A stretch of 64,000 bases of DNA from Flavobacteriaceae bacterium CG2_30_34_30 (GTDB taxonomy: Bacteria; Bacteroidota; Bacteroidia; Flavobacteriales; Flavobacteriaceae): NCBI GenBank assembly GCA_001873105.1, contig MNYN01000060.1, positions 62,001-126,000 of the forward strand, written 5' to 3'. Under the pieces are notes generated by a model. It did no database searches. It had not been told where the DNA came from and worked only from the letters and a program-made list of their open reading frames with translations. Position 1 is the first letter of the stretch. Every line of letters begins with the position of its first letter. Shown here one piece after another: positions 1 through 64,000 of this stretch. The translations under genes were made by a program, and so were the position numbers.

Positions 1-233
1 TCGTTATCATTAGGCAATATCCTTATGGGCAACGCGTGCATCATATTGATTTAACTACTATTGACGCCCTAAATTCACCCTATTATTTCTTAAAACCAAA
101 TGATTTGATTTTAGTAAATCCATTGCCACAAAAATCTTTTGGAACAGGTACAACGGCAATACAATCCATAACAACAATAGCATCCATCATCAGTTTATTA
201 GCAACAACTATTTTACTTTTCAACCGATTATAA
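1..233 (+). CDS. Polysaccharide export protein (Wza-like), C-terminal end only
   Basis: The open frame enters from the left edge and ends at a TAA at 231-233, giving about 76 visible residues. The segment VHHIDLTTIDALNSPYY followed by LKPNDLILVNPLPQKSFG is what I expect at the end of flavobacterial polysaccharide biosynthesis/export (Wza/BexD-type) outer-membrane proteins. A hydrophobic C-terminal segment (IASIISLLATTILLF) fits a terminal membrane anchor. It sits 10 bp upstream of the Wzc-like gene, the usual order in capsule or exopolysaccharide export operons. The GTG at 36 is only an internal codon, because the frame is open and family-like upstream of it. The SLBB and N-terminal lipoprotein regions lie outside the window. 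Confidence 0.8.
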   Translation, partial: VIIRQYPYGQRVHHIDLTTIDALNSPYYFLKPNDLILVNPLPQKSFGTGTTAIQSITTIASIISLLATTILLFNRL

Positions 234-243
234 ACCAAGAGCA

Positions 244-2688
244 ATGAACGAAGAATTTGAAATAGAGCAGTTACAATCTACTTTTGATTTTAAAGGATTT
301 ATTATTAAATTAATTTCCTATTGGCCGCTTTTTCTTGTTACCCTAGTCATAGGATTTAGCATTGCTTACTATATAAATGTTAGACAATTACCCGTATATC
401 AAATGGGAAGTTTGATATCAATAAAGGACGATCAAAACCCATTTTTTACATCAACAACAAGCTTAACTTTTAATTGGGGTGGCACAACCGATAAAGTAAA
501 TACAGCCATTGTTACGTTAAAAACACGATCACATACCGAAAAAGTGGTGCAACGATTGCAGTTTTATATGTCCTATTTGAAAGACGGTAAGTATCAAATA
601 GAAAATGCCTACAAACAAGTGCCTTTTACTGTAATAGTAGACACCTCAAAACCACAAATTTTAAACCAATTGATTACCATAACGGTAAAAGACTCTTCAA
701 AATTTGTTCTAAGCGCTTCATTTTCTGCCGAAAATTTTACTGTTCAAAATTATGCAACCAAGGAAAAAAGCACTATTTCCTTACCCACGGAAGATTTCAG
801 CAGAGAATTTACTTTTGGGCAAACCATTATACTTCCTTTTTTTAGTGGAGTAATTCATCGTTCCAATAACGCTTTGCAAGTAAATACACCATTTTATATA
901 CGTTTTGGAAATTTTGATAGTGCGGTTTCGCGTTTTCGATCCATAAGTGTACAACCGGAATCTACCGGCTCATCTGTTTTAAATTTATCGCTTTCCGGAA
1001 ATAATAAAGCAGAATTAGTTGATTATCTAAATACCACAGTGCAAGTATTAGGCGAAGATGTTTTAGAGCGAAAAAATTTATTTGCCACTAAAACCATTCA
1101 GTTTATCGATAGTACTTTAGCTATTAAAACAGGTGAACTTTCAGCCGTACAAGGTGAATTAGAAGATTTTAGAAACAACTCAACCATTTCAGATTTAGGT
1201 ACAGAAGGACAGGAAATAAATGCTAAATTAAATGCATTAGATTTAAGAAAAAGTGCTGTACAACAGGAATTGAATTACTACAATACATTAGAAGACTATC
1301 TAATAAGTAGGACTGATTATAGCAAAGTGCCAGCTCCTTCTGTCGCCGGAATAGGAGAAGCAAGTATAGTATCTAATGTAAGCAGAATCCTTTCTTTAGC
1401 AGAAGAACGCAATAAATATCAGTATTCATTTAAAGAAGGAGCACCTATTTTTGCAGATATTGACCGACAAATAAACGCAGTAAAGGCTGTATTATTAGAA
1501 AACATAACCTCTACAAAATCTTTAAAAAACAGAGAATTAAATACCATAAGTGCTGATATAGCAGGATTTGAAAGTGAAATAAGAAGGCTACCCAAAGAAC
1601 AGCAACAACTTTTAGGTATTCAAAGGCGATTTGATTTAAGTGCACAGGCGTATAATCTCTTTCTTTCAAAACGCAGTGAAGCCGGTTTAGTGAAAGCAGC
1701 TAATGTAAGTGATGTATTAGTAATTGATCCGGCAAAAGATGTTGGAGGAGGACAAGTAGGACCAAACAATCAGCTAAATTACGTGTTGGCAGTAGTTTTT
1801 GGCCTTTTTATACCGTTTGTGTTTGTGTTTATAATGGTTTTCTTTGATAATAAAATTCATTCTGTTCAAGAAATACAAAGACTTTCTAAAATACCTATTT
1901 TAGGAGTAATAGGAAAAAGTAAAGACAAAAATAATTTAGCAATCTTTAATAGGCCTAAATCAGCCATATCAGAATCTTTTAGAGCGATTCGTTCCAGTTT
2001 ACAATTTATGTACAAAAAGCGTGGCATTCAGGGCACAAAAACAGTTTTAATAACATCTTCAGTAAGTGGGGAAGGAAAAACCTTTTGCTCTATAAACATT
2101 GCATCTGTATTTGCATTAAGTGAAAAAAGAACCGTATTGATAGGTCTGGATTTAAGAAAACCTAAAATATTTGAAGATTTTAATATTCAAAACGCTGTGG
2201 GAATAGTAAATTATTTAATTGAAGATGCCTCTTTAAACGACATTATTCAAAAAACCAATTTTCCATATTTAGATGTTATTACTTCTGGACCAATACCACC
2301 AAATCCTTCTGAATTAATTCTAAGTGATAAAATGGAGGAATTGATGAAAGAGCTTTCTGAAATTTATGATTATATTGTATTAGATTCGCCTCCAATTGGT
2401 TTAGTTGCCGATTCCTTAGAACTTATAAAACACGCAGATGCTACAATTTATGTGGTGAGGCAAAATTATACCAAGAAAGGAATGTTTGCAGTTATTAACG
2501 ATAAATACAAAACCGGTGAAGTAAAAAATATCAGCATTGTTTTAAATTATTTTCAAGAAAAATCAAAATACGGATATGGTTACGGATACGGTTATGGATA
2601 CGGATATGGTTATGGAGGGTATGCAAATGGCTATCGTGAATCAGAAAGAAAAAAGGGATTTTTACAAAAAATATTCAAAAAAAAATAG
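244..2688 (+). CDS. Polysaccharide co-polymerase / tyrosine autokinase (Wzc-like)
   Basis: This 814-residue inner-membrane protein controls chain length and export of surface polysaccharide. The N-terminal Wzz region has a first membrane segment near residues 25-45 (YWPLFLVTLVIGFSIAYYI), a long periplasmic coiled-coil middle and a second membrane segment near 515-540. The C-terminal cytoplasmic BY-kinase domain has Walker A SVSGEGKT near residue 605, a Walker A' strand VLIGLDLRKP and Walker B YIVLDSPP. The tail is a tyrosine cluster of eight Tyr-Gly pairs plus two more Tyr, then a Lys-rich end. Known members autophosphorylate such tyrosines to regulate oligomerisation. It lies between the Wza-like and sugar transferase genes. 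I would not assign a specific polymer. Confidence 0.9.
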   Translation: MNEEFEIEQLQSTFDFKGFIIKLISYWPLFLVTLVIGFSIAYYINVRQLPVYQMGSLISIKDDQNPFFTSTTSLTFNWGGTTDKVNTAIVTLKTRSHTEKVVQRLQFYMSYLKDGKYQIENAYKQVPFTVIVDTSKPQILNQLITITVKDSSKFVLSASFSAENFTVQNYATKEKSTISLPTEDFSREFTFGQTIILPFFSGVIHRSNNALQVNTPFYIRFGNFDSAVSRFRSISVQPESTGSSVLNLSLSGNNKAELVDYLNTTVQVLGEDVLERKNLFATKTIQFIDSTLAIKTGELSAVQGELEDFRNNSTISDLGTEGQEINAKLNALDLRKSAVQQELNYYNTLEDYLISRTDYSKVPAPSVAGIGEASIVSNVSRILSLAEERNKYQYSFKEGAPIFADIDRQINAVKAVLLENITSTKSLKNRELNTISADIAGFESEIRRLPKEQQQLLGIQRRFDLSAQAYNLFLSKRSEAGLVKAANVSDVLVIDPAKDVGGGQVGPNNQLNYVLAVVFGLFIPFVFVFIMVFFDNKIHSVQEIQRLSKIPILGVIGKSKDKNNLAIFNRPKSAISESFRAIRSSLQFMYKKRGIQGTKTVLITSSVSGEGKTFCSINIASVFALSEKRTVLIGLDLRKPKIFEDFNIQNAVGIVNYLIEDASLNDIIQKTNFPYLDVITSGPIPPNPSELILSDKMEELMKELSEIYDYIVLDSPPIGLVADSLELIKHADATIYVVRQNYTKKGMFAVINDKYKTGEVKNISIVLNYFQEKSKYGYGYGYGYGYGYGYGGYANGYRESERKKGFLQKIFKKK
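2569..2616 (+). repeat. Hexanucleotide tandem repeat encoding (Tyr-Gly)8
   Basis: Eight consecutive TAY-GGW hexamers inside the Wzc-like gene encode the tyrosine cluster. Unit changes would stay in frame and alter the number of tyrosines. Codons vary between TAC/TAT and GGA/GGT, so the array is imperfect at DNA level. Confidence 0.85.
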
Positions 2689-2698
2689 ACTGCTTTTT

Positions 2699-3292
2699 AT
2701 GCTAACATCAAAGCAACAAATAGTAAAACGTGTGTTTGATGTTGTTTTTTCTTTTTTTATTTTATTGGTTTTAGGGATTCCTATATTACTTTTAATTGGT
2801 ATAGCAAGGTTTAACACAAATATGTCGGGTTTGTTTAGCCAAAATAGAATAGGGAAAAACGGAAAACCATTTGCCATGTATAAAATAAGGACGCTAAAAG
2901 GAATAAATCACAAAAGTGTACAAGAAATTAAGGATTTTGAAACAGATTTCGGGCGTTGGCTTCGAAGAACAAAACTTGATGAACTACCACAATTTTTTAA
3001 TGTTTTAAAAGGAGATATGAGTATCGTAGGCCCTAGACCTGATGTTGCAGGTTATGCCGATAATTTACAAGAAAAAGATAGAATTATTTTACGTATTCGA
3101 CCCGGTATTACTGGACCCGCTACTATAAAATATAAAAATGAAGAAGAAGTGTTGCTGAAACAAAAAAAACCTCAAAAATTTAACGACACGATTATATGGC
3201 CGGATAAGGTTAACATCAATAAAGAATATATTGCCAATTGGTCTTTTACCAAGGATATAAAATATATTTGCGCATCACTAGTAAATTTCTAA
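2699..3292 (+). CDS. Undecaprenyl-phosphate sugar-1-P transferase (short, PglC/WbaP C-terminal type)
   Basis: This 197-residue bacterial sugar transferase probably starts glycan assembly by moving a sugar-1-phosphate onto a polyprenyl phosphate. One N-terminal hydrophobic segment (VVFSFFILLVLGIPILLLI, residues about 14-32) is followed by FSQNRIGKNGKPFAMYKIRT, then LRRTKLDELPQFFNVLKGDMS and IVGPRP, the family catalytic core. It is a minimal monotopic form without the multi-TM N-terminal half seen in the transferase at 28903. I chose the ATG at 2699 because the frame further upstream reads the wrong frame of the Wzc Tyr-Gly repeat. The start lies 10 bp after the wzc stop. It overlaps the next gene by one base. 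Confidence 0.88.
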   Translation: MLTSKQQIVKRVFDVVFSFFILLVLGIPILLLIGIARFNTNMSGLFSQNRIGKNGKPFAMYKIRTLKGINHKSVQEIKDFETDFGRWLRRTKLDELPQFFNVLKGDMSIVGPRPDVAGYADNLQEKDRIILRIRPGITGPATIKYKNEEEVLLKQKKPQKFNDTIIWPDKVNINKEYIANWSFTKDIKYICASLVNF

Positions 3293-4158
3293 TGAAAGAA
3301 TCCACAGAAAAAGACACTTGGCTTTATGAAATATCAGCAAAAAATAAGCTGGTTGATCTTAATTTTAAAGAAATATGGCGCTATCGAGACCTTTTAGTTT
3401 TATTTGTAAAAAGAGATATTGTTACAGTTTACAAACAAACCATTCTCGGACCATTATGGTTTTTTATTCAACCGTTGTTTACCTCAGTAATCTTTACGTT
3501 AGTTTTTAATAATATAGCAAACATTCAAACAGGAGTTGTACCTTCCTTTTTGTTTAATCTTACCGGAATTACCGCTTGGAATTATTTTACGGCATGTTTA
3601 ACAGGTACTTCAAATACTTTTACCGCCAATCAAAGTATTTTTGGAAAAGTATATTTTCCAAGGGTAATAATGCCTTTGTCTGTTACTATTTCAAATCTTT
3701 TAAAATTTGGCATTCAACTACTTATTCTTATTGCATTTTATCTTTATTATCTATTTATAGGTGCTGAGATAAGGCCAAATGCTATTTTGTTATTATTTCC
3801 GGTTTATGTGTTAATCATGGCTCTTTTAGGACTGGGTTTAGGAATGATTATTTCTGCATTAACTACTAAATATCGCGATTTAAATATCTTAGTAGGCTTT
3901 GGAGTTACTTTGCTAATGTACATTTCAGCGGTGCCATACCCTTTATCAGAAATTAAAGATAACCAACCCAAATATGCATGGATTGTGGAGTACAATCCAT
4001 TAACACAAATCATTGAAGGTTTTCGATTTATGATGTTGGATACCGGTATTTTTACTTGGTTTGGATTTTTATATACCTTAGCGTTTTCAATATTTATTTT
4101 TTTAATTGGGTTAATAATTTTTAATAATACAGAAAAGAATTTTATAGATACAGTCTAA
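3292..4158 (+). CDS. ABC-2 type polysaccharide export permease (Wzm-like)
   Basis: This 288-residue permease of the O-antigen/capsule ABC exporter family should move undecaprenyl-linked glycan across the inner membrane. It has about six membrane segments. The KRDIVTVYKQTILGPLWFFI stretch near residue 40 and YNPLTQIIEGFRFMMLD near 240 are typical of Wzm/TagG proteins. The start ATG overlaps the previous stop (TAATG), implying translational coupling and fixing the start despite open frame upstream. The partner ATPase (Wzt), normally the next gene, is absent: rfbB follows directly and no Wzt occurs elsewhere in the window. Confidence 0.85.
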   Translation: MKESTEKDTWLYEISAKNKLVDLNFKEIWRYRDLLVLFVKRDIVTVYKQTILGPLWFFIQPLFTSVIFTLVFNNIANIQTGVVPSFLFNLTGITAWNYFTACLTGTSNTFTANQSIFGKVYFPRVIMPLSVTISNLLKFGIQLLILIAFYLYYLFIGAEIRPNAILLLFPVYVLIMALLGLGLGMIISALTTKYRDLNILVGFGVTLLMYISAVPYPLSEIKDNQPKYAWIVEYNPLTQIIEGFRFMMLDTGIFTWFGFLYTLAFSIFIFLIGLIIFNNTEKNFIDTV

Positions 4159-4190
4159 TTTTTTTATTTGAATGTAAAATTATAAAGAAA

Positions 4191-5243
4191 ATGAATACCA
4201 TATTAATTACAGGAGGAGCAGGTTTTATAGGATCACACGTGGTTCGACTTTTCGTTGAAAAATATCCTGATTATGCTATTTACAATCTGGATGCATTAAC
4301 CTATGCCGGTAATTTAGAAAATTTGAAAGATGTTGAAAAGGCCTCTAATTACACTTTTTTAAAAGCAGATATTTGCGATGCAGAAACAATACAATCCCTT
4401 TTTAAAAAATATCGTTTTAATAAAGTAATCCATTTAGCCGCTGAATCGCATGTAGATAGGTCTATTACAGATCCTTTGGCGTTTTTAAAAACTAATGTTT
4501 TAGGTACTATAAATTTATTAAATGCAGCAAAGTCTATTTGGAAAAATGACTTTTCAAACAAACTTTTTTACCATGTAAGTACCGATGAAGTTTATGGAAC
4601 TTTAGGGGAATCAGGACTTTTTACAGAAACTACTTCTTACAATCCAAATTCCCCTTATTCTGCTTCAAAAGCTAGCTCTGATCACTTTGTTAGAGCCTAT
4701 GGTGAAACCTATGGATTGCCTTATATTATTTCAAATTGTTCCAATAATTATGGACCAAACCAATTTCCTGAAAAATTAATTCCACTTTTTATACATAATA
4801 TCCTTCAAAACAAATCGCTTCCTGTTTATGGCAATGGAAATTATACACGTGATTGGTTATATGTTATTGACCACGCAATTGCTATAAATATTGTATTTCA
4901 TAAAGGAAAAATATCAGAAACATATAACATAGGTGGATGCAATGAATGGAAAAATATTGATTTGGTAAAACTTTTGTGCAAGCTAATGGATGTAAAAATT
5001 AATAAGGCTGAAGGCTCTTCAGAAAGATTAATTACCTTTGTTAAAGATAGACCGGGACACGATTTGCGTTATGCTATAGATGCTACAAAAATCAGACATC
5101 AGTTAGGTTGGAAACCAAGAGTTACTTTTGAAACAGGACTTTCTAATACCATTGATTGGTATTTACAAAATAAGGAATGGTTAAATAATGTAACTTCAGG
5201 TAAATATCAAGAATACTACAAGAAACAGTATGCTACAAATTAA
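4191..5243 (+). CDS. rfbB: dTDP-glucose 4,6-dehydratase
   Basis: This 350-residue extended short-chain dehydrogenase converts dTDP-glucose to dTDP-4-keto-6-deoxyglucose using bound NAD. The Rossmann motif GGAGFIGSH is at residues 8-16. HVSTDEVYG near 131-139 carries the Thr-Asp-Glu catalytic residues, and [10 protein letters not shown] near 159 carries the YxxxK pair. Length is normal for RfbB/RmlB. It is followed 23 bp later by rfbA, giving the first two steps of dTDP-sugar synthesis. The genes for dTDP-rhamnose completion (rfbC, rfbD) are not here. The end product may therefore be another dTDP-6-deoxysugar, or the remaining genes may be elsewhere. Confidence 0.95.
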
Positions 5244-5266
5244 TTCGTTATAAAAATACGTTAAAA

Positions 5267-6136
5267 ATGAAAGGAATAATTTTAGCAGGAGGAGCAGGAA
5301 CAAGATTACATCCTTTAACCCAGGTTGTTTCTAAACAATTATTGCCAATATATGATAAACCGATGATATATTATCCATTATCTGTTTTGCTATTATCCGG
5401 CATTAATGAAATATTAATTATTTCTACACCTTCCGATGTACCTAATTTTAAAAAACTTTTTGGGAACGGCTCACAATTGGGAATCTCTCTATCATATGCA
5501 GAGCAACCCTCACCTGATGGATTAGCTCAAGCCTTTCTTATTGGTGAAACATTTATAGGTGCTGACGATGTTTGTCTAATTTTGGGTGATAATATTTTTT
5601 ATGGAGCGGGATTTCAAAAATTATTACAAGAAGCAATAGTTGCTGTTGAAAAGGAGCAAAAAGCAACTATTTTTGGTTACTATGTGGATGATCCGGAGCG
5701 TTATGGAGTAGCAGCTTTTGATGTATTTGGCAATGTGCTTAGTATTGAAGAAAAACCATTACAACCAAAAAGTAATTATGCCGTGGTGGGTCTTTACTTT
5801 TATCCAAATTCGGTAATAGAAATAGCTAAAAAAGTACAACCCTCAAAAAGAGGGGAGTTAGAAATAACTAGTGTTAATTCAGCCTTTCTGGAACAAAAAA
5901 ACTTAAAAATGCAAATTATGAGTCGCGGTTATGCTTGGCTAGATACTGGAACCCATGAGGCCCTTACAGAAGCAACTGAATTTGTAAAAACCATAGAAAA
6001 ACGTACCGGATTAAAAATAGGATGTATAGAAGAAGTAGCTTATCGTAAAGGATTTATTGATAAAAAACAACTACTAGAGCTGGCTGAGCCTCTCAAAAAA
6101 AGTAGTTATGGACAATATTTACTTCATAAAGTTTAG
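5267..6136 (+). CDS. rfbA: Glucose-1-phosphate thymidylyltransferase
   Basis: This 289-residue nucleotidyltransferase makes dTDP-glucose from dTTP and glucose-1-phosphate. The nucleotide-binding signature [11 protein letters not shown] is at residues 8-18. LGDNIFYG near 108 carries one metal-binding Asp and [12 protein letters not shown] near 222 the other. The usual RGELEITDxN reads [10 protein letters not shown] here, a minor change outside the metal site. Together with rfbB it provides the activated 6-deoxysugar precursor for the adjacent polysaccharide locus. It is the last gene of that locus on this strand. Confidence 0.95.
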
Positions 6137-6244
6137 AAAAATGCATTCCTTAAAAAGGGTATTCCAAAAAGCCATGTTAAACCTTTTTTAAAAAGTAGCA
6201 CAAACACAAACTATGTTGTAAATTCGTTGCAAATACGGTTTTCG

Positions 6245-7147
6245 ATGAAAGTTTTAATTACTGGTGCAACTGGGCTTATAGGAAAAGAATTAATTAAACT
6301 CTGTCATCAAAACGAAATTAAGGTTAATTATTTAACCACTTCACAGCATAAAATAAAACACAAACCAAATTATCGTGGCTATTTTTGGAATCCCAAACAA
6401 GGCGAAATAGATGCTTTGTGCCTAATGGGTGTTGATGCCATTATCCATCTAGCAGGAGCATCTATTGCTAGTAAATGGACACCTGATTATAAAGAAGAAA
6501 TCATTGAAAGCAGAGTTTTAAGTGCTAATCTTTTGTTTAATACCCTTCATAAACACGAAAATCAAGTAAAACAATTTATATCCTCAAGTGGAATTAATAT
6601 ATACCCAAACTCTTTCGATAAAATTTATACAGAAAAATCACTTGAAGTGGATAATACCTTTTTAGGAGATGTAATATTAAATTGGGAAGAAATAGCAGAT
6701 AAATTTGCCATAGAGCACATGAAAGTGGCTAAAATTAGAACAGGAGTTGTTTTAGATGCACAAGAAGGTGCGTTACCAAAACTAATACAGCCTATAAAAC
6801 TAGGATTTGGAGCACCCCTAGGATGTGGAAAACAATGGCAGTCTTGGATTCATATTAAAGATATTGCAGCACTGTATCTCTTTGTTTTGCAAAATAATTT
6901 AGAAGGCGTTTTCAATGCGGTTTCTCCAAATCCGGTTACAAATAAAGAGCTAACAGTAGCTATAGCTAAAAAACTTAAAAAACCGCTATGGTTGCCCAAT
7001 GTTCCTGCATTTATTTTAAAAGCCATACTTGGAGAAATGGCAGTTTTAGTAGTATCCGGTCAAAAAGTAAGTTCAAAAAAAATAGAGAATCTAGGGTTTA
7101 AATTTCTTTATCCAACGATTGAAGTAGCATTAGAAGATTTACTTTAA
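6245..7147 (+). CDS. TIGR01777-family NAD(P)-binding epimerase-like protein
   Basis: This 300-residue SDR-like protein is of the YfcH/TIGR01777 type. The Rossmann motif TGATGLIGKE is at residues 6-15, the middle has IHLAGASIASKW, and FISSSGINIYPN is a typical variant of the SDR active-site strand. The C-terminal DUF1731-like segment contains LPNVPAFILKAILGEMA, characteristic of the family. The ATG at 6245 is preferred over a TTG at 6227 because the Rossmann fold begins immediately after it. The physiological reaction of this family is not established. It is probably a separate unit from rfbA (108 bp gap) and converges on the yceI-like gene. Confidence 0.85.
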   Translation: MKVLITGATGLIGKELIKLCHQNEIKVNYLTTSQHKIKHKPNYRGYFWNPKQGEIDALCLMGVDAIIHLAGASIASKWTPDYKEEIIESRVLSANLLFNTLHKHENQVKQFISSSGINIYPNSFDKIYTEKSLEVDNTFLGDVILNWEEIADKFAIEHMKVAKIRTGVVLDAQEGALPKLIQPIKLGFGAPLGCGKQWQSWIHIKDIAALYLFVLQNNLEGVFNAVSPNPVTNKELTVAIAKKLKKPLWLPNVPAFILKAILGEMAVLVVSGQKVSSKKIENLGFKFLYPTIEVALEDLL

Positions 7148-7203
7148 TCAAAAAAAAGCCCATTTTCTGAACATCCTTTTTTTAAATTAAAAACAGAATT
7201 TAA

Positions 7204-7878
7204 TTATGCTTTATTTGCTTCAATAGAAACGGTAATTTCCATATCGTCACTAATAAATTTATCTCCTAAATTATCAAAAACACTTTTTGAACCAAAATTT
7301 ATTCCCCATAGTGTTCGGTTAAGAGTAAAAGATTCACTTTGCAACAGCATTTTATCTTCTTCAAAAGACACATTTACAGGAAATTCGATGTTTTTTGTCA
7401 CCTCTTTTAATGTTAAGTTTCCTTGTAACCAAGTTTTTCCATTTTCTATTTTTACTCCGGTAACTTCAAAAATACCTTCTGGATATTTGTTTGTGTCAAA
7501 AAAGTCACCTTCTTTACCCGAAACAGTGCCCATTAAATGTCCTTCAAGATTTTCTTTTCCATTACCCGGTTCAAGGTCAGTTACGGATATACTTTTCATA
7601 TTAATGATAAAATCTCCACTCTCGATGGAGTTGTCTAAAGATGTAGTAAAAGAACCTGAAGCAATTTTGATAGTTCCTGTATGGGTTTTTGTTGGTTTCC
7701 GTCCACTCCATTCAATGGTTGATGCATTGGTGTCAACAAGGTAAACTACAGCAGTTTCTGATGCGGTTAAAGCATCCTGGGCATCTTGAGTCTTGGTTTG
7801 TTGTTTATCGTTTTTGCAAGATACTGCAGTGACTACAAATATTGTTGCTAAAAAAAAGTAAAATACATTATTTTTCAT
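7204..7878 (-). CDS. YceI family lipoprotein
   Basis: This 224-residue YceI-domain protein (lipocalin-like barrel that binds isoprenoid or amide lipids in known members) is predicted to be a lipoprotein. The N-terminus MKNNVFYFFLATIFVVTAVSC ends in a lipobox (VTAVSC). The domain begins near YLVDTNASTIEWSGRK and contains GDFIINMKSISVTDLE and NKYPEGIFEVTGVK, both typical. An alternative start nine codons upstream (7905) would place charged residues ahead of the signal peptide, so the inner ATG is preferred. It is transcribed divergently from grpE with a 161-bp gap, and it converges on the TIGR01777 gene. Confidence 0.85.
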   Translation of the reverse strand: MKNNVFYFFLATIFVVTAVSCKNDKQQTKTQDAQDALTASETAVVYLVDTNASTIEWSGRKPTKTHTGTIKIASGSFTTSLDNSIESGDFIINMKSISVTDLEPGNGKENLEGHLMGTVSGKEGDFFDTNKYPEGIFEVTGVKIENGKTWLQGNLTLKEVTKNIEFPVNVSFEEDKMLLQSESFTLNRTLWGINFGSKSVFDNLGDKFISDDMEITVSIEANKA

Positions 7879-7989
7879 CGGCAAGGGTTTGAAAATTTTT
7901 TTCATACGTAAAAATACTAGCTCACTTTTTAAAGTGTCTTAAAATTATATTAAATATTTTTCAATGACATTTTGACACTTAAAAGTTAT

Positions 7990-8005
7990 TGGCAGCACTT
8001 TTGTA
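7990..8005 (+). promoter_or_regulatory. Candidate sigma-54-type promoter of grpE-dnaJ
   Basis: The stretch TGGCAGCACTTTTGTA matches the -24/-12 layout TGGCAC-N5-TTGC. GG is at 7991-7992 and GT (consensus GC) at 8003-8004, exactly 12 bp apart. It ends 34 bp before the grpE ATG. The -12 half deviates at one base. Confidence 0.45.
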
Positions 8006-8039
8006 TAGTAAAAGATTAAATTTGAAAATGTAACTACCA

Positions 8040-8591
8040 ATGAGTAAGAAGAATAATCAAAAAGTAACTGAAGGAACAAAAATAGAGGATAAGAACATAA
8101 CTGCTGCTGAAAATAATACGGTTGTTGAAGAGGTATTGACTGAAGAAAAAATTTCTGCTGAAGAAGAATTAGTAAAGGAAAAAGAACGGTTTTTACGTCT
8201 TTTTGCAGAATTTGAAAACTATAAAAAACGTACTAATAAGGAACGTATAGAACTTTTCAAAACAGCAGGACAAGAAGTTATTCACTCCTTATTGCCCGTT
8301 TTAGATGATTTTGATCGTGCTCTTGTTCAATTAGAAAAAGAAGGAAACGACCCCCTCTTTCAAGGGGTTCAGTTAATTCACAATAAACTAAAAGAAACAT
8401 TAAAAAGCAAAGGATTGCATACCGTAGAAGTACAACAAGGTGAAACTTTTAATGCAGACAATCATGAAGCCATCACACAAATACCTGCTCCATCCGAAGA
8501 TTTAAAAGGAAAAATTATCGATGTTGTTGAAAAAGGATACCAAATAGGGGATAAAGTTTTGCGCTATCCAAAAGTAATTATAGGGCAATAA
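8040..8591 (+). CDS. grpE: Nucleotide exchange factor GrpE
   Basis: This 183-residue cytoplasmic co-chaperone releases ADP from DnaK. A low-complexity acidic/Lys N-terminus (residues 1-45) leads into a long helix (EELVKEKERFLRLFAEFENYKKR). The beta-wing region contains LPVLDDFDRAL and a C-terminal GYQIGDKVLRYPKVIIGQ, the GrpE signature. Length and start are normal. It precedes dnaJ by 46 bp in the usual grpE-dnaJ pair; dnaK is not in the window. A sigma-54-like promoter lies upstream. Confidence 0.95.
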   Translation: MSKKNNQKVTEGTKIEDKNITAAENNTVVEEVLTEEKISAEEELVKEKERFLRLFAEFENYKKRTNKERIELFKTAGQEVIHSLLPVLDDFDRALVQLEKEGNDPLFQGVQLIHNKLKETLKSKGLHTVEVQQGETFNADNHEAITQIPAPSEDLKGKIIDVVEKGYQIGDKVLRYPKVIIGQ

Positions 8592-8637
8592 TTTAAAAAA
8601 AAAAAATAGAGCTACCACACCATTAGATTAAAATTTC

Positions 8638-9753
8638 ATGAAAGAAGATTATTACGACATATTAGGCATTCACAAAAATGCTACAGCTGCAGAAATAAAA
8701 AAAGCATATCGAAAAAAAGCCATTGAACACCATCCTGATAAAAATCCGGGTGATTCAAAAGCCGAAGCAATGTTTAAAAAAGCTGCAGAGGCTTATGAAG
8801 TTCTAAGTGATCCAAACAAAAGAGCACGCTACGACCAATATGGTCATCAAGCATTTGATGGTAGCGGAGGTTTTAGTGGTGGTGGCATGAACATGGAAGA
8901 TATTTTTAGTCAGTTTGGAGATATTTTTGGCGGTGGAGGCGGTTTTTCCGGTTTTAGTGGCTTTGGAGGAGGTGGCGGGCAACGCCGAATGAAAGGAAGC
9001 AACCTTCGCATTCGCGTATCGCTAACACTGGAAGAAGTAGCAAATGGCGTTGAAAAGAAAATAAAAGTAAAACGAAAAAAACAAGCACAAGGTACTACCT
9101 ATAAAACTTGTACCACTTGTCACGGTAGTGGTCAAATAATGCGAATTACCAATACTATTTTAGGAAGAATGCAAACATCATCACCTTGTAGTACTTGTGG
9201 AGGTACAGGGCAAATTATTGACAAAAAGCCTGCAAATGCAGATGTTGATGGCATGTTGCTTACCGAGGAAACAGTTTCCATAAAAATACCTGCCGGAGTG
9301 GTTGATGGCATGCAGCTTAAAGTAACGGGTAAAGGAAATGAAGCACCAGGAAATGGCATTCCAGGAGATCTTTTAGTTGCTATTGAAGAAAAACCACATG
9401 AAACATTACAGCGAGAAGGCGATAATTTGCATTTCGATTTATATATAAGTTTTTCAGAAGCTGCTCTTGGTGCTTCTAAAGAAATTGATACGGTTAGTGG
9501 TAAAGTGCGAATAAAAATAGAAGAAGGTGTGCAAAGCGGTAAAATATTACGATTAAGAAATAAAGGAATACCAAGTATTAATGGCTATGGAACAGGTGAT
9601 TTGCTCGTTCATGTGAATGTTTGGACCCCCAAAACCCTTACTAAAGAACAAAAAGAGTTCTTCGAAAAAATGGCTAGTGATGTTAACTTTCAACCTAAAC
9701 CACAATTAGAGGATAAATCATTTTTTGAAAAAGTAAAAGATATGTTTTCCTAA
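8638..9753 (+). CDS. dnaJ: Chaperone DnaJ with reduced zinc domain
   Basis: This 371-residue Hsp40 stimulates DnaK ATPase and delivers substrates. The J domain is at residues 1-70 with the HPD motif at 32-34. A Gly/Phe-rich linker follows (near 78-120, many GGG and FSGF runs), then the cysteine region and two C-terminal substrate-binding domains. Only two CxxCxGxG motifs are present (Cys158/161 and Cys184/187) instead of four, so at most one zinc ion can be held. This seems to be a known variant in flavobacteria. It is co-transcribed with grpE. Confidence 0.95.
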   Translation: MKEDYYDILGIHKNATAAEIKKAYRKKAIEHHPDKNPGDSKAEAMFKKAAEAYEVLSDPNKRARYDQYGHQAFDGSGGFSGGGMNMEDIFSQFGDIFGGGGGFSGFSGFGGGGGQRRMKGSNLRIRVSLTLEEVANGVEKKIKVKRKKQAQGTTYKTCTTCHGSGQIMRITNTILGRMQTSSPCSTCGGTGQIIDKKPANADVDGMLLTEETVSIKIPAGVVDGMQLKVTGKGNEAPGNGIPGDLLVAIEEKPHETLQREGDNLHFDLYISFSEAALGASKEIDTVSGKVRIKIEEGVQSGKILRLRNKGIPSINGYGTGDLLVHVNVWTPKTLTKEQKEFFEKMASDVNFQPKPQLEDKSFFEKVKDMFS

Positions 9754-9791
9754 GCTTATTTATATTAAAATTTTATTGTTATATTTGTTAA

Positions 9792-9808
9792 GTTAGTTCT
9801 TAACTAAC
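9792..9808. promoter_or_regulatory. Perfect inverted repeat upstream of ABC exporter
   Basis: GTTAGTT and AACTAAC are separated by three bases, a 7-bp perfect dyad with no following T-tract. It lies between dnaJ and the ABC exporter gene, upstream of the terminator-like hairpin. It may be a repressor operator or a transcript hairpin; no regulator gene is adjacent. Confidence 0.3.
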
Positions 9809-9837
9809 CAATTTTCTTTTTCATAGCAATTTTTTTT

Positions 9838-9880
9838 CCCATCCTTAATTTTCTTTATTCTAAGGGTGGGTTTTGCTTTT
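9838..9880 (+). terminator. Rho-independent terminator downstream of dnaJ
   Basis: CCCATCCTTA pairs with TAAGGGTGGG (one G-T wobble) around a 13-base loop and is followed by TTTTGCTTTT. It is 85 bp past the dnaJ stop and 86 bp before the ABC ATPase start. Confidence 0.7.
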
Positions 9881-9965
9881 GTAAAAATGAAGAAATAAAT
9901 CATATAGCTGTAACATATCAAAAGCTTTTTATTCTAATAACAAATGTTTAAACACATAAAATTTT

Positions 9966-10892
9966 ATGGAAAATTTATTAGTAGCAGAGAATGTTTATAA
10001 AAATTTTGGAAAATTCACTGCATTAAATGATATTTCCATTTCCGTTCCAAAAGGAAGTATATTTGGTCTTCTAGGACCTAATGGAGCAGGTAAAACTACT
10101 TTTATTCGCATTATAAATCAAATAATGATGCCAGATTCGGGAAAGCTTTATTTAGATGGGGAACCTCTACAAGCGCACCATATTCAGAATATTGGTTATC
10201 TTCCTGAGGAACGCGGTCTTTATAAATCAATGAAAGTTGGCGAACAAGCTCTTTACCTTGCACAACTAAAAGGACTTTCAAAAACGCAAGCTAAAGAACG
10301 TTTAAAATACTGGTTTGAAAGATTAGACATTGGTAATTGGTGGGATAAAAAAATAGAAGAACTTTCCAAAGGAATGGCACAAAAAGTGCAATTTATAGTT
10401 ACCGTTTTACACGAGCCTAAATTGCTGATTTTTGACGAACCCTTTAGTGGTTTTGACCCAGTAAATGCAAACTTAATAAAAGATGAAATCCTTCAATTGA
10501 GAGATGACGGAGCAACCATTATTTTTTCAACCCACAGAATGGAATCGGTGGAAGAACTTTGTGATCATATTGCTTTAATTCATAATGCCAACAAACTATT
10601 AGACGGCAAGTTGAATGATATTAAACTTACCTACAAATCAAACACCTACGAAGTAGGTTTAATTTGTAGTAACCAAAAGCAATTGAAAAATGATTTAAGA
10701 GATAGATTTGTCCTTTCTGATGCAAATTTTAAAACCATAGGAGATGAGCTGAAAGTAAATATTAAAATAGAAGCTAACCAATCACCAAACGATTTAATTA
10801 GCTATTTAACCACAAAAGGGCAAATGAATCACTTTGTAGAAGTGATACCCAGTGTTAATGATATCTTTATTCAAACGGTAGCAAAAAAGTAA
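9966..10892 (+). CDS. ABC transporter ATP-binding protein (NatA/YhaQ-like)
   Basis: This 308-residue ATPase subunit has Walker A GPNGAGKTT at residues 37-45. The family-typical IGYLPEERGLY follows near 77, the ABC signature LSKGMAQK near 137, Walker B LLIFDEPFSGFDP near 157, and a switch His in STHRMES. The C-terminal extension (residues about 215-308, with the DUF4162-like segment) is typical of NatA/YhaQ exporters. It is followed after one base by its permease, so the two form one exporter. The substrate is unknown; relatives move sodium or small molecules outward. Confidence 0.9.
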   Translation: MENLLVAENVYKNFGKFTALNDISISVPKGSIFGLLGPNGAGKTTFIRIINQIMMPDSGKLYLDGEPLQAHHIQNIGYLPEERGLYKSMKVGEQALYLAQLKGLSKTQAKERLKYWFERLDIGNWWDKKIEELSKGMAQKVQFIVTVLHEPKLLIFDEPFSGFDPVNANLIKDEILQLRDDGATIIFSTHRMESVEELCDHIALIHNANKLLDGKLNDIKLTYKSNTYEVGLICSNQKQLKNDLRDRFVLSDANFKTIGDELKVNIKIEANQSPNDLISYLTTKGQMNHFVEVIPSVNDIFIQTVAKK

Positions 10893-10893
10893 C

Positions 10894-12192
10894 ATGAGAA
10901 ATTTAAAATTAATAATTAAAAGAGAATACAACGCTAGAGTGCGGAATAAATCATTTATCATAATGACGATTTTGAGCCCTGTTATTTTGGTTGGGATGGT
11001 TTTTTTAGTTGTTTATTTGAGCAGTTTAAATAACGAAGAAGTAAGGAACATAGCTGTTTTAGATCAAAGTGAATTATTACAAGATGCATTAGAAGATTCA
11101 GAAAATTTAAAATTTATTTTTCTTGATGGTATGGATTTAGAAAATGCAAAAATTATCAGTTTAGAAAGTAAGTATCACGGATTGCTTTACATTCCTCATA
11201 CCGATTCTCTTACTGCCTTAGATCAAAATTTGCAATTTTTTGTGGAAGGTTCTCCCAATATTTCAGCAATTCAATATATTGAAAAGAGCTTGAATTCAAA
11301 ACTTACCAACCTCAAATTAGAACAAGATGGCGTAGATTTAATGCAAATTGAAGCATCAAAATCAAACGTTGATATACACATTGAAAATTATAAAGGAGAA
11401 CAAACCTCTAAAATGTCTAGTTGGATAAAAGCTATATTTGGAGGAGCTGCAGGATATTTATTGATGATGTTTATTATTATTTATGGCAATATGGTAATGC
11501 GAAGCGTTATTGAAGAAAAAACCAATCGCATTATTGAAATCATTATTTCCTCAGTAAAACCCTATCATTTAATGATGGGAAAAATTATTGGCACCTCGCT
11601 TGCAGGAATTACACAATTTTTAATTTGGGTAGTCTTAGGCGGAATTCTATTATTTGTCGCCACTTCGGTATTCGGGCTACAGATAGAAAACTCTTCCGTT
11701 GCAAATCAAGAAATGATAGATCAAGTGAATAATAGTGGTTTACAAACGGTAATTAATGATATTTTACGATTGCCAATGACTACTTTAATCATTTCATTTT
11801 TATTCTTTTTTATAGGCGGATATTTTCTTTATAGTTCCTTTTATGCAGCAATAGGAGCTGCAGTTGATAATGAAACGGATACCCAACAATTCATGTTTCC
11901 TATCATAATTCCTTTAATGTTAGCTATTTATGTTGGATTTTTTGCGGTAATTGAAAATCCGCATGGCACAGTGGCAGTGGTATTTTCATACATTCCTCTC
12001 ACCTCACCAATTGTAATGCTGATGCGTATTCCCTTTGGTGTGCCTTGGTGGGAAATTTTAATTTCTTTGTTATTATTGTTTGCTACATTTGCCTTGGTAG
12101 TTTGGTTTGCTGCAAAAATATACCGTGTGGGCATTTTGATGTATGGTAAAAAACCAACTTATAAAGAATTATATAAATGGCTTAAATATTAA
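10894..12192 (+). CDS. ABC exporter permease (NatB/YhaP-like)
   Basis: This 432-residue ABC-2 permease pairs with the preceding ATPase. One N-terminal membrane segment (residues about 22-44) is followed by a large extracytoplasmic domain. About five C-terminal membrane segments start near residue 180. The stretch VMRSVIEEKTNRIIEIIISSVKPYHLMMGK is typical of NatB/YhaP. The C-terminus ends RVGILMYGKKPTYKELYKWLKY, also typical. The start overlaps no other gene and lies one base past the ATPase stop. The substrate is unknown. Confidence 0.9.
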   Translation: MRNLKLIIKREYNARVRNKSFIIMTILSPVILVGMVFLVVYLSSLNNEEVRNIAVLDQSELLQDALEDSENLKFIFLDGMDLENAKIISLESKYHGLLYIPHTDSLTALDQNLQFFVEGSPNISAIQYIEKSLNSKLTNLKLEQDGVDLMQIEASKSNVDIHIENYKGEQTSKMSSWIKAIFGGAAGYLLMMFIIIYGNMVMRSVIEEKTNRIIEIIISSVKPYHLMMGKIIGTSLAGITQFLIWVVLGGILLFVATSVFGLQIENSSVANQEMIDQVNNSGLQTVINDILRLPMTTLIISFLFFFIGGYFLYSSFYAAIGAAVDNETDTQQFMFPIIIPLMLAIYVGFFAVIENPHGTVAVVFSYIPLTSPIVMLMRIPFGVPWWEILISLLLLFATFALVVWFAAKIYRVGILMYGKKPTYKELYKWLKY

Positions 12193-12196
12193 ATAA

Positions 12197-13090
12197 ATGC
12201 AAGAAAATATTGAAGCAGTTAAAGAAGTAATTGCAGAGGATATTTGGGGCTCAATCAAGCACTTCCTCCATTTAGAAATTATTAACGTAGGAGCTGATGA
12301 TTCAAAAATTGTAATTACTGTTGGGTTATTACTTCTTGTTTTTGTTTCCTTTTATATTGCAAGCTTGGTGCTTAAACTGATAAGATTAGTAGTTTCAAGA
12401 AAGCTGCCTAGTAACGATCAGCTTAAATTTTTAAGCATCTTTACTTTTATAAAATACATTGTTTACATCCTAATTTTTATTGGTGTTTTAAGTGCTTCAG
12501 GAGTAAATATAACTTTACTTCTTACAGCTTCTGCAGCTTTGTTTGTAGGTCTTGGCCTTGCTCTTAAAGAAATATTTCAAGACATTATAGGAGGCCTTTA
12601 TATAATTCTAGATAAATCACTTTTAGTTGGAGATATCATAGAAATTAATGGAAAAGTAGGACGGGTTTTTGAAATAAAACTTCGAACCACGAGAGCATTA
12701 ACAAGAGATGATAAAGTTGTCATAATACCAAATCATAATTTTATTACAGAAACCATTTTAAATTATACACAAAATCATAGGGCTACACGAGAGTTTGTTA
12801 AAGTTAGCGTTGCCTATGGTACGGATGTTCAAAAAGTAAAAGCAATATTAGAAAATTGTGCAAAATCCCAAAACCAAGTTTTAAAAAAACCAAGCCCAAT
12901 CGTGTTTTTTGAAGATTTTGGCGATTCAGGATTGGTGTTTTCACTTAATTTCTTTATTTCAGATAGTTTTATCGATCCTAAAATAAAAAGCGACTTACGT
13001 TTTAAAATCGAAGCTGAATTTAGAAAACAAAATATTACCATTCCTTTTCCTCAAAGAGATTTGCATATATATCCAAAAAATAGTGATTAA
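12197..13090 (+). CDS. Small-conductance mechanosensitive channel (MscS family)
   Basis: This 297-residue inner-membrane channel should open under hypo-osmotic tension. Three hydrophobic segments lie at about residues 38-60, 80-98 and 103-125. The third is the Ala/Gly-rich pore helix (TASAALFVGLGLALKEIFQD). The beta domain follows with LVGDIIEINGKVGRVFEI and VVIIPNHNFITETILNYT, both family hallmarks. It follows the ABC permease by only four bases, so it is probably in the same transcript. That linkage with the exporter may be incidental. Confidence 0.9.
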   Translation: MQENIEAVKEVIAEDIWGSIKHFLHLEIINVGADDSKIVITVGLLLLVFVSFYIASLVLKLIRLVVSRKLPSNDQLKFLSIFTFIKYIVYILIFIGVLSASGVNITLLLTASAALFVGLGLALKEIFQDIIGGLYIILDKSLLVGDIIEINGKVGRVFEIKLRTTRALTRDDKVVIIPNHNFITETILNYTQNHRATREFVKVSVAYGTDVQKVKAILENCAKSQNQVLKKPSPIVFFEDFGDSGLVFSLNFFISDSFIDPKIKSDLRFKIEAEFRKQNITIPFPQRDLHIYPKNSD

Positions 13091-13163
13091 TGTTTTTTTT
13101 TCAAAAATGAAAAGAAGTAAATCTTTCATTTTAAAACCTTATTTTTATAATAAATTAAACAGG

Positions 13164-14327
13164 ATGCCCAAAATATTACTAATAGAAGATGAAGCTGCTA
13201 TTCGCAGAGTACTAAAAAAAATACTTTCTGAAGAAAATAATACGTATGAAGTTTTTGAAGCAGAAGATGGCTTAGAAGGAATGGAATTCATAAAAAATGA
13301 AGATTTTGATCTTATTCTTTGCGATATAAAAATGCCGAAAATGGATGGTGTGGAGGTATTAATCGCCACAAAAAAAATAAAACCCGAAATACCAATGGTG
13401 ATGATTTCCGGACACGGCGATTTAGATGTAGCGGTTAACACAATGCGTTTAGGTGCTTTCGACTATATTTCAAAACCACCGGATTTAAACCGATTATTGA
13501 ATACCGTTCGCATTGCTTTAGATAGGAAAGAATTAGTGGTAGAAAACAAAAGACTTAAAAGTAAAGTAAGTAAGAATTTTGAAATGATAGGCGAGTCGCA
13601 ACCTATTATAAAAATAAAAGAAATTATTGAAAAAGTTGCACCCACTGAAGCCAGAGTATTAATAACAGGACCAAATGGCACAGGCAAAGAACTTGTAGCA
13701 CATTGGATTCACGAAAAAAGTGAACGCGCTTCCGGTCCAATGATAGAAGTCAATTGCGCCGCTATTCCATCAGAATTGATAGAAAGTGAACTCTTTGGCC
13801 ATGTAAAAGGAGCTTTTACCTCTGCTATCAAAGACCGAGCAGGAAAATTTGAAGCTGCTAACGGTGGCACTCTTTTTCTAGATGAAATAGGCGATATGAG
13901 TCTTTCGGTTCAAGCCAAAGTACTTCGTGCACTGCAAGAAGGAAGAGTACAACGGGTTGGCAACGATAAAGATATTAAAGTAGATGTTAGAGTGGTTGCT
14001 GCTACAAATAAAAATCTACAGGAAGAAATAAAAAACAAACGTTTTCGCGAAGATTTATACCATCGGTTGGCGGTTATTTTAATTCAAGTGCCTTCTTTAA
14101 ATGAACGTAGAGAGGACATCCCTTTGCTAGTTGAATTTTTTACCGAAAAAATTGCATTGGAACAAGGCACTACCAAAAAAGAATTTTCTAAAAAAGCTAT
14201 AAAACTCCTTCAAGAATACGATTGGACAGGTAATGTGAGAGAATTACGCAATGTAATTGAAAGACTAATTATTTTAGGGGGAAAAGAAATAAGTGAGCAA
14301 GATGTTAAACTTTTTGCAAGTAAATAA
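13164..14327 (+). CDS. Sigma-54 interacting response regulator (NtrC family) without DNA-binding domain
   Basis: This 387-residue protein has a receiver domain (residues 1-120, phospho-acceptor Asp54 in [11 protein letters not shown], conserved Lys in SKPPDL). An AAA+ sigma-54 activation domain follows, with Walker A GPNGTGKE near 170, GAFTSA at 216-221 in place of [15 protein letters not shown] and an arginine finger region. It ends [13 protein letters not shown] just after the AAA+ lid, so the usual C-terminal Fis-type helix-turn-helix is missing. The ATG at 13164 is chosen because the receiver fold starts right there; upstream open frame is unlike the family. A sensor kinase is not adjacent. 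Confidence 0.9.
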
Positions 14328-14853
14328 TTTTAAAAATAAATTTTTTGGGTGTTTCTTCTTTTGTTTGCTCTCCTTTTTTTCAAACAGGAGTTACGGACAA
14401 CAAGATGCTTTTGATTTTGGTATTGGACCCTTTATTAGCGTAGGTCTGCAACAAGAATGGGCCGTGCAACTTCGAGCAGGGTATCATACATTTCATAAAT
14501 TCTATTATCTTGCGGAATACAGTTCTTATTTCCGAAGAAACCAAGGTAATAACGAGCAATTTAGTGAAATAGGCGTATCTGTAAACTACCCGATGTTTAC
14601 ACTTCTAGGCATAAAGGTGTTTGGTGGAATAGGCTATATACTTTATTTAGAACCCATAAATAAAAGTGGTTCAGATACAACCACATTTTTTATTAGTAGC
14701 GGCGATATAAACCACGGCTTGCAACTCAAATTTAACGGGCGATTGCCACTTAGTGAACATGTATCGCTTTTTACAGAATTTAATTTTAAAAGTTTCGGTA
14801 AACGCTTTGATACTTTTGGATTCGGACTCCTTTACAGTATCGAGTTTATGTAA
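14302..14853 (+). CDS. Small secreted, probable outer-membrane beta-barrel protein
   Basis: This protein of about 183 residues has an N-terminal hydrophobic export signal (FFGCFFFCLLSFFSNRSYGQ). Alternating, aromatic-rich strands follow, such as WAVQLRAGYHTFHKFYYLAEYSSYFRR, and it ends FGFGLLYSIEFM, a C-terminal aromatic pattern expected of a beta-barrel. I do not recognise a named family. The start is uncertain: the ATG at 14302 overlaps the regulator gene by 26 bp, and a GTG three codons upstream or a TTG downstream are possible. The overlap suggests coupling to the upstream regulator. Confidence 0.6.
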   Translation: MLNFLQVNNFKNKFFGCFFFCLLSFFSNRSYGQQDAFDFGIGPFISVGLQQEWAVQLRAGYHTFHKFYYLAEYSSYFRRNQGNNEQFSEIGVSVNYPMFTLLGIKVFGGIGYILYLEPINKSGSDTTTFFISSGDINHGLQLKFNGRLPLSEHVSLFTEFNFKSFGKRFDTFGFGLLYSIEFM

Positions 14854-14937
14854 AACCTTCTCTTAAGTTTCCATACAATAGAAAGAGCTACAAGTTTTTT
14901 ACTATCTTTAAATATTATATTTAATAAGAGTAAACTT

Positions 14938-15816
14938 ATGAAGAATACAAAACCGGAGGATTTCAGAATTACGCAACCCATAAAAATAAAGGACCTTCAA
15001 ACTAATTTACATTTAGATGCCTCTAAAGAGGAAATAGAAAAGGAATTAAGTATGGTTTCTAAAAAATTAGGCGATTTGCAAAACACGCTTTATGCCCATG
15101 GAAAATATGGCGTTTTAGTCTGTTTTCAAGGAATGGATACCGCAGGAAAAGATAGTTTGATTCGTGAAGTGTTTAAAGAGTTCAACGTTCGCGGTGTAGT
15201 TTGTCATAGCTTTAAAACACCTACTGCATTAGAATTACGACACAATTATTTATGGCGCCATTATGTGGCATTGCCCGAACGAGGAAAATATTCGGTTTTT
15301 AATAGAACTCATTATGAAAATGTTCTCGTAACAAGAGTTCATCCGGAGTACCTTTTATATGAAAATATTCCAGGAATTGAAAATATTGATGATGTAAATG
15401 AAGCTTTTTGGAACAAACGTTTTCAACAAATCAACGATTTTGAAAAAACAATAGCCGATAATGGTACTATTATTTTTAAATTCTTTTTAAATCTTTCTAA
15501 AGAGGAACAAAAAAACAGACTTTTACGTCGGTTGGATAAGAAAAGTAAAAACTGGAAATTTTCACCGGGAGATTTAAAAGAGCGAAAACTTTGGGATAGC
15601 TATATGAAAAACTATGAAGATGCTATCAATAAAACATCTTTCAACCACGCTCCTTGGTATAACATTCCGGCAGACGATAAGCCCACAGCACGCTATTTAG
15701 TAACAAAAACACTGCTTGAAGTGATGCAAACCTATACTGATATTCAAGAACCTGAATTAGCAGAGGAGTTAAAATTGCAAATACCCAGTTATATTGAGCA
15801 ATTAAATAAAGAATAA
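14938..15816 (+). CDS. Polyphosphate kinase 2 family protein
   Basis: This 292-residue P-loop enzyme transfers phosphate between polyphosphate and nucleotides. Walker A GMDTAGKD is at residues 65-72. The lid/catalytic region has LRHNYLWRHYVALPERG, FNRTHYENVLVTRVHPEYL replaces the DRSWYNRAG form, and KFFLNLSKEEQKNRLLRRL follows. The NRTHYE variant resembles the PPK2 subgroup that phosphorylates AMP and/or ADP, but I cannot assign the subclass with certainty. The length of about 290 residues fits single-domain PPK2. It stands alone, with 84 bp upstream and 107 bp downstream. Confidence 0.9.
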   Translation: MKNTKPEDFRITQPIKIKDLQTNLHLDASKEEIEKELSMVSKKLGDLQNTLYAHGKYGVLVCFQGMDTAGKDSLIREVFKEFNVRGVVCHSFKTPTALELRHNYLWRHYVALPERGKYSVFNRTHYENVLVTRVHPEYLLYENIPGIENIDDVNEAFWNKRFQQINDFEKTIADNGTIIFKFFLNLSKEEQKNRLLRRLDKKSKNWKFSPGDLKERKLWDSYMKNYEDAINKTSFNHAPWYNIPADDKPTARYLVTKTLLEVMQTYTDIQEPELAEELKLQIPSYIEQLNKE

Positions 15817-15923
15817 GGGTATTTCTTTAGAATTATTTTTAACACTTCAATAAGGATAAAGTTTCTCTTCGTTTAAAATATTAATACTACTTTTATTTTT
15901 TAAATAATATATTTTCTTGTCTT

Positions 15924-17327
15924 ATGAAAAACCTATTTATTTTTTTATTTCTAATTTTTATTACAAGCCCTATTTTTTCACAAAATGAAAGTCAGCAAGA
16001 TTCAATAATGCTGCGTAAAATTTTTAACGAAGCCTTACTTAACGGAAAAAGTTATGACTGGCTAGAACAACTTTCTAATACCATAGGAGGTCGTTTATCC
16101 GGCTCTTTAGAAGCAGAAAGAGCAATTAACTTTACCAAAGAAGAATTAGAAAAACTAGGTTTAGACAAAGTGTGGCTGCAACCGGTAATGGTTCCAAAAT
16201 GGGTAAGAGGAGTGCCTGAATATGCCTATATTGAAACCACAACAGGAATTACCTCTGTTACAAATATTTGTGCTTTAGGAGGTTCTGCTCCAACTCCTAT
16301 TGGTGGTTTAAAAGCGGAAGTAATTGAAGTTCAAGGAATTGAAGACTTGGCGAAATTCGGAAAAAGCAATATTCAAGGAAAAATTGTTTTCTATAATCGA
16401 CCCATGGATCCAACAAAAATTCAAACTTTTGAAGCGTATGGCGGTTGTGTAGATCAACGATATTCCGGCGCTATGGAGGCCTCAAAATATGGTGCAGTAG
16501 GAGTAGTAGTGCGCTCCATGAGTTTAAAAATTGATGATGAACCACATACCGGAACTATGACCTATGGCGATTTACCATTAGACCAACGAATACCAGCTGC
16601 AGCAATTAGTACACAAGGAGCAAACTACCTGAGTAGCATGTTAAAACTTCAACCAAAAACCCAATTTTATTTCAATCAAACTTGTATTGCTTATCCGGAT
16701 GTAGAATCGTTTAATGTAATAGGTGAAATAACCGGAAAAAAATATCCAAATTCCTATATCGTGGTAGGCGGACATTTAGACTCGTGGGATTTAGGTGATG
16801 GCTCACACGATGACGGTGCAGGATGTGTACAGTCTATGGAAGTCTTGCGGTTGTTTAAAAACCTTGAGTACAAACCAAAACATTCTATTCGTGTGGTGCT
16901 GTTTATGAATGAAGAAAACGGTTTACGAGGGGCAAAAAAATATGCTGAAGTGGCTGATAGAAATAAAGAAAAACACATTTTTGCATTAGAAAGTGATGCC
17001 GGAGGGTTTAGCCCTCGAGGATTTTCTTTTGATTGTTCTACAGAAGACTTAAAACAAATTGTAAACTGGAAGCCATTGTTTGAACCTTATTTAGTTCACT
17101 TATTTACCCAAGGAGGAAGCGGTGCAGATGTTTCACCTTTGAAAAAAAAGGGCAATGTTATGGCAGGATTGAGACCCGATTCACAACGCTATTTTGATTA
17201 CCACCACGCACATACCGATACTTTTGATAAAATAAATAAAAGAGAGTTAGAATTGGGAGGAGCTGCCATGGCAAGTTTGATTTATTTGTATGATACGTAT
17301 GGCACAGTGAATGATGCTGTGAAATAG
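15924..17327 (+). CDS. Secreted M28-family metallopeptidase (carboxypeptidase Q-like)
   Basis: This 467-residue exported protein has a signal peptide (residues 1-20, ending SPIFSQ). A protease-associated (PA) insert follows around residues 130-250, then an M28 zinc peptidase domain. Zinc ligands are visible in GGHLDSWDLGDGSHDDGAG (His284 and the Asp in DDGAG), MNEENGLRGAK, ESDAGGF and the C-terminal YHHAHTDTFDKI. The order matches plasma glutamate carboxypeptidase (CPQ)-like dipeptidases. It likely acts in the periplasm or outside the cell on small peptides. The gene is followed by a strong terminator hairpin. Confidence 0.9.
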   Translation: MKNLFIFLFLIFITSPIFSQNESQQDSIMLRKIFNEALLNGKSYDWLEQLSNTIGGRLSGSLEAERAINFTKEELEKLGLDKVWLQPVMVPKWVRGVPEYAYIETTTGITSVTNICALGGSAPTPIGGLKAEVIEVQGIEDLAKFGKSNIQGKIVFYNRPMDPTKIQTFEAYGGCVDQRYSGAMEASKYGAVGVVVRSMSLKIDDEPHTGTMTYGDLPLDQRIPAAAISTQGANYLSSMLKLQPKTQFYFNQTCIAYPDVESFNVIGEITGKKYPNSYIVVGGHLDSWDLGDGSHDDGAGCVQSMEVLRLFKNLEYKPKHSIRVVLFMNEENGLRGAKKYAEVADRNKEKHIFALESDAGGFSPRGFSFDCSTEDLKQIVNWKPLFEPYLVHLFTQGGSGADVSPLKKKGNVMAGLRPDSQRYFDYHHAHTDTFDKINKRELELGGAAMASLIYLYDTYGTVNDAVK

Positions 17328-17346
17328 GAAAAAAGAAAACTTAAAG

Positions 17347-17390
17347 AAGCATTTTTTAAAATTTTATTTTACCTTTAAAAAATGCTTTTG
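17347..17390 (+). terminator. Terminator hairpin after M28 peptidase
   Basis: AAGCATTTTTTAAA (17347-17360) and TTTAAAAAATGCTT (17374-17387) form a perfect 14-bp inverted repeat with a 13-base loop. A short T-rich tail follows. It separates the peptidase from the large macroglobulin-like gene starting at 17424. The stem is A/T-rich, so strength is uncertain. Confidence 0.65.
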
Positions 17391-17423
17391 TTTAATAACA
17401 TATTTTTAAAACCGAAAGCTATA

Positions 17424-20400
17424 ATGAAAAATATTTTCATTATAGCTTTTTGTTGTTTAAGCAATTTTTTATTTGCTCAAAACTTATTGGAAAGCAGAAA
17501 ATCAAGCAATTATACTTATTTATTTAAAATTTCTGATAAGGAAGCAGAAAAAATATATACCTCAAATAAGGTTGAAATTGATGAAAGTTATTTTCATACT
17601 GTAATTGATTCTTTTCCAACTTTTGCAAATTTTGATGAAAAATTAGACCCCGGACATTATTTAAAAACTTATTCAGACAAGAATATTCAAAAAGTTGAAA
17701 TAACAACTGTTCAAAACATGGATGTTTTCCTATTGAATAATTATCAAGATTTAGTCATTCAGCTTTATGATTTAAATGGAAAAATTATCAAAGATGCCGA
17801 GGTAAAAGTTAAAAACAGGTCAATTAAATACAATAATGAAGTTGAGGCCTATTTTCATAGAAAATCCAATAAAAAAGGATTATTACAAGTAACTTATGAT
17901 GGAACCACAGCATTTTATTATTTAGATAGAAATTATAATAATTCATCTTTTAAAAGGATCTCAAGAAAAGTAGTTTACGGAATCCCATTAAGATATGTTT
18001 GGACTCCTATAGAGTTTGCAGCAAAGGTGCCATTTGATGCAGTTAAGTCAATTTCTGATGGATGGTCACAGGGTACAATAAGAAGAGCAGAAGAATTTTT
18101 TGTAAAGACTTATGAAAAAGTGGCATGTATTTTTGATGATTATTATTGTAATAATTATAACAGAAGCTATGATGTTAAATTCTTAGGTTATTTAGTTTTT
18201 AATAAACCTAAATATAAACCCAATGATACCGTAAAATTTAAAAGTTTTTTAGTAACTAAAAAAGGAAAACTACTTAGTAAACCGCTTACAGTCTTTCTTC
18301 AAGGCAATGCGCAAAAGAATAAGTTGGTTCAACTAAACCCTTATGATAAAGGAGGATATGAATTTAGTTTTTTTCTACATGACTCTTTAAAACTCAGACT
18401 CGACACTGATTATACAATTTTTCTTGAGGATGCCAAAGAAAATAATGTGATGTCAGGAAATTTTAGATATGAAGACTATGAATTGGCCAAAAACAATCTG
18501 CAATTAAGGCTTGCTCAAAAAGACCACTATAACAACAAACCATTTGAAATTTATATAAAAGGAACAGATGAAAATGATTTGGTACTTCAGGATGCAAGAG
18601 TCCAGGTTTTAATGCGATTAAAAATAGCTTTGAAATATTGTGAAGACAAATTATTTATCCCAGATACCCTTGGTTTTATCGAAAAAAAATTAGAACCAAT
18701 TTCAGAAACAAAAATTGACATTTCAGATTCTTTATTTCCCCCTGCAAATTTTGAATATGAACTTGTTGTAAAGCTTTTGACATCTGACAACGAACTGATT
18801 TCAAAAACTGAAAATGTTTTATACTACCACTTAAGCGAAAAACTGGACGCTGAATTAATCAAGGACTCTATTAAGTTTGTATACAGAAAAAATGGGTTAT
18901 CAGCAAACAAAAATATTCAGGTTTACGGCAATGATAATTTTCAGAATAAAACCTTGATTTTTGAAGGAGAGTCACCTTTACAACTCAAACTAATTCCCTT
19001 TTACTCTTCTTATATAGCACAATCGGATGATTTGGAAATGGAATACAATGTTTCTGACAAACCTTCTTTAATTCAGGTTACCGCTTCAAGAACAACAGAT
19101 TCAATAAAATTAGAAATTTATAATCCCCGAAACCTGTTTTTTAACTACAACACCTATTTGAAAAACAAATTGATTTCAACGGGTTATTCAAACGAACTGA
19201 AAATTTCTAAATCTCTTAATTCGCTTCAAAACTATCAGGTTTCCATTCAATACATCTGGGGAGGAGAAGTTAAAAATGAAGATTTAACCATACCATTAAA
19301 TGATAAAAGCCTGAATATTGAGGTAAACCAGCCAACTTTAGTCTATCCCGGTCAGAATTCTAAAATTGAATTGAAAGTAACAGATTATGAGGGAAATCCT
19401 GTTGAGGAAGTTGACCTTACAGCATATTCAATGACCAAAAAGTTTAATTACAATCCACCCACATTGCCGTATTTAGGCAAAAACAGAAAAAACCGTAACA
19501 TCATAAATACATTTAGTTTAAACAGAAAAAAACTAAATTCACCAGAGGAGAGCCTAATAAATTTTGAGTACTGGAATACTCTGGCTGGTATAGATTCCAT
19601 TGAATATTATAAATTTTTATATCCGAACAACGAAATTTATCAATTTTCCTATACCCCAAAAGATTCCATCACACAATTTGCACCCTTTGTATTTGCCAAT
19701 GGCGAAATGTTGCCCATACACGTGATTTATGTGGATAACAAACCAGTATATTTTAGTTGGTCAACAAATGAACAACCTTATTCTTTCCATGTGAGCAGTG
19801 GTTATCATCAGGTTAAACTCAGGACAACAAAAAAAATAATCACTATTGACAGTTTGTTTTTCCCTGAAAATAAAAAACTCATTCTTAGTATAGATGAATC
19901 TATTTCAAAAAAAGGAATTGAAATCAAGGAAGTAAAAAAGGAATTGAGTGAGCAGGAGCAAAGGACACTTTATAACTATGTTTTTCCGTACCGTAATAAT
20001 TTTAATAACAAGTTTGCATACATTGAAAATGGCAGAAATATTCAACTTTTGTCCCCCAATTTTAGACACATCTCCAACCTTCTGGCAGGACCCGTTTCCG
20101 GAACAATTGTTTTTAGAACGCTTGACGAAACTACAAAGGTATTTAGTCATGAACCTTATTTTGAATATGATTTTCAACCGGATTTGTTAAAAATGCGAAC
20201 TTTTGGCAAGCCAAAATTCCCTAGTTACTTAGGCAAGTACAACAAAAATAACGATTTAGATGATTTGGTGCTAACACCTGAAAAAATAAATGAGTTATAT
20301 CAAAATTCCATTCAATCATCAAGAACTACTAATAACTATTTTCCCAATCCAGATAAAACTACATCAGGTTTTGGCAGGTTGTTGATAGAAATTGAAGACG

Positions 20401-23330
20401 AAGAAAATTTAAAGGAACTTCCTATAAATATTCTTATTTTCAGTAATGACGACCCGGAATTTGTTAGGGTCTATCCTGGAAATTCCCGTTTGATTCATCA
20501 ATTAAGTGAGGCTAATTACAGACTGGTTTTCTTTTATGCTGATAAAAAGTACCATGCTGTGGACTCCTTAGACATACTATCTGATGGCTTGAATTTTTTA
20601 CGGGTTAAAAAACCTGATGAATTACTGTCAGATGGTTTTAGTTCAGCCATTGATGAAATTATCAAAAATGCTGTAATAACAGAAAAGATTGACGATAAAA
20701 GTAATAAACTGGATTTAAACCGAATCAATATAGCGCATCAACAACAGTATTTTTATGGTGAAAGTACAATAAGAGTTGAAGGAATTGTTACTGATGCTAC
20801 AGGTTTACCATTCCCTGGAGTTAATATTGTTGTTAGAGGAACTTCTTTTGGCACACAAACTGATTTTGATGGTAATTATTCTATACTTCTCAATGCAGGT
20901 GACGTATTGGTTTTTAGTTTTATTGGTTTTGAAACTCAAGAAGTACTTCCAACAAAAAATATATTAGATATTCAAATGGAAGGAGCAGGAGAAGAACTTT
21001 CTGAAGTTGTTGTAACAGGGTATTCCGTTTCAAGTGAGAAAAGAGTATTAGGTTATGCGATTTCAAATCTAACAAATGAAGTTTTTTTAAATAATGAATT
21101 AGAAGGTAAATTGGCAGGATTTGCAGTAGGACTTGTTAGCAACTCCGCTACTCAACTTTCAATTAGGGGATACAACTCTCTTTCTAGTGATAGCCAACCG
21201 CTTTATATCGTCAATGGACAAGTTTATACAGGTGATTTTGCACAATTAAATATTGACCAAATCATTTCTTTAAATGTACTTAAAGGAACAGCAGCAACCG
21301 AATTGTATGGTTCCATGGGTATCAATGGTGTAATCATTATTGAATTAAACGATATACTTTTATCAACTTTACAAGACAAAGCAGCAGATTTTGATGATAC
21401 ATTTTATGAAAGTGCACTATCAGCCGGTTCATTAAGACAAAATTTTTCTGATTATGCCTTTTGGCAACCTAAGCTCAAAACAGATAAAGAAGGTAAAGCA
21501 AGCTTTGAAACAACCTTTCCTGATGATATAACAAATTGGGAAACGTTCTATTTAGCAATGAATGGCAACAAACAAACCGGGCAGGTTAGAAAGTCGATAA
21601 AATCTTATAAACCATTGATGGCGCAATTGGCCATACCAAGATTTTTAGTAGAAAACGATACCACTTATGCCATTGGAAAAACGCTTAATTACACACCGGT
21701 AGAACAGGAAGTAACCATTACCTATGAAGTAAATGACGTAGTTCAGTTTTCAAAAAAGGAGCATTTTGAAAATGCTATAATCGATACATTATTGATTACT
21801 GCAAAAGACTCCATTTCAGTAAAATACATCATTGAAAAAGAAGATGGTTATTTTGACGGTGAAATGCGGAAAATTCCGGTATATCCAAAAGGCCTTTATA
21901 AAACGTATGGTAATTTTTATGTTTTGGAAAAGAATGAAACAATCGATTTATCATTCAATCCTGAATATGGAAAAGTAAACCTTTATGCAAGGGCAGATGT
22001 TTTGCAAGTTCTTGATGAAGAAATCAATCATGTAATCAAGTATAGATATTTGTGTAATGAACAAGTGGCATCAAAACTCAAAATGCTTTTGATGCAGAAA
22101 AAATTGGCAGACTATCAAAACATCCCTTTTAAAAACAAAAAAGATATAGATAAACTGATTTCTCTATTATTAAAAAATCAGAAAAATTCAGGAGTATGGG
22201 GTTGGTGGAGAGATTCAAAAAATAATTATTGGATTAGCCTTCATGTGTTAGAAGCACTTGCTTGGGCGAAAAAGGATGGTTATTCATTTGTTTTAAACAT
22301 TACTTCAACTACTCAGGATATGATTAGGCGTTTAGAAAATTCTTCAAATTTTGATGAAACTTACAGAATTTTAAAAGCTTTAAAACTTCTGGATGCAAAA
22401 GTTGATTATAAAAATTATATAGAAAAGTTAGAAGAAAAAGAAAAAATTAATTTCAATGAGCGTTTAAAACTTACAGAACTTCAACAAATTCAACGGATGA
22501 ATTATCAACTGGATTCAATTATTAAAAACAAGCGCACAACACTTTTCGGAAATGTTTATTTTTCAGGCGAAAAAAACATCTCAAATCTTTTGAATAATAA
22601 CATTCAAAATACAATCTTGGCTTACAAAATTTTAAAGGCTGACACCCTTGATTTTAATGCTGAGCTTTCAAAAATGAGAGACTACTTTTTTGAAAACAGA
22701 AATACTGGATATTGGAGAAATACATTTGAATCGGCTCAAATTATGGAAACAATAATCGATGATTTTATTCAAAGAGATTCTAAACCAGAAACACCAAAAC
22801 TGATTCTTGAAGGCGACATAACAAGTGTTATTGAAACTTTCCCATTTGAAATGATTGTTGAACCCAATCAGAATATATCAGTTTTTAAAACTGGGGATTT
22901 TCCCATTTACTTCACAAGTTATCAATCTTTTTGGGAAAGTAACCCCTCAGAAAACAAAGGAGAATTTGAAATAAGTACTCAATTTGGGACAAACAATCGT
23001 TCGGTATTAAAAGGAGGACAGGAAGTGACACTTTTGGTCAAGGTAAAAATCGAGAAAGATGCAGAATATGTAATGATTAATGTACCCATTCCAGGAGGAT
23101 GCTCTTATGGAGACAATCGCAATAAAAGCAGGTATGAATCTCACAGAGAAAATTTTAAAAATGAAACAACAATCTTTTGTGAAAGCCTTCCTGCTGGAGA
23201 GCATACTTTTGAAATAAAATTAATCCCAAGATATTCAGGAAATTATACTCTTAATCCCGCAAAAATTGAATTAATGTATTTTCCCACATTTAATGCAAAC
23301 AATACACTTGAAAAAATAAAAATAGAGTAA
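17424..23330 (+). CDS. Alpha-2-macroglobulin-like protein with inserted carboxypeptidase-regulatory and SusC-like plug domains
   Basis: This 1968-residue exported protein has a signal peptide (residues 1-19, ending FLFAQ) without a lipobox, so it is not an obvious lipoprotein. Macroglobulin-like domains fill the first half, with an MG2-type strand GYLVFNKPKYKPNDTVKFKS near residue 252. Residues about 1114-1190 form a carboxypeptidase-D regulatory-like domain (VEGIVTDATGLPFPGVNIVV). About 1195-1310 form a SusC-like TonB plug (LSIRGYNSLSSDSQPLYIVN) with no barrel after it. Then come the MG7-like segment (FWQPKLKTDKEGKASF, near 1350), CNEQ at 1544-1547 (the place of thioester CGEQ), an alpha-helical thioester-like domain (GVWGWWRDSKNNYW) and a C-terminal receptor-binding-like domain. 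The start at 17424 puts the signal peptide first. Confidence 0.85.
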   Translation: MKNIFIIAFCCLSNFLFAQNLLESRKSSNYTYLFKISDKEAEKIYTSNKVEIDESYFHTVIDSFPTFANFDEKLDPGHYLKTYSDKNIQKVEITTVQNMDVFLLNNYQDLVIQLYDLNGKIIKDAEVKVKNRSIKYNNEVEAYFHRKSNKKGLLQVTYDGTTAFYYLDRNYNNSSFKRISRKVVYGIPLRYVWTPIEFAAKVPFDAVKSISDGWSQGTIRRAEEFFVKTYEKVACIFDDYYCNNYNRSYDVKFLGYLVFNKPKYKPNDTVKFKSFLVTKKGKLLSKPLTVFLQGNAQKNKLVQLNPYDKGGYEFSFFLHDSLKLRLDTDYTIFLEDAKENNVMSGNFRYEDYELAKNNLQLRLAQKDHYNNKPFEIYIKGTDENDLVLQDARVQVLMRLKIALKYCEDKLFIPDTLGFIEKKLEPISETKIDISDSLFPPANFEYELVVKLLTSDNELISKTENVLYYHLSEKLDAELIKDSIKFVYRKNGLSANKNIQVYGNDNFQNKTLIFEGESPLQLKLIPFYSSYIAQSDDLEMEYNVSDKPSLIQVTASRTTDSIKLEIYNPRNLFFNYNTYLKNKLISTGYSNELKISKSLNSLQNYQVSIQYIWGGEVKNEDLTIPLNDKSLNIEVNQPTLVYPGQNSKIELKVTDYEGNPVEEVDLTAYSMTKKFNYNPPTLPYLGKNRKNRNIINTFSLNRKKLNSPEESLINFEYWNTLAGIDSIEYYKFLYPNNEIYQFSYTPKDSITQFAPFVFANGEMLPIHVIYVDNKPVYFSWSTNEQPYSFHVSSGYHQVKLRTTKKIITIDSLFFPENKKLILSIDESISKKGIEIKEVKKELSEQEQRTLYNYVFPYRNNFNNKFAYIENGRNIQLLSPNFRHISNLLAGPVSGTIVFRTLDETTKVFSHEPYFEYDFQPDLLKMRTFGKPKFPSYLGKYNKNNDLDDLVLTPEKINELYQNSIQSSRTTNNYFPNPDKTTSGFGRLLIEIEDEENLKELPINILIFSNDDPEFVRVYPGNSRLIHQLSEANYRLVFFYADKKYHAVDSLDILSDGLNFLRVKKPDELLSDGFSSAIDEIIKNAVITEKIDDKSNKLDLNRINIAHQQQYFYGESTIRVEGIVTDATGLPFPGVNIVVRGTSFGTQTDFDGNYSILLNAGDVLVFSFIGFETQEVLPTKNILDIQMEGAGEELSEVVVTGYSVSSEKRVLGYAISNLTNEVFLNNELEGKLAGFAVGLVSNSATQLSIRGYNSLSSDSQPLYIVNGQVYTGDFAQLNIDQIISLNVLKGTAATELYGSMGINGVIIIELNDILLSTLQDKAADFDDTFYESALSAGSLRQNFSDYAFWQPKLKTDKEGKASFETTFPDDITNWETFYLAMNGNKQTGQVRKSIKSYKPLMAQLAIPRFLVENDTTYAIGKTLNYTPVEQEVTITYEVNDVVQFSKKEHFENAIIDTLLITAKDSISVKYIIEKEDGYFDGEMRKIPVYPKGLYKTYGNFYVLEKNETIDLSFNPEYGKVNLYARADVLQVLDEEINHVIKYRYLCNEQVASKLKMLLMQKKLADYQNIPFKNKKDIDKLISLLLKNQKNSGVWGWWRDSKNNYWISLHVLEALAWAKKDGYSFVLNITSTTQDMIRRLENSSNFDETYRILKALKLLDAKVDYKNYIEKLEEKEKINFNERLKLTELQQIQRMNYQLDSIIKNKRTTLFGNVYFSGEKNISNLLNNNIQNTILAYKILKADTLDFNAELSKMRDYFFENRNTGYWRNTFESAQIMETIIDDFIQRDSKPETPKLILEGDITSVIETFPFEMIVEPNQNISVFKTGDFPIYFTSYQSFWESNPSENKGEFEISTQFGTNNRSVLKGGQEVTLLVKVKIEKDAEYVMINVPIPGGCSYGDNRNKSRYESHRENFKNETTIFCESLPAGEHTFEIKLIPRYSGNYTLNPAKIELMYFPTFNANNTLEKIKIE

Positions 23331-23340
23331 ATTCGAAATT

Positions 23341-24219
23341 TTATTTCTTCCTAAAAGGAAAAACCACCTGCTTGCCAAAATCTTGCGGGAAATCATCATC
23401 GCCTTCAAAGCCAATGATAATATCTCTGCCGTCTCTGGGCACATAAGCGGTTTTAAAAAGGTAATCCCAAATGCTTAAGGTTAATCCGTAGTTCATTCCG
23501 TAAGGATGTTCTTTGGGAAGATCTTTGGCGTGATGCCAAATATGCATTTTTGGGTTATTAAAAATATATCCTAATATTCCATAACTCCAACCCACATTGG
23601 CATGATTTAAATGACCTACAAGCACACTAAACATATATACCACAAAAAATTCTTGAATCCCAAATCCTATCATCGCTAAGGGGATATATTGCGCTACTTT
23701 ATAAAAAATAGTTTCCATAAAGTGAAATCGAAACTGAGCAGCAAAACCCATTTCTTTTACACTATGATGCACTTTATGAAAATTCCATAACCAAGAGCGA
23801 AGGTGTAATTGGTGGTGCACATTCCATTGTATTAAATCGGCTACTACAAACATGATAAGCAATTGTGACCAAGCCGGTAAGTTTTGAACTTCAATAGCTA
23901 CTAAATTTGTTATACCTAAAAGCCCTAGAAAATCATGAAACAGCTCTACGGCTACATTAGATACGGCATTAAAACCAATTAGGGAAAAGAGAAAGAAATT
24001 AAAAAGGATGTAAAAACCGTCTAACCAAAATCCTTTTCTAATTATTTTTTGATTTTTTCGCCAGGGAATAAGTATTTCCAACAACCACACAATGGCTGAT
24101 ACAACCAATAACCAATAAAAATAATTAGTCCAAGAAGGAGTGGAGATTTCTTGTACTAGATAATTGAAATAACCGGTAAAAGATTCTTTTATAATGGTAA
24201 GGTATTTTTCCAACATCAT
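23341..24219 (-). CDS. Sterol desaturase / fatty acid hydroxylase family membrane protein
   Basis: This 292-residue integral membrane di-iron enzyme is of the fatty acid hydroxylase superfamily. Histidine clusters are visible in NVHHQLHLRSWLWNFHKVHHS (residues about 130-150), HLNHANVGW and MHIWHHAKDLP, the expected eight-His arrangement. About five hydrophobic segments surround them. The true substrate is unknown; bacterial members hydroxylate or desaturate lipids, sterols or carotenoids. A second ATG one codon downstream is equally plausible as start. It converges on the macroglobulin-like gene, with only 10 bp between stops. Confidence 0.88.
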   Translation of the reverse strand: MMLEKYLTIIKESFTGYFNYLVQEISTPSWTNYFYWLLVVSAIVWLLEILIPWRKNQKIIRKGFWLDGFYILFNFFLFSLIGFNAVSNVAVELFHDFLGLLGITNLVAIEVQNLPAWSQLLIMFVVADLIQWNVHHQLHLRSWLWNFHKVHHSVKEMGFAAQFRFHFMETIFYKVAQYIPLAMIGFGIQEFFVVYMFSVLVGHLNHANVGWSYGILGYIFNNPKMHIWHHAKDLPKEHPYGMNYGLTLSIWDYLFKTAYVPRDGRDIIIGFEGDDDFPQDFGKQVVFPFRKK

Positions 24220-24283
24220 TTTATTTTCACAAAATTAAGCTTTCTATATTTTAGAAAAGGTGACAAAGGTTACACGATGCAAG

Positions 24284-25228
24284 TTATTTTATTTTACTAT
24301 CTAAATCAGCGATAGTATTTGCTATAAATTGTACAACTTCAAAATAAAAATCAGGTTGTATGTTTTCAAATGTATCAGAAGGTTTATGATAATCCGGATG
24401 GTCTTCCACACCAAAATACAAAAAAGGAATAGTGTTTTTATAAAAATAATAATGATCCGATTGCTTTACCCATGAATCCTTTCCGTCAAGACCGTCGTGG
24501 CCTAAAGTAAAAGTTATAGGAAAAGTGTTTTCAGGAATATTAGAAAAGTATTTTTTCAAAGAAGGGGTATAGCGAGTCCCACAGATGTAAATTTCGTTGT
24601 TTTCATTTCGGCTAATCATATCCATATTGATGTTCAAAACCATATTTTTATCCCCTCTATTTTCAACAAAATATTTTGCACCTTGTAATCCCATTTCTTC
24701 CGCATCAAGTGCTATAAAAATTAGTGAATTTTTAGGTTTATTTTTTTGAAAATACTTCGCTAAAACCAGTAAAGCTGCTACCCCTGAGGCATTATCATCT
24801 GCACCGTTATAGATAGAATCGTTTTTAACAGTTTTTCCAATACCTACGTGATCATAATGTGCGGTTATAACCATATAATTTTTCGGTAATTCGGTGCCTT
24901 CAATTACTGTTATAATATTGGATGCTTCTATTTTTTTATTTTTTCTTTCAAAAGAAAAAGGTTGTAAAGTGACGTCTAAATGTAGAGTTTCTAAATAAGA
25001 ATAAATATAATTTCTGGCAACTAAATTACCAGGTTGTCCTGTTTTTCTGCCCTCTAGTTTGTCTGAGGCTAAAAACTGAATATGTGAAAGTAGTTCCTCT
25101 TTTATAATAGAACTTTCAGTATTTAATGGAAAAGAATAAGTTTCAGAATCTAATTGTAAAGGAAGCTCCTGACTTTGCACTTTAATAAAAAAAGAGAAAA
25201 GCACTAAAACAGATATGGATATTTTCAT
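24284..25228 (-). CDS. Secreted M28-family aminopeptidase-like protein
   Basis: This 314-residue exported metallopeptidase has a signal peptide at residues 1-19 (FSFFIKVQSQ). Zinc-site motifs are in the family order: TAHYDHVG, YNGADDNASG, ALDAEEMGLQGA, NMDMISR and VEDHPDYHKPSDTF. The domain is compact and lacks the PA insert of the M28 gene at 15924. The preceding region (LLSHIQFLASDKLEGRKTGQPGN) is typical of M28 aminopeptidases in Bacteroidota. It probably works in the cell envelope or outside. It is transcribed away from the endonuclease gene. Confidence 0.9.
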   Translation of the reverse strand: MKISISVLVLFSFFIKVQSQELPLQLDSETYSFPLNTESSIIKEELLSHIQFLASDKLEGRKTGQPGNLVARNYIYSYLETLHLDVTLQPFSFERKNKKIEASNIITVIEGTELPKNYMVITAHYDHVGIGKTVKNDSIYNGADDNASGVAALLVLAKYFQKNKPKNSLIFIALDAEEMGLQGAKYFVENRGDKNMVLNINMDMISRNENNEIYICGTRYTPSLKKYFSNIPENTFPITFTLGHDGLDGKDSWVKQSDHYYFYKNTIPFLYFGVEDHPDYHKPSDTFENIQPDFYFEVVQFIANTIADLDSKIK

Positions 25229-25363
25229 TTTTTAGGAGGAATTATTTTTTTTGAATTTGTACCGCAATTTACTTTAAAATAAGTAAAATGGAATTAGCGG
25301 TGTATAAAAATTTGGTTTGCTTTATTTTCACTACTTTCACACTTTATCGAAAACTCCCCAAAT

Positions 25364-26419
25364 ATGAAAAAAAAAGCAACCTACTTGCTATTCTTTTTAG
25401 TTACTCCTTTTTACTTATTAGCACAAGTACCTGCATATTACAGCCAAGTAGATTTTACGGTTTCACCACAACAAATTCAGCAGCAACTCACCAATTTAAT
25501 TACCACAACCCACGACTATGAACTTAATTATACGCCTGAGGTTTGGGACATATTAAAAATAGCAGATTTAGAACCTAATCAAGTAGAAGATGTTTTATTA
25601 CTATATGGGTATGAGGATTTTGATGGCATTTCAAAAAACGATAGATCTCGAAATAAAGATTTAAACTGCACATCGAGCTCTTGTGTTGGTTTATGGAATA
25701 GAGAGCATGTTTTTCCTAGATCCTTGGCAACACCACCATTAGAAACCAATTATCCAAATGCTGGTACGGTTGCTCACGGCCTGCGTGCTTGCGACAGCCA
25801 AATGAACAGCTCAAGAAATAATAGACCTTATGAACAAGGCACTGGAAATGCAGAAATTACGCCAGATAGTAATTTTTATCCAGGCGATGAATGGAAAGGA
25901 GATGTAGCGCGTATTATTATGTATCTTTATTTGCGTTATCCATCACAATGTGAAGCAGTTACCGTTGGTATTGGTTCCACAAACTATTCAAATTTAGGAG
26001 ATATGCCAGATATTTTTCTGGAATGGAATACGGAGGATCCAGTTTCTTCTCTGGAAACCCAACGAAACACTGTTATTTTTGATGTACAAGGAAACAGAAA
26101 TCCCTTTGTTGACAATCCCTATTTTGCTACCATATTATGGAATGGACCAGAAGCAGAACAAACTTGGGATGTTTTAGAAGTTTCAGATATTGCTATAGAA
26201 ACACCTGTTCTATATCCTACAATTACCGATGGCTTGGTGTATGTAAAAAACGTGTCGCAAACGGTTTTTGAATACCGCGTGTATAGTGTTTCAGGGAAAT
26301 TTGTTTTAGCAGGCACGACAACTCATAAAATAGATTTAGCTAATTTGTCTAAAGGAATGTATTTTGTTCAGATGCAAAATGAAACAGTTATTCAAACTGA
26401 AAAAATAATAATGCGATAG
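25364..26419 (+). CDS. Endonuclease I family nuclease with T9SS sorting domain
   Basis: This 351-residue secreted nuclease has a signal peptide at residues 1-21 (FYLLAQ). The endonuclease I domain covers about 25-260 and carries NREHVFPRS and the conserved GTVAHGLRACDSQMNSSRNNR (H-N-H-like metal site; the motif is split here by one bulky loop). The last 75 residues look like a type IX secretion sorting domain: LYPTITDGLVYVKNV, then VYSVSGKFVL, then IDLANLSKGMYFVQM and a basic end. Secretion through T9SS to the surface or medium is therefore likely. Its role is probably scavenging extracellular DNA or RNA. Confidence 0.9.
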   Translation: MKKKATYLLFFLVTPFYLLAQVPAYYSQVDFTVSPQQIQQQLTNLITTTHDYELNYTPEVWDILKIADLEPNQVEDVLLLYGYEDFDGISKNDRSRNKDLNCTSSSCVGLWNREHVFPRSLATPPLETNYPNAGTVAHGLRACDSQMNSSRNNRPYEQGTGNAEITPDSNFYPGDEWKGDVARIIMYLYLRYPSQCEAVTVGIGSTNYSNLGDMPDIFLEWNTEDPVSSLETQRNTVIFDVQGNRNPFVDNPYFATILWNGPEAEQTWDVLEVSDIAIETPVLYPTITDGLVYVKNVSQTVFEYRVYSVSGKFVLAGTTTHKIDLANLSKGMYFVQMQNETVIQTEKIIMR

Positions 26420-26535
26420 TTTTTTAAGTTTGAAAAAAGACAAGAAGCTTTCGGTTTTCTTTATTTCCTTAGTATTTTTGGGATTACAATTGCACAGAAC
26501 CCAATAATGCTTATTTTTAAAGAATATTTTAGTCG

Positions 26536-27906
26536 ATGAAAGCAATAAGAGTAAGGCCAATAAATCGAATCACTTACATACAGTTGTTGCTTCTGCATGC
26601 CGGAATGGCATTACTTGTTTATTTTTTCCACTTTTTATCACAATTTATTTACTTGGGTATCGTCGGATTTTTTTTCTTTCTAATTGTAAATAAAGGAAAT
26701 AAAAACGATGAAGCTCTGTTAGCAGCAGCATATATTACAGGGGCAGAAATTTTTTTTAGAATGACCGGAGGCGCTTTTTTTTATGAATCGGGAAAATATT
26801 TAGTGATTGTTTTTCTTGTCATAGGTCTCTTTCTCAATGGTTCCTCTAAAAGGGCAATTGGCTATTGGATTTATCTTTTTTTATTAGTACCCGGCGTACT
26901 TTTTTCAGCTATAAATCTTAATTATGACACCAATGTTAGAACCACAATAGCTTTTAATATAAGTGGGCCGGTAACTGTTGGTATTGTAGGTATTTATTGT
27001 TTCTTCCGAAAAATAACGGCAACCCGTTTGCACCATTTGTTTCTTGCCATCTTATTACCAATAATTACCTTAACTCTTTATTTATATGTTTACACTCCAA
27101 ATATTAGAGATTCTTTAAGTGGTACGTCTTCTAATTTTGCTGCCTCCGGAGGCTTTGGACCAAATCAAGTTGCAACAATTTTAGGTCTTGGGGCATTGCT
27201 TATATTTATAAGATTGTTTACCATAAAAAGTAGATTAGTTAATGGTATCGATTTAATTTTATTATGCTTGGTCTTATATAGAGGGTTTATCACTTTTTCC
27301 AGGGGTGGTATTATAACCGCTGCAGTTTGTGGGGCAGCTTTCTTGGTTCTTTTCTTTTACCAATCAGATGCATATACAAAAGCAAAACTACTTCCTAAAA
27401 TAATTGCTATTGCCGGTATAATATTTATTACTTGGATGTTTACTTCTTTTCAAACTCTTGGTTTTATTGATAAACGTTATTCCAATCAGGATGCGGCAGG
27501 TCGTGTAAAAGAGGATGTAACCACAGGTAGAGCAGATTTAGTATCAGCCGAGTTAGATGCCTTTATTAAAGCGCCTATTACAGGAATAGGAATTGGTAAA
27601 ATAAAGGAATATCGGGAAGCAAAAACTGGTATTACTGCAGCTACACATAATGAAATAAGTAGAATGCTTTCTGAACATGGAGTAGCAGGTTTATTGGCTT
27701 TGTTTATTTTAATTTTATCTCCGCTATTCTTTTGGTTGCGTTACAAGCCAAGCATCTACTTTTTTGCCTTTTATTTTTTTTGGTTATTAACCATTAATCA
27801 TTCTTCCATGCGTCTGGCAGCACCCGGGTTTATATATGGGTTATGCCTTTTATACATCATAAATGAAAAAAATACTTTACATAGGAAACCAACTCAAGTA
27901 CTTTAA
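26536..27906 (+). CDS. O-antigen ligase / polymerase (Wzy_C family) membrane protein
   Basis: This 456-residue protein has about ten to twelve hydrophobic segments. A large extracytoplasmic loop near residues 305-370 carries GRADLVSAELDAFIKAPITGIGIGKIKEYR and ATHNEISRMLSEHGVAGLL. That GxGxG plus xHNxxxxxLxExG arrangement is the Wzy_C/WaaL signature. It could be a repeat-unit polymerase or a ligase; sequence alone does not separate them. It overlaps the next gene by 44 bp, so the three genes from here to 30297 likely form one transcript making a second surface glycan. Confidence 0.82.
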   Translation: MKAIRVRPINRITYIQLLLLHAGMALLVYFFHFLSQFIYLGIVGFFFFLIVNKGNKNDEALLAAAYITGAEIFFRMTGGAFFYESGKYLVIVFLVIGLFLNGSSKRAIGYWIYLFLLVPGVLFSAINLNYDTNVRTTIAFNISGPVTVGIVGIYCFFRKITATRLHHLFLAILLPIITLTLYLYVYTPNIRDSLSGTSSNFAASGGFGPNQVATILGLGALLIFIRLFTIKSRLVNGIDLILLCLVLYRGFITFSRGGIITAAVCGAAFLVLFFYQSDAYTKAKLLPKIIAIAGIIFITWMFTSFQTLGFIDKRYSNQDAAGRVKEDVTTGRADLVSAELDAFIKAPITGIGIGKIKEYREAKTGITAATHNEISRMLSEHGVAGLLALFILILSPLFFWLRYKPSIYFFAFYFFWLLTINHSSMRLAAPGFIYGLCLLYIINEKNTLHRKPTQVL

Positions 27907-28870
27907 TGCTACACCAACATCTGTAGATATTCTTAGTGCTTTATTGAAAAAGGAAGGCTATGAGGTACACACAGCATCCGGCAAAAAAAATAAAGTGTTG
28001 CGGATGTTAGATATGTGTTTTTCTGTCATTAAATTTCGAAATAAAATAGATATAGTTTTGATAGATACTTATAGCACTTCTAATTTTTATTATGCCGTTG
28101 CAGTAGCTTGGTGGTGCAAAATTTTTAAAATTCCTTATGTTCCTATATTACATGGCGGAAATTTACCAAATCGGTTAATAAAAAGTAAAAAATTAAGCAA
28201 TACGCTTTTTCATCTTGCTAAAACAAATGTAACCCCTTCGGAATATTTGATGCAAAAATTCAAAGAAGCGGGATATTTTAATTTGGTTGTGATACCCAAT
28301 AGTTTAGAACTAAAAAACTACGTATTTAAGCAAAGAAAAATGGCTCCAAGATTGTTGTGGGTGCGTTCTTTTTCTGAAATATACAACCCCTTAATGGCAT
28401 TGAATGTTTTAGAAAAATTAAGAGAAACCTATCCCGAAGCTTCATTATGCATGGTAGGCCCCGAAAAAGATGGTTCAATGGAACGATGTAAAAAATGGGC
28501 CGTCGTTAATTCACTTCCCGTAACTTTTAAAGGAAAACTAAGTAAAACCGATTGGGTAAGGCTTTCAGAATCATATGCTATATTTATCAATACGACAAAC
28601 TTTGATAATATGCCATTTTCCCTTTTAGAAGCTATGGCATTAGGACTTCCTATAGTTTCTACTAATGTTGGAGGAATTCCTTTTCTAGTAGAAGACGGTC
28701 AGACAGCAATGTTAGTAAATAAAGATGATACAGAGGCGATGTCAGATGCAATTATTAAGTTAATTAAAGAGGAGCCTTTAGCAAATAAAATAAGTATTAA
28801 CGCAAGAAAAAAAGTAGAAAAATTTGATTGGAGTGAAGTAAAACCTCTTTGGATGTCTGTTTTTGAATAA
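27863..28870 (+). CDS. Glycosyltransferase family 4 protein
   Basis: This 335-residue GT-B fold glycosyltransferase has an N-terminal acceptor half starting MKKILYIGNQLKYFNATPTSV. The C-terminal GT4 half has LLWVRSFSEIYNP, a Rossmann-like strand, and the EX7E region NMPFSLLEAMALGLPIVSTNVGGIPFLVEDG near residues 250-280. It acts on the cytoplasmic face, adding a sugar from a nucleotide donor to a lipid-linked glycan. The donor and acceptor are unknown. The start overlaps the Wzy-like gene by 44 bp and the initiating transferase follows 32 bp downstream. Confidence 0.9.
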   Translation: MKKILYIGNQLKYFNATPTSVDILSALLKKEGYEVHTASGKKNKVLRMLDMCFSVIKFRNKIDIVLIDTYSTSNFYYAVAVAWWCKIFKIPYVPILHGGNLPNRLIKSKKLSNTLFHLAKTNVTPSEYLMQKFKEAGYFNLVVIPNSLELKNYVFKQRKMAPRLLWVRSFSEIYNPLMALNVLEKLRETYPEASLCMVGPEKDGSMERCKKWAVVNSLPVTFKGKLSKTDWVRLSESYAIFINTTNFDNMPFSLLEAMALGLPIVSTNVGGIPFLVEDGQTAMLVNKDDTEAMSDAIIKLIKEEPLANKISINARKKVEKFDWSEVKPLWMSVFE

Positions 28871-28902
28871 GAAATTGTATTTTTAATTCCCAAATTTAAC
28901 GA

Positions 28903-30297
28903 ATGAAAACCAATTCAAAAATACATTTTGAAATATCAGAACGCAAAGTGCTATTGCGTATTTTTGATGTGTTTTCTGTATTATTACTATTATACTTGGT
29001 TGGGATTTTATTTGATTTCGACTATTTTTCTATCTCTGCTGAACGTTGGGAATGGCTCATTATTTTGGCATTATACATTACTATTTTCGGAACCATTTTT
29101 GAAATGTATGATTTGCAAAAAGCTAGTAAGGCAGAAATCGTTTTTAAAAATATTATATTGACAGTTTCCTTAACGGTACTTTTCTATTTATTAACACCTT
29201 TTTATACACCAACTCTTCCAAACAATAGGCTACAAATAGTGTATTTCTTTGTGGCAATAGTTGTAGCTTTATTTTTATGGAGGTTAGCATATATTACTTT
29301 TATTTCTTCACCTCGATTTTACAAACGAATTTTGCTTCTTGGTAATGCATCCAATATTGGCATAATGACCGATGCCATTGAAAAATCGGATCCGAATTAT
29401 AAAGTGGTAGGATATATTGATACGGGTAAAGAAAATATTAATAATTGTACCTATGAAGATATTCAAAAATTTACAACTTTAGATATAAAGAAAATTATTA
29501 AAGAACATTCCGTTTCAGAAATTGTAGTGGCAACAGGTATCTCAAAAAAAGTTTCGGTACCTATTTATAATGAATTGTTAGATTTATTAGAAAGAGGGTT
29601 TCCCATTAAAGAATATGAACAAGTGTATGAAGAGCTTACCTTTCGAGTCCCTGTACATCATGTAGATAAAGATTTTTATCGTTATTTTCCGTTTAGCCGA
29701 AGCAATCAAAACAAATTGTATTTGCTATTTCATCAAGCTACAAATATTATACTTTCTGTACTAGGAATTGCCATAGGTATTGCTTTGTTGCCATTTATTA
29801 TGATTGGGAATCTAATCGGTAACAGAGGAGCACTATTTTATTTTCAAGAGCGGGTTGGTAAACATGGTAACACATTTTTTATTATAAAGTTTAGAAGTAT
29901 GGTAAAAAATGCAGAAAAAGATGGTGCTGTTTGGGCATCAAAAGAGGATGGAAGAGTAACTAAATTTGGTCGCATTCTCCGAAAAACACGTATTGACGAA
30001 ATACCTCAGTTTATCAATATTTTAAAGGGAGATATGAGCGTAATTGGTCCAAGACCGGAACGACCTGTTTTTGTGAAAGAACTTTCCAAGGAAATTCCAT
30101 TTTATGAAATTAGGCACATCATTAAACCGGGACTAACAGGATGGGCTCAGGTGAAAGGCAATTATGCCGCATCTAAAGAAGATGCCCTTGAAAAATTGCA
30201 ATATGACTTGTTTTATATTAAAAAACGAAGCTTATTTTTAGACTTAAATATTCTTTTAAAAACACTAAGTACTGTAATATTTTATCGAGGGTATTGA
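28903..30297 (+). CDS. Exopolysaccharide polyprenyl glycosylphosphotransferase (WcaJ/WbaP-like)
   Basis: This 464-residue initiating transferase has four N-terminal membrane segments (residues about 15-130). A CoA-binding-like Rossmann middle follows (LLGNASNIGIMTDAIEKSDP), then a fifth hydrophobic segment near 285 and the bacterial sugar transferase core (FQERVGKHGNTFFIIKFRSM, RKTRIDEIPQFINILKGDMS, VIGPRPERP, IKPGLTGWAQVKG). It loads the first sugar-1-phosphate on undecaprenyl phosphate. It is distinct from the short transferase at 2699, so the two loci probably start separate glycans. Confidence 0.93.
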   Translation: MKTNSKIHFEISERKVLLRIFDVFSVLLLLYLVGILFDFDYFSISAERWEWLIILALYITIFGTIFEMYDLQKASKAEIVFKNIILTVSLTVLFYLLTPFYTPTLPNNRLQIVYFFVAIVVALFLWRLAYITFISSPRFYKRILLLGNASNIGIMTDAIEKSDPNYKVVGYIDTGKENINNCTYEDIQKFTTLDIKKIIKEHSVSEIVVATGISKKVSVPIYNELLDLLERGFPIKEYEQVYEELTFRVPVHHVDKDFYRYFPFSRSNQNKLYLLFHQATNIILSVLGIAIGIALLPFIMIGNLIGNRGALFYFQERVGKHGNTFFIIKFRSMVKNAEKDGAVWASKEDGRVTKFGRILRKTRIDEIPQFINILKGDMSVIGPRPERPVFVKELSKEIPFYEIRHIIKPGLTGWAQVKGNYAASKEDALEKLQYDLFYIKKRSLFLDLNILLKTLSTVIFYRGY

Positions 30298-30648
30298 TTT
30301 TATTGGTGAACTCATCTTGACTTTTTCCAATTGGTTAAAAAATTGCTCTTTTGAGCCTGCTTTTTGTCATTTTCTACTTCCGTAGCTCTGCTATGCAACT
30401 CAAAAATGCCTTCGATCAGACTCAAAATAGCTAATTTTCACTTCAATCAAAAAAGTCAAGATGAGTTCAGTACTAAGAATATTTTTTCAATACTTCTATG
30501 TTAAAATTTTTGATTACCAATGTTAAATTTACTCTAGCATGTTTTTTGAATCTATTTTTTTAGTAAATTAGGCTTGTTAATTTTAATCTCCCTGCCTATT
30601 CAACATAGTTACTCTTTTAAGCCTTAAATTTAATTTAAACTCATAATT
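30298..30648. other. Non-coding gap carrying a MITE-like hairpin repeat
   Basis: The 351 bp between the glycosylphosphotransferase and the 65-residue gene has no convincing coding frame. The first half is occupied by the hairpin element at 30307-30469. The second half is plain A/T-rich sequence in which I see no tRNA or terminator. Confidence 0.7.
30307..30469. repeat. MITE-like element copy A with 20-bp perfect terminal inverted repeats
   Basis: Bases 30307-30326 and 30450-30469 are perfect inverted copies (left arm begins TGAACTCATCTTGAC). Inner segments also pair: AATTGCTCTTTTGAGCCTG versus CAGACTCAAAATAGCTAATT with a few mismatches. The whole 163 bp can fold as one long hairpin. The core 30327-30406 recurs in the opposite orientation at 62376-62454 with roughly 80 percent identity by eye. 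It contains a small apical dyad CGTAGC-N3-GCTATG. I see no clear target-site duplication and no coding capacity. Confidence 0.7.
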
Positions 30649-30846
30649 ATGGCAAGAGCTATGTTTGATTATACAAAAGCCGTACTTGCAAAGGTCAGTT
30701 TTGATGCTACCTTATTCTGCAAAGAACTTCAAAAAGCACTACAACGTTTACTCCCTTATGAAATTGAGGAGTTGAAAGTTTGGGTAAATTCCCTTATCAA
30801 ACAAAACCCGGATTTAAACCAATGTTTAATTTATTTGAAACCATAA
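30649..30846 (+). CDS. Conserved small protein of unknown function, 65 residues
   Basis: This 65-residue cytoplasmic protein begins MARAMFDYTKAVLAKVSFD and contains LFCKELQKALQRLLPYEIEEL, then a helical C-terminus ending QNPDLNQCLIYLKP. There is no signal peptide or membrane segment; it looks all-helical with two Cys. From memory, small proteins with this MARxMFDYTK start are widespread in flavobacteria, but no function is known to me. It stands alone between the hairpin repeat and oxyR (convergent). The frame is a clean, compact ORF with an in-frame ATG preceded by an A-rich leader. Confidence 0.7.
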   Translation: MARAMFDYTKAVLAKVSFDATLFCKELQKALQRLLPYEIEELKVWVNSLIKQNPDLNQCLIYLKP

Positions 30847-30951
30847 ATATATTTCGGGCTTTCTAAAAAGGGTGTAGATTTATTTTATTTGTATTTATTT
30901 TTAAGTGTTGTTAAATACAAACGCAATTAGTTATTTAAATTTATTATCTTT

Positions 30952-31902
30952 TTAGTAAGCCCTTTTATTTTTCACAGGACTTATTATTTTTACATCTTGA
31001 AAAGCAATAGCTCCCCTAACAATGCCGGAAATAACATCATATAAAGCATTAACAATTTGTGGCTTTAATTCGCTTTTATTTTGAATGATACTTACTTCTC
31101 TTGCTGGTTGGGGTGCTAAAAAGTGGCGTAGATTTTTTCTTTCTGTTTCCTTTATATCGAGTGTGTGTAAATAGGGTAAAAGTGTCATTCCTAATCCTTC
31201 ATTAACCAATTTAATAAGGGTTTCAAAACTTCCACTCTCTAATTGAAATGTATCCTCTGTGTGTTTTTTAAAAGTCTGGCATAAATTTATGATGCCATCT
31301 CTGAAACAATGTCCATCCTCTAGTAATAAAATATCGTTGAGGTCTAAATCTTCAACGGTAAGATTTTTTTTCTCAAACAATCTATGATTTTCCGGGATAT
31401 AGCCCACAAACGGTTCATAGTAAATTACTCTTTCTGAAATAAATTCATTTACTAATGGGGTAGCTGCAATGGCTGCATCTAAATGGCCTTCATTTAGTTT
31501 TTTAATTATATCATGTGTATTTAGTTCTTCAATTTTTAAATGTACCTTGGGATGCCTTTTTGCGAATGTTTTTAAAAACATGGGTAATAAGGTTGGCATT
31601 ACGGTGGGTATAATTCCTAATTTAAATTCACCACCCACATAGCCTTTATCCTGATCCACTACATCTTGCATTCTTTCGGCTTCTGCAACTATTTTTCGCG
31701 CTTGTGCAATTATTTTTTCGCCTATTGCGGTTAATTTGAGTGGTTTGGTGCTTCTGTCAAAAATAAGAATATCTAATTCTTCTTCTAGTTTTTGAATTTG
31801 CATGCTAAGTGTAGGTTGGGTTACAAATATTTTTTCTGCAGCTCTTGTGAAGTTTTTGTATTCAGCAACTACTAAAACATATTTTAATTGGGTAATGGTC
31901 AT
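30952..31902 (-). CDS. oxyR: LysR-type hydrogen peroxide-sensing regulator OxyR
   Basis: This 316-residue regulator has an N-terminal winged helix-turn-helix (MTITQLKYVLVVAEYKNFTR, TQPTLSMQIQKLEEEL). The LysR substrate domain has LLLEDGHCFRD. Counting from the ATG at 31902, cysteines fall at 199 and 208, the exact positions of the redox pair in Escherichia coli OxyR (GHCLRD context). I therefore call OxyR rather than generic LysR. The longer frame upstream (to 31962) adds 20 unlike residues and is rejected. Target genes such as catalase or Dps are not adjacent. Confidence 0.9.
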   Translation of the reverse strand: MTITQLKYVLVVAEYKNFTRAAEKIFVTQPTLSMQIQKLEEELDILIFDRSTKPLKLTAIGEKIIAQARKIVAEAERMQDVVDQDKGYVGGEFKLGIIPTVMPTLLPMFLKTFAKRHPKVHLKIEELNTHDIIKKLNEGHLDAAIAATPLVNEFISERVIYYEPFVGYIPENHRLFEKKNLTVEDLDLNDILLLEDGHCFRDGIINLCQTFKKHTEDTFQLESGSFETLIKLVNEGLGMTLLPYLHTLDIKETERKNLRHFLAPQPAREVSIIQNKSELKPQIVNALYDVISGIVRGAIAFQDVKIISPVKNKRAY

Positions 31903-31921
31903 TTTGTGGGTATTTCTTACA

Positions 31922-31929
31922 CAAAGATA
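31922..31929 (-). promoter_or_regulatory. Bacteroidota -7 element of oxyR
   Basis: On the minus strand this reads TATCTTTG, matching TAnnTTTG. It lies 19 bp upstream of the oxyR ATG, so the leader would be very short. I see no clear TTTG -33 element at proper spacing. Confidence 0.4.
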
Positions 31930-32006
31930 TGTAGAATAAGAAAAATCTATTAAAGAAGTCAAAATTATTTTAAAAAATATTTCTGGAATTGAGAAAATAT
32001 TTTTTT

Positions 32007-33338
32007 TTAAAGCAGCCCCCTTGCTTTAATTTCTATGTATTTATTGATGGTATTTACCGTTAAATCCTCAGGAGCAGTCAGTATGGTTTGAATCCCCCTT
32101 TTTTGGAGTTCGTTTACCATAACTTTTTTGTCAAATTGAAATTGCTTTGCAATGGTTTGGTCATATATTTCTGCAATGGAGGTAGCGTTTACAGTTGTAA
32201 TTTTTGTAAGTTCGGTATTTTCAAAAAAGATAACCACAAGCACATGCTTTTTTGCTATGGCTTGTAAATAGGGTAGCTGCCTATATAAGGAGGAAATGTG
32301 TTCGAAATTAGTATACAAAAGTAAGAGACTTCGGTGGTTAATGCTTCTTTTTACTAAGGATTGAAGCGCACCAAAATCTGCATCTAAAAAATTGGTGTTT
32401 ATGTTATAAAGAGATTCTAAAATGGTATTTAAATGTATTTTTTTGTTTTCAGCAGGAAGGTATTTTTTTACTTTATTTGAAAATTCTATAAGACCAGCTT
32501 TATCTCCTTTTTTTAGTGCGATGTTTGAAAATGCTAAGGAACTATTTATGGCATAATCCAGTAATTTTAAACCGTTGAAGGGCATTTTCATCACTCTACT
32601 GGTATCGATAATAGAATATATGGGTTGCATTTTTTCATCTTGGTATTGGTTAACCATCAATTGTGCATTTTTTGCTGTTGCTTTCCAGTTTACATTTCTA
32701 ATATCATCGCCTACCACATATTCTTTTATTTGCTCAAACGCCATAGTGTTGCCAATACGGCGTATTTTTTTCATTCCTAAATGCGAAAGTCTGTTGCTTA
32801 TTGCCAAAAAATCATACCGTTTCATTTGTATAAAAGAGGGATATACTTTTACCATTTGCTGGTTATTAAAAATAAATCGTCTGTTTATTAAGCTTATTTT
32901 TGAGGTGACAAAACAGTGTAGATTTCCAAAAACATATTCTCCTCGATCTACAGGCATTACACAATATTGGATGGTTTTTTGGTTCTTTCCGGAAAGCTTT
33001 ATTTTTATTAAAAAATCTCTCTTTTGAAATTGTACAGGTAAGGCGTCAATAATCGCCACTTTTATGGGAAATAGATAGTTGTTTTTAAGTTGAATTTGAA
33101 CCTCATTACTATCGCTGTTTGAAAATTTTTCTGGTAAAATACGTTGTCCCTCAAATCCTTTTCCGCTATAAAGCATACTAACTTCCATTAGTATAAAAAC
33201 TGCAAATACTAAAACAGAAATCCAAATAATGCCATATAAATTAGTAAACCAATAGGAAATTAAAAAAAGGAATGCAAAAGCCACCATCACATAATAAAAA
33301 CGTGAAGTAAGGTATAGAGATTTTAGAATTGCTAACAA
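32007..33338 (-). CDS. DUF58 domain protein (vWA-like)
   Basis: This 443-residue protein has two N-terminal membrane segments (residues about 15-55). An Ig-like segment follows, then the DUF58 core (GDDIRNVNWKATAKNAQLMVNQYQDE), followed by a von Willebrand A-like fold beginning YSIIDTSRVMK. Such proteins pair with MoxR ATPases as chaperone or metal-insertion modules of unknown client. It is the last gene of the minus-strand MoxR cluster, starting one base after the moxR stop. It is 104 bp from oxyR. Confidence 0.88.
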   Translation of the reverse strand: MLAILKSLYLTSRFYYVMVAFAFLFLISYWFTNLYGIIWISVLVFAVFILMEVSMLYSGKGFEGQRILPEKFSNSDSNEVQIQLKNNYLFPIKVAIIDALPVQFQKRDFLIKIKLSGKNQKTIQYCVMPVDRGEYVFGNLHCFVTSKISLINRRFIFNNQQMVKVYPSFIQMKRYDFLAISNRLSHLGMKKIRRIGNTMAFEQIKEYVVGDDIRNVNWKATAKNAQLMVNQYQDEKMQPIYSIIDTSRVMKMPFNGLKLLDYAINSSLAFSNIALKKGDKAGLIEFSNKVKKYLPAENKKIHLNTILESLYNINTNFLDADFGALQSLVKRSINHRSLLLLYTNFEHISSLYRQLPYLQAIAKKHVLVVIFFENTELTKITTVNATSIAEIYDQTIAKQFQFDKKVMVNELQKRGIQTILTAPEDLTVNTINKYIEIKARGLL

Positions 33339-33339
33339 C

Positions 33340-34338
33340 TTATCTTGGTATTTCTATGGATTGGGCTATACTATCAATTACAGTTTCTGGTGTCATACCT
33401 TCCATTTCTCTTTCCGGAGAAAGAATAATACGATGACCAAGTACAGGAGCTAACGTTTTTTTTACATCTTCAGGAGTCACAAAATCGCGCCCTTGTATGG
33501 CCGCAAAAGCCTTAGAAGCGTTCATTATAGCAATAGAAGCTCTTGGGGAACCTCCTAAATATAAATGCGGATGGTTCCTCGTTTTATCTACTATTTGTGC
33601 GATATAGGTAAAAATTTTATCTTCAATAAGTACTTCTTGTACTAAGGAACGAAAGGTTTTTAAATTTGCTGAGGTTAAAACAGGTTTTATTTTATCTAAA
33701 GGGATTTCTAATTTACGAACGTGGTGTGATTTTAAAATGAGTATTTCTTCTTGTAGATTTGGATATCCTACTTTTATTTTAAACAAAAAACGATCCAATT
33801 GTGCTTCCGGAAGAGCATAAGTGCCTTCTTGCTCTAAGGGGTTTTGTGTAGCGATGACCATAAAAGGATATTCCATTTCATATTTTGTGCCGTCCATAGT
33901 AATTTGGCGTTCTTCCATCACTTCAAAAAGTGCAGATTGTGTTTTAGCTGGAGCTCTGTTTATTTCGTCAATAAGCACTATGTTTGAAAAAATGGGTCCT
34001 TTTTTAAATTCAAATTCAGAAATTTTCATGTTTAAAACTGAAGTTCCTAAAATGTCACTTGGCATTAAATCCGGTGTAAATTGTATGCGACTGAAGTTTG
34101 TTTTCAATGTTTTAGCAAAAAGTTTTGCTGTGATAGTTTTTGCAATTCCCGGAACACCTTCTATGAGTACATGACCATTTGCCAGTAGATTTACAATAAG
34201 TAATTCTATAAAGTCATTTTGCCCAATTATAATTTTACTTAATTGTTCTTTTATTGCATGTACCGCTATTTTTAATTCCTCTAACGGAATTCTGGTATTA
34301 AAATGTAATTCGTCGTTATTTGTTTGTTGATGTTCCAT
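33340..34338 (-). CDS. MoxR-family AAA+ ATPase
   Basis: This 332-residue AAA+ protein has Walker A GVPGIAKT (near residue 60), Walker B NIVLIDEINRAPAKTQSALFEVMEE, sensor 1 VIATQNPLEQEGTY and PEAQLDRFLFK. The C-terminal lid has GGSPRASIAIMNASKAFA. MoxR proteins work with vWA/DUF58 partners, here the next gene. The start overlaps the upstream DUF4350 gene by 23 bp, suggesting translational coupling. The client protein is unknown; Bacteroidota MoxR clusters are linked to envelope stress or the Bat system. Confidence 0.93.
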   Translation of the reverse strand: MEHQQTNNDELHFNTRIPLEELKIAVHAIKEQLSKIIIGQNDFIELLIVNLLANGHVLIEGVPGIAKTITAKLFAKTLKTNFSRIQFTPDLMPSDILGTSVLNMKISEFEFKKGPIFSNIVLIDEINRAPAKTQSALFEVMEERQITMDGTKYEMEYPFMVIATQNPLEQEGTYALPEAQLDRFLFKIKVGYPNLQEEILILKSHHVRKLEIPLDKIKPVLTSANLKTFRSLVQEVLIEDKIFTYIAQIVDKTRNHPHLYLGGSPRASIAIMNASKAFAAIQGRDFVTPEDVKKTLAPVLGHRIILSPEREMEGMTPETVIDSIAQSIEIPR

Positions 34339-35542
34339 CTACTTTTGTTTTAAAATGATTAATTTTTTGATACAATACTAGTAATTCTTCTTTACTAATA
34401 GTTGGCTTTTTTTGAATGTTTTCTATGCTTAAAAAAATTGATTTAACATCTTCCACAGATGAATTACTTCGCGATGCTAAGGCTTCAAAAAAACGTTGGT
34501 TAATATGTTCAGTGGGCAAACGTAAGCGAGTGCGTATAAATTCAAAAAACAATGCTATTTGTTTTTTTGCAATTTCTAAATGCTCTTTCTTTTCTAGATA
34601 CATTCCTGCTATGGTTTGGGTATATTCGTAGGTTTTGTTTGTTAACGGCACTACTATCGGAATTGGCTTTTGTTTTCGTTTGCCTTCAAAGAGAATAAAA
34701 AGAATACTGCCAAGCAACACAAAATAATACCCCCATTTTAAGTGTTTGTTTGCAAATAACAAATATAAAGGCGATTTACTTGTTTTTTTTCCGGTTTTAT
34801 AGTGATTATCCCAGTAAATGGTTGTGTTATTATTTAGGTAGGAAAGTACATTTTGGGTGTGTTCTATATTATTTTCAGTGAGAATAAAATAATTTGTGAA
34901 TATTTCCGGTTGGTTGTGTAAGTACAAAAGGCCTTTTCCTATGGGCATTCTTATAAAATTGACTTTAGGTTTTGATATGGTAAGGGTATCATTAAATACT
35001 TGAGTTACCCCTAATACGGTGGTTTTAGCAGTGTCTATTTCTTTGAAATATAGTATAGGTACCTCTTTGTTTAAAAGAAAAGGAGTGGATGAGGTAAGTT
35101 TTTTGTTTACCAAATTTAATAGTGCACGAGTTTCAAAGTTACTGAAAAGAAATGCCGCACTTGTTTTCATTTTTAAAGAGTCTAAAAGTGCTTCACTATG
35201 GTAATTTGCAGAGACAAATAGGGTGTTTCCTTTTTCTGTCCAAGCAAGTAGTTTTTCTAGTTCTGATTTATCAAAATTTACGGTATTATTTATAAAGAGG
35301 TAGGTTCCATAAAAGGAAGTATCTTTTAGCATTTCAAAGGGAGGTAGGTTAACTTCTTCAAGTTTATTTTTAAAAGTATCTTGCAGTAAATCAAATAACA
35401 CATAGGAGCCATAAGGTATTTTATCTTCGTTGGAATAACTAGGAAACCAACTTAAAGGAACCGGTTTGGTGGATTCAACATACACTAAGGCGGCAATTGT
35501 AATCAGAAAACCTAGGGTCAATATTTTTTGAATCTTAGTCAA
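34316..35542 (-). CDS. DUF4350 domain membrane protein
   Basis: This 408-residue protein has an N-terminal membrane segment (residues about 8-22) followed by WFPSYSNEDKIPYGSYVLFDLL, the typical DUF4350 start. A GATase-like fold holds LLAWTEKGNTLFVSANY. A second membrane segment lies near 268-285 (WGYYFVLLGSILFILFE), followed by a cytoplasmic helical tail. It is a conserved member of the MoxR/DUF58 cluster. It overlaps DUF4129 upstream by 8 bp and moxR downstream by 23 bp. Confidence 0.82.
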   Translation of the reverse strand: MTKIQKILTLGFLITIAALVYVESTKPVPLSWFPSYSNEDKIPYGSYVLFDLLQDTFKNKLEEVNLPPFEMLKDTSFYGTYLFINNTVNFDKSELEKLLAWTEKGNTLFVSANYHSEALLDSLKMKTSAAFLFSNFETRALLNLVNKKLTSSTPFLLNKEVPILYFKEIDTAKTTVLGVTQVFNDTLTISKPKVNFIRMPIGKGLLYLHNQPEIFTNYFILTENNIEHTQNVLSYLNNNTTIYWDNHYKTGKKTSKSPLYLLFANKHLKWGYYFVLLGSILFILFEGKRKQKPIPIVVPLTNKTYEYTQTIAGMYLEKKEHLEIAKKQIALFFEFIRTRLRLPTEHINQRFFEALASRSNSSVEDVKSIFLSIENIQKKPTISKEELLVLYQKINHFKTKVDGTSTNK

Positions 35543-36293
35543 TACGTTTAGGGATTTGTTGTTCTAAGTTGTTAAAAATTTGTTGGGCTTTCTTAAAATC
35601 TGTTTCTGAAACCGTAAAGTTACCATACCAGATATAATCATACACTGTGGTTGCTTTTATAAAATTACCCCTAATAGCTTCTTGAGTAATTTCTTTAATA
35701 TAATCGCTGTTTGTTTTGTCAAATTCGTAGGTTATCACTTTACCTTCGGCTAATTTTTTTAGTAGTAATAAGTAATAATAGCGCACCGCCAGGCGAAAAT
35801 CTTTTTCTAATATAGCTTTTTCAATTAGTTCAGGAATGTGTTTACTTTTTATAATTTCTTCTTCATTGGTGTAAAAAACTTCGGGTTTCGGCTTTGATTT
35901 TAATAGTTTAGCACCAATATTTAGTTTAAAAAATAACCAAACCACAAAGAGAAAAAGGCCAAAAACAATTAGGTAGGGTATGATTTTTACCAAAAAAACC
36001 AGAAAACTGTTTCCTTGGTAATCGCCTAATAACCAATTCCAAAATCCTGACCATATTCTTCCCAGCCATCGTTTAAATTTTAGCCAAGCATTGTCTTCGA
36101 TTTCTTTTTCAGTATAATCAAAATCAGGGTTATCTTTAAAACTTTCGAGTTTTTTTTGGTCAAACCTCAAATTATTTATCTCACCATCGTGGTCATAAAG
36201 CACCTTTTTTTCAAGAGGAATTGCAATAGAATCTTGGGCAATACCGCCAAAATAGAAGAAAAAAAGAAAAAGGATTAAAAATATTTTTTGCAT
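35535..36293 (-). CDS. DUF4129 domain membrane protein
   Basis: This 252-residue protein has a signal-like N-terminus (LILFLFFFYFGGIAQ), an extracytoplasmic acidic stretch and a membrane segment near residues 108-126. A cytoplasmic C-terminal DUF4129 domain holds DFRLAVRYYYLLLLKKLAEGKVI and DYIKEI. It belongs to the MoxR cluster, four bases after the upstream 289-residue gene. In other bacteria DUF4129 often accompanies transglutaminase-like or DUF58 proteins. The molecular role is unknown. Confidence 0.82.
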   Translation of the reverse strand: MQKIFLILFLFFFYFGGIAQDSIAIPLEKKVLYDHDGEINNLRFDQKKLESFKDNPDFDYTEKEIEDNAWLKFKRWLGRIWSGFWNWLLGDYQGNSFLVFLVKIIPYLIVFGLFLFVVWLFFKLNIGAKLLKSKPKPEVFYTNEEEIIKSKHIPELIEKAILEKDFRLAVRYYYLLLLKKLAEGKVITYEFDKTNSDYIKEITQEAIRGNFIKATTVYDYIWYGNFTVSETDFKKAQQIFNNLEQQIPKRID

Positions 36294-36297
36294 TGGG

Positions 36298-37167
36298 TTA
36301 CTCTCTATTGCCTATGGCATCGATGGCTTCTAAAGTGCCGGTATAATTTTTCTTTTCGTTTAAATTAAAATACACAAAACAGGATGCAATAACCAGTATT
36401 GTATATAATAAATATTGTGCAATCATGGCGATACTGTTTAACGCTATATACACCCAATCAAATAATTGAGAAGGGTCAGCACCCGTTTCTTCGCTGATGG
36501 TAAAGGATTTAGAGAAAAAATAAATATACTGCGGGACCTGAAAAATGACAAGAATGATATAAAAAAGAATAATAACAATAAAAAAGGTTGCAAATGTATT
36601 CCACCATTCGCCTTTGGTAAGCTTAAAACTTTGGCTTATCGTTTCGGTCGCATCTTTATTTTCAAAAATAGCTATAGAGTATGTTATTGCTAAAACCACT
36701 CCAAGATAAATACCCGGAAAGCCGCAAAATGCAAAACCAAACACTAAAAGTAAACCTACTAAAAAACTTAAGCCAAGTATATTCCAAAACGAATTTTTAA
36801 CGCCATCTCTAACTAGCTGCTCTGAAACTTCCCCTTGGTTTTCAATATATGTTTTTATATAAGAAAGCACAGTACATTGTAGCATAGTATAGTAAACGAC
36901 CATGGAAATTATCATAATAATGATAGAAAAAATCACATCGGCAGAAAAAAGATTAAAATTTGTTTCATTAGAAAGAATATCATCAAAACCACTTAATGTT
37001 GTTTTGGCATAATAAATAAAAGAAAGTAAAATGACCAATAGCGCTGGACCGCATATTTTTAATATAAGTAAAAATAAGTCCTTGCCTTGCAGTCTTATAA
37101 ATTTAAAAGTGTCGGTTAATATATCGCCTAAGTCACGTTGTTTTTTGAAATGAATCAATGGTTTCAT
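36298..37167 (-). CDS. Multi-pass membrane protein of the MoxR/SpoIIM cluster
   Basis: This 289-residue protein has about six hydrophobic segments (for example LLILKICGPALLVILLSFIYY near residue 35 and FATFFIVIILFYIILVIF near 195). The N-terminus KKQRDLGDILTDTFKFIRLQGKDL and the glycerophosphodiester-phosphodiesterase-like membrane pattern place it with conserved Bacteroidota membrane proteins. I cannot name a function. It overlaps the SpoIIM-like gene by 35 bp upstream and is four bases ahead of DUF4129, inside one operon. Confidence 0.7.
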   Translation of the reverse strand: MKPLIHFKKQRDLGDILTDTFKFIRLQGKDLFLLILKICGPALLVILLSFIYYAKTTLSGFDDILSNETNFNLFSADVIFSIIIMIISMVVYYTMLQCTVLSYIKTYIENQGEVSEQLVRDGVKNSFWNILGLSFLVGLLLVFGFAFCGFPGIYLGVVLAITYSIAIFENKDATETISQSFKLTKGEWWNTFATFFIVIILFYIILVIFQVPQYIYFFSKSFTISEETGADPSQLFDWVYIALNSIAMIAQYLLYTILVIASCFVYFNLNEKKNYTGTLEAIDAIGNRE

Positions 37168-38116
37168 ATTTCTTTTTTATTTTTATTGGATAAAGTACAT
37201 AATAAAATAGAATTAAACTGAAAGAGCCGCTGATAATTACAATGGCCAGCCAGTCGGACATTTGGGTATGTCTAGTGACAAACCCTTCTAAAAATCCGGC
37301 AATTATAAAAAAAGGAATGGTGCTTAACAAAATTTTCAAACCATCTTTTGCACCACGCATAAAAGATTGTAATCGCGTATAGGTACCCGGAAAAAGTAAG
37401 CTATTTCCCATCACCAAACCTGCACAACCTCCAATAATGATAACAGAAATTTCAATAGTTCCATGAATCCATATCGTTCGGGCAGACTCCCAAAGCAATC
37501 CTTGTTCGTAGAAAAAATATTGAAAAGCGCCAAGCATTATGGCGTTTTGCATCAAAATATAAAGACTTCCCAAGCTTAAAAAGAGGCCAAAAACAAAGGC
37601 ATTAAAAGCTACCCGAATGTTATTTATAGTAATGCCTAAAAACATATTTATTTCATTTATTTCTTTATAAACAGCCATAGGGTCTCCTTTTTCAATATTG
37701 TTCAACGTCATATTTACATAACCATCGCCCAAAATAAGGCGTACAAAATCTTTGTCGGTGGCTGATGAATAAGCACCTATGATTGAAAATAAAGCAAAAG
37801 TTAAAAATGCAATAGCCAATTGTTTTTGGTATTGAGCGAAAAAAAGTGGAAATTCGCGGGTGTAAAAAGTTATAAAACGAGAGCGGGATTCTCTTTTGGT
37901 TTTGTAAATTTTTTGATGTGCTACAATCGAAAGGCTATTTAAATATTTTAAAGTATTACTATGAGGATAAAAAGTTTGTGCGTAGCTAAGGTGGTCTGTA
38001 ATTTCAATATATAAAGCACTTAATTCATCCGGGTTTGTCGAAAGGTTATTCCTCAGAATATTTTCAAAACGTAACCATTTTTCTTTATTTTGTTTTGCAA
38101 AAGCTGCCTCGCGCAT
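37133..38116 (-). CDS. Stage II sporulation protein M-like (DUF95/SpoIIM) membrane protein
   Basis: This protein of about 327 residues begins MREAAFAKQNKEKWLRFENIL, a typical start for the family. About five membrane segments begin near residue 98. The family-typical NNIRVAFNAFVFGLFLSLGS lies near 180, then EQGLLWESARTIWIHGTIEI and AGLVMGNSLLFPGTYTR. Despite the name it has no link to sporulation in Bacteroidota. It heads the minus-strand cluster and is divergent from the RDD gene, with 37 bp between the chosen start codons. An earlier ATG at 38140 is possible. Confidence 0.85.
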   Translation of the reverse strand: MREAAFAKQNKEKWLRFENILRNNLSTNPDELSALYIEITDHLSYAQTFYPHSNTLKYLNSLSIVAHQKIYKTKRESRSRFITFYTREFPLFFAQYQKQLAIAFLTFALFSIIGAYSSATDKDFVRLILGDGYVNMTLNNIEKGDPMAVYKEINEINMFLGITINNIRVAFNAFVFGLFLSLGSLYILMQNAIMLGAFQYFFYEQGLLWESARTIWIHGTIEISVIIIGGCAGLVMGNSLLFPGTYTRLQSFMRGAKDGLKILLSTIPFFIIAGFLEGFVTRHTQMSDWLAIVIISGSFSLILFYYVLYPIKIKKKYETIDSFQKTT

Positions 38117-38153
38117 CTTAGAAATTTTATAATGTATCAAAGAAACGTATTTA

Positions 38154-38870
38154 ATGGATAATTTTCAAATAGAAACCGCTCAAAATGCTACTATTTTTCA
38201 AAATATTGCAGCAATTAGCGATCGTATTTTAGCTTTTATTCTGGATGTGCTAATCCTAGGTCTCTATGTAATTTTAATAAGCATCTTTTTTTCGGAAGTT
38301 CAAATAGGAGAGGATTACTATTTTGTTTTTGTAATTACGGTGGGTCTTCCTATTATTTTTTATCATTTATTATGGGAAGTTTTATGGAATGGTAAAAGTC
38401 CCGGAAAAGCAGTTATGCAATTGCGAGTGATAAAGCTTGATGGTTCTAAACCTGCTTTTTCAAATTATCTTTTACGATGGGTAATGCGGTTAGTAGATAT
38501 AAGTGTAACCAGTGGTGCTTTAGCGATAGTTTCCATTTTACTTAATGGAAAAGGACAGCGTATTGGCGATATTGCTGCAGGTACCACTGTAATAACTGAA
38601 AAGAAAACCATTACCTTATCAGATACTGTATTTATGGAATTACCAAATGAATATCAGCCAAAATACCCACAAGTGCTTGTTTTTAAAGATGAAGAAATGC
38701 AAACTATGAAAAGTATTTTTGTTAAGGCAAAAATGGAAAGAAACCACCATATTATTTTAAAACTATCAAGTAAAGCTGCTAAAGTAATGGAAGTTCAATT
38801 TGAAGAAACCCCCATCCAATTTATTGACACAATTCTAAAAGATTATACCTTTTATACCCAACAACAATGA
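38154..38870 (+). CDS. RDD family membrane protein
   Basis: This 238-residue protein has the RDD domain in its N-terminal two-thirds. AAISDRILAFILDVLILG carries the Arg-Asp pair, LLWEVLWNGKSPGKAVMQLRVI follows, and GKGQRIGDIAAGTTVI closes the domain, with three to four membrane segments. A cytoplasmic C-terminal tail follows. RDD proteins commonly neighbour SpoIIM/MoxR clusters, as here, divergently. The function is unclear; some members are ion antiporters. It overlaps the TRIC-like gene by four bases (ATGA). Confidence 0.85.
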   Translation: MDNFQIETAQNATIFQNIAAISDRILAFILDVLILGLYVILISIFFSEVQIGEDYYFVFVITVGLPIIFYHLLWEVLWNGKSPGKAVMQLRVIKLDGSKPAFSNYLLRWVMRLVDISVTSGALAIVSILLNGKGQRIGDIAAGTTVITEKKTITLSDTVFMELPNEYQPKYPQVLVFKDEEMQTMKSIFVKAKMERNHHIILKLSSKAAKVMEVQFEETPIQFIDTILKDYTFYTQQQ

Positions 38871-39481
38871 GCATCTATCTATTAATTGATATTTTTGGCA
38901 CCATTGCTTTTTCTATTTCGGGTGTATTAACTGCCATGCAAAAACGTATGGATGCTTTTGGCATTTTAATTATTGCGTTTGTAACCGCTGTTGGCGGAGG
39001 CACCTTGCGTGACGTATTGCTTGATGTACCTATTAGTTGGATGCACAATATGACGTATGTGTATGTTATTTTTATTTCAGCAATTGTCGCTGTTGTATTT
39101 AGAACAAAGCTCAATTACGTTAGAAAATCGTTGTTTTTATTTGATACGATTGGGATTGCTTTATACACTATTGTAGGTATAGGAAAAGGAATTCAGATGG
39201 ATTTACACCCCATCATTTGCGTTTCTCTTGGCACCATGTCAGCGTGTTTTGGGGGAGTTATTAGAGATATACTTTGTAACGAAATTCCCGTAATCTTTCG
39301 AAAAGAAATTTATGCAACGGCTTGCATAGTGGGTGGTATATTTTATTTTGTTTTAAGCTATATGCAAATGCAAACCAATTGGGTAATCGTTATTTCAGGA
39401 TTGGTTGTCATTATAATTCGCCTTCTTGCTGTACGTTTTCATCTTTCATTGCCTTCTGTTTATCGAAAAGAAACCCCTTAA
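38867..39481 (+). CDS. Trimeric intracellular cation channel family protein (UPF0126/YicG-like)
   Basis: This 204-residue inner-membrane protein has seven hydrophobic segments and two copies of the UPF0126 repeat. The repeats contain TAVGGGTLRDVLLD near residue 43 and MSACFGGVIRDILCNEIP near 125. Those GGxxRD motifs are the hallmark of bacterial TRIC channels (potassium-permeable in known structures). Its start overlaps the RDD stop (ATGA), suggesting one transcript. Its stop overlaps the stop of the convergent cyclophilin gene. Confidence 0.9.
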   Translation: MSIYLLIDIFGTIAFSISGVLTAMQKRMDAFGILIIAFVTAVGGGTLRDVLLDVPISWMHNMTYVYVIFISAIVAVVFRTKLNYVRKSLFLFDTIGIALYTIVGIGKGIQMDLHPIICVSLGTMSACFGGVIRDILCNEIPVIFRKEIYATACIVGGIFYFVLSYMQMQTNWVIVISGLVVIIIRLLAVRFHLSLPSVYRKETP

Positions 39482-40191
39482 TCTAATATTTTCACTTCCA
39501 TAAAAACGTTTAAAAGTGGCCATTCAGAAGCATCGGTTTCTAGTTTTGCTATTTTATCTACCACATCCATTCCAGAGGTTACTTTGCCAAAAACAGTATA
39601 GTTAGGATTTAAGTGGTTTGCACCATTAGGGGCTTGCACAATATAAAATTCGAAAGGGGAGGAGCGGTCATCCGGATTTTCACGATATTCCTTAGCAGAG
39701 GCAAGTGCTCCACGATGGTGTTTGTGTTTTATTTCAGCAGGAATAGTATATTTTCCTAGTTTACTTCTCAATTTACTGGTTTCCGGTCGGTCGCTATTGC
39801 CCCCTTGAACAATAAAATTTTCCAGTGCACGATGAAAAAAAGTGGTATCCCAATATCCGTTTTTCAGCATATAAATAAAATTTGCCCTATGCAATGGGGT
39901 ATCGGTATATAATTCTAATTTTATGGTGCCTAAAGAGGTTATTAATGCCACTCGCTTTTCCGGGTTTTCTTTGCCATACTGTATTAAAAATTTTTCAACA
40001 TTTTCATTGGTTAGAAATAAAAAGGGTGGTTTTGTAGGTTCCGTTTCAGATGCTGTATCTATTTCTGTAACTTTTTCATCTGAAAATATTTTTTCTTCTG
40101 CGGAAATTTCCTTCACAACCGGTACTTTTTTTTTATCTTCACAGTTCATTAAAAGGACACTTAAGATTAGCAATAACAACGATTTTTTCAT
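39478..40191 (-). CDS. Peptidyl-prolyl isomerase (cyclophilin) lipoprotein
   Basis: This 237-residue predicted lipoprotein has an N-terminus ending LLMNC and an acidic linker to about residue 75. A cyclophilin-type domain follows: ALITSLGTIKLELYTDTPLH, FFHRALENFIVQGG, FEFYIVQAPNGANHLNPNY and TVFGKVTSGMDVV. It probably assists folding in the periplasm or at the outer membrane. The ATG at 40191 is used because the codon before it is TTG. Its start lies just two bases from the start of the divergent NUDIX gene, so its promoter must lie in that gene's coding sequence. Confidence 0.9.
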   Translation of the reverse strand: MKKSLLLLILSVLLMNCEDKKKVPVVKEISAEEKIFSDEKVTEIDTASETEPTKPPFLFLTNENVEKFLIQYGKENPEKRVALITSLGTIKLELYTDTPLHRANFIYMLKNGYWDTTFFHRALENFIVQGGNSDRPETSKLRSKLGKYTIPAEIKHKHHRGALASAKEYRENPDDRSSPFEFYIVQAPNGANHLNPNYTVFGKVTSGMDVVDKIAKLETDASEWPLLNVFMEVKILD

Positions 40192-40193
40192 CA

Positions 40194-40841
40194 ATGGAAT
40201 TTATAAAATTTAAAGAATCTGTTTCAAAAATAAAAAATTTAGAACTCCCGGGCGAAGAAATTCAATATAAAATGGCTCCTATAGAACGATTACAAGAGCT
40301 AAAAAGAAAGGCTTTAGCAATGAATTCAGTCAAAAAAGCAGGAGTTTTAGCCCTTTTTTATCCAGATGTTCAAGAACGTGCAAAACTAATCCTAATTTTA
40401 AGAAAAACCTACAAAGGGGTTCATTCAGCACAGGTAGGTTTTCCTGGCGGAAAGTTTGAAAAGGAAGATACTTCGCTTGAGCAGACAGCACTTCGGGAAA
40501 CGCAAGAAGAAATAGGAGTGCCCAAAAAGGATGTTACCATAATTAAACAACTAACCCAAATGTATATTCCGCCTAGTAATTTTATCGTGCAACCTTTTCT
40601 TGGGATTACCCAAAGCACACCAAATTTTATTCTGCAAGAAACGGAAGTGGAAGCACTTATAGAAGTGGGTATTTCTCATTTTATGGAAGATAGCGTTCTT
40701 ATTTCCAAAAAGATAACAACCTCTTACGCAACAGATTTGACTGTTCCGGCTTATTTGCTTAACAATCATGTAGTTTGGGGTGCTACGGCAATGATGCTTA
40801 GTGAAATACGACAACTATTAAAACAAGTTTTAGAACCTTAG
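40194..40841 (+). CDS. NUDIX hydrolase, CoA pyrophosphatase-like (NudL/YeaB type)
   Basis: This 215-residue NUDIX protein carries the NudL family motif HSAQVGFPGGK just before the Nudix box. The box shows GGKFEKED, then ALRETQEEIGVP (RExxEExG), near residues 82-107. The N-terminal YKMAPIERLQEL is common in flavobacterial homologues. The likely reaction is hydrolysis of CoA and derivatives to 4'-phosphopantetheine and 3',5'-ADP. The start codon is almost back-to-back with the divergent cyclophilin start. Confidence 0.87.
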   Translation: MEFIKFKESVSKIKNLELPGEEIQYKMAPIERLQELKRKALAMNSVKKAGVLALFYPDVQERAKLILILRKTYKGVHSAQVGFPGGKFEKEDTSLEQTALRETQEEIGVPKKDVTIIKQLTQMYIPPSNFIVQPFLGITQSTPNFILQETEVEALIEVGISHFMEDSVLISKKITTSYATDLTVPAYLLNNHVVWGATAMMLSEIRQLLKQVLEP

Positions 40842-40911
40842 TTTTTTTGTATATTAGCACCCGTTTTAGGGCGTATTAATTTTATTTGCAACTTCAAAAT
40901 TAAAACTGAAT

Positions 40912-41715
40912 ATGGGATTGTTTAAAAAAAATCCTTTTGGTCATATATTATTTTTAAAACTTTGGATTATCCGGATTATGGGCGCTATGACTCACAGGCG
41001 TTTCAAAGGATTTAATGAATTACACATTGAAGGTTCTGAAATTATTAAAAACCTTCCTGAAACAGGCGTTCTGTTTGTTTCTAATCACCAAACTTATTTT
41101 GCGGATGTGGTAGCTATGTTTCACGTGTTTAATGCTAGTTTGAGTGGAAGGGAAGATTCCATAAAAAATATTGGCTACCTGTGGCGGCCTAAATTAAATA
41201 TCTATTATGTAGCTGCCCGCGAAACCATGAAGTCGGGTTTTCTTCCAAAAATTCTTGCTTATGCAGGCTCTATAAGTATTGACAGAACTTGGAGAGAAAA
41301 AGGGAAAGAGGTAAACCGCCAGGTTAAAATGAGTGATATCAGTAATATTGCTATGGCGCTTAAAGATGGCTGGGTAATTACATTTCCTCAAGGCACAACC
41401 AAGCCGTGGAAGCCTATTAGAAGAGGTACAGCACATATCATAAAACAATATCGTCCTATTGTTGTGCCAATCGTTATTGATGGTTTTAGACGTTCCTTTG
41501 ATAAAAAAGGTATCCGTATCAAAAAACGCGGTATCTTACAATCCATGGAAATAAAAAAACCATTAGAAATAGATTATGATAATGACACCATGGAGGATAT
41601 TGTAAAAAAAATTGAGTACGCTATTGAACAACACCCATCTTTTTTAAAAGTAATTCCGGTGGAAGAGCTTAAAAAAGAAGAAGAGCTAAATGAAAAGCGG
41701 AAATGGGAATACTAG
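40912..41715 (+). CDS. 1-acyl-glycerol-3-phosphate acyltransferase-like (PlsC family)
   Basis: This 267-residue membrane-associated acyltransferase has motif I SNHQTYFAD (HxxxxD) near residue 58 and motif III FPQGTTKPW near 160. YAGSISIDRTWREKG carries the motif II-like Arg, and VVPIVIDGFRR is motif IV. The family transfers acyl groups to lysophospholipids, so phospholipid synthesis is likely; an acylation role for other lipids cannot be excluded. A promoter-containing gap of 70 bp precedes it. Confidence 0.87.
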   Translation: MGLFKKNPFGHILFLKLWIIRIMGAMTHRRFKGFNELHIEGSEIIKNLPETGVLFVSNHQTYFADVVAMFHVFNASLSGREDSIKNIGYLWRPKLNIYYVAARETMKSGFLPKILAYAGSISIDRTWREKGKEVNRQVKMSDISNIAMALKDGWVITFPQGTTKPWKPIRRGTAHIIKQYRPIVVPIVIDGFRRSFDKKGIRIKKRGILQSMEIKKPLEIDYDNDTMEDIVKKIEYAIEQHPSFLKVIPVEELKKEEELNEKRKWEY

Positions 41716-41759
41716 TTGGTCTTAAAGTATTAAATAGGTAAATATCTTTATCAGCAAAA

Positions 41760-42401
41760 TTACATTTCAATTTTTTCTAACTCCTTAAGGTTGTTTTTAA
41801 GTCTTCGTAAAAGAATTCCATACACTAACCGATAAAACAAAAGTAGAAGTCCAAGCATAAACACTCCTAAAACAATTTGTATAATAAAAAAGTTGTTAAG
41901 AAAAGCAGCTGCATCTTTAATTTTACCATATTTTTCGCCAATAATTTCCATCAACACATCACTTTTTAAATAGTAAAGTATATTTATAAAAATAAGTATA
42001 AGTGCAAAGACAGCCACATTATAAAAAACAAAATAGCGAACCGTTTTTCTGGTTTTAATGATGCTATTTATTAATTGCTTGGTAGAATCGGTTACTTTTA
42101 TGGCAGTATAATTTTTATAGAACAAATAGATAAAACCTATAAAAACTAAATAGTTTATAATGTTTGTCATCCATAAAATTTGAGAAACGCCAAACCTCTC
42201 CAGTATTTCATAAGAAGATTTTGGGGTAAAAAAGCTAAGCCCCGTCCAGAATATTAATTCAGCTATGCTTATGATAAAGATCCATTTCACGATAGAAGTT
42301 GATTTTTTAAACAGCATAGTATAAATATCATCATAAGAGAGCTGTGGCTGTTTCTGCTCTCTCATTTTCCAGTCTTTTTTTAATAATTCTAATTCATCCA
42401 T
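41760..42401 (-). CDS. Membrane protein encoded with ECF sigma factor
   Basis: This 213-residue protein has a cytoplasmic N-terminus (MDELELLKKDWKMREQKQPQLSYDDIYTM) and four hydrophobic segments near 40-60, 82-100, 125-145 and 170-195. A basic tail follows. It starts four bases after the sigma factor stop, so the two are co-transcribed. The position suggests an anti-sigma or sensor role, but I see no recognised anti-sigma (zf-HC2-like) motif. I know of no experimentally established function. Confidence 0.7.
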   Translation of the reverse strand: MDELELLKKDWKMREQKQPQLSYDDIYTMLFKKSTSIVKWIFIISIAELIFWTGLSFFTPKSSYEILERFGVSQILWMTNIINYLVFIGFIYLFYKNYTAIKVTDSTKQLINSIIKTRKTVRYFVFYNVAVFALILIFINILYYLKSDVLMEIIGEKYGKIKDAAAFLNNFFIIQIVLGVFMLGLLLLFYRLVYGILLRRLKNNLKELEKIEM

Positions 42402-42405
42402 CGTA

Positions 42406-42900
42406 TTACGGATTTAATATAGTGCGTAATTTTTCTTTAATTCTATTCATTTTCACTCTGGAATTGACTTCTGAAATACCCAGGGTTTCAGCAATTTCCT
42501 TATAATTTTTATCTTCTAAATACAAAAACACTAAAGCTTTATCAATATCATTTAGTTGCTTTACGGCATCATACATTAGTTTTAGCTGTTCCTCCACCGT
42601 ATTGTCATAATCTTCTGCTGAAATTTTAAAACTAACGGTTTCAAAATCTTGTGTATCTATTGTTCTTTTGGACTTTCTATATAAGGTTATAGCAGTATTT
42701 AAACCCACACGGTACATCCAAGTACTGAATTTTGATTCACCACGAAACTTTGGAAAAGCTTTCCAAAGCTGAATGGTAATTTCTTGAAACAAGTCATTGT
42801 GGGCATCTGCACCATTGGTATATAACCTACAGATTTTATGCACAATATTTTGATTTGCTTGCAGTTGGGTTATAAAACTATGTTCTAGTTCTTTACTCAA
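42406..42900 (-). CDS. RNA polymerase ECF-type sigma factor
   Basis: This 164-residue sigma-70 family protein has region 2 with NDLFQEITIQLWKAFPKFRGESKFSTWMYRVGLNTAI (residues about 35-75; long match given in two parts of the fold). Region 4 has LNDIDKALVFLYLEDKNYKEIAETLGISEVNSRVKMNRIKEKL. It heads a two-gene unit with the membrane protein downstream. It may regulate its own unit. It is divergent from the NADH dehydrogenase gene, with 126 bp between start codons. Confidence 0.92.
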   Translation of the reverse strand: MSKELEHSFITQLQANQNIVHKICRLYTNGADAHNDLFQEITIQLWKAFPKFRGESKFSTWMYRVGLNTAITLYRKSKRTIDTQDFETVSFKISAEDYDNTVEEQLKLMYDAVKQLNDIDKALVFLYLEDKNYKEIAETLGISEVNSRVKMNRIKEKLRTILNP

Positions 42901-43026
42901 AAGTTTGTAGTTAATGGTTTATTAGTATGCTTAATGTACATTTTGTTACAAATACCTCCAAAATTACTTTAAATAAATGGTCATGCAAAAAGCTTGCTGT
43001 ATCTTTATATATTATTTGAAAAACCT

Positions 43027-44313
43027 ATGAATATTCCAAAAAGTACACATCCCAGAATTGTTATCATCGGGGGAGGCTTTGGTGGCATTTCCTTAGTAAA
43101 AGTCCTTAGAAATAAGCCGGTTCAAATTGTCCTTATTGACAGACACAATTACCATACATTTCAGCCGTTGTTGTATCAAGTTTCAACTTCCGGATTAGAA
43201 CCCGATTCTATTGCCTATCCGCTTCGAAAAATATTTAAATATTACCGCGATTTTCATTTTCGCATGGCTACGGTTGAAACTATTCAAGCAGAAAAGAAAA
43301 AAATTATCACTTCCATAGGTGCCATTAACTACGATTATTTAGTAATTGCAAGCGGAAGTAAAACCAATTTTTTTGGAAATCTAGACATTGAACAAAATAG
43401 TATGCCTATGAAAACGGTGCCACAGGCATTAAATATTAGAAGTTTGGTGTTAGAAAATTTTGAAAAAGCGGTGGTTTGTGAAGACGAAAACAAACGAAAA
43501 AGCCTGATGAACTTTGTTATTGCCGGCGCTGGACCTACAGGTGTAGAATTAGCTGGTGCTTTGGCAGAATTTAAAAATGGCATCATTAAAAACGATTATC
43601 CTAATTTGGATGCCCAAGAAATGACCATTCACTTGATTGAGGGCGAATCTAAAGTCTTACCACCAATGAGTGTTTTTGCCTCAAAAAAAGCAGAAATGTT
43701 TTTAAAGAAAATGGGCGTAAACATCCACTTAAATACTTATGTGAAAAATTACGATGGAAAAACCGTAACCACAAATTGTGATCTATGCTTTGAAACAGAA
43801 ACCTTTATTTGGTCGGCAGGGGTTACAGGAGCGGCGGTTCAAGGACTTTCGGTAGAATCTTTCTCAGAAAGAGGAAATAAATATCGTGTGGATTCTTTTA
43901 GCAAAGTCATTGGATATGAAGCCATTTATGCCATAGGCGATATTGCACAAATGAAAACAGAAATCTATCCTAATGGACATCCCATGCTTGCTCAACCTGC
44001 AATTCAACAAGGAAAAAGATTAGGCAAAAACCTACTATTAATCCTGCAAAATAAACAACCAATACCTTTTAATTATTTAGATAAAGGGGCCATGGCAACA
44101 ATAGGTAGAAATAAAGCTGTAGTAGATTATAAAAAACTCCACTTTGGCGGTTTCTTTGCTTGGTTTTTATGGATGTTTGTGCATTTATGGTTTCTGGTAG
44201 GTTTTAGAAACAGAATAGTAACTTTTTTCAACTGGACCTATAATTACATCAACTTTGATAAAGCTGCAAGATTAATTATTCGTCCTTATATTAAAGGAAA
44301 ATTTAAAGAATAG
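43027..44313 (+). CDS. Type II NADH dehydrogenase (NAD(P)/FAD-dependent oxidoreductase)
   Basis: This 428-residue flavoprotein has FAD-binding GGGFGG at residues 15-20, a second dinucleotide site AGAGPTGVELAGAL near 170, and FLWSAGV-like and AIYAIGDIAQ segments. LAQPAIQQGKRLGKNL is typical of NDH-2. Amphipathic C-terminal helices with LHFGGFFAWFLWMFVHLWFLVGFRNR fit membrane attachment. It feeds electrons from NADH to quinone without proton pumping. The ATG at 43027 is chosen because 11 preceding codons are not family-like. Confidence 0.92.
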   Translation: MNIPKSTHPRIVIIGGGFGGISLVKVLRNKPVQIVLIDRHNYHTFQPLLYQVSTSGLEPDSIAYPLRKIFKYYRDFHFRMATVETIQAEKKKIITSIGAINYDYLVIASGSKTNFFGNLDIEQNSMPMKTVPQALNIRSLVLENFEKAVVCEDENKRKSLMNFVIAGAGPTGVELAGALAEFKNGIIKNDYPNLDAQEMTIHLIEGESKVLPPMSVFASKKAEMFLKKMGVNIHLNTYVKNYDGKTVTTNCDLCFETETFIWSAGVTGAAVQGLSVESFSERGNKYRVDSFSKVIGYEAIYAIGDIAQMKTEIYPNGHPMLAQPAIQQGKRLGKNLLLILQNKQPIPFNYLDKGAMATIGRNKAVVDYKKLHFGGFFAWFLWMFVHLWFLVGFRNRIVTFFNWTYNYINFDKAARLIIRPYIKGKFKE

Positions 44314-44316
44314 AAA

Positions 44317-44910
44317 TCAACAATTTTTATATTTGTCGTGTAACCCCTTTCCTTTTAATAGTAGAGGAATACATTTTTCTAATCTACTCACTTTGGTTTT
44401 TTCTTGTTTGGCTTCTGAAATATGCTCCATATATTCTCTTTGTTTGTATGGAGGTAATTTTTCAAAACATTTTTTTAACTGGCTGTCTTTCTTTAAAGCA
44501 TTTTGAAGAAGCTCAGGTATAAGAAGTACTTCTTTTTTTTGAGGTTCTCGTTGTTTTACTTTTTTGCCGTTTTCAATGGCTTCTTCCATATATTTTAAAA
44601 CCAACTTTTCCTCAATTTCTTCTACCGAAGTAAAACGCCATTGACGCATTGCCTTTGCTGTAGTTTTTTGTTCAGACACCAATTTTTTATTGTTGTCTTT
44701 AAGAAATACACCCTGAAAAAACCAAATAGAAAAATGATTTTTAAAGGCTGCAAGACCTGCTATGTTTTTCCCATGTGCAACATACACCGGCGCTCCCCAT
44801 TTTATAGTTTCTTCAGCAGCCGTTTGGAGCATGATTTTTCGCAATACAGTAAGTGCTTCTTTCCACTTTTGATGTTTTTCGATATAGGAAGTGACTTTTT
44901 CATTTTTCAT
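44317..44910 (-). CDS. YdeI/OmpD-associated family protein (DUF1801-like)
   Basis: This protein of about 197 residues has an N-terminal DUF1801-like domain (EETIKWGAPVYVAHGKNIAGLAAFK and FSIWFFQG). A C-terminal OmpD-associated region follows (FEKLPPYKQREYMEHISEAKQEKTKVSRLEKCIPLL, split here as one helical stretch). The ATG at 44910 gives MKNEKVTSYIEKHQKWKEAL; the longer frame upstream is A/T-rich and unlike the family. The role is not established. It converges with the NDH-2 gene, three bases between stops. Confidence 0.8.
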   Translation of the reverse strand: MKNEKVTSYIEKHQKWKEALTVLRKIMLQTAAEETIKWGAPVYVAHGKNIAGLAAFKNHFSIWFFQGVFLKDNNKKLVSEQKTTAKAMRQWRFTSVEEIEEKLVLKYMEEAIENGKKVKQREPQKKEVLLIPELLQNALKKDSQLKKCFEKLPPYKQREYMEHISEAKQEKTKVSRLEKCIPLLLKGKGLHDKYKNC

Positions 44911-45049
44911 GTTAAACTTTATTTTAAGGAAATTTTTGTTAAGATTTCTGTATAAATATAAAAAAAAATCTTTAGTTAAAATTTTCCTAAAACAGAATAA
45001 TGAATCTAAATCTGTTATACATTTACTATACAAATTAATACCGTCAATT

Positions 45050-45145
45050 ATGGCAACACAAAAGTCAAATAGCAAGCCTCAGCCCAAACAAGCTGCGCCT
45101 AAACAGGCAAATAAGGCTACAAAGACTACTCCTAAAAAGAAGTAA
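45050..45145 (+). CDS. Tiny Lys/Pro/Ala-rich basic protein, 31 residues
   Basis: An ATG at 45050 opens a 31-codon frame reading MATQKSNSKPQPKQAA and ending TKTTPKKK. Composition is almost only K, P, A, Q, T, N and S, strongly basic, resembling the tails of histone H1-like or ribosome-associated proteins. A clear terminator lies 50 bp downstream. The upstream in-frame extension to 44891 is antisense to the YdeI gene and is rejected. I know no function; nucleic-acid binding is inferred from charge only. Confidence 0.6.
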   Translation: MATQKSNSKPQPKQAAPKQANKATKTTPKKK

Positions 45146-45195
45146 TCTCAGCAACTCTTGTCTAGGACAAGACATTCTAAAAACAATTAATCCAT

Positions 45196-45221
45196 GCCAC
45201 CTCAAAAGGGTGGCTTTTTTG
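45196..45221 (+). terminator. Rho-independent terminator after the basic small protein
   Basis: GCCACC and GGTGGC form a perfect 6-bp G+C-rich stem around TCAAAAG, followed by TTTTTT. It supports a short transcript ending here. Confidence 0.88.
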
Positions 45222-45396
45222 TAGTTAAATAATGTGTAGTTTATTAACGATTAACGATTTATTATTGCAATTTTTCAGCTAAATAAAAAACGAAATTAGT
45301 TATTCGCCATTCATCCCATTAAATCTACGATTCGGTTGGTTTTTTTTTGGAAGCTTCTCTTTCAGGTGCATTTTTGTGCTATCCTATTGAAACTAC

Positions 45397-47556
45397 ATGA
45401 AAAGATTCCTTTTACTTTCCGCTATTTTATTTCCACATGCCCTAACTCTTTTTGCACAAAATACCATTACAGGAATTGTAACCGATACTAAAGGCACTGC
45501 AGTTTCGGGAGCAAATGTTTTTTTAGAAGGCACCTATGATGGAACTACTACTTCTGAAACCGGGGCTTTTTCATTTATAACTACAACTGGAGGAGCACAG
45601 ACTATAGTGGTTTCCTATTTATCTTTTCAAACCTTCAGAAAGCAAGGGGACGTAGCTTCATTTACTAATCTAAAAGTAGTGCTGCATGAAGATGTAAATG
45701 CCTTAGATGCTGTTGTGCTGAGCGCAGGATCTTTTGAGGCGGGGGAGAAGGCTCGAGTTTCGGTTTTAAAACCTTTAGATATTGTTACCACTGCCGGAAG
45801 TGCGGGCGATATTGTGGCAGCATTACAAACCTTACCTGGAACTCAAAATGTAGGCGAAAGTGGACGTCTTTTTGTGCGAGGTGGCGAAGCAACAGAAACA
45901 CAAACCTTTGTCGATGGTATTCGTGTGGCACAACCTTATGGCGCTTCTATTCAAAATTTACCTACACGGGGCAGGTTTTCGCCCTTTCTCTTTAGCGGAA
46001 TTTCTTTTTCTACTGGTGGCTATAGTGCGGAATATGGAGAAGCTCTTTCCTCGGTATTACTTTTAAATACAGAAGATGTTGCTCAACAGGATAAAACCGA
46101 TATTTCCTTTATGACCGTTGGTCTTGGCGTTGGGCATACCAAAAAATGGGAGAAAAGTTCACTCAGTTTAAATACCGCTTATATTAATTTGGCACCTTAT
46201 CAATTTGTTGTGCCAGAAAATATAGATTGGAATAAACCATTTGAATCAATTTCAGGAGAGGCAATTTATAGACAACAACTAAAAAATGGGTTGTGGAAAG
46301 TATATGCAGCTTTTGATGCTTCTAATTTTGATTTAAATCAAGAAAATATAAGCGCGCCTGAAAAAATAAGAATCGATTTAAAAAATCAAAATTTCTATAT
46401 GAACACTTCCTATACGAGCTACTTTGGAAACAATTGGCAGCTATTTAGTGGCGTAAGTTATGGGTATAGCACTAATACTATTGGAATAAACACCACCAAA
46501 CTGCAAAATACGGAACATGCTTCACATCTTAAAGCCAAACTAGGCAAACGCATCTCAGATGGTATTCGTCTTTCATTAGGCGCCGATTTTTTTGTAACCC
46601 AATTTGATGAAGATTTTATAGAAACTCCGATTAGCAAATTCAGCAGTAGTTTTCAGTCGCAATTGGGTGCTGTCTTTACGGAAGCAGATTTTCTTTTTTC
46701 AAAACAATTTGCCATAAAAGTAGGAGCTAGGGGTTCTTACAGTGCAATTCTTCAAGAAACAAATGTTTCTCCACGAATTTCTATGGCATATAAAACGGGG
46801 CAAAATAGCCAATTTTCATTGGCTTATGGCCTGTTTTCACAAACTCCAAACACCGATTTCATCAAGTATTCTAATAAATTCACTTCGGAAAAAGCCTCGC
46901 ATTATATTTTGAATTACCAATACAACAAAAATAGAAAATTATTTAGAGCGGAAATTTATTATAAGGACTATTCCGATTTAGTAAAATACGACACCGAAGA
47001 GGTAGAATTTGATTCCAATTTTTCTAATTCCGGAAACGGTTATGCCACGGGTTTGGATATGTTTTGGCGCGATGGAATGACCTTCAAAAATCTGGAATAC
47101 TGGGTCTCTTATTCCTATATAGATACAAAGCGTGATTATAGAAACTTTCCAACACAAGCAACACCTAACTTTGTGGCAGCTCACACGGCCTCTTTGGTTA
47201 CGAAATACTGGATTCAAGACTGGCGTTCGCAAGTGGGTTTTAGCCATACGTATAGCTCAGGAAGACCATTTAATAATCCAAACGAGATTAAATTTATGGG
47301 CGGAAAAACCAAGGATTATAATAGTTTGAGTTTTAATTGGGCTTATTTACTAGGCGCACAAAAGATATTGTATTTTTCTGTTTCTAACGTTTTGGGTTCC
47401 AAGAATGTTTTTGGGTATGAATATGCTATAACTCAAAACAATGACGGGATTTTTAATCGTCGCGCTATTACACCCACTGCCGATCGCTTCTTTTTTATAG
47501 GCTTCTTTTGGACCATTAGCGAGGATAAAAAAAGCAATCAGTTAGATAGCTTATGA
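45397..47556 (+). CDS. TonB-dependent receptor with carboxypeptidase-regulatory-like N-terminus
   Basis: This 719-residue outer-membrane receptor has a signal peptide (residues 1-20, ending TLFAQ). A carboxypeptidase-D regulatory-like domain follows (TGIVTDTKGTAVSGANVFLE, residues 22-105). The plug has LQTLPGTQNVGESGRLFVRGG and TFVDGIRVAQPYG, and the barrel ends with an aromatic strand (FFFIGFFWTI). Unlike SusC-type receptors, no SusD lipoprotein follows. The cargo is unknown; a metal chelate or small peptide is possible. It stands alone, with 175 bp between the upstream terminator and its start. Confidence 0.9.
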   Translation: MKRFLLLSAILFPHALTLFAQNTITGIVTDTKGTAVSGANVFLEGTYDGTTTSETGAFSFITTTGGAQTIVVSYLSFQTFRKQGDVASFTNLKVVLHEDVNALDAVVLSAGSFEAGEKARVSVLKPLDIVTTAGSAGDIVAALQTLPGTQNVGESGRLFVRGGEATETQTFVDGIRVAQPYGASIQNLPTRGRFSPFLFSGISFSTGGYSAEYGEALSSVLLLNTEDVAQQDKTDISFMTVGLGVGHTKKWEKSSLSLNTAYINLAPYQFVVPENIDWNKPFESISGEAIYRQQLKNGLWKVYAAFDASNFDLNQENISAPEKIRIDLKNQNFYMNTSYTSYFGNNWQLFSGVSYGYSTNTIGINTTKLQNTEHASHLKAKLGKRISDGIRLSLGADFFVTQFDEDFIETPISKFSSSFQSQLGAVFTEADFLFSKQFAIKVGARGSYSAILQETNVSPRISMAYKTGQNSQFSLAYGLFSQTPNTDFIKYSNKFTSEKASHYILNYQYNKNRKLFRAEIYYKDYSDLVKYDTEEVEFDSNFSNSGNGYATGLDMFWRDGMTFKNLEYWVSYSYIDTKRDYRNFPTQATPNFVAAHTASLVTKYWIQDWRSQVGFSHTYSSGRPFNNPNEIKFMGGKTKDYNSLSFNWAYLLGAQKILYFSVSNVLGSKNVFGYEYAITQNNDGIFNRRAITPTADRFFFIGFFWTISEDKKSNQLDSL

Positions 47557-47602
47557 GATTTCCTTTAAGAACTGTTTTGAGATAATGAAGTGTTTAAATA
47601 AA

Positions 47603-48124
47603 CTATAATTCTGCTACTTGCTTTGCAAAAGCCGTTACTTTTACCCAATTTGTATATTCAATTTCAGCGTCAGAATTAGTTGGACCATGAGTCATTAGCA
47701 TGATTAGTTTGATCATAGTTCTATCAAAAAAAGTGTATTTTTTATAGTCAATTTTTCCGGCAAATACACCAACCAGTTTTGGTTTCCAAGATATGCTATT
47801 CAAGAATTTCACAACATACGGATTGGTATGTGCTTGACTTTTTTCTTCCTTACGAGCTACTAAATTTACTGAAATAAATACTGCCTTTTTTGAGTTTAAT
47901 AAGGCAGCATTTTCTTGGATGAATTTCACTACTTTTATATTGTGCTTTCCATATCGTATGCTGGAAGCAATAATAATTTTATCGTAATCAAGAATTGTTT
48001 GGTTAAAATTTTGGATAGAAAAAAGTGCAACATTATGGTTTAGTGCAACTAATTCTTCTTGGATTTTGGTGCAAATTTTTAAGGTTTGTCCATCAATAGA
48101 GGAATACAGTAGTATTATTTTCAT
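47603..48124 (-). CDS. hemG: Menaquinone-dependent protoporphyrinogen IX dehydrogenase (HemG-type)
   Basis: This 173-residue flavodoxin-like protein has N-terminal FMN loop LYSSIDGQTLKI. SIRYGKHNIKVVKFIQ, FISVNLVARKEEKSQAHTNP and FFDRTMIKLIMLMTHGPT all align from memory with Escherichia coli HemG, including the long insert that distinguishes HemG from flavodoxin. It oxidises protoporphyrinogen IX to protoporphyrin in heme synthesis, coupled to the quinone pool. No other heme genes are near. The stop of the upstream DinB-like gene abuts its start. Confidence 0.87.
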   Translation of the reverse strand: MKIILLYSSIDGQTLKICTKIQEELVALNHNVALFSIQNFNQTILDYDKIIIASSIRYGKHNIKVVKFIQENAALLNSKKAVFISVNLVARKEEKSQAHTNPYVVKFLNSISWKPKLVGVFAGKIDYKKYTFFDRTMIKLIMLMTHGPTNSDAEIEYTNWVKVTAFAKQVAEL

Positions 48125-48598
48125 TTAGCTATGCTCTTGCAAGAGTATTTTTTTTATCAAAACAATTTGACCGAGATGGTAATGGCAATGTTCAATAACA
48201 CCAAGCATATTTCTGTGGTACATGCCATATTTTGATTCGGAAAAGTCTTCCCAAAGTTTACTGTCCGGTAACTTTTCTAACAAATCAGAAAACTTTTGAG
48301 CATCAGTAAACGTTTTTTCCGTCAATTGTTGCCAATCGTCTTGCGATAGGATGGGTGGCAAATTAAAACTTAATTTATCACTGGCATCAAGGGGTTTTCC
48401 TTCTAAAACATCTAGGATTGCTCCTACATAGTAATGTATATGAAAAACGAGAGTTGCTATGGTATTAAGCGAATAAATGGAAGTGGTAGCTTCCTTCCAA
48501 GAGATTCCTTCAAGAGTATCTTTAAGGTTTACATCTGTCCAATTTCCTCCAAAATGAACTTCTCTAAAATGTTTTGCTATTTGTGCGGCAAGTGTCAT
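48125..48598 (-). CDS. DinB-like (DUF1572) four-helix protein
   Basis: This 157-residue cytoplasmic protein of the DinB/YfiT fold has putative metal-binding histidines in LVFHIHYYVGAILD (near residue 52) and in VIEHCHYHLGQIVLIKK (near 137). GGNWTDVNLKDTLEGISWKEAT at the N-terminus is typical of DUF1572-like members. Known relatives are metal-dependent thiol transferases or hydrolases, but the substrate here is unknown. It lies directly upstream of hemG, so co-transcription is likely. Confidence 0.8.
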   Translation of the reverse strand: MTLAAQIAKHFREVHFGGNWTDVNLKDTLEGISWKEATTSIYSLNTIATLVFHIHYYVGAILDVLEGKPLDASDKLSFNLPPILSQDDWQQLTEKTFTDAQKFSDLLEKLPDSKLWEDFSESKYGMYHRNMLGVIEHCHYHLGQIVLIKKILLQEHS

Positions 48599-48639
48599 AT
48601 TAGATAGTTATTTATAACCACAAATTTGAATGAAAAAAA

Positions 48640-48912
48640 TTATTCTGCCGTTGTTGGGTCAATGATTGTTGCTACTTCGCTAACAGAATTTGCCGGAAAT
48701 CCTCCTTGTTTTGCGTGTTCACGAACCATTTCTTCATTTGGTGCTATATACACACAATATATTTTATTTCCTGTTACATAACTTTGCAACCATTGAATTT
48801 GTGGCCCCATATTGCTTAGGACGCCACAAGAAGTTTGTGAAATACCTTTTAATTGTTCAGCAGTTAATTTTCCCGCTCCGGGAATTTCTCTTTCAATTAC
48901 ATACTTTGGCAT
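48640..48912 (-). CDS. DUF4242 domain protein (SCO4226-like)
   Basis: This 90-residue protein begins MPKYVIEREIPGAGKLT and contains IQWLQSYVTGNKIYCVYIAPNEEMVREHAKQGGFP, the DUF4242 ferredoxin-like fold pattern. The streptomycete member SCO4226 binds nickel; whether this one does is unknown. There is no signal peptide. The start is preceded by a roughly 60-bp leader (48931-48990) that recurs upstream of the lipoprotein gene at 49779. It lies 41 bp upstream of the DinB-like gene. Confidence 0.82.
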   Translation of the reverse strand: MPKYVIEREIPGAGKLTAEQLKGISQTSCGVLSNMGPQIQWLQSYVTGNKIYCVYIAPNEEMVREHAKQGGFPANSVSEVATIIDPTTAE

Positions 48913-48930
48913 ATTTTTACATTTTTAGTT

Positions 48931-48990
48931 CCTACTCATTTGGTTTTTCGGTGTCACCCCGTTTTTTTGAATGGTTGCTGTTCTCCATTT
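48931..48990 (-). promoter_or_regulatory. Repeated leader, copy 1 (upstream of DUF4242 gene)
   Basis: On the minus strand this segment ends CCAAATGAGTAGGAAC 18 bp before the DUF4242 ATG. About 60 bp align with copy 2 at about 80 percent identity by eye. It includes ACGGGGTGACACCGAAAA. The plus-strand form contains the dyad GGTG-T-CACC. It is a regulatory leader or a small coding element. Confidence 0.55.
48932..48988 (-). CDS. Possible 18-residue leader peptide
   Basis: An ATG at 48988 opens a frame encoding MENSNHSKKRGDTEKPNE, ending TAG at 48932-48934, 20 bp before the DUF4242 ATG. The last eleven residues are also encoded in leader copy 2, where both base differences inside that stretch are synonymous (GGT/GGC, AAA/AAG). 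Copy 2 has no ATG in that frame, so coding is uncertain. If translated, it would be a short hydrophilic basic/acidic peptide ahead of the main gene. Confidence 0.3.
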   Translation of the reverse strand: MENSNHSKKRGDTEKPNE

Positions 48991-49419
48991 TAAATCCATT
49001 ATGAAATTTAAATATTAAAAAGTAGATACCAAAGGCATTTACTCAAAGAAAGTGGGGAATATTTTTAAAAACTGCTATTAATTACTCAAAAATAGGAAAA
49101 AAACTAGTACAAAAAACATTAATTTGCCGATGGTTTATAAATATAGATAGAGAAAATAAATAATTTTATAATTAAATGAAATCATCTGATATCACCCACA
49201 AGTACACTGTACTCTAAAGTGTACTCATAAATCCTTAGATATTTATGTTGAATACAGAGATGCGATGTAGAATATAAATATTCAGTCAGATTGTGGTTTA
49301 AAAAAAGGAAGCCCACATTGGCAGGTATGCTTGCTTGTCCATTGTAAAAATGCCTTTACTGTATTGAATATCTTTTTCAATAATTTTTTCCTTCATCCTT
49401 AATATTTATAATTTTAAAA
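48991..49419. other. Non-coding gap between DUF4242 gene leader and lipoprotein gene
   Basis: About 430 A/T-rich bases with no convincing frame, tRNA or terminator. The only structure I see is an 8-bp perfect dyad at 49201-49225 (AGTACACT, nine bases, AGTGTACT) without a T-tract. Confidence 0.6.
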
Positions 49420-49779
49420 TTATCCAGTACAACTAAACCATTGTCGTTGACATTGAGTTAGATTAGGAGTACTTGGCGTACATGCATCTGTTGAAGTATT
49501 GGTGAATCTGAATACAAGTGTGTGTGGTACACCGGCAGAGTAGGTAAATACCTGACTTTCTTGATTGGGGGCAACGGTTGCAATTTTTACACCATCCCAT
49601 ATGATGTCATAGGTGCTATTTGTATTGCTGTTGTTAACGAAATAAACTTCTCCTGTACTATTAGTTTCGCAGAGTGGTGGAGGAGGAGGTGGTGGGGTAT
49701 TATCTTCTTTTGTACAACTTGTAAATGAGAAAATGCAGAACATAATAAGCGTAGCGAATAATAGATTATTCTTTTTCAT
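49420..49779 (-). CDS. Small lipoprotein of unknown function with polyproline linker
   Basis: This 119-residue predicted lipoprotein has a signal ending FTSC (Cys22) followed by an acidic patch and a run of eight prolines. A small beta-rich domain follows (STGEVYFVNNSNTNSTYDI, WDGVKIATVAPNQESQV) with five further Cys, ending QRQWFSCTG. The pattern suggests an extracellular or periplasmic surface-exposed domain held away from the membrane by the polyproline. No family is recognised. Its upstream sequence carries leader copy 2. Confidence 0.72.
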   Translation of the reverse strand: MKKNNLLFATLIMFCIFSFTSCTKEDNTPPPPPPPLCETNSTGEVYFVNNSNTNSTYDIIWDGVKIATVAPNQESQVFTYSAGVPHTLVFRFTNTSTDACTPSTPNLTQCQRQWFSCTG

Positions 49780-49796
49780 CTTATTTTGAATTTAAA

Positions 49797-49855
49797 CTTC
49801 CTACTCATTTGGCTTTTCGGTGTCGCCCCGTTTTTTCAGTGGTAGCTGGTTTCCA
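49797..49855 (-). promoter_or_regulatory. Repeated leader, copy 2 (upstream of lipoprotein gene)
   Basis: The minus strand ends CCAAATGAGTAGGAAG 18 bp before the lipoprotein ATG, the same spacing as copy 1. It includes ACGGGGCGACACCGAAAA. It lacks one A of the poly-A run found in copy 1, which would shift frame relative to the putative copy 1 start. Confidence 0.55.
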
Positions 49856-50039
49856 CTATTGTTTTGAGAAATTATAATATTGTCAAACAGTCAAAAACTG
49901 TTGTAAAATATTTTTGGTGGTTTGTACCTATCAAATTTAAGCAAAAATTATTCAAGATATGCACCTTTTTCTTTAAATTTTATAGTAATTTATAGAAACG
50001 GATATGGCTTTAAAAGTGGGTGTTTTGAACATTGTATTG

Positions 50040-50056
50040 ATGGAGTTAGACTCCAT
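50040..50056 (-). terminator. Weak hairpin downstream of acr3
   Basis: ATGGAGT and ACTCCAT form a perfect 7-bp stem with a three-base loop, 22 bp past the acr3 stop. No T-tract follows, so intrinsic termination is doubtful. Confidence 0.35.
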
Positions 50057-50078
50057 GTATAGTTACTTTGATACTTTG

Positions 50079-51119
50079 TTATACCTGAGTTTTAGGATAG
50101 TATTTTTTACGCAACCAGAAAGAAACACGAACTAATATAATAAGAGCAGGTACTTCCACCAAGGGGCCAACCACACCGGCAAAGGCTTGACCTGAATTCA
50201 GTCCAAAAACAGCTATGGCTACGGCTATGGCCAGCTCAAAATTGTTTCCGGCAGCGGTAAATGCTACTGCGGCATTTTTATCATAGTCGGCACCGGTGGC
50301 TTTTGTTACAAAAAAGCCAATTAAAAACATCACTGTAAAATAAATTAAAAGTGGTATGGCAATAAGCACTACATCCATCGGTATTTCTACAATCAACTCT
50401 CCTTTTAGAGAAAACATCACTACGATAGTAAACAATAAAGCAATTAAAGTAATTGGAGAAATGGCTGGTATAAATTTTTCATTGTACCAAGTTACGCCTT
50501 TCCCTTTTACTAAAATCACCCTACTTAAAATTCCCATTAAAAATGGAATACCTAAATAAATAGCAACGCTTTCGGCAATGAGACCAATAGAAATATCAAC
50601 AATAGCACCTTCAAATCCAAAATAGGGTGGAAGTATTGTTATAAATATCCAAGCATAAAAACTGTAAAAGAACACTTGAAAAATACTGTTTAAGGCAACT
50701 AGACCTGCGCCGTATTCACTATTGCCTTCTGCCAAATCATTCCACACTAAAACCATTGCGATGCAGCGCGCTAGACCTATTAATATCAAGCCTACCATAT
50801 ATTCGGGATAGTCTCGTAAAAAGAAGATGGCAAGCACAAACATAAGTACCGGCCCTATTATCCAATTTAGTACTAAAGAAACCGAAAGAATTTTTACATT
50901 TTTAAAGACTTTGGGCAACAGGGAAAAATTTACTTTTGCCAATGGCGGATACATCATCAGTATTAATCCTATAGCAATAGGAATGTTGGTCGTACCGCTG
51001 CTGAAGGAGTTAATAAAAGAAGAGCTGGTAGGAAATAAGTAGCCAATGCCTACGCCTATTAACATAGCAATAAATATCCAAAGGGTGAGAAAGCGGTCTA
51101 AGAAACTTAGTTTTTTCAT
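50079..51119 (-). CDS. acr3: ACR3-family arsenite efflux permease
   Basis: This 346-residue inner-membrane transporter has ten hydrophobic segments. The essential cysteine of the family is visible in [18 protein letters not shown] (Cys119), with the expected following stretch and [24 protein letters not shown] near residue 285. It exports As(III) (and Sb(III) in some members) using membrane potential. It is the last gene of the ars operon and would be energised in part through ArsA. The start fits the family ([19 protein letters not shown]). Confidence 0.93.
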
Positions 51120-51152
51120 AATTTGATGAAATTTAATTTTAAATTTTGAATG

Positions 51153-51592
51153 TTGAATTAAATGAATCTTTGAAATTTATAATCCAAAATTCAACATCTT
51201 AAAAAAATGTTATTTTTCTTGGCTTGTTTTTACAATTTTAGTTAAAATGTTTATGATGGACTCAATGTCTTGAAGTGATTTAAGCAATTCGATTTGAACA
51301 ATATTACTTTTATCAATTAGCCTAAGCCAATACCTTGTTTCTCTTGCTTCTTTAGAGGAAATGGACATTTTTGCAATAAAATCCTTTTTTGAAATTCCAG
51401 CTAGTGCTTCTTCAACATTAGCTCCAATACTTGTTCCAGAACGTAATAATTGCTTCGAAAGAACATACTCATTTTGAAGTTTCATTTCTTTATAAATTTC
51501 AATTGTCAACAAAGCAAAATCAAAACTTTTTTCTTGAATAATATTTTATTTCCTAATGGGTTTTTTAAATTTTAGATTTTGAATTAAATGAA
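51153..51592. repeat. Short repeats flanking the four-helix bundle gene
   Basis: TTGAATTAAATGAA occurs in direct orientation at 51153-51166 and 51579-51592, with AAATTTT just upstream in both. Around them are inverted copies of TTTGAATGTTGAAT/ATTCAACATTCAAA (for example at 51591-51614). The pattern suggests a small cassette inserted between the ars genes. Confidence 0.5.
51210..51512 (-). CDS. Four-helix bundle protein (S23-like), start unclear
   Basis: The protein contains LSKQLLRSGTSIGANVEEALAG and KEARETRYWLRLID, the signature of S23/IVR-type four-helix bundle proteins, usually about 115-120 residues. The annotated TTG start gives only 100 residues. The frame remains family-like upstream (IIQEKSFDFAL), extending to 51545, where TAA at 51546-51548 closes it. 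No ATG or GTG exists in that extension, only ATT, so the true start is non-canonical or lost. It lies within the ars operon and is flanked by short repeats, suggesting insertion. Function unknown. Confidence 0.65.
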   Translation of the reverse strand: MLTIEIYKEMKLQNEYVLSKQLLRSGTSIGANVEEALAGISKKDFIAKMSISSKEARETRYWLRLIDKSNIVQIELLKSLQDIESIINILTKIVKTSQEK

Positions 51593-51616
51593 AATTCAAC
51601 ATTCAACATTCAAAAT

Positions 51617-52249
51617 TCATTTTTTCATCTCAGAAAAAATATATAGCATTTCAGTGGCAATTTGTGTACTGCGTTCTAGATATTTCTCAGTTTGTTGTGC
51701 GGTATTGTCAAATGCTTTAGGGTCATCATACGGAATGGAGATGCGCTTTTCTGCTCCGGCAATAAATGGACAACCGGCATCTGCTTGAGTACAAGTCATA
51801 ATAGCAGCAAAACCAGATGTTGGATTAAAAATATCGTCATAGGTTTTTGAAAATCCAATTATAGGATGGGTGTTTTCTGAAAATTTAATGCTGTAAATAG
51901 AATTTTTTCCTTCGGAAAGTTTTTGGATAGTAAAACCTTGAATTGCCAGTGTTTCTAGAACTTTAGAATATAATGCCGTGGGTTCAGTACCTCCGGAATA
52001 GCAATCTACATTTTCTATGCTAAAATACTTTGCTAATGCTTGTGCCCAAACCTGTGCCAAGTGACTTCTTCGTGAATTGTGGGTACAAATAAAGTGCAGC
52101 TTTATTTCTTCTTTGTTGTTAATTTTAGTTTGTATGAAAGAAATCAATGGCTGAAGTATAGCTTTTCTGTTTTCAGTAATAGAAGTAATATCAAGCGATT
52201 GGATATGCTCTTCTATATTTTGAAATAAAGTGTTTTTTGTTTTTTCCAT
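51617..52249 (-). CDS. arsC: Arsenate reductase / low-molecular-weight protein tyrosine phosphatase-like
   Basis: This 210-residue thioredoxin-coupled-type reductase or phosphatase fold has the P-loop ICTHNSRRSHLAQ (CX5R) near residue 60. GTEP-containing CYSGGTEPTALY, MTCTQADAGCPFI and ISIPYDDPKAFD follow, the pattern of Bacteroidota arsenate reductases. It likely reduces As(V) to As(III) for export. The start ATG at 52249 is chosen over 52315, which would read through the arsM 3' end. It lies 34 bp after arsM. Confidence 0.85.
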   Translation of the reverse strand: MEKTKNTLFQNIEEHIQSLDITSITENRKAILQPLISFIQTKINNKEEIKLHFICTHNSRRSHLAQVWAQALAKYFSIENVDCYSGGTEPTALYSKVLETLAIQGFTIQKLSEGKNSIYSIKFSENTHPIIGFSKTYDDIFNPTSGFAAIMTCTQADAGCPFIAGAEKRISIPYDDPKAFDNTAQQTEKYLERSTQIATEMLYIFSEMKK

Positions 52250-52283
52250 GGGTATAAAATTAGGTTTAGGAAAGGAAATAAAT

Positions 52284-53162
52284 TTAACAACAACTTGTGG
52301 CGTTACTGGATCCACAACAACTGCTTTGGATTTTCAAAGAATGGTTTACGGATTTTAAGGGAGTAATCGCTGGTTTTTCAGCAAAAACGGTGATACTGAA
52401 AATGCCCGTAGCACTATTTTTAAACGCCTCTTTTTGAGAAGCATTCAAATACCTATCTAAAATTGTATCGGGTATGCTAATGGTTTTTTCTTTTTGAATA
52501 GTTATGTTTTGAAAGCCACTGATTTTTATATAATTCAAATATTGCTCTTTCTGAATAGCACCTGCTACGCATCCGGCATACATTTCGGCATCGGTTTTTA
52601 AGGCTTCGGGTAAATCGCCCACCAAAACAATGTCAGAAATACTGAAATGACCACCGGGTTTTAAAGTACGATAGATTTCTTGAATTACTTTTTCTTTATT
52701 AGGCACTAAGTTGAGTACACAATTACTTACAATGACATCGGCAATAACATCAGAAACCGGCATGTTATCAATATCTCCTTGGCGGAATTCAACGTTATTA
52801 AAATCTAATTTTTCAACGTTAAGTCGGGCTTTTTGTATCATAGCTTCCGTAAAGTCAATTCCAATTACTTTTCCGGTTGCACCGGTTTCACTGCGGGCAA
52901 TAAAGCAATCATTTCCTGCGCCAGAACCCAAATCTATAACGGTATCTCCTTTTTTTATTTTTGCAAATTGTGTGGGTAGCCCACAGCCCAAACCTAAATC
53001 AGCTTCGGCGGCATAGCCTTTCATTTGCGAATAATCATCAGACATTATGGTGTATCCTTCCGGAATTTCACAGTCACTACCACAACATGAAGTATTTTCC
53101 TGCTTGGCTATTTCACTGTATTTTTGTTGAACAATCTTTTTTAATTCTTCTGATGTTTTCAT
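52284..53162 (-). CDS. arsM: Arsenite S-adenosylmethionine methyltransferase
   Basis: This 292-residue methyltransferase has the SAM-binding motif DLGSGAGNDCFIAR near residue 77. The three conserved arsenite-binding cysteines are Cys60 (GLGCGLP), Cys138 (SNCVLNLVP) and Cys188 (AGCVAGA). Extra Cys pairs lie near the N-terminus (SCCGSDC) and at the end (SCCGSSNATSCC). It methylates As(III) stepwise to volatile or less retained forms. It lies between arsR and the arsC-type gene in one operon. Confidence 0.93.
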   Translation of the reverse strand: MKTSEELKKIVQQKYSEIAKQENTSCCGSDCEIPEGYTIMSDDYSQMKGYAAEADLGLGCGLPTQFAKIKKGDTVIDLGSGAGNDCFIARSETGATGKVIGIDFTEAMIQKARLNVEKLDFNNVEFRQGDIDNMPVSDVIADVIVSNCVLNLVPNKEKVIQEIYRTLKPGGHFSISDIVLVGDLPEALKTDAEMYAGCVAGAIQKEQYLNYIKISGFQNITIQKEKTISIPDTILDRYLNASQKEAFKNSATGIFSITVFAEKPAITPLKSVNHSLKIQSSCCGSSNATSCC

Positions 53163-53174
53163 TTTTTAGTGTTT

Positions 53175-53510
53175 TTAACAATTGGTATTGCAGTTTGGAG
53201 ATTCATAACTTTCAAAGAATTTTGTAAAAATGTCTTTTATTTCTGACCAGCGTTCTGGGTTAATACAGTAGCTTACAGAGACCCCTTCAATGGTGCCTTG
53301 AAGGATACCACTGTTCTTTAGTTCTTTTAAATGTTGACTTATAGTAGCTTGCGCTAAACCAATTTCCTCAATTAAATGGCTATTGCAACAAGTATTTGAT
53401 TTAAGTAAATGCTGTATTATGGCTACTCTGGCAGGATGTGCAAATACTTTGGCTAAGGATGCCAGTTCGTTTTGCGTTTGGCTGAATAAATCGGTTTTTG
53501 TTACGCCCAT
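53175..53510 (-). CDS. arsR: ArsR-family arsenical repressor
   Basis: This 111-residue winged-helix repressor has HPARVAIIQHLLKS, then the recognition region IEEIGLAQATISQHLKELKNSGIL. Cysteines at NTCCNSHL in the DNA-binding part and NCNTNC at the C-terminus are candidates for arsenite binding. It is the third gene of the operon rather than the first, so it would repress its own promoter upstream of arsD, where a palindrome lies. It is 12 bp upstream of arsM and starts two bases after the arsA stop. Confidence 0.9.
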   Translation of the reverse strand: MGVTKTDLFSQTQNELASLAKVFAHPARVAIIQHLLKSNTCCNSHLIEEIGLAQATISQHLKELKNSGILQGTIEGVSVSYCINPERWSEIKDIFTKFFESYESPNCNTNC

Positions 53511-53512
53511 TT

Positions 53513-55300
53513 TTAAATAGTTTTTAAAGGAGAATGTTCTGTATAATAATTGAGCAACGCAGGTAATAATGCATCTTTTGGAAGAAATGGAATGCCATAA
53601 ACTCTTTTTGCAAGGGTATTTTCAATGGTATGAATAACTTCCACTTCTGCCATTGCCCTAGTTTTAAGCAATGGATCTTTGATATTTTTCTGCATCGCTA
53701 AACTCTGGTTGATAATCCAAGCATAAGGAGTAATTCCTGCTCGTTTTAAATCTTTCTGCAAAGCTTCTGCTTCTCGCATTGGAGTAGTTTCCGGCAGTGA
53801 AACCAAGATTACCTTAGATAACTCGCTGTCCTGTAATGCCATATAAGGCGTTTTTATTTTTGATGGATCCATACCGGTGGTTCGCATTACTTCACGGTGG
53901 TAACTTCCAGCTGTATCTAATAACAATAAGGTATGTCCAGTTGGGGCAGTGTCTATTATCACAAACTTGCGTTTGGCTTGTTGTATAGCTTTTGAAAATG
54001 CGTGAAAAACAGCCACTTCTTCCGTGCAAGGGGATTTTAAATCTTCCAGCAAAAGTTTTTTACCGTGGTCATCTAAAACATCACCTTTTTGCCCCATTAC
54101 TTTATCTATATACCGTTGGGTTTCTAGTTTAGGGTCGATACGGTCTATGGTGAGAGTCGTTGGCAGTTTGCTCAGGAAATCGATAAAATCTTGTACATGG
54201 GCAGCAGGGTCGGTGGTTGTTAGATGTACTTCAAAACCTTTTCTAGCAATCATAACGGCCAGTGCAGATGCTGTAATGGTTTTACCCACGCCTCCTTTGC
54301 CCATGGTCATTATTAATCCGTGGGTTTTATTTTCGGTAAGTTTTTCTACCAAAGCATCAATACCCATCAAGTGAAGGTTTGAAGTAGGTTGTTGGGATAG
54401 TTTTTCAAGGGTAATTTTTTTCTGAAGTTGTGCATCCCATATAGAGCGAAGCTTTTCTATACCTAAAATATTGTAGGGCAAAAGAGGAAATCGTTGTTGG
54501 TTTAAAAGCCTTAGGTTTTCAGGAAGTGACTCCAACTGTTTTTGCGCCATTTTTTGTATTTTTAGTGCAAAAGTATCAGAGGAATCCATGGTAGTGAATA
54601 GCCCATTTATTAACAGTTTTTGGTTGTTTAATCCTAGTTCTTTTAACTCTTCACTGGTACGAGAGGCTTCTTTTAAGGAAGACTTTTCTGGTTTAGAAAC
54701 AAGATAAAAAGTGGTTTTAGTGGCATCTCGCAAAGTAGCAACTACTTTATTATAGCGATCCTGACTATTTTTTAATGCAGAGGTTGGACCCAAACAAGAA
54801 GCTCCATCAGGGTTTTCTTCTGAAAAAGATGCCCATGCTGCCGGCAGTTCTAATAATCGCAAGGTGTGTCCTGTGGGAGCTGTATCAAAAAGGATGACAT
54901 CAAAATTTCCACCTTCGTTTTCACCAGAAATAAAACGAGAAAATTCATCAAATGAAGCAATTTCTGTGGTGCAAGCACCCGAGAGTTCTTCTTTCATCTT
55001 TTTAATATCGGAAGCAGGAAGAATATCCTTTAAGGGTTCTGTAACCCGATTTCTGTACTCTTCAGCTGAAACCTCCGGATTGATGTTGATGGCAGAAAGA
55101 TTTCCTACACCATTTACAAAACGTATTTTTTCGTCAACAGGACTGTTTAGCACGTCTTGAAGATTAGAGGCGGGATCGGTGCTAATTAAAAGTACTTTTT
55201 TACCCTCATCGGCAAGTTTTACTGCTGTGCTACAGGATAAGGATGTTTTTCCTACACCACCCTTTCCAGTGAAAAATAAGTATTGGGTTTCGGTTTTCAT
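53513..55300 (-). CDS. arsA: Arsenical pump-driving ATPase
   Basis: This 595-residue ATPase has two homologous halves. Each has a deviant Walker A (FTGKGGVGKTS near residue 10 and TMGKGGVGKT near 335). The metal-site cysteines appear as ACTTEIASFDEF (Cys near 109), SCLGP (near 169) and PCTEEVAVFHAF (near 418). The linker and DTAPTGHTLRLLELP/DTAPTGHTLLLLDTA signatures are typical. It receives As(III) from ArsD and energises the efflux permease, here Acr3. The two-half form is complete. Confidence 0.93.
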   Translation of the reverse strand: MKTETQYLFFTGKGGVGKTSLSCSTAVKLADEGKKVLLISTDPASNLQDVLNSPVDEKIRFVNGVGNLSAININPEVSAEEYRNRVTEPLKDILPASDIKKMKEELSGACTTEIASFDEFSRFISGENEGGNFDVILFDTAPTGHTLRLLELPAAWASFSEENPDGASCLGPTSALKNSQDRYNKVVATLRDATKTTFYLVSKPEKSSLKEASRTSEELKELGLNNQKLLINGLFTTMDSSDTFALKIQKMAQKQLESLPENLRLLNQQRFPLLPYNILGIEKLRSIWDAQLQKKITLEKLSQQPTSNLHLMGIDALVEKLTENKTHGLIMTMGKGGVGKTITASALAVMIARKGFEVHLTTTDPAAHVQDFIDFLSKLPTTLTIDRIDPKLETQRYIDKVMGQKGDVLDDHGKKLLLEDLKSPCTEEVAVFHAFSKAIQQAKRKFVIIDTAPTGHTLLLLDTAGSYHREVMRTTGMDPSKIKTPYMALQDSELSKVILVSLPETTPMREAEALQKDLKRAGITPYAWIINQSLAMQKNIKDPLLKTRAMAEVEVIHTIENTLAKRVYGIPFLPKDALLPALLNYYTEHSPLKTI

Positions 55301-55327
55301 AAAGGTGCTATTTTAATTTAATAAGAA

Positions 55328-55915
55328 TTAACAACATCCCGAACCTGGACTGCACGTGCTGGTTTTTGGCTGCATTTCGTTCAATAAGGTGTTGGCTTGT
55401 TCAATAATTTCCTGACTAAGCGCATTTTTAACCTCATTACCAAGGTGCATCGCTTTTGCAATTTCTTGTGCAGGTATATCTAATTTCTTTGCAGAAGCAA
55501 CATATTCTTTTAATACCTTTATGTTTGATATAGCAATAGCTGCACCGATGCATATTAAAATAGCCGTCTTTTGCGATGCTTTCTCTTCGGGAGAAATTGG
55601 TGAGTTTTCTGAATCATCTAAAGCTAAAAATGCTTCCCACTCTGCTTTTGAAGGATAGGCACCTGTCATTACTATTTGCTCATTTACCAGTATGTAAGGT
55701 AAAGAGTCCACGCCATCTTTTTGTAATTTTTCAATGGCAGCCGGAAATTTTTTAAATGCAGCACCATCATTGGATATATTGTGCCGTTGAACGTCGTGCC
55801 CTAATGATTTTAGCCACTTTACATGGGCAGCAGTTTCTATTAATGCATCATCAACATCGGAACCACAAACGCCTGTACTACAACACAAAGCTGGGTCTAA
55901 TATGGTTATTTTCAT
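55328..55915 (-). CDS. arsD: Arsenical metallochaperone ArsD with C-terminal AhpD/CMD-like helical extension
   Basis: This 195-residue protein begins MKITILDPALCCSTGVCG, with the ArsD cysteines at 11, 12 and 17. The thioredoxin-like ArsD domain runs to about residue 105 (GVDSLPYILVNEQIVMTGAYPSKAEW). Ordinary ArsD proteins are about 120 residues; this one continues with a helical region (TAILICIGAAIAISNIKVL, EIAKAMHLGNEVKNAL) resembling carboxymuconolactone decarboxylase/AhpD folds without the CxxC. It ends in a Cys-rich tail CSPGSGCC. The ATG at 55915 is used because 11 codons before it are unlike the family. It is the first gene of the operon. Confidence 0.85.
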   Translation of the reverse strand: MKITILDPALCCSTGVCGSDVDDALIETAAHVKWLKSLGHDVQRHNISNDGAAFKKFPAAIEKLQKDGVDSLPYILVNEQIVMTGAYPSKAEWEAFLALDDSENSPISPEEKASQKTAILICIGAAIAISNIKVLKEYVASAKKLDIPAQEIAKAMHLGNEVKNALSQEIIEQANTLLNEMQPKTSTCSPGSGCC

Positions 55916-55939
55916 GAATTGTATTTTTGCTATATTATT

Positions 55940-55951
55940 ATATTGCAATAT
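55940..55951 (-). promoter_or_regulatory. Candidate ArsR operator upstream of arsD
   Basis: ATATTGCAATAT is a perfect 12-bp palindrome located 25 bp upstream of the arsD ATG in an A/T-rich divergent region. Such dyads are typical of ArsR/SmtB operators, but the exact site is inferred. Confidence 0.45.
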
Positions 55952-56137
55952 TACGATAATAAAATAGAAGGAACAAATTTTTGAGATATTTTTATTGGAA
56001 AAGTAAGTGAGAAATAATGCCTAAAAAAGGTAGGTATTAGAGGTTAAAATCTTTATAATTCAATTCATCGCTAAAAAAGTACGGTTCAGTAACAACAATT
56101 TTTTACTCCCATCTGCGCGTAAGATATTTGCTCTATT

Positions 56138-56176
56138 AAAAAACAAAAACAAAAACAAAAAACAAAAAACAAAAAA
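56138..56176 (+). repeat. CAAAA-type low-complexity leader
   Basis: Tandem CAAAAA/CAAAAAA units run directly into the ATG at 56177, replacing a Shine-Dalgarno sequence. Bacteroidota genes often use A-rich leaders. Confidence 0.7.
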
Positions 56177-56800
56177 ATGGAAAAAGTAGTATTCATTTTA
56201 GCACTAACCCTAGCTTCACTAAGCATGTTGGCTCAGGGCAATTATGAACAAGGCATGCAAAACGCATTTCAACTCTGGGAGGAGGGTAAAAACCATGAAG
56301 CATCTGCACTTTTTGAGCGCATAGCTGCTGCTGAAAAAGACAACTGGTTGCCTAATTATTATCTGGCTTTGGTAAATACCACCACTGCGTTTCAAATCAA
56401 AGACAGTAAACAGGTGAGCGCCTTGTTATCTAATGCCCAAAGAGCATTAGATATAGAGATGGACAAAGACGCCTTTAATGTAGAATTAATGGTTTTGCAA
56501 GCCATGATTCATACCGCTTGGATTGCTCACGATCCTATGAACAATGGGCAGAAACTATCCGGTACCGTTATGCAAATTTATGGTCAAGCAGAAGGCATAG
56601 CACCTAACAATCCTAGAGTAATACTAAGCAAGGCTGAATTTGAAATGGGGTCTGCACAGTTTTTTGGTACCGAAATTGCTCCAATTTGTGTACAAATTGA
56701 AAAAGCTTTGCAACTTTTTGATACCTTTAAACCGCAAACACCTTTTCATCCAAACTGGGGAAAAGAAAGAGCTATTACATTACTAAATAATTGTAAATAA
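56177..56800 (+). CDS. Secreted TPR-like protein of unknown function
   Basis: This 207-residue protein has an N-terminal signal (residues 1-20, LASLSMLAQG). Helical repeats resembling TPR motifs follow (NAFQLWEEGKNHEASALFERIAAAE, LLSNAQRALDIEMD, VILSKAEFEMGSAQFFGTE). It is probably periplasmic. It precedes the LytS-like kinase by only 19 bp, so it may share its transcript, but no direct role is evident. It is divergent from the ars operon (261-bp gap). Confidence 0.75.
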   Translation: MEKVVFILALTLASLSMLAQGNYEQGMQNAFQLWEEGKNHEASALFERIAAAEKDNWLPNYYLALVNTTTAFQIKDSKQVSALLSNAQRALDIEMDKDAFNVELMVLQAMIHTAWIAHDPMNNGQKLSGTVMQIYGQAEGIAPNNPRVILSKAEFEMGSAQFFGTEIAPICVQIEKALQLFDTFKPQTPFHPNWGKERAITLLNNCK

Positions 56801-56819
56801 AAGCATATTCTTTTTAAAA

Positions 56820-58160
56820 ATGAAATTTGCATTTAAAATAATTGCAATAGGTACTTTCATTGGGGTTATTCTATTTGGTATAGATATGATCTTCCGTTTT
56901 CTCTCCACAACGCCTGTAGTATTTACTATAGAATTGTGGAAGGATCTGGGACTTTATATTCTTTATAGTGTGCCTTTAGGTTTTGTGAATTTCTGTTTTT
57001 TTGATTGGATGAACCACAAGGTTAATTGGGAAAAATTTAGAAAATATAGATGGATCATTGGTATAATTGGATCAGTTAGTTTAACCTTGGTGACCATATT
57101 TCTAATTAGAATTGTACACAAGGTAGTTATTGACGGTTTAAGCTATCCTGATTTTATAGCTAAAGAAAGGCTTCAATTTTATTTTATTGCGCTTCTTATA
57201 ACGTTGATTATCTCCTTATTTTTTCATGCCGTTTATTATTACAAAGAACTACAGAAAAATAAACTCAAAGAGCAAAAAATAATTGCAGGAACGGCATCTG
57301 CACAATTTGAAAGTTTAAAAAACCAGATTGATCCACACTTTTTGTTTAATAGCTTAAATGTATTGACTTCTTTGATAGAGGAAAACCCGGAGAATGCACA
57401 ACGGTTTACTACCTCATTATCTAAGATTTATAGGTATGTATTAGAACAAAAAGACAAAGAATTGGTAAGTGTAGAGGAAGAACTTGCCTTTGCAAAAACC
57501 TATATGAACTTGCTGAAAATGCGATTTGAAAACAGTGTTTTTTATGAAGTACCTGAAAGCCTTATGAATCCTGAGGCTAAGGTAGTACCACTATCCCTTC
57601 AACTATTATTAGAAAACACAGTAAAACATAATATTGTTAGTGAAAATAAACCTTTGCACATACGTATTTATGAAGACAATAACTATCTGGTAGTTGAAAA
57701 CGATTATCAGAAAAAAGAAGTGATGCAATCTCGTAAAGGGGTGGGACTGCATAATATAGTAAACCGCTATGGAATCATTACCAAAAGAAATGTATTAATA
57801 GAGCAAAATGAAAAAGTGTTTAAAGTAAAAATACCAATGCTCACAAAACAAATAAATGTTATGGAATATACCAATCAATTTAACGAAAACAACGCTTATT
57901 ATAAAGCGCAACAACGCGTGAAGGAAATGAAAGAATTTTATGGAAACCTCATTTCTTATTGCGTGGTTATTCCGTTTTTAATATTTATAAATCTATATAC
58001 CTATCCAAAGTTTCAATGGTTTTGGTTTCCACTTTTGGGTTGGGGTCTAGGTCTTACCATTCACGGTTTTTCCGTTTTTGGTTATGGGTCTTCTTGGGAA
58101 GAAAAGAAAATTAAAGAAATTATGGAAAAAGACAATCAAAACAAAAAAACATGGAATTAA
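56820..58160 (+). CDS. LytS-type sensor histidine kinase with C-terminal 2TM domain
   Basis: This 446-residue membrane kinase has four N-terminal membrane segments (residues about 7-27, 44-60, 78-100, 118-140). The histidine kinase core carries LKNQIDPHFLFNSLNVLT (His173 as phospho-acceptor), an N-box region LQLLLENTVKHNI and the ATP-lid GVGLHNIVNRY. A fused 2TM domain (residues about 350-440, KEMKEFYGNLISYCVV and GLTIHGFSVFGYGSSWEEKKI) follows. It should signal to the LytTR regulator at 58617. Overlap with the next gene is 10 bp. Confidence 0.87.
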   Translation: MKFAFKIIAIGTFIGVILFGIDMIFRFLSTTPVVFTIELWKDLGLYILYSVPLGFVNFCFFDWMNHKVNWEKFRKYRWIIGIIGSVSLTLVTIFLIRIVHKVVIDGLSYPDFIAKERLQFYFIALLITLIISLFFHAVYYYKELQKNKLKEQKIIAGTASAQFESLKNQIDPHFLFNSLNVLTSLIEENPENAQRFTTSLSKIYRYVLEQKDKELVSVEEELAFAKTYMNLLKMRFENSVFYEVPESLMNPEAKVVPLSLQLLLENTVKHNIVSENKPLHIRIYEDNNYLVVENDYQKKEVMQSRKGVGLHNIVNRYGIITKRNVLIEQNEKVFKVKIPMLTKQINVMEYTNQFNENNAYYKAQQRVKEMKEFYGNLISYCVVIPFLIFINLYTYPKFQWFWFPLLGWGLGLTIHGFSVFGYGSSWEEKKIKEIMEKDNQNKKTWN

Positions 58161-58480
58161 TGGAACGCAACTTTCAAGAAGAAGAACGCTATAAAGCAGC
58201 AAAAAAACAAATAAAAGAAATCAAAGGATTTTATATCCATCTTCTGGTGTATCTATTTGTTAATACTGCCATTATTGCTATCAACACAAATTTCACCAAA
58301 TTTGGTAACTTTGGTATAGAAATAAGTAATTTTTACACCGCTTTCTTCTGGGGGATAGGACTTTTTGCACATTGGGCAAGTGTATTTGGCGCTAGCTTTT
58401 TCCTAGGTAAAAAATGGGAAGAAAAGAAGATTAACGAGCTCTTAGAGAAAGATAAAGAACGACAAAAAAAATGGGAGTAA
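58151..58480 (+). CDS. Free-standing 2TM domain protein
   Basis: This 109-residue protein repeats the layout of the C-terminal domain of the preceding kinase: KQIKEIKGFYIHLLVYLFVN, a loop, and GLFAHWASVFGASFFLGKKWEEKKI. It has two membrane segments and a charged C-terminus (LLEKDKERQKKWE). It starts 10 bp inside the kinase gene and probably arose by duplication of that domain. A partner or regulator role for the kinase is possible, but not shown. Confidence 0.8.
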   Translation: MELMERNFQEEERYKAAKKQIKEIKGFYIHLLVYLFVNTAIIAINTNFTKFGNFGIEISNFYTAFFWGIGLFAHWASVFGASFFLGKKWEEKKINELLEKDKERQKKWE

Positions 58481-58482
58481 TG

Positions 58483-58524
58483 GATTAACGATTTGAGATT
58501 AACGATTTAGGATTAACGATTTAA
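58483..58524. repeat. Three 14-bp tandem repeats
   Basis: The unit GATTAACGATTTRR occurs three times head to tail (58483, 58497, 58511), just past the 2TM gene stop. A related partial repeat appears at 45243-45260. Confidence 0.75.
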
Positions 58525-58616
58525 GATTTATTGATTTTGATGGATGATTTTGTGATAGTATTAAATTCGGCAAGCATAATTTCGAAAAACCAAAAACCAG
58601 AAACCAAAAGCACAAT

Positions 58617-59390
58617 ATGAATACAATTATCATTGAGGACGAAAAACCTGCTGCAAGAAGGCTGGAACGTATGCTTGAAAAGCAAGGAGTACGTGTGATT
58701 ACCGTCTTGCATTCTGTAGAAGATGCTATAAATTGGTTTCAAATAAATGAGCATCCAGATGTGCTTTTTTTAGACATTCAGTTAAGTGATGGTCTTTCCT
58801 TTGAAATATTTGAAAAAGTAAAAATACAAAGTGCTATTATTTTTACGACTGCTTTTGACGAATACGCCTTACAAGCTTTTAAGGTAAATAGTGTGGACTA
58901 TCTTTTAAAACCTATAGACGAAGAGGAATTGCAAGCCGCAGTTCATAAATACCAGAATATGAAGACTGCTTTTGGTGGGAAGGAGGCTGGTAAAAACCTG
59001 CAAATTAATTTTGAAGAAATCAAAAAATTATTAATAAACCCACTAGAACGAGAATACAAAAAACGATTTACCATAAAAATTGGGCAGCATTTAAAAATGA
59101 TTCCCACGGAAGAAATATGTTGCTTTTATAGTGAAAATAAAGGAACATATCTTTATACTTCAGAAGGGCGAAATTATTTGATGGAAACAACGCTCGATGC
59201 TTTAGAAAAGGAACTTTCGCCAAAAGATTTTTTTCGTGTAAACCGTAAATTTATTGTGCATATACACGGTATTCAGGATATTGTGGCTTATAGCAACAGC
59301 CGGCTAAAATTGAAAATGAAGAATTTTTCAGAGGAGGAAATCATCGTTGCCAGAGAGCGAGTAAAAGATTTTAAAGATTGGTTGCAGTAG
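58617..59390 (+). CDS. LytTR-type response regulator
   Basis: This 257-residue regulator has a receiver domain at residues 1-120 (acid pocket EDEKPAARRLERML, phospho-acceptor Asp53 in FLDIQLSDG, LLKPIDEEEL with conserved Lys). A LytTR DNA-binding domain covers about 145-255 (RFTIKIGQHLKMIPTEEICCF, FFRVNRKFIVHIHGI and a basic end). It pairs with the LytS-like kinase upstream. Target genes are not evident in the window. The tandem repeats sit upstream of its start. Confidence 0.9.
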   Translation: MNTIIIEDEKPAARRLERMLEKQGVRVITVLHSVEDAINWFQINEHPDVLFLDIQLSDGLSFEIFEKVKIQSAIIFTTAFDEYALQAFKVNSVDYLLKPIDEEELQAAVHKYQNMKTAFGGKEAGKNLQINFEEIKKLLINPLEREYKKRFTIKIGQHLKMIPTEEICCFYSENKGTYLYTSEGRNYLMETTLDALEKELSPKDFFRVNRKFIVHIHGIQDIVAYSNSRLKLKMKNFSEEEIIVARERVKDFKDWLQ

Positions 59391-59446
59391 GATAACACCA
59401 TAAGAAATCCAAATCTTTATAAAACCAAAATTTCTAATATGTTTAC

Positions 59447-60664
59447 TTATTTTTTACCACCTAATTTCTTTGGAATCTTATTATCATCAAAAGCACTTGG
59501 TAGTAATTGGGGTATAAATTTCACTAACAAGGGCAATAACAAAGAACCGCCTGGCAACAGAAATATAGTAAGCGAAGGAATGGTTTTACAAACATCCAAT
59601 AACTGCTCTTTTACTTTGTTTTTTTCTTCTGCATTTAAATCGGAATAAGTTGATTTTCCTAATAAAACTAATAATTCTTTGCTTTGCGAAAGTTCTTTTA
59701 CCAGTCGGTTTTTATTTCTTAAAATAAGAAGTTTTACTGTTTTGGTGGATTGGGTGTACAATTGTTTGACAGGATGCTTGTATTGAAACAAATGGACAGA
59801 AGTAGCGTTTTCAGCTGCAAATGTTTTTAAAACTTCTAAACTTTCTGATGCAGATTTTAAGGGTAATCCTAATTTTTCACACAGGGAATTTAAAAATGAA
59901 ATTTCACTTTCTTCCACCTTAAAATCATTCCAAACGGCAAGACAACATAAGTCCAAAACATATTGTTTTTCAGTTGCTGTTGAAAGCAAATTAAAATCGA
60001 TGGTTTCTAAGGTTATTGTTTGGTTTGTTTCTTTTGTGGCATATTTTTCAGAGGCTTTAAACAAATCAATTAGCAGCACATCATAGGCAGTTTTTTTATT
60101 TTTGGCTTGTAATGCCAAGTAACATACTTGCAGTATGATTACTTCAATGGCTTCTGCATAAGTATCAGACTTTTTACCACCTTTTAAGTAAAATTGGTAT
60201 GCAAGCACATCTATAAATAATAAAGCATACGTCATAATGCGCTCAAAATTATACTTTTCTAATGCCTTGTTTTTTTCAACTCGTTGCGACAGTATCTGTT
60301 CTAAATCTTTTGATTTTGAAAAACCTAAAGGCAATTTCATAGAAAACCCGGATTTTTTTTGAATTAGATTTTTATAAAACACAAGGATATTCTTTATACC
60401 ATCGTCATAAGAAGTATCGGGATGGTATTGAAAATAAGTAAACAATAAAGCGTGCAACGTATTTACTTTTAAAATTTCTTCCTCGGTAAGTACCACATTG
60501 GAAAAATCATGCACGAAAACGGTACGCACTGAAAAGCCATACACAAAACCAACCTCACGTAATGCTGAATAAAATTTCTTAGAGGAAGGAAAAGGAATTG
60601 TTGGCGATTCCTTTTCTAATATAAAAATATATTTTTCAATCCAACCGGAGGAGGAGGGGTTCAT
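59447..60664 (-). CDS. LETM1-related protein
   Basis: This 405-residue protein has a LETM1-like C-terminal stretch (KNKVKEQLLDVCKTIPSL and IFLLPGGSLLLPLLVKFIPQLLPSAF), including the hydrophobic LLPGGSLLLP segment. The long N-terminal part is helical with no clear signature. From memory, flavobacterial homologues are described as LETM1-related biofilm-associated proteins; I cannot verify a function. The protein is probably membrane-associated. It converges on the LytTR gene with 56 bp between the stops. Confidence is in the family, not the role. Confidence 0.75.
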   Translation of the reverse strand: MNPSSSGWIEKYIFILEKESPTIPFPSSKKFYSALREVGFVYGFSVRTVFVHDFSNVVLTEEEILKVNTLHALLFTYFQYHPDTSYDDGIKNILVFYKNLIQKKSGFSMKLPLGFSKSKDLEQILSQRVEKNKALEKYNFERIMTYALLFIDVLAYQFYLKGGKKSDTYAEAIEVIILQVCYLALQAKNKKTAYDVLLIDLFKASEKYATKETNQTITLETIDFNLLSTATEKQYVLDLCCLAVWNDFKVEESEISFLNSLCEKLGLPLKSASESLEVLKTFAAENATSVHLFQYKHPVKQLYTQSTKTVKLLILRNKNRLVKELSQSKELLVLLGKSTYSDLNAEEKNKVKEQLLDVCKTIPSLTIFLLPGGSLLLPLLVKFIPQLLPSAFDDNKIPKKLGGKK

Positions 60665-60814
60665 TTTTTCTTTTTTTTCTTTGCAAATTTACGTGTTAAG
60701 TTTATGTAATAGTCCTCAAATATTGTCTATTTTTGAACGTTGTATTTTAGAACCAATAAAATTCTTTCTAAATTAAGAAAATTAGTTGCTTCTTATTTAA
60801 AATTTAAAACGGAA

Positions 60815-61516
60815 ATGATGAATAAAACAAAATTAACTTTTGCCATAGCTTTCTTAGGAATGCTTATAACCGCTCCTTTTTTACTTGCCGGCGATCATTT
60901 TGATGCACCTGCTGTTAGTGGTACATCTTCTGATTTGAGTAGCTTTTATGCTTTTGAAGGTGCAAATACAAACAATCTGGTCTTGGTAGCAAACCTTCAG
61001 GGTTTATTGCCTTCGGGAGTTCCCACCCAAATAGCACAATTTGATGAAGATGTGTTGGTGGAATTTAATATAGACACCACAGGCGATTTGATAGAAGATT
61101 TAGTAATTCAGGCCACAAAAAGAGGCGATACCATGTATTTCTTCGGTCCTGTTGTACCTATTTCTACCGGACTACAAAGTGAAATTGCCACTTTTGCAAC
61201 ACAAAGTAAAGTAGCTATTTCTTCAGGTACCACCGATGCAGAAGCTATTGTAGCAACTAATAACGGCATGCAGTTTTTTGCAGGCGCTCGTGATGACGCC
61301 TTCTTTTTTGATTTAAACAGATTTAACGCTATTGTTTCAGGAGAAGTAACTGGTTTTAATGAAGTAGGCGAAGATACTTTTGCAGGAACTAATACGCTCT
61401 CCATTGTTGTGGAATTGCCAAAATCCATGTTGGGCACTGGCGCTATTGGAATTAATCCCAATGCTCCTACTACTCCCATTTATTCTATTTGGGTAGAAAC
61501 TAAAAGAAAGCAATAA
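60815..61516 (+). CDS. DUF4331 protein, N-terminal-type (exported)
   Basis: This protein of about 233 residues starts MMNKTKLTFAIAFLGMLITA with a signal peptide ending LLAGD. Then it reads HFDAPAVSGTSSDLSSFYAF, the start of DUF4331, followed by VLVEFNIDTTGDLIEDLVIQA, and FAGARDDAFFFDLNRF. DUF4331 domains are usually longer; the C-terminal half is missing here and resembles the next gene. The ATG at 60815 (or 60818) avoids 25 unlike codons. Function unknown. Confidence 0.8.
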   Translation: MMNKTKLTFAIAFLGMLITAPFLLAGDHFDAPAVSGTSSDLSSFYAFEGANTNNLVLVANLQGLLPSGVPTQIAQFDEDVLVEFNIDTTGDLIEDLVIQATKRGDTMYFFGPVVPISTGLQSEIATFATQSKVAISSGTTDAEAIVATNNGMQFFAGARDDAFFFDLNRFNAIVSGEVTGFNEVGEDTFAGTNTLSIVVELPKSMLGTGAIGINPNAPTTPIYSIWVETKRKQ

Positions 61517-61534
61517 AAATTTAAATATAAGACG

Positions 61535-62194
61535 ATGAAAAAAAATTTATATATACTACCCATTTTGTTTTCAATACTACTTTTTGTACAATGCACTGAA
61601 GAAATAACCGATAATAGCATTATTCCAAATGCAACTTGTACCGATGGTATTCAAAATGGCGATGAGACAGGTTTAGATTGCGGAGGCAGTAACTGTGCTC
61701 CTTGTGAAGACGCCATTGGAGGAATAGACTTTTCCGGTACTTATATGCAAGAAGACCAAGTAGGAAGACCAGCCGTTTCCATAGTTTACATAACTCCAGG
61801 TTTGCGAGATGCCTATAACACCACTATTCCTTCTGAATTGACAGCCAATTTTCAACAAGATATGCAAGCTAATTTATTGCTTCATCATCCGGCATATTCT
61901 ACCAATATATTAGGTCAAGATGCTACTGCTTTTTCCACTTTGCTTTCTAAAGATGTTCTTTGGGTAGGGCAGTCGGGTATTACTACTTTTTATGATGGGA
62001 CAAATATCCTAACCGGAAGAAGATTACAAGATGATGTAATGGATTTTCATTTGCTATTACTCTATGGTGGAGCAGATGTAAATAACCCATTGAATGATGG
62101 TACGAATGGCCAGCCACTGCTTATCCGTGATGGTGTTAGTGAAAATGACAAACCGTTTTTAGCGAATTTTCCCTATTTAGCATCTCCTTTTTAA
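61535..62194 (+). CDS. Lipoprotein with DUF4331 C-terminal-type domain
   Basis: This 219-residue predicted lipoprotein has lipobox LFVQC. A Cys-rich CTDGIQNGDETGLDCGGS motif (residues 35-52) ends in CAPC. Then DUF4331-like sequence follows: EDQVGRPAVSIVYI, NTTIPSEL, GRRLQDDVMDFHLLLLYGG and DKPFLANFPYLASPF. It corresponds to the C-terminal half of the DUF4331 domain missing in the preceding gene, 18 bp upstream. The two may form one split functional unit. Confidence 0.75.
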   Translation: MKKNLYILPILFSILLFVQCTEEITDNSIIPNATCTDGIQNGDETGLDCGGSNCAPCEDAIGGIDFSGTYMQEDQVGRPAVSIVYITPGLRDAYNTTIPSELTANFQQDMQANLLLHHPAYSTNILGQDATAFSTLLSKDVLWVGQSGITTFYDGTNILTGRRLQDDVMDFHLLLLYGGADVNNPLNDGTNGQPLLIRDGVSENDKPFLANFPYLASPF

Positions 62195-62210
62195 TAGAGT
62201 AATCTATTTT

Positions 62211-62248
62211 AAAAAACTGCATTAGTAATTAATTAATGCAGTTTTTTT
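62211..62248 (+). terminator. Rho-independent terminator after DUF4331 pair
   Basis: AAAAACTGCATTA and TAATGCAGTTTTT form a 13-bp perfect stem with a nine-base loop, followed by further T residues. Confidence 0.85.
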
Positions 62249-62315
62249 GTTTTTAAAAGCAAAGGGTATCTTATTTTTATATATTATTTTGTTAGAAAAC
62301 GGTTGGACTAGGTAT

Positions 62316-62477
62316 CTAATTCATCTGAAAAAATAAATACTACTTATCAAAGTTTTTCTTTCTGTTTAAAAATGCTTTTTTGAGTTGCATAGCATCGCTA
62401 CGGAAGGAGAAAATGACAAAAGGCTGGTGCAAAAGGGTAATTTTTTAGCCAATTATAAAAGTTTAAATGAGTTTTAT
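62316..62477. repeat. MITE-like element copy B, degenerate
   Basis: The core 62376-62454 is the reverse complement of the copy A core (30327-30406) at about 80 percent identity by eye, including CATAGC-N3-GCTACG at the centre. The right end (AAGTTTAAATGAGTT) resembles the copy A terminal repeat; the left end is more decayed. No coding capacity. Confidence 0.6.
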
Positions 62478-62568
62478 AATACAATCAATTAAAAAGATTT
62501 CTTTGCGAAACTTCACTTTATCGAAAATCAAATAAACGAGTATAAATACTAATTTTAATTTAGTATTA

Positions 62569-62601
62569 TTGACATTTCTTTTTTAGATTTACTTATGTTT
62601 T
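62569..62601 (+). promoter_or_regulatory. Possible Bacteroidota promoter of M36 peptidase gene
   Basis: TTG at 62569-62571 and TATGTTTT at 62594-62601 approximate the TTG/TAnnTTTG pattern with 22 bases between. The -7 has one mismatch. It would give a leader of about 40 bp. Confidence 0.3.
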
Positions 62602-62647
62602 TTTTAAAGAAATCTTTTTAAACCCTTAATCCAATTAAACTTACGTT

Positions 62648-64000
62648 ATGAAAAAAATTATTTTTAATGGTCTTATGCTTGTTTTTGGAGTTTGTTGCTT
62701 CACTATGCAAGCGCAATTTTCAAAAAAAATTGTAGAAAATGAATTACTTAAACTTACCAAACTAAACAAGGCTACAGTAAAAGATATTTCTTCTTGGAGT
62801 GTAACAAGCGAACACACCAGTAGTACTAGTAGGATACATCATGTGTATTTAAGACAAATGGTAAATGGTTTAGAAATTCTAGGAACAGAGTCCAGTGTGC
62901 ATAGCTTGCCGGACAATTCCGTTTTTCAATCGCACCTCCAATTTGTGAATAATGCGCAACAAAAGGCTTCAACAACTGCAAGTCCTTCTTTAACAGCAAT
63001 ACAGGCGGTTCAAAAGGCTGCGTTACATTTAGGATATGTTATAAGTGAGCCTTTAACGGTTCTTCAGAAAAAAAATACACCCAGCCAAGAAACTCGTATA
63101 AGTAATGGAGGAATTTCCATAAGTGATATTCCTGCACGATTGATGTACCATCGTTCTGAAAAAGATAATGTAATATTGGTTTGGGATCTTTCTATAGAAT
63201 CTATCGCAAAAAATGAATGGTATAACGTGCGAGTAAATGCGGTCTCCGGCGAAATTGTTGATAAAATAAATTGGACGAGTTCATGTAATTTATCGCATTC
63301 CCATGAAGGGGAAAATTCTATTACAACTTCTGGTTTTTCAGAAATGGTAACCCCGGTATCTGAAGAATATGGAGCTATTTTAACTGGTAGTTACCGTGTT
63401 ATTGCAATGCCCACCGAAAGTCCATATTTTGGACCAAGAACTCTAGAAACAACAGCAGTAAATACTACAGCTTCTCCTTTTGGATGGCATGATACCGATG
63501 GCGTATTGGGTGCTGAATTTACTGTAACCCGAGGAAACAATGTAAATGCTTATGAAGATGGCAATAATTCAGGTTTTCAACCTGATGGTGGTCCAACATT
63601 GGTTTTTGATTTTCCATTTGACCCTGTTTATTCCGTAGGAAACGAAAGTGAATCGGCTGCCATAACCAATTTATTTTACTGGAATAACTTAATACACGAT
63701 TTAACCTATATGTATGGCTTTGATGAAGCTAGTGGAAATTTTCAAACAAATAATTATGGCAATGGTGGCTTAGGTAACGATTGGGTTAGAGCAGAAGCTC
63801 AAGATGGAAGTGGAACGTGTAATGCCAATTTTAGCACACCTACAGACGGAAACCTCCCAAGAATGCAAATGTTTATTTGTAATACACAAGATGGCGATTT
63901 TGATAATCTAGTAATTGTTCATGAATATGGGCATGGAATTAGTAACCGATTGACTGGTGGTGCCGGAAACTCAGGATGTTTGGGTGGACAGGAACAAATG
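62648..64000 (+). CDS. Secreted M36 (fungalysin-type) metallopeptidase, N-terminal part
   Basis: An ATG at 62648 opens a frame that continues past the window edge (451 codons visible). A signal peptide (LMLVFGVCCFTMQAQ) is followed by an FTP-like propeptide region and the fungalysin core. Within the core, HEYGH at residues 425-429 (IVHEYGHGISNRLTGG) is the zinc site with the glutamate base. The sequence before it (NNLIHDLTYMYGFDEASGNFQ) matches M36 peptidases. It is likely exported, possibly through T9SS; the C-terminal end, where a sorting domain would be, is outside the window. Confidence 0.9.
   Translation, partial: MKKIIFNGLMLVFGVCCFTMQAQFSKKIVENELLKLTKLNKATVKDISSWSVTSEHTSSTSRIHHVYLRQMVNGLEILGTESSVHSLPDNSVFQSHLQFVNNAQQKASTTASPSLTAIQAVQKAALHLGYVISEPLTVLQKKNTPSQETRISNGGISISDIPARLMYHRSEKDNVILVWDLSIESIAKNEWYNVRVNAVSGEIVDKINWTSSCNLSHSHEGENSITTSGFSEMVTPVSEEYGAILTGSYRVIAMPTESPYFGPRTLETTAVNTTASPFGWHDTDGVLGAEFTVTRGNNVNAYEDGNNSGFQPDGGPTLVFDFPFDPVYSVGNESESAAITNLFYWNNLIHDLTYMYGFDEASGNFQTNNYGNGGLGNDWVRAEAQDGSGTCNANFSTPTDGNLPRMQMFICNTQDGDFDNLVIVHEYGHGISNRLTGGAGNSGCLGGQEQM

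What the first reader, a model, noticed from the sequence alone, without database searches (positions are those of the whole stretch)
17424..23330. Macroglobulin-like protein with inserted SusC-type plug and variant thioester motif CNEQ
The sequence shows a carboxypeptidase-regulatory domain plus TonB-plug domain (residues about 1114-1310) placed just before the MG7-like segment, with no beta-barrel. This is close to where the bait region lies in alpha-2-macroglobulins. CNEQ (1544-1547) sits at the thioester position normally CGEQ, followed by a thioester-domain-like helical region. Macroglobulins trap proteases; the plug may dock the protein to an outer-membrane partner or act as bait. The combination is unusual and its function is not known to me. 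The signal peptide lacks a lipobox, unlike many bacterial macroglobulins.
Basis: partly seen in the sequence, partly recalled or inferred. Interest (0 to 1): 0.78.

Follow-up and report, generated by a model that had tools for sequence, protein, structure and literature searches.

The report
Protease trap carrying TonB-receptor plug
This gene encodes a bacterial relative of the blood protease trap alpha-2-macroglobulin in which the slot that proteases normally cut holds a piece of an outer-membrane nutrient transporter, including the short peptide that docks to the TonB motor; the same fusion recurs across Bacteroidota and suggests a protease trap linked to the TonB system.

Summary
The 1968-aa secreted protein is an alpha-2-macroglobulin (A2M) relative holding a SusC-type NTE (1118-1197), Ton box (SEVVVTG, 1193-1199) and plug (1230-1303), with no barrel. 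The insert ends about 30 residues before the alpha'NT segment (R1338, F1341), so it fills the cleavable bait slot, where complement C3 carries its ANA domain. CNEQ sits in the thioester column (ECAM CLEQ), but CxEQ with x = N/A/S/L/V is ordinary in Bacteroidota. The fusion is not unique: of 61 A2Ms analysed, 18 have the full module and 7 a partial one, in two deep clades; a third clade has none. Where the plug is lost, the Ton box is often kept: 18 of 47 plug-less linkers score above a threshold where 0.05 are expected. My reading is a soluble periplasmic thioester protease trap whose bait slot was taken over by a SusC module, the Ton box being kept because it docks to TonB. The anatomy is shown; TonB docking and protease trapping are inferred. 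AlphaFold models were too poor to use. I found no paper describing the architecture in the open-access library.

The parts
17424..23330 (+). whole gene, 1968-aa macroglobulin-type protein
   Evidence: open frame with signal peptide; Pfam and NCBIfam domains
17424..17477 (+). signal peptide, residues 1-18, no lipobox
   Evidence: read by eye from the translation; related proteins have similar N-termini
18186..18386 (+). MG2-like domain, residues 255-321
   Evidence: Pfam E 6e-4, below the curated cut-off
19131..19418 (+). last MG/BRD-like strands before the insert, residues about 570-665
   Evidence: weak profile match to the BRD of clade F, P-value 0.0017, probability 15%
19440..20759 (+). region of unknown fold, residues about 673-1112, conserved in clade W
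   Evidence: alignment of seven clade W proteins; no significant Pfam or PDB match
20775..21014 (+). SusC-type N-terminal extension (NTE, CarbopepD_reg_2), residues 1118-1197
   Evidence: Pfam E 2e-14; SusC/RagA model E 4e-51 over 1117-1307
21000..21020 (+). Ton box SEVVVTG, residues 1193-1199
   Evidence: same motif as Bt1763 DEVVVTG; position
21111..21332 (+). TonB-receptor plug, residues 1230-1303
   Evidence: Pfam E 1e-7; module profile score 202 bits over 1118-1306
21435..21446 (+). alpha'NT R1338-Q-N-F1341
   Evidence: aligned with RKNF of Xenopus ovomacroglobulin; R732/F735 spacing from PMC9352918
21456..21722 (+). A2M domain PF00207 (post-bait MG domain), residues 1345-1433
   Evidence: Pfam E 6e-16
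22041..22064 (+). thioester motif YRYLCNEQ, residues 1540-1547 (CNEQ 1544-1547)
   Evidence: aligned with ECAM CLEQ; tyrosines at -4 and -2 conserved
23004..23285 (+). bMG10 / C-terminal MG domain, residues 1861-1954
   Evidence: Pfam E 4e-13

Best explanation
A soluble periplasmic alpha-2-macroglobulin-type protease trap whose cleavable bait slot holds a SusC-derived NTE-Ton box-plug module. A protease that cuts the exposed module breaks the chain N-terminal to alpha'NT; alpha'NT then retracts, the thioester domain swings out and CNEQ reacts with the protease. The Ton box is kept because it docks the macroglobulin to TonB, placing the trap at TonB/outer-membrane transporter sites. Shown by sequence: A2M membership, position of the module, thioester column, and Ton-box retention beyond chance. 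Inferred: protease trapping, TonB binding, and the link between them.
For: Thioester column, pocket tyrosines and C-terminal MG domain match ECAM. The module ends just before the alpha'NT R..F pair, so a cut in it would give the break in the chain that triggers human A2M (PMC9352918). The Ton box is intact in all seven clade W proteins, including L063, which lost its plug body. 18 of 47 plug-less linkers of clade F hold a Ton box above a threshold with 0.05 expected; in 8 close relatives its first six columns are 86% identical against 34% for other linker columns. The strict motif occurs once in each of 23 of 61 proteins and never in the plug-less clade. The genome has four TonB C-terminal domain matches. 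Ton-box mutants of Bt1763 fail in levan growth (PMC7782687).
Against: No binding, localisation or protease data. More than half of the 47 plug-less linkers have no clear Ton box, so it is not essential to the family. At least three relatives have lost the thioester cysteine. Linkers share ancestry, so motif counts are not independent. No usable structure shows whether the Ton box is exposed.
Confidence: 0.42

Rival explanations
1. Decoy bait: the module mimics the flexible, protease-sensitive periplasmic face of SusC transporters, so a protease that attacks those transporters cuts the macroglobulin and is trapped. No TonB binding is needed.
For: The module is in the bait slot. The plug of Bt1763 was found cleaved by proteolysis, and its Ton box region is flexible (PMC7782687). 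Other SusC motifs, LxGRVAGVxI among them, are also kept in plug-less linkers.
Against: Any flexible sequence can serve as bait, so decoy function alone does not explain why the Ton box is the best conserved part of plug-less linkers.
Confidence: 0.28
2. Inert remnants: the bait slot tolerates insertions, and pieces of the abundant susC genes were inserted once or several times and are decaying without a function of their own.
For: The slot varies greatly in length, content and motif order. Two clade W plugs (L064, L066) group with a transporter plug of the window's genome rather than with the other A2M plugs.
Against: Only the N-terminal 200-odd residues of SusC are found, not random stretches. 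The Ton box is conserved well above the rest of the linker and above chance.
Confidence: 0.17
3. Force-triggered trap: TonB pulls on the Ton box, draws alpha'NT out of its channel and exposes the thioester without a protease cut.
For: The Ton box lies upstream of the alpha'NT trigger in the same chain. TonB is thought to disrupt or extract transporter plugs (PMC7782687).
Against: In human A2M a break in the bait is essential and elongating the bait does not trigger it (PMC9352918). There is no direct evidence here.
Confidence: 0.06

Closest known systems
Bacterial alpha-2-macroglobulins (E. coli YfhM/ECAM, Salmonella SaA2M)
   Same: MG domains, post-bait A2M domain, thioester domain with CxEQ and pocket tyrosines, C-terminal MG domain
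   Different: ECAM has a disordered bait and is anchored to the inner membrane (PMC4498604); here a SusC module and a further region of unknown fold fill the slot, and there is no lipobox
Complement C3/C4/C5 with ANA domain
   Same: a folded domain stands in the bait slot just before alpha'NT (PMC9352918)
   Different: the domain is a SusC NTE-plug, not an anaphylatoxin; no evidence that it is released as a signal
SusC/RagA TonB-dependent transporters
   Same: NTE, Ton box and plug in the same order
   Different: no beta-barrel, so not a transporter
M56 (BlaR1-like) proteins of Bacteroidota with plug fragments
   Same: plug fragments outside a transporter
   Different: mostly the C-terminal half of the plug, no clear Ton box seen; different host protein

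Membership tests
Alpha-2-macroglobulin superfamily | post-bait A2M domain (PF00207) and C-terminal MG domain | tested here: met
   PF00207 E 6e-16, bMG10 E 4e-13, both over cut-off
Alpha-2-macroglobulin superfamily | CxEQ thioester motif in a thioester domain | tested here: met
   CNEQ aligned with ECAM CLEQ by profile; pocket tyrosines conserved
Alpha-2-macroglobulin superfamily | alpha'NT R..F segment after the bait | tested here: met
   R1338 and F1341 aligned with RKNF of Xenopus ovomacroglobulin
Alpha-2-macroglobulin superfamily | formed thioester and covalent capture of proteases | not testable with these tools
   needs purified protein
Alpha-2-macroglobulin superfamily | full set of N-terminal MG domains | tested here: inconclusive
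   only a sub-threshold MG2 match; structure models unusable
Inner-membrane-anchored bacterial A2M (ECAM type) | lipoprotein anchor (lipobox) | tested here: not met
   signal peptide MKNIFIIAFCCLSNFLFA|Q has no lipobox, read by eye
SusC/RagA TonB-dependent transporter | NTE, Ton box and plug | tested here: met
SusC/RagA TonB-dependent transporter | C-terminal beta-barrel | tested here: not met
   model match stops at position 202 of 981; the rest of the protein is macroglobulin

The most novel reading that the evidence does not exclude
Bacteroidota have a class of TonB-coupled macroglobulins: periplasmic thioester traps that bind TonB through a Ton box in the bait slot, so that capture or triggering is tied to the TonB motor or to the state of TonB-dependent transporters.
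Probability: 0.3. Interest if true: 0.85.

Novelty: new variant of a known kind. Interest (0 to 1): 0.62.

Why it matters
The role of bacterial macroglobulins is still poorly settled. A TonB-docking peptide kept in the trigger region of a macroglobulin family spread across Bacteroidota would connect protease defence to TonB-dependent nutrient uptake, and it can be tested by binding and mutation. It would also be a bacterial counterpart to the ANA-for-bait substitution of complement, and an example of a plug and Ton box working outside a transporter.

Tried and rejected
CNEQ as an odd variant: rejected. A conserved gene neighbourhood: none beyond an M28-like peptidase gene near both the window gene and L001. 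Distance between the DG and VLK motifs as a mark of barrel-free plugs: no difference (p 0.66), and the pattern was unreliable. Plasmid carriage: no match. Literature on macroglobulin plus Ton box, plug or SusC: none found in seven searches. A sequence match for residues about 673-1112: nothing significant. L136 as a short barrel-free plug protein: it looks like a transporter gene split by a frameshift. AU test of clade W plugs as one clade did not finish.

Full report
OBSERVATION. The ORF at 17424-23330 (+) encodes 1968 residues with a signal peptide that lacks a lipobox. Pfam places CarbopepD_reg_2 at 1118-1197, Plug at 1230-1303, A2M (PF00207) at 1345-1433 and bMG10 at 1861-1954, with a sub-threshold MG2 at 255-321. 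NCBIfam matches residues 1117-1307 to the first 202 of 981 positions of SusC/RagA with E 4e-51, and the best PDB hits for this stretch are SusC homologues and RagA. The barrel is absent. It is the only PF00207 protein found in the 2.5 Mb genome, which holds 17 other plug matches.

THIOESTER. A 23-sequence profile of the C-terminal 640 residues finds ECAM/YfhM, Salmonella A2M, CD109, human A2M and complement proteins, and aligns the CNEQ column with ECAM CLEQ. The tyrosines at -4 and -2 that line the ECAM thioester pocket (PMC4498604) are present: YRYLCNEQ. Homologues that keep the motif read [YF]-x-[YHF]-x-C-[NASLVIMT]-E-Q, so CNEQ is ordinary.

POSITION. The segment after the plug, SLRQNF, aligns with RKNF of Xenopus ovomacroglobulin. 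This is alpha'NT, whose conserved R732 and F735 (human numbering) lie three residues apart, as R1338 and F1341 do here; it threads a channel between MG2, MG3 and the linker and retracts when the bait is cut (PMC9352918). The SusC module therefore ends about 30 residues before alpha'NT, in the slot of the bait region or, in complement, the ANA domain. Upstream, a weak profile match (P-value 0.0017, probability 15%) puts the last MG/BRD strands near residues 570-665. Residues about 673-1112 are conserved in the window's clade but match nothing known.

DISTRIBUTION. In 395 Bacteroidota genomes sampled evenly, 122 matched the C-terminal part of the window protein and 137 matched that of a flavobacterial homologue. 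I compared 61 A2M proteins. A tree of the post-bait region gives three groups: clade W (the window, L001, L062-L066), clade F (41 proteins) and a plug-less group of 13. The root is at the midpoint for drawing only and the joining branches are long, so relations between the groups are unsure. A profile of the module finds it complete in 18 proteins (6 in W, 12 in F) and partial in 7; 9 more in F keep the Ton-box segment without the plug body, and 27 were scored none (L068 and L069 counted). Clade W is sparse: five genomes of the phylum sample besides the window's own, plus L001 and a shortened remnant in G045. None of four other members of the window's genus gave a match.

ORIGIN OF THE PLUG. 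In a tree of A2M plugs with transporter plugs from the window's genome and five others, 16 of 18 A2M plugs form one group (support 87/86). L064 and L066 fall beside a transporter from the window's own genome, L159 (96/82). One clade of all A2M plugs is not rejected (p-AU 0.36). Support is modest; shared change after loss of the barrel could also draw them together.

TON BOX. The Ton box of Bt1763 is DEVVVTG, and deleting or mutating it gave growth defects like a SusD deletion (PMC7782687). The window has SEVVVTG, and all seven clade W members keep a Ton box, including L063, whose plug body is lost. A strict pattern occurs once each in 23 of 61 proteins (123,539 residues) and in none of the 13 plug-less-group proteins; the positions all lie in the slot. 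Of 47 plug-less linkers, 18 exceed the 0.1% quantile of shuffled linkers, with 0.05 expected. A second SusC motif, LxGRVAGVxI, is also enriched (10 against 0.05), but its matrix rests on only three transporter sequences. In 8 close relatives, chosen because they have the motif, the first six Ton-box columns average 86% pairwise identity against 34% for the other linker columns; that choice favours the Ton box, so one search is the fairer test. These linkers share ancestry, so the counts are not independent events; the tree forces at least four changes of the Ton-box-only state.

MECHANISM. I commit to a soluble periplasmic protease trap with a SusC-derived bait module whose Ton box docks to TonB (confidence 0.42). 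The main rival is a decoy that mimics the protease-sensitive periplasmic face of SusC transporters (0.28). Inert remnants of insertions (0.17) and a force-triggered device (0.06) are less likely. Location in the periplasm is inferred from the signal peptide and from the lack of other sorting signals seen by eye.

KNOWN AND NEW. It meets the sequence criteria of the A2M superfamily that could be tested and fails the barrel criterion of SusC transporters, so it is an A2M, not a transporter. Seven searches of an open-access library found no description of the architecture; subscription papers and domain databases were not covered, so the architecture may be catalogued somewhere. I rate it a new variant of a known kind.

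LIMITS. Both AlphaFold models failed (mean pLDDT 39.6 and 32.8), so the plug's fold and the accessibility of the Ton box are untested. At least three relatives have lost the thioester cysteine.

Noticed in passing
L172, L175, L182, L183, L184 (M56 loci): M56 (BlaR1-like) proteins of several Bacteroidota genomes carry one or more copies of the C-terminal half of the SusC plug (PLxxVDG...VLK...YG..G.NGV), outside any barrel.
   Followed up: partly
G000:C56:33630-34622 (L173, L223): In the window's own genome one 453-aa frame holds both an M56 peptidase match and a TonB C-terminal domain match.
   Followed up: no
window 15924-17327 and L001 1195-2574: An M28-like peptidase gene, 39% identical between the two, lies near the macroglobulin gene in both the window and L001.
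   Followed up: no
L004 and L067 (G045:C121): A relative keeps only a 395-aa frame that joins a stretch near residue 500 to the C-terminal 300 residues, so about 1100 residues are missing.
   Followed up: partly
L088, L108, L110: The thioester cysteine is replaced (NNEQ, SAEQ) although the module or Ton box is kept, so some family members cannot form the thioester.
   Followed up: no
L071, L072, L093 and similar linkers: In plug-less linkers SusC motifs appear in permuted order (IRGxxS, then LSGRVAGV, then Ton box), unlike SusC (Ton box, GRVAGV, IRGxxS); how this arose is unexplained.
   Followed up: partly
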